A DNA stretch of 37,055 nucleotides from NCBI GenBank assembly GCA_936914905.1, contig CAKZGI010000091.1:1-37055 (forward strand). Reading direction: 5' to 3'. Under the pieces are notes generated by a model. It made no database searches. It saw only the letters and a program-made list of their open reading frames with translations, and was not told the DNA's origin. The stretch comes from an uncultured Trichormus sp. GTDB lineage: Bacteria; Cyanobacteriota; Cyanobacteriia; Cyanobacteriales; Nostocaceae. A program made the translations under genes and the position numbers. The stretch's first letter is position 1. Every line of letters starts with the position of its first letter. Positions 1-37,055 of this stretch are shown one piece after another.

Positions 1-2
1 TC

Positions 3-146
3 TGGTGTATAGATATTATTGGCACTCTTACACCTTATTTAATCCACTTTCCTTATGATAATGAGACTCAAATTCTCTAGGTTGCTGATACAGAAAACTA
101 TACCTTGCGACAAATTGACTTGCTGCTGGTAAATTTTTACCAATAA
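3..146 (+). pseudogene. C-terminal fragment of an unknown gene, cut by the window edge
   Basis: Reading from base 3 gives a protein-like frame (ending ...RQIDLLLVNFYQ, stop at 144-146) interrupted by one TAG at 78-80, where the flanking residues read NETQIL-stop-VADTENY. A CAG to TAG change would explain it. I do not recognise the family. The composition looks coding rather than random, and the tract matches the decay seen just downstream. It may instead be chance reading of non-coding DNA. Confidence 0.25.
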
Positions 147-278
147 TTTTTACCAATAGGTTTCAATAAACATTAATATAATGGGGAAAATATGAATAGA
201 AAGTATTTTTCCTAAAATTGTGATGATGGCATTTTATCTTTACAGAAAGATATTTTTAGAATAAATAGATTTAGAGAG

Positions 279-721
279 TTGCTACTTCGAGAAATTAGAG
301 AAAAATTAATGCAGCGAATTTGCAATAATCAACAACCGTCTCAGCGAGCAATAATCAAATCATTCGAACATATGGAAATATCGGAAGAAATGATAGAAAT
401 AAGTAGCATTAAATTTGAGTTCTTCAAAGATTGTTTGTTACTCAGGATAGGTAAAACTGGCAGAAAGGAAAACTGAAATTTCAAATATCTAGATCACCTC
501 AAGGCAAACATGCTGATGACGTGTATATGGAATTCTATCCTGATGACTTAGATGAACTATTACCATTGGAAAATTTAGGACACATTTCTAAAAATACGAA
601 TTACTCTGAATTATATATATTAGACGTCTTGCAAAATCGTTTCTTTGGTATGATAGAGAGTTTTAAATTTTATGTATTTTTGGTATTCTTTGCGCTCGCT
701 AATTCAAACATAACCGTGTAA
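279..721 (+). pseudogene. degraded hypothetical gene (two frames)
   Basis: Two adjacent plus-strand frames look like one former gene. The first (279-476) is hydrophilic and rich in Glu/Lys/Ile, with LMQRICNNQQPSQRAIIKSF. It stops at 474-476, and the next frame picks up with GKLKFQISRSPQGKHADD and then YMEFYPDDLDELLPLENLG. A single frameshift around 460-490 would join them. The tail after about 640 (FKFYVFLVFFALANSNITV) looks like non-native read-through. No family was recognised and no ribosome-binding site is evident. Function is unknown; confidence that this was once coding is modest. Confidence 0.3.
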
Positions 722-885
722 CTCTAACTTTTGGCTAGAACAAAGATAACGCGCTATTCTAGCATAGAATTAATTCTGCAAGAGGTCTACTGTTGATCAT
801 GGCTGCGGTGTTAACCTTATGGTAACTGGCGAACTGGAAGGGCTCAACATCAACATTGGAGGCATTTTTTAAAAAATTACAAAGT

Positions 886-1255
886 TTAAAAGAAGCTCAA
901 AAAAGAAGCTCAAAGAGGACAACTGGCAGGAAAGATAAGTACAGTCATTGATTTAATGACCAGATTATCTGTTGAGATTTGGTTTGAAGAAAATCGGAAG
1001 CGGATGAATTTTCTCTGGCCTTTGATGAAATCTCATTAGAAATGATGTATCGTCGTCTTTATCATTTTACGATGGCTCATCAAAAAGGTGAGGCAACAGA
1101 AGAAAGTTAAGTATTTTGCTGATACCCAAAATCGATATTTAGGTATTATCAAACAAGAGCGGAAACCAAATGTTAGGTTAATTATTGGTCCCTTTCCTGA
1201 TCTTCAACGAGGTCCTGACCAGTTCTTTGTCCATATTTCTCCAAAAGCCTCTTGA
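886..1255 (+). pseudogene. degraded hypothetical gene with at least two frameshifts
   Basis: Protein-like stretches continue one another across frames. VIDLMTRLSVEIWFEEN (about 946-1000) is followed in a second frame by EFSLAFDEISLEMMYRRLY and FTMAHQKGEATEE (about 1003-1107). A third frame then reads KYFADTQNRYLGIIKQE and GPFPDLQRGPDQFFVH, ending at TGA 1253-1255. At least two single-base indels (near 1000 and 1108) are needed to restore one product. The upstream part (780-885) is too degraded to read. No family was recognised. It is clearly not expressed as one polypeptide in its current form. Confidence 0.4.
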
Positions 1256-1296
1256 CAAAAGACTTTCAGGCTTAACTTGTCACCAATGCTCCTAAA

Positions 1297-1315
1297 TCCT
1301 CCTTTTTAAGGAGGA
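1297..1315. other. short perfect hairpin downstream of nanE
   Basis: TCCTCCTT-TTT-AAGGAGGA forms an 8-bp perfect stem with a 3-base loop, 50 bases beyond the nanE stop codon. On the minus strand no long T-run follows, so it is at best a weak terminator for nanE. It may equally be a remnant of a dispersed palindrome. Confidence 0.35.
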
Positions 1316-1365
1316 CTTTGAGGAATATCGCTACAAAACTAGGCTTTACAAATATCTCCTAATGT

Positions 1366-2055
1366 TCAGATTTTCGGTTGTTTGTAAAAATTGGCAATGT
1401 TATTATTATAAGCTTGGACTAATAAATCAATGCCAGTAATTGCAGTCCCAACTACCACAGCATCAGTACCTAATTCTAAGGCTTTTATTGCCATTTCTGG
1501 TGAAGAAATACCACCTTCACAAATTACAAAAATCTTTAAATTTCCTATTATCTGAGTTAGCAATTCCCAACCAGGAGGTGCAAAACTTTTAGTTTCCGAA
1601 GTGTAGCCAAAAAGAGTTGTTCCAACAATATCTACACCAGCTTCTACGGCTAATTTTGCTGCTTCATAAGTATCTACATCTGCCATTACCGGCTTACCTA
1701 ATTGCTGATGAATATTATTAATAACATCTGGCAATTTTTCATCACCAGGACGATTTCTAGTAGTCCCATCTATAGCAATAATATCTGCTCCTGCTTCAGC
1801 AACTGCGACAGCATGATGGAACTGTGGGGTAATGTAGACATGTGAACCTGTTATTACTTGTTTCCAAAGTCCAATTATTGGTACTTGTACTTTTGCTCTC
1901 ACAGCCTTAATATGATTTGGGGTATTAATTCGCACGGCTACTGCACCATTATTCACAGCAGCTTGTGCCATTGCAGCTATGATATAAGGATCATCCAAAG
2001 GTGAACTTACAGGTGCTTGACAGGAAACAATTAACCCTTTGGGTAAATGCGTCAT
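1366..2055 (-). CDS. nanE: N-acetylmannosamine-6-phosphate 2-epimerase (NanE family)
   Basis: A TIM-barrel epimerase interconverting ManNAc-6-P and GlcNAc-6-P, a step of sialic-acid/amino-sugar catabolism; cytoplasmic. The 229-residue length is normal for NanE. The family signatures are all present: the N-terminal strand with VSCQAP (residues 10-15), VRIN around Arg42, IIGLWK ending at Lys65, DGTTRNRP (96-103), ADVDTYEAA, CEGGI with Glu180, and the phosphate-binding VVGTAIT (201-207). Lys65 and Glu180 fit the catalytic Lys/Glu pair known in the family. The ATG start gives the full first strand. No nanA, nanK or transporter is nearby, so the gene appears to be an orphan here. It may serve recycling of cell-wall or exopolysaccharide amino sugars (inference). 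The next gene upstream on the same strand is a histidine kinase 110 bases away, which is probably unrelated. Confidence 0.9.
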   Translation of the reverse strand: MTHLPKGLIVSCQAPVSSPLDDPYIIAAMAQAAVNNGAVAVRINTPNHIKAVRAKVQVPIIGLWKQVITGSHVYITPQFHHAVAVAEAGADIIAIDGTTRNRPGDEKLPDVINNIHQQLGKPVMADVDTYEAAKLAVEAGVDIVGTTLFGYTSETKSFAPPGWELLTQIIGNLKIFVICEGGISSPEMAIKALELGTDAVVVGTAITGIDLLVQAYNNNIANFYKQPKI

Positions 2056-2165
2056 TTTTTAAAATCTAACTAATTTTTAAGGTTTTAAGTTTACCACTTA
2101 TAAAAGTAACAATTTTTTTTAGGTAAGTCTAAATTCTCGATAACATAACTTAATTACGAATTACT

Positions 2166-4094
2166 TTAATTGATCTTTAATTGATTAGGTATCCAAACAG
2201 TAAAAATAGAACCTATGCCTACGGTGGATTCTACTTCAATTCGACCTCGATGTAATTCTACAAGTTGTTTGGTTAAAGCTAAACCAACTCCTGTACCTTC
2301 GTAGCGACGACGATAGGGTGTGTCAAGTTGTTGAAATTTCTCAAACAAAAGAGGTAATTGTTCTTCTGGAATACCAATACCGGTATCTTCTACTTGAAAA
2401 ACAGCGGTTTCATCTTCTACCCACAAACGTAAGGTGACATTACCATCTTCGGGAGTGAATTTGATCGCATTTGTTAACAAATTCCATAGAATTTGTTCTA
2501 CTCTTGTAGAATCGCCAGTAAAGATATCATGTGTGGGATCAATTTGCAAATCTAGTTTAAGTGTTACTTTTTCGCTTCTGGCTTTTTCTAAGAGAGAATC
2601 TAAAGTATTTTGTGCTGATTTAACTAAAGAAAATTCGGAAATATTTAATACTGTCCTACCAGCTTCAACTTGTGATAAATCCAGAATGTCATTAATCATT
2701 TCTAATAAATGTTCTCCACTGTCATGGATGGTTTGTAAATAATCCCGTTGTCGTTTGCTTAATTCGCCTAAAGGCCAACGCAATAATGTTGAAGACATCC
2801 CAATTACATAGGTTAAAGGAGTTAATAATTCATGGCTGATAGTAGCAAGGAATTCACTTCGGAGACGATTAGCTGCTTCCGCTGCTAGTAAGGCTTCTCG
2901 CAGGGCCATTGTGCGTTCAATAACTCGTTGTTCTAGGGTTTGTTTTTGTTTAGTGAGAGATGCCATTAACTCTGTTTGATGAATTGCGCTCGCTAACTGT
3001 TTAGCAACTGAAGTTAGCAAACTTTTTTCACTTTCAGTCCATTCACGAGGAGCATCACATTGATGAGCAATTAATAATCCCCACAGTTTTTCTTCGAAAA
3101 TTATCGGTGCTACTAATTTCGCCTGAACTTTACTTCTTCTTAAGAAATTCAATAAACATTCTTCCAAAGGATATGTTTTTTCTACATCATTCACAGCTAA
3201 AATAAAACCTTGACGGTATTTCTCCCAACAGAAGGAAGTTCGCATCAAACAACTTTCTTCTTGATAATTTAATACTGAGGGTATATCATCTGTGATCAGA
3301 GCCTCATAAACTATACAACCCTGGTAATTTTGATAATTTTGTGGTAAATGTTGAGAGTTAGGTAAATATTGGTCATTGAATGATGAGTATTGACTCTTAA
3401 CTTGAGCCGATGCAAATTTATAAATTACTAATCTATCTAATTCCAGGAACTCGCGTATTTGGGTAATTGCCGTTTTCATGATAACTGGCAAATCCAAACT
3501 TTTACGGATTTGGGTTGTTACTTCATTTAACAGTCGTTCTTGGGCAATTTGCTTATTTAGAGAGTCTTCTACTGCTTGACAACTATAGGCTTCAGCAGGA
3601 ATCTTCTTTGAAGACACTGTTACCTCATTACTAATAACGGGTAGCAGATGTTCTAATAATAACAGAGTGAATTTACTTTGCAGTGTAGCATCATTAGGGG
3701 CGATAACTTGTTGATATCGAGCGATGTTTTGATAAATGTAAGAATTGCACTCAAACAAATTTATGACTTCTGAGATAAAAGAAGCGATCGCATCTGAATT
3801 AAATGTCAAACTAGTATTTATCGAGGGATTTTCTGGCTTTTCTAGTCCCCTCGTCTCCTGTTCCCCTGCTTCTATATTTCCCAACAGCAGCGCACTAAAT
3901 TGTTCAGAAATTACCAGCGTAAACCGTTGCCTTTCCCACTCAACAGGAATGGGTATTCGTAGCAACACAGCTTCTGTTAGCATCAAAGCGGCGCTACCCA
4001 CTGCTTGAGCCATCTGCTGCAACAATTCCCCAAGCCGATTAAATATACTCAGAGGCAAGGTTCGAGAAAAGCTCAAATCGGGAGAACTAAGCAT
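2166..4094 (-). CDS. GAF-domain sensor histidine kinase (phytochrome/CBCR-like GAF)
   Basis: A soluble two-component sensor kinase. With the start at MLSSPDLSF (ATG at 4092-4094) it has 642 residues; an in-frame extension to 4160 adds 22 unlikely hydrophobic residues. Order of parts: an unassigned N-terminal region (about 1-180), one GAF domain (about 188-375), a coiled-coil linker (EQRVIERTMALREALLAAEAA), then HisKA with phospho-acceptor His421 in SHELLTPLT, and HATPase_c with the N box (NLLTNAIKF), G1 (VEDTGIGIP) and G2 (GTGVGLAL). The GAF has the cyanobacteriochrome-type core: DRLVIYKF early and LWGLLIAHQC late. At the usual bilin-attachment position it has Cys313 followed by Leu instead of His. 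There are no transmembrane segments and no receiver domain, and no cognate regulator is adjacent. It is divergent from cobN with about 150 bases between the starts. The signal is unknown. Bilin binding is possible but not shown by sequence alone. Confidence 0.85.
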   Translation of the reverse strand: MLSSPDLSFSRTLPLSIFNRLGELLQQMAQAVGSAALMLTEAVLLRIPIPVEWERQRFTLVISEQFSALLLGNIEAGEQETRGLEKPENPSINTSLTFNSDAIASFISEVINLFECNSYIYQNIARYQQVIAPNDATLQSKFTLLLLEHLLPVISNEVTVSSKKIPAEAYSCQAVEDSLNKQIAQERLLNEVTTQIRKSLDLPVIMKTAITQIREFLELDRLVIYKFASAQVKSQYSSFNDQYLPNSQHLPQNYQNYQGCIVYEALITDDIPSVLNYQEESCLMRTSFCWEKYRQGFILAVNDVEKTYPLEECLLNFLRRSKVQAKLVAPIIFEEKLWGLLIAHQCDAPREWTESEKSLLTSVAKQLASAIHQTELMASLTKQKQTLEQRVIERTMALREALLAAEAANRLRSEFLATISHELLTPLTYVIGMSSTLLRWPLGELSKRQRDYLQTIHDSGEHLLEMINDILDLSQVEAGRTVLNISEFSLVKSAQNTLDSLLEKARSEKVTLKLDLQIDPTHDIFTGDSTRVEQILWNLLTNAIKFTPEDGNVTLRLWVEDETAVFQVEDTGIGIPEEQLPLLFEKFQQLDTPYRRRYEGTGVGLALTKQLVELHRGRIEVESTVGIGSIFTVWIPNQLKIN

Positions 4095-4243
4095 TTTCAA
4101 AATAAAAGTGAAATGGGCTAAATGCCTAAATAGAAACAAGGACTCCAGACACAGGAACACGGTAAATTTTAAAAACCAATTTCCTGTTTTCTAGTTTTGG
4201 GAATTGTGTACCTACCAACAATTTAAGGACGTAATAGAAGATT

Positions 4244-7200
4244 ATGCATCGTATAAATGCCACACCAGGTGAATGGAATCAGTCAGAAGGTTTACTTTTT
4301 CTAGAACAAACTCCAGCCCCTTTTGTGTTTATTACTGCGGCTGACACCGACGTTCAAACCCTAGCAGCAGCAGTCCCAAAATTACCTACACAATTTCCTG
4401 CCCTCAGAGTTGCCAACCTGTTGCAATTACAGCAACAAATAAGTATAGATACTTATGGTGAACAAGTTTTAGAACTTGCCCAAGTCATTGTGCTGCGTCT
4501 CTTAGGAGGATGTTCCTATTGGGCTTATGGTTTAGAAGTCGTGCAGGAGATTGTACAACGTCAGGGTACAACGTTAATTGTAATGCCAGGTGACGACGCT
4601 CTTGATCCCGATTTAATTTCTCATTCCACTATTTCCATAGAAATTGTTAATCAAGTGTGGCAATACCTTAAAGAAGGTGGTATTGAAAACTTCCTCAATG
4701 CCCTCCAATTTATTGCTGATAAATGCTTTGATACTAAATTTAATCCTCCACTACCACAGACTATTCCCCGTGTGGGCTTGTATGAAGGACTGGGGACTGA
4801 CTGGGGACTGGGGACTGTGGAAACTAGGAGTAAAGGAGAAATTTCTTCCATTCCCAATCAGCAATTACCCATTCCCAATCAGCAATTACCCAAAGTTGGT
4901 ATCTTATTTTATCGCGCTCATTATTTAGCGGGAAATACCAAGGTAATTGATGCTTTATGTAGTGCTTTGGTACAAAGAAACTTACAGCCTGTGGCAGTAT
5001 TTGTTTCTTCCTTGCGTGAACCTGGTGTTTGTGAAGGATTATATGAGTTATTTCAACCTCAAGATTCTGAGTATATTGATTTGTTATTGAATACTACCAG
5101 TTTTTCCTTAGCGCAGTTAGAAACGGAAACACCTGAAATTGAACTTTGGCAAAAATTAGATGTACCAGTTTTCCAGGTAATTCTGAGTGGTGGTTTTCGA
5201 GAACAATGGGATGTAGGGTTACAAGGTTTGACTCCCCGTGATATGGCCATGAATGTGGCATTACCAGAAGTAGACGGGCGAATTATTACCCGTGCTGTTT
5301 CCTTTAAAACTTTACAAACTCGGAATCATGATTTAGAAACCGATGTGATTGTTTATGAACCAGTGAGCGATCGCATTGAATTTGTCGCTCAACTAGCAGC
5401 TAACTGGGTAAAACTCCGCCAAAAACCACCCCAGCAACGGCGCATAGGCTTAATTTTAGCCAATTATCCCAACACCAATGGACGTTTAGCTAATGGTGTC
5501 GGTTTAGATACTCCCGCCAGTTGTGTGGAAATCCTCAAAGCTTTAAAATTAGCCAGCTATGAAGTAGAGAATATCCCCGCAGACGGTGATGAACTAATTC
5601 AACGTTTAACATCTGGTGTGACAAATGATCCAGAAGGAAGAGACTGGAAACCACTACAGCAAAGTCTTTCTATGGAGGAATATCAAGAATATTTTTCTAC
5701 CTTACCCGAAACTGTACAACAAGGAATTACTAAACGTTGGGGACTGGGAAATAGCCAATCACCCATTCCCATTTCAGGAATTAAATTTGGTAATGTCTTT
5801 GTAGGTATTCAACCTTCTAGGGGTTATGATATTGACCCAAGTTTCAATCATCACGCACCAGATTTAGAACCAACCCATGATTATTTAGCTTTTTATTATT
5901 GGGTAAGAGAAAGCTTTGGTAGTGATGCCATCATTCATGTTGGTAAACATGGAAATTTAGAATGGCTTCCGGGTAAAAGTGTAGCTTTATCTGATACCTG
6001 CTATCCAGAAGTAGCATTTGGGGCAATGCCTCATTTATATCCATTTATAGTCAATGACCCCGGAGAAGGTTCACAGGCTAAAAGACGCGCCCAAGCGGTA
6101 ATTATTGATCATCTTACACCCCCCATGACCAGGGCTGATTTATATGGGGCATTGCAACAAGTAGAAAATTTAATTGATGAATATTACGAAGCCGAAAGTT
6201 TAGATCCTAATAGAATGCCGGCAATCCGCAATCGCATTCAAGAATTAGTCATCAAGGAAAATCTCTACAAAGACTTAGGCATCACCGAAGAAAAAGACAT
6301 TATCAACTTTGAAACCTTAATTTTAAACTCCCTCGACGGCTATCTGTGTGAACTCAAAGAAGCCCAAATCCGCGACGGACTACACATATTTGGACAAACC
6401 CCCCAAGGAACGCAACTGCGAGATTTAATAGTAGCGATCGCTCGCGTCCCGAACCGTCATTCTATCGGCATTACCCGTGCGCTCGCTCAAGAATGGTGCT
6501 TAGACATAGACCCCCTCACAACAGACCTTAGCACCCCTTTCACCCCTTCTCAAACCCTCTCTGCGCCGCTGCATCTCTCCATAAGATTAGAATCTTGCCG
6601 TACACACGGCGACATCGTAGAACTCCTAGAAGAACAAGCGGCCGATTTAGTTGAACAAATCATCAATTCCCAGTCCACAATCCCCAGTCCCCAGTCCCCA
6701 GTTCTTAACTGGATCACCTTAAAACTCCTTCCCGCACTAGAAAAAACAAAAGAAGAAATCACCAACCTCTTACGAGGATTGGACGGTAAATACGTCCCCA
6801 GCGCTGCATCCGGCGCACCCACACGCGGCCATCCTGAAGTTCTCCCGACCGGCAAAAACTTTTATGCTGTTGATATTCGCGCCATACCCACAGAAACTGC
6901 CTGGGACATTGGCAGAAAAGCCGCAGAAACCCTAATTGAAACCTATACCCAAAAACATGGAGAATATCCCAAAACCCTGGGATTATCCGTTTGGGGGACT
7001 GCTACCATGCGGACTGGGGGTGATGATATCGCCGAAGCCTTAGCTTTACTTGGTGTACGACCTATGTGGGATGGTGCAGCACGGCGAGTAGTGGATTTTG
7101 AAATCTTGCCCGTATCTATTTTGGGTCGTCCCCGTGTTGATGTTACCTTAAGAATTTCGGGATTTTTCCGGGATGCTTTCCCCAACTTAATAGATTTATT

Positions 7201-8113
7201 TTCCCAGGCAGTCGCTGCAGTTGCTAACTTAGATGAACCAGCAGAAAACAACCCTCTAGCAGTTGCAGTACAAAAAGAAACCGAATTATGGACTGACCAA
7301 GGTTTATCTTTAGAAACAGCAAAAGAGCGATCTCTATATCGTGTTTTTGGTTCTCAACCAGGCGCTTACGGTGCCGGACTCCAAGGTTTGATCGCTTCTC
7401 AAAACTGGCAGACAGACCAAGATTTAGCCCAAGCTTACATCAATTCGAGTAGTTACGCCTATTCTTCAAAACAGGGAACCGGGAACAGGGAACAGGGAAC
7501 AGAAAGCAATAATACTGTCACCTCTCACCTATCACCTGTCACCTCTCCCGAAGTTTTCCAGCAACGGTTGAAGGAAATGCAAATTGTCCTGCAAAATCAA
7601 GACAACCGTGAACATGACATTCTTGATTCTGACGACTATTATCAATTTCAGGGTGGTTTAACAGCAGCGGTCCGTTCTCTCCAAGGAAAAAATCCCGAAA
7701 CCTATTTTGGCGATAACTCCAACACATCCCAGCCCAAAGTCCGCTACCTGAAAGAAGAAATTACCAGGGTCTACCGTTCTCGTGTAGTTAATCCCAAATG
7801 GATAGCGGGAGTGATGCGTCACGGTTACAAGGGTGCATTTGAAATGGCTGCAACGGTAGATTTTTTATTCGCCTACGATGCTACCGCCCAATGTGTAGAA
7901 GACCATATTTATCAGGGTGTTGTCCAAGCTTATTTAGAAGAGCCTGTTGTTTGCGAATTCATCCAAGCCAAGAACCCCTGGGCGCTACGTGATATAGCCG
8001 AAAGACTCCTAGAAGCCCATCAAAGAGGATTATGGCAAGATGTCAATTCAAAGACACTGGACAATCTACGCAACCTAGTCCATCAAGCAGAAGCAGCAAT
8101 CGAAGAACAATAA
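4244..8113 (+). CDS. cobN: CobN-type cobaltochelatase large subunit
   Basis: A member of the CobN/magnesium-chelatase H superfamily, 1289 residues. By family knowledge it binds the corrin ring and inserts cobalt with an AAA+ ATPase partner in cobalamin synthesis. The N-terminus (GEWNQSEGLLFLEQTPAPFVF) and overall pattern resemble cyanobacterial CobN more than ChlH. Conserved blocks include PTHDYLAFYYWVRESFGSDA and HVGKHGNLEWLPGK (about 545-578), GGDDIAEALALLGVRPMWDG (about 925-944), the RPRVDVTLRISGFFRD region, GAYGAGLQG, and the C-terminal NPKWIAGVMRHGYKGAFEMAA. Three to four short low-complexity inserts are read in frame: about 182-215, 499-510, 806-820 and 1075-1102. They are encoded by intergenic-type tandem repeats. 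No partner ATPase subunit lies in the window; cyanobacterial CobN is often assumed to share ChlI/ChlD (inference). The start ATG is preceded by only a weak purine tract. Confidence 0.88.
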   Translation: MHRINATPGEWNQSEGLLFLEQTPAPFVFITAADTDVQTLAAAVPKLPTQFPALRVANLLQLQQQISIDTYGEQVLELAQVIVLRLLGGCSYWAYGLEVVQEIVQRQGTTLIVMPGDDALDPDLISHSTISIEIVNQVWQYLKEGGIENFLNALQFIADKCFDTKFNPPLPQTIPRVGLYEGLGTDWGLGTVETRSKGEISSIPNQQLPIPNQQLPKVGILFYRAHYLAGNTKVIDALCSALVQRNLQPVAVFVSSLREPGVCEGLYELFQPQDSEYIDLLLNTTSFSLAQLETETPEIELWQKLDVPVFQVILSGGFREQWDVGLQGLTPRDMAMNVALPEVDGRIITRAVSFKTLQTRNHDLETDVIVYEPVSDRIEFVAQLAANWVKLRQKPPQQRRIGLILANYPNTNGRLANGVGLDTPASCVEILKALKLASYEVENIPADGDELIQRLTSGVTNDPEGRDWKPLQQSLSMEEYQEYFSTLPETVQQGITKRWGLGNSQSPIPISGIKFGNVFVGIQPSRGYDIDPSFNHHAPDLEPTHDYLAFYYWVRESFGSDAIIHVGKHGNLEWLPGKSVALSDTCYPEVAFGAMPHLYPFIVNDPGEGSQAKRRAQAVIIDHLTPPMTRADLYGALQQVENLIDEYYEAESLDPNRMPAIRNRIQELVIKENLYKDLGITEEKDIINFETLILNSLDGYLCELKEAQIRDGLHIFGQTPQGTQLRDLIVAIARVPNRHSIGITRALAQEWCLDIDPLTTDLSTPFTPSQTLSAPLHLSIRLESCRTHGDIVELLEEQAADLVEQIINSQSTIPSPQSPVLNWITLKLLPALEKTKEEITNLLRGLDGKYVPSAASGAPTRGHPEVLPTGKNFYAVDIRAIPTETAWDIGRKAAETLIETYTQKHGEYPKTLGLSVWGTATMRTGGDDIAEALALLGVRPMWDGAARRVVDFEILPVSILGRPRVDVTLRISGFFRDAFPNLIDLFSQAVAAVANLDEPAENNPLAVAVQKETELWTDQGLSLETAKERSLYRVFGSQPGAYGAGLQGLIASQNWQTDQDLAQAYINSSSYAYSSKQGTGNREQGTESNNTVTSHLSPVTSPEVFQQRLKEMQIVLQNQDNREHDILDSDDYYQFQGGLTAAVRSLQGKNPETYFGDNSNTSQPKVRYLKEEITRVYRSRVVNPKWIAGVMRHGYKGAFEMAATVDFLFAYDATAQCVEDHIYQGVVQAYLEEPVVCEFIQAKNPWALRDIAERLLEAHQRGLWQDVNSKTLDNLRNLVHQAEAAIEEQ
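4790..4890 (+). repeat. short tandem repeats read in frame inside cobN (first site)
   Basis: The motif GGGACTG recurs (GGGGACTGACTGGGGACTGG and following). A tandem duplication follows: CCCAATCAGCAATTACC occurs twice at about 4854-4890, encoding IPNQQLP-IPNQQLP. Such GGGACT/CAATTACC strings are normal intergenic short tandem repeats in Nostocales. Here they lie inside an otherwise conserved open frame and are translated as DWGLGT and PNQQLP blocks. Confidence 0.75.
6664..6704 (+). repeat. CCCCAGT-type tandem repeat inside cobN (second site)
   Basis: Four near-copies of the heptamer CCCCAGT (the complement of the GGGACTG family) lie in frame and encode STIPSPQSPV. The flanking sequence on both sides is conserved CobN, so this looks like a repeat insertion or expansion tolerated in a surface loop. 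Confidence 0.7.
7470..7548 (+). repeat. GGGAACA and TCACCT tandem repeats inside cobN (third site)
   Basis: AACAGGG units (CAGGGAACCGGGAACAGGG and on) are followed by a TCACCTnTCACCT array. They encode KQGTGNREQGTE and TSHLSPVTSP. Both units are common between genes in Nostocales genomes; here they are translated without breaking the frame. Confidence 0.7.
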
Positions 8114-8207
8114 GTATAGGAGGAGTCAGGAGTTCTCGACTTTTGACCACACCCTAAATTAATTTCTTCCTTTGCGCGAAACTTTAAAATCTCTGTAAGA
8201 AAGAAAT

Positions 8208-9214
8208 ATGGAAAATCTTGCGTATTTGTACTTGGCTTATGCCCACGAAGATAGTCATATCACTCAATTAATCTCCTGGAATTCTTTCTTTTATAAAGCA
8301 CCAGTTCCAAACTGGAAACGTTCTTGCAGCAAAGCTTGCATGTATATGCAACCTCTAGCAGTCACCTTATCGATCTTGAGTGCTGTCAGTACCGTTTTAG
8401 CATTAGAAATAGGTAATCAAAAAAGTTCTGATTTATCAGTGAATATTGAAGTGAGCATTCTAGAACAGTTAGAATAAAAAATAGAACCTTGGCCAAAAAC
8501 TCCTGGAAGTAACTCAACCATCGCTACAACCACAACCACCACAACCACCAAAATCACCACTTTTAATCTAGTCACCACAAAAAGTAAAAGTCCTAAGTCC
8601 TAATTTCTTGGTCAAAGGTTCAGCATTTTACAAGCACGGTTACGAATCGCTGGCTTTTATTATGGGAATTCTACTGCCATATTTGGGCCAATTACCGAAG
8701 AAGCTGTCAAGCGATTCCAACAGCCTTATAAATTGAATATTGATGGTGTTGTTGGTTCAGCCACACTCGCCAAATTACCACCACTTAATCCAGATGGAGA
8801 ACAAACTTCCAAAAAAGCAATTAATCCAGATCAGTTGAGTTTAGGCGTCGCGGTGAAGCTGTCAGAATTTTGCAAGAACATTTAATCAAAGCCGGATATA
8901 TTAGACAAACAACCTAATGGCTACTATGGTTTTTATACAGCCGATGCTGTAAGTCGCTTTCAAAAAAATCACCGACTAGAAGCTAACAGGAATGCTAGGC
9001 CAACGCCAACTACCAGAGCTAAGTTACATAACTTAGTCAAAACTTCAACCAAAAGTGATTTTAGCGTTCTAGAAATTCAAAGACGATTGCAAGAAAAGGG
9101 TTTTTATAAAGGTCAAATCAACAGAGTAATGGCAGCAGATACCAAAAAGCCATCCAGTGATCGCAAGAATTTTATGGTATCAGCCTTACTGATATCAAAA
9201 ACGGTAATTTCTAG
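8208..9214 (+). pseudogene. decayed peptidoglycan-binding (cell-wall) protein gene, convergent with furA
   Basis: The first 89 residues remain open (MENLAYLYLAYAHEDS..., then a hydrophobic segment around MQPLAVTLSILSAVSTVLA that looks like a signal or membrane anchor) and stop at 8475-8477. Downstream, pieces of PG_binding_1 repeats appear in shifting frames. They are AVKRFQQPYKLNIDGVVGSA (about 8700), GEAVRILQEHLIKAGY (about 8850), FYTADAVSRFQKNHRLEA (about 8932) and VLEIQRRLQEKGFYKGQ (about 9070). A last stretch, EFYGISLTDIKNGNF, runs to TAG 9212-9214. Several frameshifts and stops separate them. The gene ends 29 bases from the furA stop and faces it, the same arrangement as alr1690/furA in Anabaena PCC 7120 as I recall. 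There the alr1690 read-through transcript is antisense to furA. The protein here is not made intact. Confidence 0.8.
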
Positions 9215-9243
9215 GGTCGCAGTTAGATTCCCCCACTTAAGTG

Positions 9244-9699
9244 TTAAAGCGGCATTAAAGCTCTTTGACACTTCGGACAAACAGCATGAATTGTCAACTG
9301 ACAATCAAGCAGGTGAAAACCTTCTTTTTGAGCTGTTTTTGCCCCAATTTTCAAAATAGATTCGTTTTTAAATTCAATGGTAGTGTTGCATCTAACACAA
9401 ATCAGGTGATGGTGATGATGGGGATAGGGTTGGTTAATTTCATAATGTTTATGTCCTTCACCTAACTCTAATTCCCTCAAAATGCCCATCCTCGCCATCA
9501 ACTTCAAAGTCCGATAGATGGTGGATAGACTGATGCCCTCACCGTCAGTTTCTAGCCGCAGATAAAGATCCTCCGCACTTAAGTGTTCACCTTGTGGAAG
9601 TTCTTGAAAAATGTGAAGTATTATTTCACGCTGGGGAGTTAAACGCCAGCCTCGATCGTTTAGTTCTGCCTTAAGTGAACCAGTTGTGTAGACAGTCAT
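9244..9699 (-). CDS. furA: ferric uptake regulator FurA
   Basis: Iron-responsive global repressor of the Fur family, a cytoplasmic dimer. Starting at MTVYTTGSL (ATG 9697-9699) gives 151 residues; a five-residue upstream extension to 9714 is possible but less likely. The DNA-binding winged helix holds RGWRLTPQRE and ISLSTIYRTLKLM (about 16-70). The metal-binding half has the HKHYEINQPYPHHHHH histidine cluster (83-98) and five cysteines at 101, 104, 133, 141 and 144. These are two CxxC motifs plus one Cys, the same numbering I recall for Anabaena FurA. It sits between sigC (upstream, same strand) and a decayed cell-wall gene (convergent). A promoter with a perfect palindrome over its -35 region lies upstream, which fits autoregulation (inference). 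FurB/Zur or PerR would be the alternatives, but the cysteine layout favours FurA. Confidence 0.93.
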   Translation of the reverse strand: MTVYTTGSLKAELNDRGWRLTPQREIILHIFQELPQGEHLSAEDLYLRLETDGEGISLSTIYRTLKLMARMGILRELELGEGHKHYEINQPYPHHHHHLICVRCNTTIEFKNESILKIGAKTAQKEGFHLLDCQLTIHAVCPKCQRALMPL

Positions 9700-9732
9700 A
9701 CTAAATTTTCTCAATAAAGCCTGTTAATTGAG

Positions 9733-9772
9733 AATATAGCAAATGTTTGACCTGATTTGCAACAATTGTTGC
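9733..9772 (-). promoter_or_regulatory. candidate furA promoter with palindromic operator
   Basis: On the minus strand TTGCAA (9757-9762) and TATATT (9733-9738) are spaced 18 bases apart, placing a start site about 27 bases before the furA ATG. The -35 box overlaps a perfect 14-base palindrome, GCAACAATTGTTGC (9759-9772). That geometry suits a dimeric repressor, possibly FurA itself. The palindrome is not a classical GATAAT-type Fur box, so the binding protein is unknown. Confidence 0.5.
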
Positions 9773-9838
9773 TTATTGAAAATATTGGGTAATTGTTATT
9801 AGTTATTCGTGATTGGTCATTTTCACCAATCACCTTTT

Positions 9839-11092
9839 CTAACTCAAAGATTCCAAATAGTCCCGGATCACGTTACGGCGCTTAGGTTGACGAAGCTTTT
9901 GCAAAGCTTTGGATTCAATTTGTCGTACCCGTTCCCTTGATAAATCTAGAGCGCGACCAATTTCGGCCAAAGAGTAAGGATGACCATCAGATAAACCGAA
10001 CCGCATCACGATCACATCCCGTTCCCGACTGGTTAAATCTGCTAGTAAATGGTGCAAATCTTTTTGTAAAGATTCCCGCATTAACATTTCTTCTGGGGTG
10101 ACACTATCAGTCTCTAGCAATTCCCCTAACTCGGTATCTTTATCTTTTCCGACTTTGGTTTCTAAAGAAACAGAACGGGGTACTCTCAACAACACTTCCC
10201 GAACTTGAGTAGGTGTCATGTCTAATTCAATTGCTAGGTCTTCTAAAGTGGGAGTACGACCTTTTTCTTGAGCAATTTTACGTTGTGCCTTTTTAATTTT
10301 GTTCAGTTTTTCTGTAATATGAACAGGGAGGCGAATTGTCCGGCTAGAGGTAGCGATCGCTCTGGTAATTCCCTGACGAATCCACCAATAAGCATAGGTA
10401 CTAAAACGATAACCCTTAGTTGGGTCAAATTTTTCCACAGCTCGCTCTAAACCTAGAGTTCCTTCTTGGACTAAATCCAACAATTCCAAACCACGATTTT
10501 GATATTTCTTGGCCACAGAAACCACCAGACGAAGATTCGCCTTAATCATGTGTTCCTTGGCTTGGAGTCCTTGGGATCGAAGATTTTCCAGTTCTTCTAC
10601 TTTCAATTTGGCAATCTCAGCCCAACGACGTTTACCCTCTGACAAAGTTGGCTTCAAATCCCCTAAATCTATACCGGCAGTCTTAGCCCATCTTTCCAAT
10701 GACGGACTATGTCCCAGTTCAGATGACAAACGCTCCTGAACTTCTATTAACCGCTGATAGGGTGCAATCACAGTATCACCTTGCTTGGCAGCATTAGCGA
10801 GCACTATGCGCAACCGTAAATACCGCTGTACTTTTTGAGCTTCGGAAACTTCTTCATCGCGCCCCAACAAACGCACCCGACCAATTTCTTGCAGGTATAA
10901 ACGTACTAAATCTGTGGTGCGACGGTTAGTGTTTGCAGCTAGATTATGAGAATCAACAGCAGCAGCTATATCCAAATCCTGTAGATCATCTAGGGACAAA
11001 TCACCATCATCAATACCCAAATCAGGCTCTAATTTTGGATTAGACTTTGGCGAATCGTAAGCGGCATCTGTATGAAAAGATGTTGCTGGCAT
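9839..11092 (-). CDS. sigC: group 2 RNA polymerase sigma factor SigC
   Basis: A non-essential sigma-70 family factor, 417 residues. It has an acidic N-terminal region (20-50) and region 1.2 (TDLVRLYLQEIGRVRLL, 60-76). A non-conserved spacer follows (90-178), then region 2 ([13 protein letters not shown] to [10 protein letters not shown], 185-240), region 3 ([19 protein letters not shown]) and region 4 with the helix-turn-helix [20 protein letters not shown] (373-392). The long spacer between regions 1.2 and 2 and the position directly upstream of furA match sigC of Anabaena PCC 7120, to my recollection. Group 1 SigA is excluded by the neighbourhood and the divergent N-terminus. It is separated from furA by 124 bases, so it probably has its own promoter in the long upstream gap. 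Confidence 0.88.
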   Translation of the reverse strand: MPATSFHTDAAYDSPKSNPKLEPDLGIDDGDLSLDDLQDLDIAAAVDSHNLAANTNRRTTDLVRLYLQEIGRVRLLGRDEEVSEAQKVQRYLRLRIVLANAAKQGDTVIAPYQRLIEVQERLSSELGHSPSLERWAKTAGIDLGDLKPTLSEGKRRWAEIAKLKVEELENLRSQGLQAKEHMIKANLRLVVSVAKKYQNRGLELLDLVQEGTLGLERAVEKFDPTKGYRFSTYAYWWIRQGITRAIATSSRTIRLPVHITEKLNKIKKAQRKIAQEKGRTPTLEDLAIELDMTPTQVREVLLRVPRSVSLETKVGKDKDTELGELLETDSVTPEEMLMRESLQKDLHHLLADLTSRERDVIVMRFGLSDGHPYSLAEIGRALDLSRERVRQIESKALQKLRQPKRRNVIRDYLESLS

Positions 11093-11791
11093 AACGTCTT
11101 TATTGCTCCAGGTAACAATAGATTAAGGTCAGCTAAAATTACGGTCAGCTAATTAACTGTTGCTATTGTTCCCGTAATTCACGATGAAATAACATAGATG
11201 AAATAACATAATTGAGCTTTACCGTACAATTCTTTGCAAAAGATTGTAGAAGTTCTGCTTTCTCGGTCTGAAAAGTATGTAATGAGTATAATTCGCTAGT
11301 ACGCAAACAAAGTTAGCCTGAACGAACTTTCAAACATGAATGATTGATATAACATAAGACCTGCTAAGCAAACTCTGAGTGATACATACATTTTTTCCGA
11401 ATTTTATCGGTAAATGTAGTTTTTTGATGGAAATTAAAACCGTTTACAGCCCCAATCTAACTGGGAATTAAGAAATTACCTAGCCATAGTAGTCAGCAGT
11501 CAGCTTTTTAAAACTCTTGTCTGACAAAGATTCCATAATTTTAAGATGCTCCTAATTACCCTGGCGACGACTATAGCATGGAATTTCTCAGGAATATTAA
11601 CCATTTTTTTTAAAATGGCGTATAAACATATTCCTAGTAATTATGCTGTAGATCAACTACATAGTTATAATTACATGAGCAAGAAAGTAATTTCCTGACG
11701 ATTTAATATCTTTTTTTAGTAATTCTTTGCTAAGAAGTAGATTTTAGTTAGGGAATAATCCTGATAGCGCCTTGTGGTGCAAAGCATAACT
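11093..11791. other. 700-base intergenic region upstream of sigC
   Basis: No open frame with coding character was found. AT-rich DNA contains a direct repeat of GATGAAATAACATA (about 11184-11214), which could belong to the sigC leader. The remainder to the gpsA stop shows no recognisable RNA gene or mobile element. Confidence 0.5.
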
Positions 11792-12739
11792 CTATTGATT
11801 GTATTCCGGCTTGATATCTCTTAACATTAGTTTATCAAGGGCTTCTTGAGGTGTAACTTCACTTTCCAGTAACCGATAAACTTGTTCAGTGATTGGGATA
11901 GTAATATTTTGTTGCTGGGATATTTGCATCAAAACTCGGCAAGTGTTAACTCCTTCAGCTATTCCTGGTAAAGTATTAAGTATTTCTGTCAGCGTTTTCC
12001 CACTAGCCAGTTGATATCCAACTTGGTAGTTGCGACTTAGGGGACTGTTGCAGGTTGCTAACAAGTCCCCTAGACCGGATAAACCGTAAAATGTTTCCGT
12101 TTTTGAGCCTAAAACTTGACCTACCCGAACCATTTCCGTCAAGCCGCGAGTTACTAAAGCTGCTTTGGCATTAGTTCCTAAGTGCAGTCCATCACAGACA
12201 CCCGCTGCGATTGCCATCACATTTTTCAGCGTTCCTCCCAATTCTACACCAATTGGATCAGGATTAGTATAAACACGGAAACGACTGGAAGAAAATACCA
12301 GTTGGACCTCATAAGCCGCAGCAAGATTTTTGCTGGCTACTACAGATGCAGCGGGTAATTCCTGTTCAATCTCTTGGGATAAATTTGGACCAGATAGTAC
12401 AACTACTGAGTGGTGGGGAAATTCTGTTTGCCAAATTTGTGAAGGTGTATAAGTAGTTTGCGGATCTAAACCCTTTGTTACTGTGACAAAAATTATCTCT
12501 GGAGATAAGGGACAATACTTTACTAATAAAGCTACATCCCTCACTCCTTTCATAGAAATAGCAGATACAACTATATCAGCATCTTGTAGTACTGCTGCCA
12601 GAGTCTGGGAACTGTTACGGGACCACAAACGCACTTCATGACCATTTACCCACACTAAATTTGCCAGGGCTGTTCCCCAAGCACCAGCACCCAGAATCAC
12701 AACAGTTTTTCGATTTTCGATTTTCGATTTTCGATAAGT
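11792..12739 (-). CDS. gpsA: glycerol-3-phosphate dehydrogenase [NAD(P)+]
   Basis: Reduces dihydroxyacetone phosphate to sn-glycerol-3-phosphate for membrane lipid synthesis; cytoplasmic. The chosen ATG (12737-12739, MTYRKSK) gives 315 residues; a longer frame to 12763 adds MLHLILV. The Rossmann motif ILGAGAWGTALANL follows at about residues 15-28. Further family blocks are VVLSGPNLSQEI, the catalytic-lysine region GGTLKNVMAIAAG with NAKAALVTRG, and the C-terminal GLSGLGDLLATC and SRNYQVG. All expected parts are present. The first dozen codons are encoded by a four-copy TTTTCGA heptamer array, so the N-terminus is low-complexity and probably a recent addition. It lies on the same strand upstream of sigC but 700 bases away, so it is not an operon with it. 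Confidence 0.92.
   Translation of the reverse strand, partial: TYRKSKIENRKTVVILGAGAWGTALANLVWVNGHEVRLWSRNSSQTLAAVLQDADIVVSAISMKGVRDVALLVKYCPLSPEIIFVTVTKGLDPQTTYTPSQIWQTEFPHHSVVVLSGPNLSQEIEQELPAASVVASKNLAAAYEVQLVFSSSRFRVYTNPDPIGVELGGTLKNVMAIAAGVCDGLHLGTNAKAALVTRGLTEMVRVGQVLGSKTETFYGLSGLGDLLATCNSPLSRNYQVGYQLASGKTLTEILNTLPGIAEGVNTCRVLMQISQQQNITIPITEQVYRLLESEVTPQEALDKLMLRDIKPEYNQ
12707..12734. repeat. TTTTCGA heptanucleotide repeat, four perfect copies, at the gpsA 5' end
   Basis: Four uninterrupted copies of TTTTCGA on the plus strand lie inside the gpsA coding region, just after its start codon, and encode RKSKIENRK on the minus strand. The unit length is not a multiple of three, so gain or loss of one copy would shift the gpsA frame. 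Confidence 0.85.
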
Positions 12740-12879
12740 CATTACTAAAATCAGGTGTAGCAACTGATAACTTATACAGCATAAGTCAGGAGTCAGGAGT
12801 AAAATTATCTTCCTGTCATAGGTTTTAATTTAGATTCTGTACCTCATTGATCTGGAATCTGCTGTAACTGATAACTGAA

Positions 12880-13749
12880 TTATCGCGGATAGCGTGTCAT
12901 TAGTTCCCTAACTTGTTCTGCATGATATGAACTTCGTGTCAATGGTGAAGAAATTATTTGTAAAAAACCCAATTTTTCTCCGAATACCTTCCAAGCAGCA
13001 AATTGTTCTGGAGAGATGAACTCAGCCACTTGTAAGTGTTTTTGACTAGGTTGGAGATATTGTCCAATAGTTAAAATATCACAATCTACTGCGCGCAAAT
13101 CCTGCATAACTTGACGAATTTCTGCATCAGTTTCACCTAGGCCCACCATAATACCGGATTTGGTGTATGTACTGGGAGAAATCTGGCGAGAGCGTTGTAA
13201 TAATTCCACTGTCCGCTCATAATTCCCTTGGGGACGTACTCGCTGATATAAGCGTGATATAGTTTCTGTATTGTGGTTGAGTACCTCTGGTGCAGCTTCA
13301 AGAATAATTTCCAGAGCATTCCAATTTCCGCATAAATCAGGAATTAGCACCTCAATTGTAGTGTGCGGTGAGATGCTGCGAACTGCATTGATGCAATGGA
13401 CAAACTGAGATGCACCACCATCAGGTAAATCATCCCGATTCACAGAAGTGATGACGACGTGATTAAGCCACATTCTGCGTACAGCTTCTGCTAATCGAGT
13501 TGGTTCTGTAGAATCTAATGGTTCAGGTTTTTTCTCAAAATCAATATCACAGTAAGGACAAGCCCTTGTACAAGCTGGTCCCATGATCAAAAACGTAGCA
13601 GTACCAGCATTGAAGCACTCACCAATATTCGGACAGGATGCTTCCTCACAAACCGTATTGAGGGCTAAATCCCGCAAAATTTCTTTAACGTTACCGACAC
13701 GCTCCCACTGAGGTGCTTTTACCCTCAACCAGTCTGGTTTTAAAGTCAC
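12880..13749 (-). CDS. lipA: lipoyl synthase
   Basis: A radical-SAM enzyme inserting two sulfurs into octanoyl groups on lipoyl-carrier proteins. The 289-residue length is normal. The auxiliary [4Fe-4S] cluster ligands are Cys34, Cys39 and Cys45 ([12 protein letters not shown]); the radical-SAM cluster ligands are Cys60, Cys64 and Cys67 ([11 protein letters not shown]). The C-terminal serine motif [12 protein letters not shown] supplies the unusual serine ligand of the family. Other family blocks are [27 protein letters not shown] and [10 protein letters not shown]. The first codon is GTG (13747-13749), since the frame [15 protein letters not shown] aligns with the usual N-terminus. Cyanobacteria often carry two lipA genes; this is one of them. 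It is transcribed away from the tRNA-Pro gene. Confidence 0.93.
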
Positions 13750-13875
13750 AGTCTACTTTTACCATTTTTTAGTTATACAAATCTAATGGTAGCAAGCAAA
13801 GACCTTTGTGGAAGATGGAAGATTTGTTATTCTGTGCTGATTGTGATATTGTGTGGTTATATTGCTATTTTTTAG

Positions 13876-13949
13876 CGGGATGTGGCGCAGCTTGGTAGCG
13901 CACTTCGTTCGGGACGAAGGGGCCGCTGGTTCGAATCCAGTCATCCCGA
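13876..13949 (+). tRNA. tRNA-Pro(CGG)
   Basis: Full cloverleaf. The acceptor stem CGGGATG pairs perfectly with CATCCCG (13942-13948), with A as discriminator. The D arm is GCGC...GCGC, and the anticodon stem CTTCG/CGAAG encloses the loop TTCGGGA with anticodon CGG. The T arm is GCTGG-TTCGAAT-CCAGT. No CCA is encoded. The C at position 1 and anticodon CGG identify a proline tRNA reading CCG. Confidence 0.95.
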
Positions 13950-13968
13950 TTTGTTTCATATCTATTGC

Positions 13969-14553
13969 CTAAACTCTTACAAACTGAGGCACTTCTGTTT
14001 CCACATTTTTCCCCAAATGCTTATCTATAACTGCGGGAACTTGTCCGGCCTGGATGCGACTGTAACGAGTTTTATCTGGCATAACTAAATTAGGGCCTGC
14101 CTTACAGTTTTTCATGCAACCAGTACCTTTAATATTGACTTTATTTTCCAAACCGCGATCACTCAACTCTTTCTCCAACATCTGACATACAGCTTTAGCA
14201 CCGCTTTTCATACAATCTGACTTTTGACAAAATAAAATAGTCTGCCTTTTCGCTGCTTCAGGTTTAGGTTTAAGTCCCATATCAGCACTTGTAGCCATAA
14301 CCCATTCAGCTTTTAATGTCAATTCATCTTTTTTAGCATCATACTTTTTCGTACCTACCACTTGCAACCAAGCACCATGTGGTAAACCCAAATCAAAAGC
14401 CACCCGTAAATGCTTGGCTAACTTGATATAGCATTGACCCTCGCTGGTGGCCAACAATAAACCCTTCAATTTATAACCATCTTTAATCACAAAATCCAAA
14501 AATCTGCCTTCTAAGCAAAATTCTGTCATTTCCATAGTAGAATATATTCTCAT
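13969..14553 (-). CDS. thioredoxin-like [2Fe-2S] ferredoxin-domain protein
   Basis: The C-terminal half (about 104-180) is a thioredoxin-like ferredoxin domain. It has Cys109 and Cys114 (FCQKSDC) plus Cys146 and Cys150 (GCMKNC) in the positions that bind a [2Fe-2S] cluster, as in the NuoE/HoxE-type fold. The N-terminal half ([21 protein letters not shown]) is the cyanobacterial extension found on such stand-alone proteins and has no known catalytic motif. The annotated frame has 194 residues; the true start may be Met7 or Met9 ([10 protein letters not shown]). The redox partner is unknown. The next gene upstream encodes a small conserved protein 40 bases away on the same strand, so the two probably form one transcript. 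dps lies divergently beyond. Confidence 0.8.
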
Positions 14554-14593
14554 TTTTTTTACCTATTTCTAATCAAAAGAAACTATCAACTAA

Positions 14594-14830
14594 TTAAAAG
14601 TTTTGGTGACGCATACACCAGCAGCGTTCCAAACTCCGAATCTTATCTTGACGAGGAGCTGTTATTTGCCGCATTACACTCCAAGCTTGCAGTGCTGATA
14701 TTGGAGTGGCTATATTCACCTGTAAAGGTTGGTTAACCTCACATGTACAGGGAATATCCAACTCCCGCAGACGTTGATAGACCTGCCATCTATCTGCCCA
14801 ATTTATGTCTATAACCTTCTTTTCTTCCAT
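14594..14830 (-). CDS. small conserved cyanobacterial protein, function unknown
   Basis: 78 residues with an ATG start, no signal peptide and no membrane segment. It contains DINWADRWQVYQRLRELDIPC, one CxC pair (CTCEV) and a C-terminal RCWCMRHQN. The composition (three Trp, four Cys, balanced charge) looks like a genuine small domain. I recall similar small proteins of Nostocales that are simply called hypothetical. It lies 40 bases upstream of the [2Fe-2S] gene and probably shares its transcript. Confidence 0.6.
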   Translation of the reverse strand: MEEKKVIDINWADRWQVYQRLRELDIPCTCEVNQPLQVNIATPISALQAWSVMRQITAPRQDKIRSLERCWCMRHQNF

Positions 14831-14894
14831 CTTGAGAGTTCTAAGTACAGAATAAACTAAACATCTAACCCCAATCTGTCTTAAGAATACATTA

Positions 14895-14913
14895 AATGAA
14901 AAATATTATCATT
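14895..14913. promoter_or_regulatory. possible Fur-type operator in the dps / [2Fe-2S] divergent region
   Basis: AATGAAAAATATTATCATT is a near-palindrome with AATGA at one end and TATCATT at the other. It contains ATTATC, the half-site of the classical Fur consensus. It lies upstream of the 78-residue gene on the minus strand and about 250 bases before dps. The region is AT-rich, so chance similarity is likely enough to keep confidence low. Confidence 0.25.
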
Positions 14914-15087
14914 AATTTTACAATAAAATCTCATTCTTAGTATATTATCCTGACCAAGCATGCTTAGGCTTGTAAGTCAATAATATGTGAGTCATCAGAA
15001 ATTACATAACAGATTCAGAACAGATTTAGAGTTAAAACTGTGACTTGCAACTATTAAAAATCTAAATTTGACTCAGGTTTGTTAGTA

Positions 15088-15115
15088 TTGCGTTCATTTT
15101 TTTCAATGTTAATAT
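15088..15115 (+). promoter_or_regulatory. candidate dps promoter
   Basis: TTGCGT (15088-15093) and TAATAT (15110-15115) are separated by 16 bases and lie about 50 bases upstream of the dps ATG. A strong ribosome-binding site, AGGGGAG, is close before the ATG. Stationary-phase or group 2 sigma recognition cannot be judged from sequence. Confidence 0.4.
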
Positions 15116-15165
15116 GTAAGAACTGAACAGTTAAAAATTCTAACTGTCACAAAAAGGGGAGAACG

Positions 15166-15720
15166 ATGTCTGATACTCAAGCTATTTTACACAATTTTGG
15201 TCAAGTTTACGACAATCCAGTATTACTAGATAACAGCGTCACTGCTCCAGTAGTAGAAGGATTTAACGTTATTTTAGCAAGTTTTCAAGCACTTTATTTA
15301 CAGTATCAAAAACATCATTTTGTGGTAGAAGGTGCAGAATTCAGTTCCTTGCATGATTTCTTCAATGAAAGCTATCAAGAAGTCCAAGATCATATTCATG
15401 AGATTGGCGAACGTTTAAATGGTTTAGGTGGTGTACCTGCAGCAAGTTTTAGTAAATTAGCGGAACTATGCTGCTTTGAACCCGAAGCTGATGGTGTATA
15501 TTCTTCCCAGAAGATGGTAGAAAATGACCTCGCAGCAGAACAAGTAATGATCGGTGTAATTCGTCGTCAAGCTACTCAGGCTGAGAGTTTAGGAGATATA
15601 GGTACACGCTATCTCTATGAAAAAATTCTGTTAAGAACTGAAGAAAGAGCTTATCATTTAGCACATTTCTTAGCTAAAGAGAGTCTAACTTTAGGATTTG
15701 TGCAACCGGCACATAACTAA
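15166..15720 (+). CDS. dps: Dps-family iron-storage/DNA-protection protein with a His-type ferroxidase site
   Basis: A dodecameric mini-ferritin that oxidises and stores Fe(II), protecting against peroxide. It has 184 residues, and the four-helix core is intact with [19 protein letters not shown] at the end. By counting from the canonical positions, the inter-subunit ferroxidase ligands are His51, His63, Asn67, His78 and Glu82. The usual Asp67 and Asp78 are replaced by Asn and His. His at position 78 recalls the 'His-type' centre described for Nostoc punctiforme Dps4, where metal use differs from classic Dps. The usual Trp after His51 is Phe52. There is a good Shine-Dalgarno sequence, a candidate promoter and a clear intrinsic terminator, so it is probably monocistronic. 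It is divergent from the [2Fe-2S] gene pair. Low-iron or oxidative regulation is expected but not proven by sequence. Confidence 0.92.
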
Positions 15721-15797
15721 ACTTTCAATGGTTAGGACTAGTTGAATGCTAGTTAAAGAATACTTTAAAAGTCGGGATTTTCAGGAAAATAAATTTT

Positions 15798-15832
15798 GGC
15801 AGAGATATGAAAAATTTATCTCTGTCTTTTTT
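15798..15832 (+). terminator. intrinsic terminator of dps
   Basis: CAGAGATA (15800-15807) pairs with TATCTCTG (15817-15824) across a 9-base loop and is followed directly by TCTTTTTT. It lies about 80 bases after the dps stop codon. Confidence 0.75.
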
Positions 15833-15942
15833 ATGGACATTGCCAAAATGACTATCGGTAAACCCAGAAAAATATTAGATATGTTAATTGAGATTAAGTA
15901 TCATATTTGTTTTTCCATATTGATGGTTTTTGAATCAGTCTA

Positions 15943-15984
15943 TTTTCAAACTGAGATTTATAAAAATAAATCTCAGTTTGAAAA
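15943..15984. repeat. perfect 19-bp inverted repeat with 4-base loop
   Basis: TTTTCAAACTGAGATTTAT, loop AAAA, then the exact complement. The 42-base hairpin is perfect and AT-rich, and has no T-run fit for a terminator. It resembles a palindromic miniature element or the end of a lost insertion sequence. It lies between the dps terminator and carB. Confidence 0.85.
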
Positions 15985-16039
15985 ACATAAATAAATCAAA
16001 ATATGTATTTATAAATATGGATGTGTTTCTGTATTTGTA

Positions 16040-16162
16040 TATTCGTATCTATTCTATAGAAATAGGTTTCTTAATACACGGAACAAACAAGATATAGTCG
16101 ATATTATAGAGATTAAGTATATCTACGTATATCTTGTAGATAATTGCAAATAGATACGAATA
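16040..16162. repeat. possible miniature element with 14-bp terminal inverted repeats
   Basis: TATTCGTATCTATT (16040-16053) and its exact complement AATAGATACGAATA (16149-16162) bound a 123-base AT-rich segment. The segment contains a smaller hairpin (ATCTAC...GTAGAT). The size, terminal repeats and lack of coding capacity fit a MITE. No clear target-site duplication was identified by eye. Confidence 0.45.
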
Positions 16163-16314
16163 TTATATCTATAGGATAGATAATGAGCAGACTTTTAATT
16201 TCTGACGCACGCTACTGCCTAATACCCGGAAAACTTAATAATAGATAAGATGATCAGGGGTAAAGACCCTTAAAATAGTCAAGATTTGTATTTTCTCAAT
16301 CTAAAGTAAAAACT

Positions 16315-19300
16315 ATGCCTCGTCGTCAAGATATCAGAAAAATATTGCTGTTAGGTTCTGGTCCGATTGTGATTGGCCAAGCTTGTGAATTTGACTATTC
16401 TGGTACTCAAGCTTGTAAAGCTTTGCGGGAAGAGGGTTATGAGGTGGTTTTGGTTAATTCTAACCCTGCTACCATTATGACTGACCCGGAAACTGCTGAT
16501 CGCACTTATATTGAACCACTAACACCGGAATTAGTAGCAAAGGTCATTGAAAAAGAACGTCCAGATGCTTTGTTACCAACAATGGGAGGACAAACGGCCC
16601 TTAATTTGGCTGTGGCTTTGGCGAAAAATGGGGTGTTGGATAAGTATAATGTGGAATTGATTGGGGCAAAATTACCAGCAATTGAAAAAGCTGAAGACCG
16701 GAAGTTGTTTAATGAAGCGATGGACAAGATTGGGGTCCCAGTCTGTCCTAGTGGTACGGCGTCTTCCTTGGAAGAATCTAAAGCGATCGCTCATCATATC
16801 GGTACTTATCCTCTCATTATTCGTCCCGCTTTTACAATGGGTGGAACCGGTGGCGGTATCGCCTATAATCAAGAAGAGTTTGAGGTGATGGCACAGGTCG
16901 GTATTGATGCTAGTCCTGTTTCTCAGATTCTCATTGACCAATCTTTGCTAGGTTGGAAAGAGTATGAACTAGAAGTAATGAGAGATTTAGCAGATAACGT
17001 GGTGATTATCTGTTCCATCGAAAATTTCGATCCGATCGGCATTCATACCGGCGATTCTATCACAGTTGCACCTGCTCAAACTCTCACAGATAAGGAATAT
17101 CAACGTCTGCGAGATATGGCAATTAAAATTATCCGCGAAATTGGGGTAGAGACCGGCGGTTCTAATATTCAGTTTGCGCTAAATCCTGTGAACGGGGATG
17201 TGGTAGTTATTGAAATGAACCCCCGTGTATCTCGCAGTTCTGCTTTAGCTTCCAAAGCCACTGGTTTTCCCATAGCGAAAATGGCCGCAAAGTTGGCTGT
17301 CGGTTATACCTTGGATGAAATCAAAAATGACATCACCAAACAAACTCCTGCATCCTTTGAACCCACTATAGATTATGTGGTGACAAAGATTCCCCGGTTT
17401 GCCTTTGAAAAATTCCCTGGTTCTGACTCCGTTCTGACTACACAGATGAAATCTGTTGGGGAAGCAATGGCTATTGGCAGGACATTTAATGAATCTTTCC
17501 AAAAGGCTTTGCGTTCCTTAGAAACGGGTCGTGCAGGTTGGGGTTGTCATAAGTCAGAAAAATTACCTAGTGGGGAACAAATACGCGCTCAATTACGGAC
17601 TCCCAACCCAGAAAGAGTATATGCGTTGCGTCATGCGATGCAGTTGGGTATCACTAATGAGGAAATTTATGAACTAACAGCTATTGATCCTTGGTTTTTG
17701 GATAAATTACAGCAAATCTTGGAAATTGAGAAGTTCCTCAAACGCACACCTTTACAGCAGTTGACAAAAGAGAAAATGTATGAAGTGAAGCGAAATGGAT
17801 TTAGCGATCGCCAAATTGCCTATGCGACCAAAACCAGGGAAGATGAAGTGAGAGCATATCGGCAAAAATTAGGTATTAACCCAGTTTACAAAACTGTGGA
17901 TACCTGCGCAGCTGAATTTGAAGCTTTCACACCTTATTACTATTCTACCTACGAAGAAGAAACGGAAGTATTACCCACCGACAAACCCAAGGTGATGATT
18001 TTGGGAGGTGGTCCAAACCGTATCGGACAAGGAATTGAATTTGATTACTGTTGTTGTCATGCGGCTTATTCTCTCAAAGCTGTGGGTTATGAAACCATCA
18101 TGGTGAACTCTAACCCAGAGACGGTTTCTACAGATTACGATACCAGCGATCGCTTGTACTTTGAACCTTTAACCAAAGAAGACGTTCTCAACATCATAGA
18201 AGCCGAAAACCCTATCGGTATTATTGTCCAGTTCGGTGGACAAACACCATTAAAATTAGCCATACCATTACAGCAATATTTACAGGGAAGAAGTTTCCAG
18301 TCCCCAGTCCCTCAAATTTGGGGTACATCTCCTGATTCTATTGACATGGCAGAGAATCGGGAACGGTTTGAAAAGATTTTGCAAGAGTTAAATATTGCTC
18401 AACCGCCTAATGGTATTGCTAGAAGTTATGAAGATGCATTAATAGTTGCCAGACGCATTGGTTATCCTGTCGTAGTCCGTCCTAGCTATGTATTAGGAGG
18501 AAGGGGGATGGAAATCGTCTATTCTGATGCAGAGTTAGAAAGATACATGAATTTTGCAGTACATGTAGAACCAGAACACCCGATTTTAATTGATAAATTC
18601 TTAGAAAATGCCATTGAAGTGGATGTAGATGCGATCGCCGATCATACAGGTAAAGTCGTAATCGGCGGCATTATGGAACACATAGAACAAGCTGGAATTC
18701 ACTCAGGAGACTCTGCTTGTTCCCTACCATCAATCTCTCTTTCCCCAGCTGTATTAAACCAAATCCGCACCTGGACTGTGCAACTAGCACAAGCCTTATG
18801 CGTTGTCGGTTTAATGAACATTCAATTTGCAGTCGTTGGTGCAAACGGTTACTCTCCCCAAGTTTACATCCTAGAAGCCAACCCTAGAGCATCCCGTACC
18901 GTCCCCTTTGTTTCCAAAGCCACAGGTATCCCCTTGGCAAAATTAGCATCCTTAATCATGTCGGGTCAAACCCTAGAAGAATTGAACTTTACCCAAGAAG
19001 TTATTCCTTCTCATATAGCCGTTAAAGAAGCTGTATTACCCTTTAATAAATTCCCCGGTACAGATACTTTATTAGGACCGGAAATGCGTTCCACAGGGGA
19101 GGTCATGGGTATTGACGCTGACTTTGGCCGCGCCTTTGCAAAAGCAGAATTAGGTGCAGGGGAAAAACTTCCACTTAAAGGAAGCGTATTTCTGTCTATG
19201 AGTGATAGAGATAAAGGTGCAGCCATAGAGGTAGTGAAAGAATTTATCAGCTTAGGTTTTACTATCATCGCCACCCAAGGGACACGGCAAGTTCTACAGG

Positions 19301-19578
19301 AAAACGGGGTAAAAGTTGAATTAATCTTGAAACTACATGAAGGGCGTCCCCACGTCCTCGATGCTATCAAAAATGAGAAAATCCAACTAATTATTAACAC
19401 GCCATCAGGAGAGGAAGCACAAACCGATGCGCGGTTAATCCGACGTACTGGCCTAGCCTACAAAATCCCTATCATTACTACCATAGCTGGAGCTAGAGCA
19501 ACAGTAGCAGCTATCCGTTCTTTGCAAAATACGACTTTAGATGTGAAGGTGATTCAAGAATATTGCCCAATGGGGTAG
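16315..19578 (+). CDS. carB: carbamoyl-phosphate synthase large subunit
   Basis: Makes carbamoyl phosphate from bicarbonate, ATP and glutamine-derived ammonia (with CarA) for arginine and pyrimidine synthesis. The 1087-residue length is normal. Two homologous ATP-grasp halves begin at [20 protein letters not shown] (residue 9) and at [20 protein letters not shown] (about 560). Each has its NSNP motif and glycine-rich loop ([24 protein letters not shown]) and its ENPRxSRS/T-type metal site ([22 protein letters not shown]). A C-terminal MGS-like regulatory domain starts around 955 ([17 protein letters not shown]). The second half contains a short CCAGTCCCCAGTCCC-like run encoding QSPVPQ. carA is not in this window. 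The gap to dps (594 bases) and to sigD (582 bases) implies its own promoter. Confidence 0.97.
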
Positions 19579-20160
19579 GATTTCAGGAGTATGGCTATCG
19601 CCAGGCTCCACTATCAGGAGTTCAGGAGAAAGAACTTATTTTTCTCCCCTGCTCCCTACACACCTACTTCCCTGTCACCTGAAATATTAAGCAATCATTA
19701 TAAGAAAATCATGATAGTTATCATTGAGATATTGTAACAAATATGAGGAAGTTATTTCCTCTCCAAAGAACCATTTCGGTCGCTTTAGATATATGATCTG
19801 ATAGTATAAGCCAATGTAACCAAGACAACCTAAAATTCTCAAATCTTGATTATAGAAGGGTTATCAAAATTGGACGGCTCATTACTGAGCCTGAAATACT
19901 ACCTTTTAAATTACGATATTCAGTAACCGGAAATTACCAAGAAGTTTCGGGTTTCTAGGTAGTCAAAATATTCTCATAAATGTTACAATTATTAATATTA
20001 AAATAAAACATGAAATGTTTAACTTGCTACCTTATATCTAACTGTAGATATTTGTAAATCAGTAGGAAGTGACTGTAACTTCCAGCAGTTAAGGAGCTAA
20101 AACTGACCAAATAAATACGAGCAGCCGAGTTTATCGGGCGTTTAATTTGCAAACCTTAGC
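19579..20160. other. 582-base intergenic region between carB and sigD
   Basis: No coding frame was found. The first 100 bases hold degenerate short repeats of the TCAGGAG and CCCTGnCACCT type. A small perfect hairpin, GGCTCA-TTAC-TGAGCC, lies at 19876-19891. The AT-rich remainder presumably carries the sigD promoter, but no box stands out. Confidence 0.5.
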
Positions 20161-21210
20161 ATGGTTTCCCAGGTCATCTGGGTAGCACCCTCTCAAGGCA
20201 TTTATCAGCTAATGACACTACCAGCAAACCCATCATCACCAAAAAGTAGCGCCATGAAGACCGCTCAGACAGCCACCGACCTTGTGCGGACTTACCTGCG
20301 TGAGATTGGCCGTGTTCCACTTCTCACCCACGAAGAAGAGATTCATTATGGTAAACAGGTACAAAGATGTACCGCCTTGTATGAAGTGAGGGAAAATCTT
20401 GCTACCCAGTTAGGTTATCAGCCAACTTTAGAAGAGTGGGCAGCATCAGCACAAGTAGAACCAGTAGAGTTAAATACAGCGATCGCAGAAGGTGAAATTG
20501 CTAAACGGAGAATGGTAGAAGCCAACCTGCGTCTAGTTGTTTCTGTTGCGAAAAAGTACATTAAGCGTAATGTCGATTTGCTCGACTTAATCCAAGAAGG
20601 TAGTATTGGGATGCAACGGGGAGTAGAAAAATTTGACCCCACCAAGGGTTATAGATTTTCTACCTATGCCTACTGGTGGATACGTCAAGCCATCACTCGT
20701 GCGATCGCCGAAAAAGCTCGCACCATCAGGCTACCTATTCATATTACAGAAAAACTCAATAAAATTAAAAAAGCCCAACGTCAACTATCTCAAAAATTAG
20801 GACGTGCGCCCACAGCTATAGAACTAGCTGACGAATTAGAACTAACACCCAGACAAGTGCGGGAGTGCCTAGAAAAAGCCCGACTGCCTTTATCTCTAGA
20901 TTTAAGGTTAGGAGACAATTACGACACAGAACTGGGTGAAATGTTGGAAGATACAGGTGCAACCCCAGAAGATTTTGTCATCCAATCTTCTTTATCTTCC
21001 GACATAGAACGTCTGATGACAGAACTAACTCCTCAACAAAAGGAAGTAATTAAACTGCGCTTCGGGTTAATAGATGGACAAGCTTTAACACTCTCTAAAA
21101 TCGGAGAAATCCTCAATATCAGCCGTGAGAGAGTCCGACAAATTGAGCGTGAAGCCTTAACGAAACTTCGCAAATCTAAAGTTAACATTAACGAATATCT
21201 TGCTAGTTAG
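20161..21210 (+). CDS. sigD: group 2 RNA polymerase sigma factor SigD
   Basis: A sigma-70 family factor of 349 residues from the first ATG; starting at Met18 ([12 protein letters not shown] at 20212) would give 332, closer to the usual size. No clear Shine-Dalgarno decides between them. Region 1.2 is [20 protein letters not shown] (38-57). Region 2 runs from [20 protein letters not shown] to [13 protein letters not shown] (121-179), region 3 covers [19 protein letters not shown] (190-208), and the region 4.2 helix-turn-helix is [20 protein letters not shown] (309-328). The short N-terminus and the absence of the spacer seen in SigC mark a SigB/SigD-type group 2 factor. Its position just after carB matches sigD (alr3810) in Anabaena PCC 7120, from memory. 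SigB or SigE are alternatives. It likely serves dark, redox or nutrient acclimation. Confidence 0.85.
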
Positions 21211-21462
21211 GTAGTTGAAAGAGACTGGTGACTGGGGATTAGGCATTAGGAAGTTGAGGATCTAAATAACCCAATCACCAACTGCCTATTCGTAAAAATA
21301 CTCCGCCTTTGGTACGGTTTAACCGACTCCCACGACTGACATAACCTGTTAAATTGATTGATATGAACACACAATTTTCATCTAAATTCAATACAAAATA
21401 GGTTATTAATTATTTCAGTCCTAAACACCGCAATTAACAGTGTTAGTAGAAGGAGATCAAAA

Positions 21463-21807
21463 GTGAGTAACCAACCCAATCGAGTCTCTGAATTTTTTGA
21501 TAGCGAGTCTGAAACTAGCAACTTATGGCATTACGTTAAATCCTTAAGTCCAGAAACCGTTACCCAGCTATCCAAACCAAATTCTCCCGAAGTCTTTCAG
21601 GTGATGGAACGCAATATCACAGGACTATTAGGAAACTTACCTTCTGAACACTTTGGTGTGACTATCACCACCAATAGGGAAAATTTGGGACGGTTACTGG
21701 CATCTGCTATGATTAGTGGTTATTTTTTGCGTAATGCTGAACAGCGAATGAGCTTTGACATGAGCCTGCAAGGAACCGAAGCGAATAGCACTGATATTGC
21801 TGAATAG
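21463..21807 (+). CDS. DUF760-type conserved protein
   Basis: 114 residues. The frame opens with GTG (21463-21465), supported by a strong AAGGAG six bases upstream, and no better ATG exists near the N-terminus. The protein contains LWHYVKSLSPETVTQLSKP and the signature VMERNITGLLGNLPSEHF, then GRLLASAMISGYFLRNAEQR, which I associate with the DUF760 family of cyanobacteria and plastids. It is soluble with no membrane segment. Molecular function is not established. It lies 250 bases after sigD on the same strand and probably has its own promoter. Confidence 0.75.
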   Translation: MSNQPNRVSEFFDSESETSNLWHYVKSLSPETVTQLSKPNSPEVFQVMERNITGLLGNLPSEHFGVTITTNRENLGRLLASAMISGYFLRNAEQRMSFDMSLQGTEANSTDIAE

Positions 21808-21993
21808 AAAAACGAATTAACGCCAGTTAAACAAATTCTCTACGAAATATCAACTTCACAAGAGAAATTTAATAATTGGTGTTTTTTAGTGAATAAATGT
21901 TAATATTGTATATTGCGAATTTGGTCTAGTTAAAAACTGGATAGTCAAAGAATCTATCTGTCGAGTTTTTTATTGACGATTGGGTATAATTCT

Positions 21994-22413
21994 ATGAATA
22001 GAATATCTACTGTTCCTCATAAAATAATTGGTGTTGCTGTAATTTGGAACGATCAAAAACAAATTTTAATTGACCGTCGTCTTCCCAAAGGAACAATGGC
22101 TGGTTTATGGGAGTTTCCTGGTGGTAAAATTGAATCAGGAGAAACAATAGAAGAGTGTATTGCCAGGGAAATTTCAGAAGAGTTAGGAATTAAAATAGAA
22201 GTTGGTACACATCTAATTACTATTGATCATACTTCTACCCATTTCCAGGTAACTTTAACTGTGCATCATTGTCGTCATTTAGCAGGTATTCCCCAAGCTA
22301 TAGAATGTTCAGAAATTCGTTGGGTAAGTTTAGATGAGTTAGATGATTTTACTTTTCCAGAAGCGAATGTAGAAATTATTGCAGCTTTGAGAAAAGGTCA
22401 AAATGATAATTAA
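21994..22413 (+). CDS. Nudix hydrolase (MutT-like 8-oxo-dGTPase)
   Basis: 139 residues from ATG 21994; a TTG-initiated extension to 21973 is possible but unnecessary. The Nudix box is complete and of the standard form: GGKIESGETIEECIAREI followed by SEELGI. The upstream strand pattern IGVAVIWNDQKQILIDRRLP and GLWEFPGG is that of MutT-type pyrophosphohydrolases, which remove oxidised dGTP, with the typical C-terminal half ECSEIRWVSLDELDDFTFPEAN. The substrate cannot be fixed by sequence; thiamine-related Nudix enzymes look similar. It is followed by decayed sequence. Confidence 0.85.
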   Translation: MNRISTVPHKIIGVAVIWNDQKQILIDRRLPKGTMAGLWEFPGGKIESGETIEECIAREISEELGIKIEVGTHLITIDHTSTHFQVTLTVHHCRHLAGIPQAIECSEIRWVSLDELDDFTFPEANVEIIAALRKGQNDN

Positions 22414-22539
22414 TTAAGTCAGGAGAAAACTGCTAGATAAACAATCAACTATATGAACAATTTAGATGGATATTTTCAGGTATGTATGAAGGATTAGTTA
22501 TTATTTCTTTACTTTTAACGTATCTATTTTTAAATATTG

Positions 22540-22773
22540 CTATTTGCTCAACTCAAATTTAAGCAATTTATCAGAATTACTCGCCGCCAAGATTAAAGCA
22601 GTTCTCATTAATCCGAAAATAGTAGAAGGTTCTGGAGGTTTGATATGAGTTGTTTCTCCTTGAAGTGCGATCACATCATTATTTTTGCAACCAAAAGTTT
22701 CCGAACCTTGTTGTGAAAAAGAAATTAAATCAAATCCCACAGCAGCTAATTCTGTACTATTTAACGCAAACAT
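22540..22773 (-). pseudogene. C-terminal remnant of a PEP-CTERM protein
   Basis: The frame ends with PPEPSTIFGLMRTALILAASNSDKLLKF, the PEP motif plus hydrophobic segment of a PEP-CTERM exosortase-sorting tail. The terminal Arg-rich cap is replaced by a less basic one. The preceding 45 residues (ELAAVGFDLISFSQQGSETF...) resemble the end of an extracellular domain. Upstream on this strand the gene runs into an oppositely oriented TPR fragment, so its N-terminal part and signal peptide are missing. The open frame here is unlikely to be functional. Confidence 0.5.
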
Positions 22774-22799
22774 TTTTTGAATTGGTATTAGAACGGTTA

Positions 22800-22940
22800 C
22801 TAGATTCTACTTATGGTAATCTGGGTTCAATTTATGCAAGACTTGGTAATGATGAAGCTGCTATCTCTTATTCCCAAATAGCGGCAGAACTATCTTCAAA
22901 TCAGGGCAATGTAGAAAGATATAAGGATATAAGGAATTGA
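22800..22940 (+). pseudogene. remnant of a tetratricopeptide-repeat protein
   Basis: STYGNLGSIYARLGNDEAAI followed by SYSQIAAELSSNQGNVERYK is a TPR helix pair and a C-terminal tail, ending at a normal stop (22938-22940). The residues upstream in the frame are antisense to the PEP-CTERM remnant, so the start of the TPR gene has been lost. Only about 45 authentic residues remain. Confidence 0.5.
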
Positions 22941-22984
22941 TGAAGGCAGTTAGAGATTCACGCGATTAAATTGATAAATAAAAA

Positions 22985-23055
22985 TTGAGGTTGGATTAAG
23001 CTAAAGTACAACCCAACAAAAGTTTTAATAATGTTCGACTTTCTTACGTCAACCC
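22985..23055. repeat. dispersed CAACCCAAC-type palindromic repeat
   Basis: GAGGTTGGATT ... ACAACCCAACAAAAG ... CAACCCAAC is the pattern of a repeat found widely between genes in Nostoc-type genomes (pairs of GTTGGGTT/AACCCAAC arms). The arms here are slightly degenerate. It may form an imperfect hairpin. Confidence 0.45.
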
Positions 23056-23211
23056 AACTTATTGATTCTAGTTTATAGAAAAGTACGTCTCAGGACAATT
23101 AGTGGTTATTTTCAAAATAAAAAGTAACAATGTATTAACAGTATTTATTTGTTACTCATAATTTTCTACAATAATTAATCAAGACTTTTATAAAAGGTGT
23201 AAGTAAAAAAA

Positions 23212-23670
23212 ATGCCTAAAACTGTTGCTGACGTGATGAGTAGCAATCCTATTCTGGTTCGTCCCGAAACTCCCTTAAAAGAAGCTATCCAAATTTTGGC
23301 AGACAAGCGAATTAGTGGTTTACCTGTGATTGATGATGCAGGTAAAGTGGTAGGAATTATATCAGAAACTGACTTGATGTGGCAAGAAACTGGTGTAACT
23401 CCCCCAGCTTACATCATGTTTTTGGATAGTGTGATTTATTTACAAAATCCCGGTACTTATGAACGGGATTTACACAAGGCTTTAGGACAAACTGTGGGGG
23501 AAGTGATGAGTAAAACCCCTATTACTATTACTCCTGATAAACCCCTGAAAGAAGCTGCAAAAATAATCCAAGAATATAAAGTTCACCGTCTTCCAGTGTT
23601 AGATAGCACAGGTCAAGTGATAGGTATTCTAACTCGTGGTGATATTATCCGCGCTATGGCTACAGAGTAG
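23212..23670 (+). CDS. tandem CBS-domain protein
   Basis: 152 residues made of two CBS motifs: TVADVMSSNPILVRPETPLK with ISGLPVIDDAGKVVGIISET (3-60), and TVGEVMSKTPITITPDKPLK with HRLPVLDSTGQVIGILTRGD (93-148). A stand-alone Bateman module probably binds an adenosine nucleotide and regulates a partner protein; cyanobacterial and plant proteins of this kind have been linked to redox or photosynthetic control. There is no catalytic domain and no membrane segment. It lies 107 bases before the nblB-type gene on the same strand, so co-transcription is possible, with short tandem repeats in between. Confidence 0.88.
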   Translation: MPKTVADVMSSNPILVRPETPLKEAIQILADKRISGLPVIDDAGKVVGIISETDLMWQETGVTPPAYIMFLDSVIYLQNPGTYERDLHKALGQTVGEVMSKTPITITPDKPLKEAAKIIQEYKVHRLPVLDSTGQVIGILTRGDIIRAMATE

Positions 23671-23777
23671 GGACTGGAAAGAAAGCAAGGGGGGAGGAAG
23701 CAGGGGAAGAAGAACAACTAAACCAATTTCTAATGACCAATGACTAATTACAATTTTCAAAATTTAGGATAATTATC

Positions 23778-24434
23778 ATGAGTGCTTCTGCTGAATCTGT
23801 GAGAGAATTACTGAGTTCGGAGAATTTTAGCGATCGCTTGCGTGCAGTCAATCAAATTCGAGAAATAGAACCAAACACTGGGTTTGAATTGGTTCAAATC
23901 GCTATTGGTGATGAAAATTCCCGTGTTCGCTATTCGGCGGTAAGTCAACTTGATACCCTCGGAGAGCAGGATTTAGATTTATCTTTGCAGATATTACGCG
24001 AACTGCTCAATGATCCTGAAGCGGATGTGCAAGCAGCAGCAGCAGATTGTTTAGGTGCGCTTAAATTACACGCGGCTTTTGAAGATTTAGAGCAACTTTA
24101 CCATACAACCTCGGAATGGCTAGTACAATTCAGTATTATTGCTACATTAGGAGCATTGGGTGATCCGCGCAGTTTGGAACTTCTCAAACAAGCTCTTAAC
24201 TCAGATAACGGTTTAATCCAAACTGCTGCTATCAGTTCTCTAGGTGAGTTGGGAGATGTCCAAGCAGTTTCTCTATTGATTCCATACAGCACTAACCCAG
24301 ATTGGCAAGTGCGTTACAGAGTTGTCCAAGCTTTAAGTAATTTAGGTGGTGCGGAAGCTAAATCTATTCTGGAGACGCTGGTTAATGATGAAGTAGATGC
24401 GATCGCAAAAGAAGCAAAACAAGCTTTGGAATAG
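23778..24434 (+). CDS. nblB: HEAT-repeat phycobilisome degradation/lyase-like protein NblB
   Basis: 218 residues built almost wholly of HEAT repeats (for example LRAVNQIREIEPNTGFELVQ, VRYSAVSQLDTLGEQ, VQAAAADCLGALK, IQTAAISSLGELGD, VRYRVVQALSNLGG). The repeat spacing and the N-terminus ESVRELLSSENFSDRLRAV resemble NblB, a HEAT protein needed for phycobilisome breakdown in nutrient starvation and related to CpcE/CpcF bilin lyases. The gene context (carB, sigD, then nblB, then rpaB) agrees with Anabaena alr3814 as I recall it. A bilin lyase subunit is the alternative, but no phycobiliprotein gene is near. Confidence 0.8.
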   Translation: MSASAESVRELLSSENFSDRLRAVNQIREIEPNTGFELVQIAIGDENSRVRYSAVSQLDTLGEQDLDLSLQILRELLNDPEADVQAAAADCLGALKLHAAFEDLEQLYHTTSEWLVQFSIIATLGALGDPRSLELLKQALNSDNGLIQTAAISSLGELGDVQAVSLLIPYSTNPDWQVRYRVVQALSNLGGAEAKSILETLVNDEVDAIAKEAKQALE

Positions 24435-24571
24435 ACATCTGGTGAAATAAAGAATGTAGAGACATTGTATAGAACTTCTCTACAAATCAAAAAAATTGAC
24501 CTGGTTGGTAAATTGTCGCATTCTAACCAGATCGAAAATTAAGATTTTGATATCAGAAGTAGTCTTTCAAA

Positions 24572-25246
24572 CTAAGCTTTTACTAGTTGGCGACGACGAG
24601 CTACAGTCATTCCCGCAGCAACCAAACCTAAACCTAGCATTGTAGTGGGTTCTGGAATAGGAGTTAGATCGGTAACGATAGTTAACTGGTAAGTGCTTGA
24701 AATACCAGAAAGAGAAGCGTTCAAAAAGCCTGTCGCCACAGTTACTCCATCGAAATTAAATCTTCCTGTCAGACCATCCAATGTTACATCACTGATATTA
24801 TTGCTCGTTAACCGAGTTCTGGTAACTTCAGTATCGTCCAGGTCAAAGGTAAGAAAGGCAGTAACATCATCCAGGGTTCTTTCTCCAAAATCAATAAATG
24901 GAGTGTAAGTTCCTGTTAAGTATGTAGCTCTTCTAGCTGAGAGAACAGCTGTTCTTGTTAGATTCAGAGTGCTAATACTAATACCTGTAATAGGCAATGT
25001 GTTTGAGTCCAAGTTTGGTGTGAAGTTTGCAAAATCACCTGTAAGATCCACACCATCAACATCAACAAACGTAACGCTAGTAGTAGCTGGATTCACTCCA
25101 TCGCTAGGAACTATAGCTGTACCATTAATACCAATACTCCCATTCAGTGTTAAAGCCTGAGCCGAACCAGCAGAACCTAATAAACCAGCAGCAGCAATAG
25201 GTAGTACAGCAGCAGCGCCGAACAATTGAGATTTGAAATTAAACAT
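24572..25246 (-). CDS. PEP-CTERM-anchored exported protein
   Basis: 224 residues. An N-terminal Sec signal (KSQLFGAAAVLPIAAAGLL, cleavage near AQA-LTLNG at about 32) is followed by an extracellular beta-rich domain of unknown function, rich in Thr, Asp and Asn. The tail is IPEPTTMLGLGLVAAGMTVARRRQ, a complete PEP-CTERM sorting signal (PEP motif, hydrophobic helix, Arg cluster). By family knowledge, exosortase removes the tail and such proteins reach the outer surface or the exopolysaccharide. The function of the domain is not recognised. It is convergent with nblB across 137 bases that contain a CTGGTT...AACCAG stem which may terminate one or both genes. Confidence 0.85.
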   Translation of the reverse strand: MFNFKSQLFGAAAVLPIAAAGLLGSAGSAQALTLNGSIGINGTAIVPSDGVNPATTSVTFVDVDGVDLTGDFANFTPNLDSNTLPITGISISTLNLTRTAVLSARRATYLTGTYTPFIDFGERTLDDVTAFLTFDLDDTEVTRTRLTSNNISDVTLDGLTGRFNFDGVTVATGFLNASLSGISSTYQLTIVTDLTPIPEPTTMLGLGLVAAGMTVARRRQLVKA

Positions 25247-25791
25247 TGTAGTCTTTCGCTCCTATCAAAAAATTGCGAACAAATAATTACGTGATTTTCC
25301 TAGCAACCATCCTGTAAGTTGCATAGCAGTTTATGAAATTAAGTGATATTACCCTGTATTAAGTCGTTTTGTGTTTTTGTTTAAATACTAGGCTAGGATT
25401 ACTGTGTTAACACGGTTAGTATACTGTAGCTGTTTGCTTGAGTTCCTTGAGTTTTTTCTGTATTCCCCATACAACAATGATTACATACTCAGCCAGTGAC
25501 TGGCAACATATACTGAAGCATCTTGATATTATCTTTATCAAGAATCTAGTTGTTTTTCTTGCATCCCTAAATCTTGTAAAACCTAATATTCCGGCAATAG
25601 TCTTAAATAAAGCCAGTTTGGTGAATCGGAATAGCTGTATCAATTATATGTGTTAAGAATCAACACAAAGCCCATATTTCAAGGTTTTATTGACTTTTAT
25701 TTTTAATTTATCCACCCCGCAATAGTCTGCCAGATTATTTGAAGTTGTCGTGAAGAAATTGCCGGTTAAACCATAATTTAGGATAAAAATA
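25247..25791. other. 545-base region with no assignable gene
   Basis: The first 170 bases are the leader of the PEP-CTERM gene. The remainder has short overlapping open frames on both strands (about 72-75 codons) with no family resemblance, start signals or codon bias to favour either. I see no RNA gene. Confidence 0.45.
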
Positions 25792-26316
25792 CTACCCTCC
25801 ATATACTTCAGTCCAGGTAGTCCATATAAAAATTACGATAGCACTAACAGCGAGAATACCCTGAAGTAAGTTCCCTACTACTGTTCCGACTGTAATTCCT
25901 ATCCCAGCTTTGACGGCTTTACCCAAGTCACGACGGTAAATATACTCACCTATAATTGCCCCTAAAAGTGGACCCAGCAACATTCCTAATAGTGGTCCCC
26001 CAAAGGGCAATGTTGGCAATAACCCGAAAAATCCCAGAAATAAACCGACAAATGCGCGAATTTGTCCCCATTTACTTGCAGGAGCTTGTTTTGCACCTAA
26101 GTAACCAGCTAGGAAATCTACTCCCAATAGTCAAAACAAAAATAGAAAGATAATGGTGACAATCAAGGGAATTTTAATGGCTGCAAAGGAACTACTGACG
26201 ATTCCCCAGAGAATAATAGCTACTAATACTAAGCTACTACCAGGAATAGCTGGAACTACCGCACCAAGTACACCCACAAGCATGAGAGCTATTAATAACC
26301 AGTAAATTATTTACAT
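25792..26316 (-). pseudogene. DUF456 membrane protein gene with two nonsense mutations
   Basis: A small membrane protein of the DUF456 family: FLAGYLGAKQAPASKWGQIR, LPFGGPLLGMLLGPLLGAII and GEYIYRRDLGKAVKAGIGI are all conserved. The 3' two thirds are open, but the reading frame upstream crosses TGA at complement 26131-26133 (context IFLFLF-stop-LLGVDFLAGY). Further upstream the same frame reads IIYWLLIALMLVGVLGAVVP, the normal N-terminus. The putative start ATG (26314-26316) is followed at once by TAA where homologs should have a codon such as CAA. Two point mutations therefore silence the gene. Re-initiation at an internal codon would yield only a truncated 111-residue protein. Function of the family is unknown. 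Confidence 0.8.
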
Positions 26317-26420
26317 AATTTCTAATTCAGAATTCGTAATTTGTAATAATGCCTCCGGCTTCCGTAAGAGATACGTAATTAGGAAAACTGTTCCCTATTT
26401 TCCCCTAGACGCATATACCC

Positions 26421-27059
26421 CTACTCTGGAAGAGTTACAGCCAATTTATCAGCAATTCCCGCAATCCAGTTTTCGTCTTGTTTGGTGTAACTACGAGGAG
26501 CATTTGCTCCTAAGATTAAAACACCTTCTTTTCCAATAGGTTGACAAATTACCCCTTGTGTGTTTTCTGGCAAATAATCAAATTCGATTCTCCCAGGATA
26601 TACTTTCAACGCTACTAAATAAACTGGTTTTTGTGTTTCCATCACCCGTTTTAATATTGTTCCTGGTATGACTTCAGATTTAGATGCCAGAATACCGCGA
26701 CGTAACAGAACTTTCCCTTGGTAGTAAACTATGAGTGATCGCGTGACTGTATTGGTCAATAATAAATGCGATGCCCAGGCTAATTCTGTCTTCACGGCTT
26801 CTGGTAAATCTGGTGCTAGAATAAATCCCTCTTCCCCAATTAGTTGTACAGTATCAGGTGATCGCGGCTGTACCTGTTGCCAAATTAAACCCGTTAAAAT
26901 TAACACTGCACTCAAAATTACCCCCAACACATCCCCCCGTGCTTGAGAACTTGTGAGTTCCGGTGTCAACAAGCGATTAACCAGTAAAAGTACAGCACTC
27001 AAACCCCCGACTACCAAGGGCAAAAGCCGCAAAACAACATTAGGATCAGATTTAGTCAT
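26421..27059 (-). CDS. CCB2/CCB4-type cofactor assembly protein for cytochrome b6
   Basis: 212 residues. Two N-terminal membrane spans (LRLLPLVVGGLSAVLLLVNR and VLGVILSAVLILTGLIW) are followed by a soluble domain (about 70-212) with IVYYQGKVLLRRGILA, LKVYPGRIEFDYLPENTQGV and ANAPRSYTKQDENWIAGIAD. This layout matches cyanobacterial homologs of CCB2/CCB4. In chloroplasts these help attach the unusual haem ci to cytochrome b6 of the b6f complex (System IV). The cyanobacterial function is by homology. The ATG overlaps the edge of a heptamer repeat array. It lies 83 bases downstream of rpaB on the same strand, so the two may be one transcript. Confidence 0.75.
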   Translation of the reverse strand: MTKSDPNVVLRLLPLVVGGLSAVLLLVNRLLTPELTSSQARGDVLGVILSAVLILTGLIWQQVQPRSPDTVQLIGEEGFILAPDLPEAVKTELAWASHLLLTNTVTRSLIVYYQGKVLLRRGILASKSEVIPGTILKRVMETQKPVYLVALKVYPGRIEFDYLPENTQGVICQPIGKEGVLILGANAPRSYTKQDENWIAGIADKLAVTLPE

Positions 27060-27097
27060 TGGTCATTAGTCATTGGTCATTAGGCATTGAACATTGG
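27051..27097. repeat. ATTGGTC/ATTAGTC heptamer short tandem repeat
   Basis: Six near-copies of a 7-base unit (ATTGGTC, ATTAGTC, ATTGGTC, ATTAGGC, ATTGAAC, ATTGG) fill the short gap between rpaB and the CCB-type gene and touch the start codon of the latter. This is a typical Nostocales short tandem repeat. Confidence 0.8.
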
Positions 27098-27142
27098 TTA
27101 GTTCTTATTCTCCCCCTGCGCCCTGCTCGCTATTCCCCAGTT

Positions 27143-27871
27143 TCACTCTTCTCCCGATTCCAGTATCCTTTGGAAAAGATAACCAGTACCTCTAGCAGTT
27201 AGTATCAGTTCTGGGTTACTAGGATCATCTTCTAATTTTGCTCTTAACCGCGATATATGTACATCTACCACGCGAGTATCCACATGGCGTTCTGGTGTGT
27301 ATCCCCAAACTTCTTGTAAAATTTCTGACCGAGAAAAAGCTTCTCCAGAACGGCTCACTAATAATTCTAGTAAGCTAAACTCCATCCCGGTTAAGCGGAT
27401 ACGTTCATCACCTTTGTAAACTTGGCGCTTATTTGTATCGATTCTGATATTCCCGACGTGAATTACTCCAGAACTAGGAATACCAGTCGCACCAGTTTTA
27501 TCTACTCGTCGTAAAACTGAGCGAATCCGCGCTTCTAATTCTTTAGGAGAGAATGGTTTCACTACATAGTCATCAGCGCCCAATTCCAAGCCGGTGATGC
27601 GATCGGCTACATCTCCCAAAGCTGTTAGCATAATAATGGGAATATCAGATTCCTTGCGTAATTCTTGACAAACACCATAACCATCTAGCTTCGGCATCAT
27701 CACATCCAAAACTACCAGGTCTGGTTCAGCTTTACGAAAAGTTTCTAAAGCCTCTTCTCCATCACCAGCAGTTACTACATCATAGCCAATCATGGAAAGG
27801 CGCGTTTCCAAAATCCGGCGAATGCTGGCTTCGTCGTCTACTACCAGGATTTTTTCTTTATGACTTTCCAA
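27143..27871 (-). CDS. rpaB: OmpR-family response regulator RpaB
   Basis: An essential cyanobacterial regulator of high-light and photosynthesis genes (partner of NblS/Hik33); also known as Ycf27. 242 residues. The receiver domain has acidic pocket Asp12-Asp13, phospho-acceptor Asp56 (VVLDVMMPKLDG), Thr83 (MLTALGD) and Lys105 (DDYVVKPFSPKELEARIRS). The C-terminal winged helix runs from INKRQVY-like residues through RLTGMEFSLLELLVSRSGEA to VDVHISRLRAKLEDDPSNPE and GTGYLF. The start is TTG (27869-27871). The frame ESHKEKILVVDDEASIRRIL matches the usual N-terminus, no ATG occurs until residue 27, and AGGA sits five bases upstream. A CCB-type gene follows on the same strand. Confidence 0.95.
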   Translation of the reverse strand: MESHKEKILVVDDEASIRRILETRLSMIGYDVVTAGDGEEALETFRKAEPDLVVLDVMMPKLDGYGVCQELRKESDIPIIMLTALGDVADRITGLELGADDYVVKPFSPKELEARIRSVLRRVDKTGATGIPSSGVIHVGNIRIDTNKRQVYKGDERIRLTGMEFSLLELLVSRSGEAFSRSEILQEVWGYTPERHVDTRVVDVHISRLRAKLEDDPSNPELILTARGTGYLFQRILESGEE

Positions 27872-28090
27872 GTTTTCCTAAGCTCCCTAACTGGAATTTT
27901 ACATTACGAATTTTAACAGATCGCGGAAGTCCCCACCTTCAATGTACTTATAAAATGGTGATTGTGAGCGGGTAATGACGATTGCAGCTATATCTTAAAT
28001 ATAAATTTTCTGCACAGCAAAAACAAATACTGGATGTATGTTAGTCTAACAATAGATATTGCGGAGTCAGCAATTATTATCTTGATAATC

Positions 28091-28118
28091 TTTAACACAA
28101 AGTATAATTTGTGTTAAA
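28091..28118. repeat. 11-bp perfect hairpin, likely left end of the tnpB element
   Basis: TTTAACACAAA-GTATAA-TTTGTGTTAAA lies 20 bases before the tnpB remnant. IS200/IS605 elements have subterminal hairpins recognised by TnpA, so this is a plausible left-end structure. It could instead belong to the rpaB upstream region. Confidence 0.55.
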
Positions 28119-28137
28119 ATAGGTAAACAATAAGGTG

Positions 28138-28968
28138 ATGTTGAGTCTGACACAAAGTAGTTCAAGTCCGTTTATATCCGTCCCAAGAGCAGCAAATTCA
28201 ATTAGCTAAAACTTTTGATTGCGCTTGTTGGTCGTGGAATTATGCCCTAAATAAATCAATTGAGGTTTATAAAGAAACGGGTAAGGGTCTAGGCAGGTCA
28301 GCACTTAACGTATTTCTTCCTGCACTCAAAAAAGCTGAATATACTGTGTGGTTAGCTAATTGTTATAGTCGGATTTTACAAGCTACAACACTCTATTTAA
28401 CGACAGCATACAAAAACTTTGTTGATAAACTGGCTGGGTTTCCTAAATTTATATCTAAGCATAGCCAAGCTTTCATGAAAAAGCTAACAGGAGTTTGGAA
28501 ACCCAGTGGCTTTTAGCCCTGGGAGGAAAAAGGATACAGTGGGTTTTAGCCCACTGTATCCCTAATATGGGCATCCTTTCTTGTGGATGGTAAACCAATC
28601 AAATCTATTAACCAGTGGTTCAATAAGCGTAATGCTCAACTGCAATCTATCAAGGATAAGTTCTTAATTAAGGGTATCACTAGTCAACAAGTGAAACTTA
28701 CAGCAAAACGCAATAATCAAGTTAGAGATTACCTGAACAAGACAGCACGATTTATGGTGAATCACTGATCCAAAATAGTATCGCTAATTTGATTGTTGGG
28801 TACAATTCTGGTATCAAACAAGAAATCAATATTGGTGGACGCAATAACCAAAACTTTGTCCAAATTCCTTTTCACAGTTTGGGTTCTAAGGGGAGAATCA
28901 AAGTAGAGAATCTTCATGTCAAAGGCATGGTTCATAATCACAATTTAGCAAAAGCAATATCTAGTTAA
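28138..28968 (+). pseudogene. IS200/IS605-family tnpB remnant
   Basis: Pieces of the RNA-guided nuclease-type protein TnpB (IS200/IS605, OrfB). The N-terminal part VRLYPSQEQQIQLAKTFDC, WNYALNKSIEVYKETGKGLG and GFPKFISKHSQ runs from about 28165 to 28470. A break occupied by palindromic sequence follows (28484-28561). The next part is VDGKPIKSINQWFNKRNAQL, AKRNNQVRDYLNKTARFMVN (to 28768). After a frameshift come NSIANLIVGYNSGIKQEINI and GGRNNQNFVQIPFHSLGS, and finally GRIKVENLHVKGMVHNHNLA, ending at TAA 28966-28968. Large parts, including most of the RuvC region and zinc finger, are absent. No tnpA is visible. The element is dead. Confidence 0.85.
28532..28561. repeat. 12-bp perfect hairpin inside the tnpB remnant
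   Basis: GGATACAGTGGG-TTTTAG-CCCACTGTATCC. Directly upstream is a related imperfect stem, CCCAGTGGC-TTTTA-GCCCTGGG (28502-28523). The shared loop TTTTAG and GTGGG/CCCAC core suggest two members of one small palindromic repeat, inserted into or replacing the middle of tnpB. Confidence 0.75.
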
Positions 28969-29057
28969 TCGGAAAAAGCTGTAACTACTACTAGTATTCA
29001 AGTTTAGCTATTTCCAAAACTTAAGGAAGAATAAATATTTCTAAAGAAACATTAAAC

Positions 29058-30608
29058 ATGGCAAAGCCAAAAACCATTTTCATTTGTAGTAAATGTGCAG
29101 CCGAATTCTCCCAATGGTTTGGAAAGTGTTCAAATTGTGACACCTACGATTCTTTAGTAGAACAGAATGCCACACCTTTTGGAGTAGATATACCTAGTCG
29201 TGGGGGAGTAGGTAACTGGCACGCTGCACAAACTAATGGTAAATCTACTACTAAACCAGCTAAACCAAGAGCTTCACTGACTTTCGAGCAAATTAGCGAT
29301 CGCCAAATTGCTCGTTGGGAATCTGGATATAGAGAATTGGATCGGGTACTCGGTGGGGGAGTTGTCCCCGGTTCAATGGTGCTAATCGGCGGCGACCCAG
29401 GTATAGGAAAATCTACTTTATTACTACAAGTATCTAATCAGTTAGCACAAAAATACCGTATTCTCTACGTCACAGGAGAAGAATCTGGACAACAGGTAAA
29501 ATTACGTGCTTCTCGTTTGGGAATGTCCAAACCCATAAATATAGTAGTTACTGACGAAACTGAAAGTAAAGAAACCGATGCAGCAGAAACTATAGATATA
29601 CAAAATAGTAAAGAAGAGCCTATAAATCCTCTTAGCATCGGTGCTGATCTGTATGTTTTGCCAGAAACAGATTTAGAAGAAATTCTTCGGGAAATAGACT
29701 CACTTAAACCAAATTTGGTAGTAATTGATAGTATACAAACAGTATTCTTTCCAGCATTGACATCTGCACCTGGTTCAGTAGCACAAGTCCGGGAATGTAC
29801 CGCTGCTTTGATGAAAGTGGCTAAACATGAAGATATTACCATGTTAATTGTTGGTCATGTTACCAAAGAAGGGACGATAGCCGGTCCGAGAGTATTAGAA
29901 CATTTAGTAGATACAGTTTTGTATTTTGAAGGTGATCGCTTTGCATCCCATAGATTATTAAGAACAGTAAAAAATCGTTTCGGAGCTACCCACGAAATTG
30001 GTATATTTGAAATGGTATCGCAAGGATTACGGGAAGTAGACAATCCTTCAGAATTGTTTCTAGGCAACCGTGACGACCCCGCACCAGGGACAGCCATAGT
30101 CGTAGCTTGTGAAGGAACAAGACCAATAGTTGTCGAATTGCAAGCTTTAGTTAGTCCGACTAGTTACCCTTCACCCCGTCGAGCGGGAACAGGTATAGAT
30201 TATAACCGCTTGGTTCAAATTCTCGCCGTATTAGAAAAGGGAGTAGGAATACCCATGTCCAAATTAGATTCCTACGTTGCATCTGCTGGGGGTTTGAACG
30301 TAGAAGAACCAGCAGTAGATTTAGGAATAGCAATCGCCATAGTTGCCAGTTTTCGCGACAGAATAGTTGATCCAGGCACAGTATTAATTGGGGAAGTCGG
30401 TTTAGGGGGACAAGTGCGATCGGTTTCCCAAATGGAACTGCGGTTAAAAGAAGCAGCAAAACTCGGATTTAAACGTGCGATTGTTCCCAAAGGACAAAAA
30501 TTTCCTGACCTTAACATTGAGATTGTGCAAGTTTCCAAAGTCATAGATGCCATTATTGCCGCCATTCCCCATCAAGAACTGACAGAAGAAGATTTAGAAC
30601 CAGATTAG
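29058..30608 (+). CDS. radA: DNA repair protein RadA (Sms)
   Basis: A RecA-like helicase helping branch migration in recombination repair. 516 residues, longer than E. coli RadA (about 460). Zinc finger Cys10, Cys13, Cys24, Cys27 (CSKC...CSNC); Walker A GGDPGIGKST (111-120); GEES (140-143); Walker B LVVIDSIQTVF (220-230); the RadA-specific KNRFG motif (about 304-308); and a C-terminal Lon-protease-like domain (GLNVEEPAVDLGIAIAIVAS). An insert of about 40 mostly acidic and polar residues (about 157-195) lies between GEES and Walker B and accounts for much of the extra length. Convergent with rfbD, with only 11 bases between stop codons. Confidence 0.96.
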   Translation: MAKPKTIFICSKCAAEFSQWFGKCSNCDTYDSLVEQNATPFGVDIPSRGGVGNWHAAQTNGKSTTKPAKPRASLTFEQISDRQIARWESGYRELDRVLGGGVVPGSMVLIGGDPGIGKSTLLLQVSNQLAQKYRILYVTGEESGQQVKLRASRLGMSKPINIVVTDETESKETDAAETIDIQNSKEEPINPLSIGADLYVLPETDLEEILREIDSLKPNLVVIDSIQTVFFPALTSAPGSVAQVRECTAALMKVAKHEDITMLIVGHVTKEGTIAGPRVLEHLVDTVLYFEGDRFASHRLLRTVKNRFGATHEIGIFEMVSQGLREVDNPSELFLGNRDDPAPGTAIVVACEGTRPIVVELQALVSPTSYPSPRRAGTGIDYNRLVQILAVLEKGVGIPMSKLDSYVASAGGLNVEEPAVDLGIAIAIVASFRDRIVDPGTVLIGEVGLGGQVRSVSQMELRLKEAAKLGFKRAIVPKGQKFPDLNIEIVQVSKVIDAIIAAIPHQELTEEDLEPD

Positions 30609-30619
30609 GAAGAAGAAAA

Positions 30620-31510
30620 CTAAGCAAGCACTAACTCTAAAATCCTTTCCGAATCTGGCATCACCAATTTAAAATTATGAGATAATTTTTGATTATCTAA
30701 AAGATAATATCCTGGTCTGCTTGCGGCTGTAGGATACTCCTGTGAAGTAATAGCAATTAACCTCTGTAACTTGCGTTGACTGGATTGTAAATCAGGCTCA
30801 AAAATTTCTTTGGCAAAAATTGCTTTAGCAAAACCATACCAGCTAGTTTTTCCACTTGCTGATAAGTGATATAATCTACCTTGAGTAGCGAAAAAATCAG
30901 ATGCATTTGGCAGAGCCTGAGAAATGATTTGGGCTGTAATTTCCACAATCATCCGACTGTAAGTCGGTGCGCCAATTTGATCATCAACTACCCTGATTTC
31001 TTCCCGTTCCTTCGCCAGTCTTTGCATCGTCAGTAAAAAGTTTTTCCCATGCAAACCATAAACCCAACTAGTGCGAAAAATTAAATGATCCACACCTACA
31101 GATGCGATCGCCTCCTCACCAGCTAACTTTGTTTTTCCATAGATATTTTGGAGATTTGGTTGATCATTTTCTGTATAGCGAGTATTTTTATTTCCATCAA
31201 AAACATAATCTGTAGAATAGTGAATCATAGCCGCACCCAGACGCTTGGCTTCCTCAGCTATCAGACCAGGTGCAATACCATTAATAGCGATCGCTATTAA
31301 TCGTTGTGACTCTGCCTGATCTACCACTATATAAGCAGCAGGATTGACAATCAAATCGGGTTTTAGTTCTCTAATTGTTTGACAAAACATATCTGGTTGC
31401 GCTAAATCTATTTGGTTGCGCCCTACAGAAATCACTTCACCCATAGTCATCAAAGTGCGTTGCAGTTCCCAACCGACTTGTCTAGTTGTACCTGTTAAGA
31501 GGATTTTCAT
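30620..31510 (-). CDS. rfbD: dTDP-4-dehydrorhamnose reductase
   Basis: Last step of dTDP-L-rhamnose synthesis. 296 residues of the short-chain dehydrogenase type: nucleotide loop LLTGTTRQVGWELQ (4-17), STDYVFDG (99-106) and the catalytic pair Tyr124/Lys128 (YGKTK). The usual GAxGQLG loop reads GTTRQVG. The ATG (31508-31510) overlaps the stop of the upstream rfbC as ATGA, implying translational coupling in the ancestral operon. Because rfbC and rfbA are now broken, substrate supply must come from other loci if the enzyme is still used. The frame itself is fully intact. Confidence 0.92.
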   Translation of the reverse strand: MKILLTGTTRQVGWELQRTLMTMGEVISVGRNQIDLAQPDMFCQTIRELKPDLIVNPAAYIVVDQAESQRLIAIAINGIAPGLIAEEAKRLGAAMIHYSTDYVFDGNKNTRYTENDQPNLQNIYGKTKLAGEEAIASVGVDHLIFRTSWVYGLHGKNFLLTMQRLAKEREEIRVVDDQIGAPTYSRMIVEITAQIISQALPNASDFFATQGRLYHLSASGKTSWYGFAKAIFAKEIFEPDLQSSQRKLQRLIAITSQEYPTAASRPGYYLLDNQKLSHNFKLVMPDSERILELVLA

Positions 31511-32093
31511 AAATACACCTCTGCTTCTGAGAATAGCTTACCAAGCTTATCCTTAGCAGAGACACTTCTGAGAATAGCTTACCAAGCTTATCCTTAGCAG
31601 AGACAATAGGTTCATATTGAATAGGCCATGTGATCGCTAAGTTAGGATCATTCCATAAAATAGTGTGATCGTGCTGAGGTGCATAATATTCAGTAGTTTT
31701 TTACAAAAACTGAGCATATTCAGACAACACCACAAAACCGTGAGCAAAACCCGGTGGTATCTACAATTGATGTTTATTTTCAGCCGACAAACACACACCA
31801 ACCCATTGACCAAAAGTGGTAGAACTTTTTCGCAAATCAACCGCCACATCAAATACCTAACCTACTACAACTCTCACCAGTTTTCCTTGGGGCTGCTCAA
31901 TTTGGTAATGCAAACCAAGCAAAACATTTTTAATAGAACGTGAGTGATTATCTTGGAAAAAATGAGATGATATTCCTACCTTGTCTAAAAAAACTCTTTC
32001 GTTATAACTTTCATAAAAAAAGCCACATTTATCTCCAAAAATTTGGGGCTCAATTAGCAGCACATCAGGTATTCCTGTAAATACGACCTTCAT
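31507..32093 (-). pseudogene. rfbC: dTDP-4-dehydrorhamnose 3,5-epimerase, disrupted
   Basis: Family features are clear: DVLLIEPQIFGDKCGFFYES, then [48 protein letters not shown] and ILWNDPNLAITWP. Three in-frame stops interrupt one continuous frame: TAG at complement 31857-31859 (after VVVG), TAG at 31761-31763 (where homologs have Trp before IPPGFAHGF), and TAA at 31701-31703 (where Tyr is expected). A 41-base tandem duplication then shifts the C-terminal codons; without it the gene would end at TGA 31507-31509, overlapping rfbD. The protein cannot be made. The gene sits between rfbA (also broken) and rfbD (intact). Confidence 0.93.
31524..31605. repeat. 41-base tandem duplication in the rfbC 3' end
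   Basis: Two perfect copies (31524-31564 and 31565-31605) of a 41-base unit starting CTTCTGAGAATAGC and ending GCAGAGACA. The unit length is not divisible by three, so the second copy throws the last codons of rfbC out of frame. Perfect identity indicates a recent event. Confidence 0.95.
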
Positions 32094-32179
32094 AAAATTA
32101 TACTCTTTGCCTCAAAAGACTTAAACTATTGATGATAATTAAACATTCTTTAATGTATTAATTACCATGCTTAGAGAAT

Positions 32180-33069
32180 CTATTTTTCTAGATTAGAATC
32201 AATTTCATCTTCTAGCATTTTCCTTAAATAAAGACCATAACTGCTTTTACCCATAGATTCAGCCAAGTAAGACAACTGACGAGAATCAATATATCCTCGA
32301 AGATATGCAATTTCCTCAATACAAGCTATTTTTAGTCCCTGTCTTTATTCCAAAGTCTGGATGAAATTGGAAGCTTGATGCAAAGACTCATGTGTACCAG
32401 TGTCTAACCAACCATATCCCCGTCCTAAAATTTCCACTTGTAATTGACCTGGATCTAAATAAGCTAAATTCACATCAGTAATTTCTAGTTCATTACGAGG
32501 AGAAGGCTTCAAACTAGCAGCAATTTCCGTAACTTGATCATCATAAAAGTAAATACCAGGAACAGCGTATTTTGATTTAGGAATTTTCGGTTTTTCTTAT
32601 ATTCTAATTGCTTTACCATCAGCGTTCAATTCAATCACACCATAGTTTTGAGGTTCTGTCACCTTATAACCAAAACCAACCCTCCATGTTGGAGTTGAGA
32701 AGCACGAGTCAGGACTTTAGTTAAACCATGTCCATAAAATATGTTGTCTCCCAAAATTAAGTATACTCGGTCATTTTTGATAAAATCTTTTCCTAATATG
32801 AAAGCTTGAGCTAAAGGGTCAGGCTTAGGCTGTTCAACATGAATAAGGTTAAGACCCCATTGACTACCATCCTTAAGAAGTCGCTGAAAAGGAGGTAAAT
32901 CAATGGGAGTATAAATAACCAGAATCTCCATAATTCCAGCTAACATCAAGATCGATAAAGGACAGTAAATCATGGGTTTGTCATAAACAGACATTAACTG
33001 TTTACTGACAACTTGAGTTAAGGGATAAAGTCTTTTACCAAAACCACCAGCTAGAATAATACCCTTCAT
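32180..33069 (-). pseudogene. rfbA: glucose-1-phosphate thymidylyltransferase, disrupted
   Basis: First enzyme of dTDP-rhamnose synthesis. The N-terminal half is conserved ([51 protein letters not shown]). A one-base indel near 32680 ends that frame at 32659-32661 within GLVLVIR. The original frame continues as [20 protein letters not shown], then meets TAA at complement 32597-32599 (before [20 protein letters not shown]), and TAA again at 32345-32347 (after NFIQTLE, before RQGLKIACIEEIA). It ends at TAG 32180-32182. Also [20 protein letters not shown] shows a Ser to Pro-type drift. Three lesions make it non-functional. Confidence 0.92.
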
Positions 33070-33313
33070 TTTACTATCCTTATATACGATAATAAATTAT
33101 CCATAAAGAATTCAATAGTCAGAATTCAAAATAGTGCTTACAGCCGGCTGCACCAACAAAATTAAGAAAAATTTCCAATTGATTAATTGTGAGTACAGGC
33201 TTCCACTAAACGAAATTCAGTGGTCGGCAATCAGTAACGGGTGCAAGCCACCAGAGATTATTTTGAATTTTGAACTTTGAATTTTTAATTCCCCAAAGGG
33301 GTTAATTTATTCT

Positions 33314-34402
33314 TCAACGAGTTCCATAATTTTGTTTAATCCAACTTTGGTATGTACCTGTACATACAGAGTCTACCCAAGCCGAATTATTCAGATACCA
33401 CTGCACAGTTTTCAATAGACCACTATCAAAATTTTCTTTTGGTTTCCAACCTAAATTTCTGCTAATTTTACTACAATCAATTGCATAACGGTGGTCATGT
33501 CCAGGACGGTCTTTAATAAAAGTAATTAGAGAAGAATATTGAAAATTATCTTGAGGTGCTAATTCATCGAGAATGGCACAAATCTTTTCCACAACTACCA
33601 AATTTGTTTGTTCATTTATGCCACAGATGTTGTAAGTTTCGCCAGTACAGCCTTCTATCAGAACCAGACAAATAGCATCACAGTGATCTTTTACATAAAG
33701 CCAGTCTCGAATGTTTCGACCATCACCATATATAGGTAGAGATTTACCATTTAAAGCATTGAGAATAGTTAAAGGAATCAGTTTTTCAGGAAATTGCATA
33801 GGTCCATAATTATTCGAGCAATTAGTTGTTAAAGTAGGTAGATTGTATGTGTGATAGTAGGAGCGCACGAGATGGTCAGCAGCTGCTTTAGAAGCAGAAT
33901 AGGGGCTATTGGGTGCATAGGGTGTATCTTCTCGAAATCCTGGATCTGTTGAACTTAAAGAACCATATACTTCATCAGTAGATATGTGCAGAAAGCGGAA
34001 TTTTTCCTTTCTTGGTGATGTGAGTTTTTGCCAATAAGCCTTACTCGCTTCTAATAATTCAAATGTTCCTACTACATTAGTATGGATAAAATTCCGTGGG
34101 CTAATAATTGAACTATCAACGTGAGTTTCAGCGGCAAAATTTATAAGGGCATCTGGCTGATATTCCTCTAGTAAATAACTTACCAGCTCAGAATTATTAA
34201 TGTCTCCTCGAATAAAATAATAGTTGGGATCATCTTGCAATTTTGCTAGATTCTGGAGGTTACTGGCGTAAGTCAATTTATCTAAATTAACGATGTTAGC
34301 CCATTTGGAATTTCTAACTTGGATGACAAAATTAGCCCCAATAAATCCTGCACCACCTGTTACTAATAAAGTTGGCATATCGTTTTTTTTGTAATTTGAC
34401 AT
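33314..34402 (-). CDS. rfbB: dTDP-glucose 4,6-dehydratase
   Basis: Converts dTDP-glucose to dTDP-4-keto-6-deoxyglucose. 362 residues from the first ATG, 354 from Met9 (MPTLLVTGG, ATG 34376-34378); no ribosome-binding site decides the choice. Rossmann motif VTGGAGFIGANF (14-25), the catalytic loop Thr142-Asp143-Glu144 (STDEVYG) and Tyr168/Lys172 (YSASK) are all present, with the family blocks AAETHVDSSI, NNYGPMQFPEKLIPL and DGRNIRDWLYVKDHC. The reading frame is intact. The gene leads a rfbB-rfbA-rfbC-rfbD order in which only the first and last are open. A small CCCC-AAA-GGGG stem (about 33292-33302) follows the stop and may terminate it. An alternative role in another dTDP-sugar route is possible. 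Confidence 0.94.
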   Translation of the reverse strand: MSNYKKNDMPTLLVTGGAGFIGANFVIQVRNSKWANIVNLDKLTYASNLQNLAKLQDDPNYYFIRGDINNSELVSYLLEEYQPDALINFAAETHVDSSIISPRNFIHTNVVGTFELLEASKAYWQKLTSPRKEKFRFLHISTDEVYGSLSSTDPGFREDTPYAPNSPYSASKAAADHLVRSYYHTYNLPTLTTNCSNNYGPMQFPEKLIPLTILNALNGKSLPIYGDGRNIRDWLYVKDHCDAICLVLIEGCTGETYNICGINEQTNLVVVEKICAILDELAPQDNFQYSSLITFIKDRPGHDHRYAIDCSKISRNLGWKPKENFDSGLLKTVQWYLNNSAWVDSVCTGTYQSWIKQNYGTR

Positions 34403-34556
34403 AGAAGCTTATTCATCCTATTTTTAGGTTTTTAGTCCAAGTGAGTTTTGGTTATTTTAATAATGGAGATATCATCTCTAGTTCAGGATTTTTTCAAGCC
34501 TAATTTTTGGGCAATTTTTCTTAGTGTATGTTTAAAAAGTTAGAAAAGGTATAATT

Positions 34557-34662
34557 TGTCATTCTGAGTGGAGCAAACCGGAACGAAGAATCTGGGGTTT
34601 AAGCAATTAATATGAGATGCTTCACTTCGCTGCGCTACGTACCCTGCGGGAAGCAAGCTACA
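34557..34662. repeat. dispersed Nostocales repeat
   Basis: The run TCATTCTGAGTGGAGC ... GAACGAAGAATCTGGGGTTT ... GAGATGCTTCACTTCGCTGC ... TACCCTGCGGGAAGC consists of phrases typical of repeats scattered through Nostoc-type genomes. It covers the end of the glycosyltransferase pseudogene: its last 11-12 codons (SYAVACFPQGT) are read from the repeat. Confidence 0.6.
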
Positions 34663-35512
34663 GCATAACTTTTCAAAAACCCTCTTAGTGTTTCCTTGGG
34701 AAACCAGACCATAAAAATCCCACCTCTATGGAATATTGTCAAATTCCAAATATAGCCAAAACTTCTAAATTGTCTTAATAATAGGATTTCAGCTAATACA
34801 TAACGTCGATTTTTTCGTGGTTGGTTTGGAAGATTGTCCTCAGTACGAAGTTGCTCCGGTAAAGGTAGCCAATAACCCACTATTTTTCCCGGCTCAAACA
34901 ATCTTGCCTGTAGAGATAATCCCATCAATCGGTCAGCCCTCCAAAAAGGAATATATTTAAATGGACCAAATAGAGTAAAGTTCGGTTCAATCTCCTTGAG
35001 TGCTTCTTGAACAAGATAATTTTTCCAAACTTTCTTGTCAAAGTTTTCTTGATGAGGTCCTTTTTCATCTCTATGCCCCTAAGAACTGCTAAGAAGTCTA
35101 GTTTATTATCAAAAGGAACAATAGGAATTTCTCTCATTGTATATTTATTTTCCTCGTCGGAGTAAGCTTTTGAAACATCACGCTTTCTGACTTCGAAGTT
35201 TTGAATATTAGGGAATAAATTCCAAGGTTTATCAATGGGTAGTTTGTTAAGAGGAAATTGAACTTGATTTAATCTGAAGAAATAGCTCTCAGGAAAGTTT
35301 GTAAAATAATCTTCTGTAATTTCAGGAATATTTGTATGCAGATGTTCATCGCAATTAATGCATAGAAGGTATTTTACTGATGCATTAACTAAAGCAGTAA
35401 CTCTTTGAACAGGTGGATAAACTAAAATAAACTCAGTGCTACCTTGGACTTTTAAGAGTTCTTGTAGCCGTGAATCTTGAACACCTTCCCTCATGGGAAT
35501 AATAATAGAAAG
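34635..35512 (-). pseudogene. glycosyltransferase-like (GT2-type) gene with a frameshift and lost start
   Basis: The N-terminus LSIIIPMREGVQDSRLQELL has the beta-strand typical of family 2 glycosyltransferases, followed by EFILVYPP and KYLLCINCDEHLHTNIPE, where CDEH resembles the metal-binding acidic motif. Codon one of that frame is preceded by TAG where a start would be expected. A deletion in a C4 tract (plus strand 35076-35079) breaks the frame: DFLAVLRG should continue as GHRDEKGPHQENFDKKVW, EALKEIEPNF and FKYIPFWRADRLMGLSLQAR, the frame that runs on to 34635. Its end is replaced by dispersed-repeat sequence. The family assignment is tentative. It lies just upstream of rfbB and was probably a polysaccharide gene. 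Confidence 0.6.
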
Positions 35513-35992
35513 CTACGAATTTGTAATATAGTGGCGATTGTCATGTTAAGATGAAATTACAAATGAATGATTATAAAAATTCACTTAGTTTTTATAGCTA
35601 TCTATCTGAGTAGCAATAGTTTAAAAAAAATTGATATATAAATCCTCTGTACCAGATATTTATATATCAGATTTTTATGTATCAAAATAAATTTGGTTAT
35701 ATTTAGTACTTATGCATTTATCACGGAAAAATGAACCACATTTAGCAAAGCCATTAGCGACTTGCAGCGTGCTCTAGGCATAAGGATAAAAAATGAGGAA
35801 AAATAGTTTCACAGTTTCTTGTGTAGGTGTTGTATAGAGTTTTATATACCAATATTTGCCGTATCTCTAACACAGAGTGAGAGACTAACCTATATTGTAA
35901 CTAATCTAACTATAATCCTACACTGTACTGCTTGCAATCAGTGTAAGAAATATACTCAATGTAAGAAATATACTCAATAATAAATTATGAGT
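35513..35992. other. 480-base AT-rich intergenic region
   Basis: No gene was seen. It contains a 12-bp perfect inverted repeat, TGATATATAAAT (35632-35643) with ATTTATATATCA (35658-35669), and a tandem duplication of an 18-base unit containing TGTAAGAAATATACTCA (about 35940-35977). The rest is featureless. Confidence 0.5.
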
Positions 35993-36650
35993 CTAGGGTG
36001 TGGCTTTTGTTGAAGGTGTAGTCGTGGACTCTGCTGACGGCGTAGTTGAAGGTGTGGTTGAAGGTGTAGCTGTTGGCTTGACGCTTGGTTTAGCTTTGGG
36101 TTTATAGTTAGCTTGACGGTTGGTGTCGCTGTCGGCTTGATTGTTTGTCCAATAGCTTTCTTGGCCTTTTCATCCAACTTCTGACGAAGTACCAAATCAG
36201 CAATACCAGTTTCCGTTAATTGATTTTTTTCTGATACTCTTTTACCAATTCTTCCATCCGAGGGCTATAGAATTGATCACGGGGTAGGGGAGGATTAGGT
36301 TTCAGTGCTGCATTTAAATTCCCTTGGAGAATTTGTACTATGTTCGCAGCAAAAGCCTGAGTTTTTTGACCTGGTTTACCATAAACAGTCAGCTTATAAC
36401 CTTTTTGAAATTCACTGATTGCTTTTTTAGTTTCCTCATCCATAAGTATATTATTTGTTACTTTCACAGTATATCCTAACCCATGCAAGACAGCCCGGAA
36501 TTCCTGAGGCTTATAATTAAGCTGACGGACTGCAAAAGCTATGTCTGAAATTCCTGCACTAACTGTGACTAAACAGACTAAAGTGACTGTTGTTCTTAAT
36601 TTTCCTAAATCACACCAAATTGTTACAACTCCTTCATATGAAATCAGCAA
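35993..36650 (-). pseudogene. exported peptidoglycan-binding protein gene with two frameshifts
   Basis: The first 144 codons are open: a signal sequence (LRTTVTLVCLVTVSAGIS, cleavage near AFA-VRQL), then a PG_binding_1-like domain (FRAVLHGLGYTVKV, ETKKAISEFQKGYKLTVYG). The frame stops after EELVKEYQKKIN at an A7 run (T7 at 36224-36230 on the plus strand). One extra A would continue into NQLTETGIADLVLRQKLDEK. A second shift near 36105 is needed to reach the Pro/Thr-rich tail (KPKAKPSVKPTATPSTTPST), ending at TAG 35993-35995. The product in its present form lacks the tail. Slippage at the homopolymer could in principle rescue it, but the second lesion argues for a pseudogene. Confidence 0.7.
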
Positions 36651-36874
36651 AATCTAAATGCTAACAAATGTATCTTAAATTTCTTTAAGCTATCATTTTG
36701 CGATCATTCATGAATTTTGATTAATTTCAATTAAATTGATTATTAACTAATATGGATATTTTGCTTTTTTGCATCTATCCATAGTCTTATTTTTTATTAC
36801 CAGGAGTGATTATCTACCGATACTTGGTATTAAAGACAGGAAATATCGTATTCCTGTATAGTTAGTAACTAATA

Positions 36875-37055
36875 ATGAGTAGCCTCAGATCTCGTAAGCA
36901 CCACAAGCTATACTTTGAAAAGTTAATGGCCATTACTGCCACTGTTAACTTAGGATGGTGGATTAAATAACCTGTAACTCTGGTTTAGGAGTGTAATTCC
37001 ATTGGGGTAAGAATTCATCAACAACAATCTTCAGATTTGATTTGAAGTCAAGAGC
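36875..37055 (+). pseudogene. 5' fragment of a conserved cyanobacterial membrane protein gene (tentative)
   Basis: A 31-codon open frame (ATG 36875, stop 36968-36970) reads MSSLRSRKHHKLYFEKLMAI and then TATVNLGWW. I associate YFEKLMA-type starts with a cyanobacterial membrane protein of unknown function in which NLG continues into a hydrophobic helix. Here the frame stops soon after NLG and the following sequence to the window edge is not readable as that helix. It looks like a truncated or decayed start, or coincidence. Confidence 0.25.

Follow-up and report, generated by a model that had tools for sequence, protein, structure and literature searches.

Can the antisense control of a gene outlive the decay of the gene on which it depends? 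This question is raised by the furA locus of an uncultured Trichormus sp. (the window, i.e. the whole stretch of 37,055 nucleotides analysed here), in which a broken alr1690-like gene stands opposite furA. In Anabaena sp. PCC 7120, an alpha-furA-alr1690 antisense RNA has been described (Hernandez 2006, 2010, as reported in the review PMC6202907); the same review lists the alpha-furA transcript as 2200 nt and indicates that disrupting the antisense RNA raises FurA. As in this system, the window has a gene of the homologous kind at the same place and in the same convergent orientation to furA, but the gene is destroyed, its upstream region is altered and the locus is known from its sequence alone. 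A preliminary description of the window offered two alternatives, either the loss of the antisense control together with the gene or the conversion of the gene into a regulatory RNA. We propose that the locus is very probably a pseudogene undergoing ordinary erosion in the lineage of a symbiont, with no specific function.

The features of the locus are collected in Table 1. The remnant starts with the ATG at 8208, its homologous stop TAG lies at 9212-9214, and the furA stop codon (9244-9246, minus strand) is convergent with it. The intact homologue of Anabaena lutea (L047), a protein of 369 aa with four PF01471 peptidoglycan-binding stretches, matched the window's own genome at 8208-8429 (E 1.6e-15) and at 8472-9167 (E 2.2e-72, with three TAA inside). 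An alr1690-like gene directly downstream of furA and convergent with it is present in the window as a remnant only, stops and frameshifts leaving no intact PG_binding_1 open reading frame at the locus. The coordinates and these interrupted protein matches confirm that a broken gene ends 29 bases from the furA stop in convergent orientation, as the preliminary description had it. The homology to the alr1690-type gene was also rightly recognized, the PCC 7120 antisense RNA being in print (PMC6202907); the membership of alr1690 itself in this PG_binding_1 family is suggested by its matching place and by the near relatives. Of the statement that the transcription unit and the orientation remain, position and orientation are seen, whereas the transcription unit is not an observation. 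For the upstream gene, chlH was a candidate and was ruled out by the NCBIfam assignment to cobN. By eye, short repeats of the gggaacagggaaca type follow one another in frame inside cobN (7471-7545); they resemble intergenic repeats, the rest of the protein being conserved.

Table 1. Coordinates of the features of the cobN-furA locus in the window.
Feature	Positions	Strand	Evidence
alr1690-like PG_binding_1 repeat protein, pseudogene	8208..9214	+	protein matches with internal stops, alignment with intact relatives, lesions
cobN (cobaltochelatase subunit), intact, upstream, same direction	4244..8113	+	NCBIfam TIGR02257
furA, intact, 151 aa	9244..9699	-	PF01475
Gap between cobN and remnant, 94 bp	8114..8207	+	similar sequence occurs in the L033 gap (S. 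aphanizomenoides) and, in part, once more in the window's own genome
Spacer between remnant and furA stop, 29 bp	9215..9243	.	coordinates
In-frame stop TAA, absent from 'Nostoc azollae' 0708	8475..8477	+	alignment and lesion list
Two frameshifting lesions absent from 0708, an insertion of 7 bases and a deletion of 16 bases (reference Sphaerospermopsis L033)	8588..8619	+	alignment and lesion list
One-base frameshifts at three more sites (approximately 8847, 8900 and 9143), absent from 0708	8847..9143	+	alignment and lesion list

The window matches 'Nostoc azollae' 0708 at approximately 94%, this genome being the only other one of the window's genus in the family search (217 genomes). Over 4000 bases, its second contig is 100% identical to NC_014249 of 0708. 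Strain 0708 is the Azolla cyanobiont, an obligate symbiont with 31.2% pseudogenes in its genome (Ran 2010, PMC2900214), and by its kinship the window genome would be that of a sister Azolla cyanobiont of another species. A decayed copy of the alr1690-like gene is found in 0708 at the same place and in the same arrangement, its remnant occupying 589,984-590,992 and furA 591,025-591,477 of the chromosome (G001:C1). In a quick tree of 102 loci the intact gene of Sphaerospermopsis aphanizomenoides (L033) belongs to the sister of the window and 0708 (SH-aLRT 100). Like the pseudogenes of 0708, the window remnant shows stops, frameshifts and drift, without notable difference from them except that it faces furA. 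The main texts of PMC2900214, PMC12376041 and PMC12362246 contain no furA, and the papers listed by literature searches for furA in the Azolla cyanobiont, or for antisense RNA in Nostoc azollae, deal by their titles with different topics.

Lesions were listed relative to the nearest intact copy, that of S. aphanizomenoides L033, which is 84.7% identical to the window. In addition to the stop, the frameshifting insertion and deletion and the one-base frameshifts of Table 1, the window carries a TGA at 9158 (L033 frame) and three in-frame 6-base indels, one of them drawn as 2+4. In 0708, three in-frame stops are followed by a one-base insertion and then by two more stops (L033 frame), with a 3-base deletion besides, and all these sites differ from the window lesion sites. 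A shared ancient inactivation in both genomes was expected first; the data do not bear this out, since the alignment against L033 contains no stop or frameshift common to the window and 0708, and the reading frame therefore broke separately in each lineage. A shared first silencing step may nevertheless have taken place outside the reading frame, or as a missense change.

Between the window and 0708, the remnant differs by 66 substitutions over 988 aligned bases and by 9 indel events, against 3.2% substitutions and 1 indel for cobN and 2.9% substitutions and no indel for furA. The remnant substitutions are evenly distributed over the three codon positions (22/21/23, chi-square p 0.96), whereas those of cobN are not (35/18/69; Fisher p 0.006 relative to the remnant, positions 1+2 against 3). 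The changes on the stem before the window/0708 split are codon-like though few (14/7/19). With a codon-like stem and an even distribution afterwards, the constraint on the protein seems, from these counts, to have ended near the split, the frames being broken independently. By its disrupted frame and vanished codon-position bias, the remnant behaves as a pseudogene. The breaks could in principle be assembly or sequencing errors of a draft genome, the window assembly consisting of 485 contigs; this explanation is hardly credible, because the finished 0708 genome is also broken in the same gene, the window has 7-, 16- and 6-base indels besides single-base ones, the substitutions are even over the codon positions and the neighbours furA and cobN are intact.

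We then considered whether the remnant changes as other non-coding DNA does. Over the interval 8114-9243, the window and 0708 differ by 6.8% substitutions and 8.8 indels/kb. The comparison set comprised 16 local segments, the interval itself included, each 150 bp or longer and lying where the window is aligned, which were chosen solely for containing no ORF of 110 aa and may include functional elements; their range is 3.7-13.7% substitutions and 1.7-12.1 indels/kb. The interval has the second highest indel rate of the 16 segments and a substitution rate that belongs to their lower half; it changes like the other 15 non-coding segments of the same window, as expected for a pseudogene. These rates give no sign of constraint at the RNA level, and since the substitutions stand in the lower half, the interval may still be under weak constraint. 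The neutral change of the remnant says little on a read-through RNA, since such an RNA would act through its furA stretch, where the FurA protein already imposes constraint.

In the region upstream, the gene starts at most 27 bp after cobN in 71 of the 73 intact relatives (the exceptions being L033 and L043), so that in most relatives a separate transcription start, if any, must sit inside cobN. The gap of the window is 94 bp, and among further intact loci L155 has another long one (375 bp). The promoter scan gave no promoter-like match on the plus strand of 8114-8207 and two inside the remnant (8446-8475 and 8902-8930), the total on both strands being 6 against 4.4 expected, no more than chance. 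A new promoter in the gap was rejected, as there is no plus-strand match and the TAAAAT seen by eye approximately 20 bases before the ATG is without a good -35. Part of the gap (8141-8181) may be a dispersed repeat by its appearance, with an 89% copy elsewhere in the window's genome (G000:C318:649-693) and a comparable sequence in S. aphanizomenoides L033.

Inside cobN, the sequence GATGTAAATATA was found exactly in 41 of 90 intact relatives, and in 58 its site is placed 93 bases upstream of the start codon; this site reads GATGTCAATTCA in the window, GATGCCAATTCA in 0708 and AATGTCAATCAA in the intact L033. At the 3' end of cobN in intact relatives, approximately 60-70 bases before the stop, an Ile is encoded by ATA in 73 of 77 and a Val by GTA in 72 of 87, and such uniform codons are suggestive of an overlapping control element. 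If this element were the promoter, a transcript through a gene like that of L107 and furA would be approximately 2.1-2.2 kb long, near the reviewed 2200 nt. The close coupling to cobN and the candidate element would both have changed by the time of the last ancestor shared with S. aphanizomenoides. A conserved promoter inside cobN was demoted by three observations. When 215 codon columns were compared as a control, the ATA one came only 10th in enrichment, behind CGA-TCG and others. Taken over all intact loci, synonymous change is lower close to the cobN end (0.297) than further up (0.398), whereas in the Dolichospermum-type intact set it is not (0.273 vs 0.216 further up). Finally, the loss of the gene and the loss of the cobN element do not coincide across loci. 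The ATA at the end of the element is kept in the gene-less loci L060, L065, L076 and L081, and the element is missing from L033, in which the gene is intact.

Taken together, these data leave the second alternative of the preliminary description, a gene turned into a regulatory RNA, unsupported. A dedicated RNA gene kept by selection would agree with the persistence of the remnant of approximately 1 kb and of its direction in both genomes, the sole point for it, but the substitution rate, the many indels and the codon positions are as in non-coding sequence, the upstream gaps of the window and 0708 differ by 8.5% and one indel of 4 bp, that of the window being devoid of a plus-strand promoter-like match, and the common cobN sequence is altered; we hold such a gene to be highly improbable. 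The idea had been said to fall if a promoter upstream of 8208 were degraded too. The alteration of the common cobN sequence goes in this direction, although this sequence is not proven to be a promoter and two plus-strand matches, at chance level, lie inside the remnant.

Another possibility is that the coding part is dead while read-through of cobN, extending over the remnant, continues to supply antisense RNA to furA and to lower FurA. Such read-through is possible, since cobN is intact and points at furA and the plus strand has no terminator-like match between cobN and the furA start or anywhere else in 7800-9808; zero matches are weak evidence, because approximately 1.5 are expected by chance on both strands and one strand was scored over this part. 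The best local hairpin between the remnant end and furA is weak (-3.0 kcal/mol in the window, -4.5 in 0708) in comparison with the hairpins of -9.3 to -13.7 that overlap the gene stop codon and are the best in 7 of the 16 intact loci folded. However, the hairpins of the related intact loci L035, L045 and L047 are also weak (-1.5, -1.5 and -5.4), and the weak hairpin was discarded as a mark of decay, the stop-codon hairpin being the best in just 7 of the 16. The spacer was considered in the same way: the distance between gene and furA has a median of 131 bp and a minimum of 61 bp in the 73 intact relatives, against 29 bp in the window, but two of the further loci with an intact gene (L126 and L166) have spacers of 27 and 34 bp, by which a short spacer was ruled out as a special feature. 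Neither the hairpin nor the spacer marks an RNA role, and we consider a read-through that still lowers FurA unlikely. Still less likely, in our opinion, is the full scenario in which the antisense control of furA outlived the gene in Azolla cyanobionts, the regulation having moved from the gene's own promoter to that of the upstream neighbour by cobN read-through over a dead, terminator-less remnant, with the protein discarded.

In the gene-less loci L060 (5782-5998) and L081 (5834-5998), both reversed, a hairpin-like sequence of the AAAAGCGGAA...TTCCGCTTT type, resembling the hairpin that overlaps the gene stop codon in relatives, is still seen by eye near furA. Its survival after the outright loss of the gene is a hint of a role for furA, which it may serve as a terminator.

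The fate of the gene was compared among relatives. The loci were collected via furA, so that furA is present in all of them by construction and its own fate lies outside the comparison. Among the first 80 loci, 73 have a single intact ORF and five have no gene (L036, L041, L060, L065, L081), while L076 keeps a 27-residue trace and L079 has a split gene. Another 42 loci, mainly from near relatives, comprised 16 repeats of loci already counted and 26 new ones, with an intact gene in 21, no gene in four (L138, L139, L141, L151) and neither adjacent cobN nor a match in one (L125). On the quick tree, which was built from the cobN end and furA and in which 58 of the 99 inner branches are starred, the fewest changes between the intact and lost states are four (the split L079 uncounted): the window with 0708, the clade L138/L036/L141/L041/L139, the clade L081/L060/L065/L151, and L076. 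No direction follows from this number; the changes are taken here to be losses, given the predominance of intact copies and the traces left in some loci. As in the window, the gene between cobN and furA is lost and furA is present in the gene-less loci of Dolichospermum, Aphanizomenon and Sphaerospermopsis. Their losses are however outright, with intervals of 76-282 bp in eight loci, another insert in L139 and a short trace in L076, whereas the window keeps a remnant of 1 kb. In L139, a stretch of approximately 1.5 kb (1128-2666) replaces the gene and appears, by eye, insertion-sequence-like, with a transposase-like gene on the minus strand.

Of the two alternatives first offered, the loss of the antisense control with the gene fits the data and is favoured. 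In the eroding pseudogene that we propose, the alr1690-like gene would no longer have been needed around the window/0708 split; separate stops and frameshifts would then have gathered in each lineage, with a drift like that of the local non-coding DNA. The alr1690-driven antisense control of furA would have been lost together with the gene and is probably gone, and any remaining antisense RNA would be unselected read-through from cobN. Since disruption of the antisense RNA raises FurA in PCC 7120, the cyanobiont may, by analogy, contain more FurA as a consequence.

With at least four changes in its presence on the tree, the gene known as the antisense partner of furA is not a constant feature of these cyanobacteria. 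Should the antisense RNA have persisted all the same, the Azolla cyanobionts would offer a natural experiment in which the RNA of alr1690 is separated from its protein.
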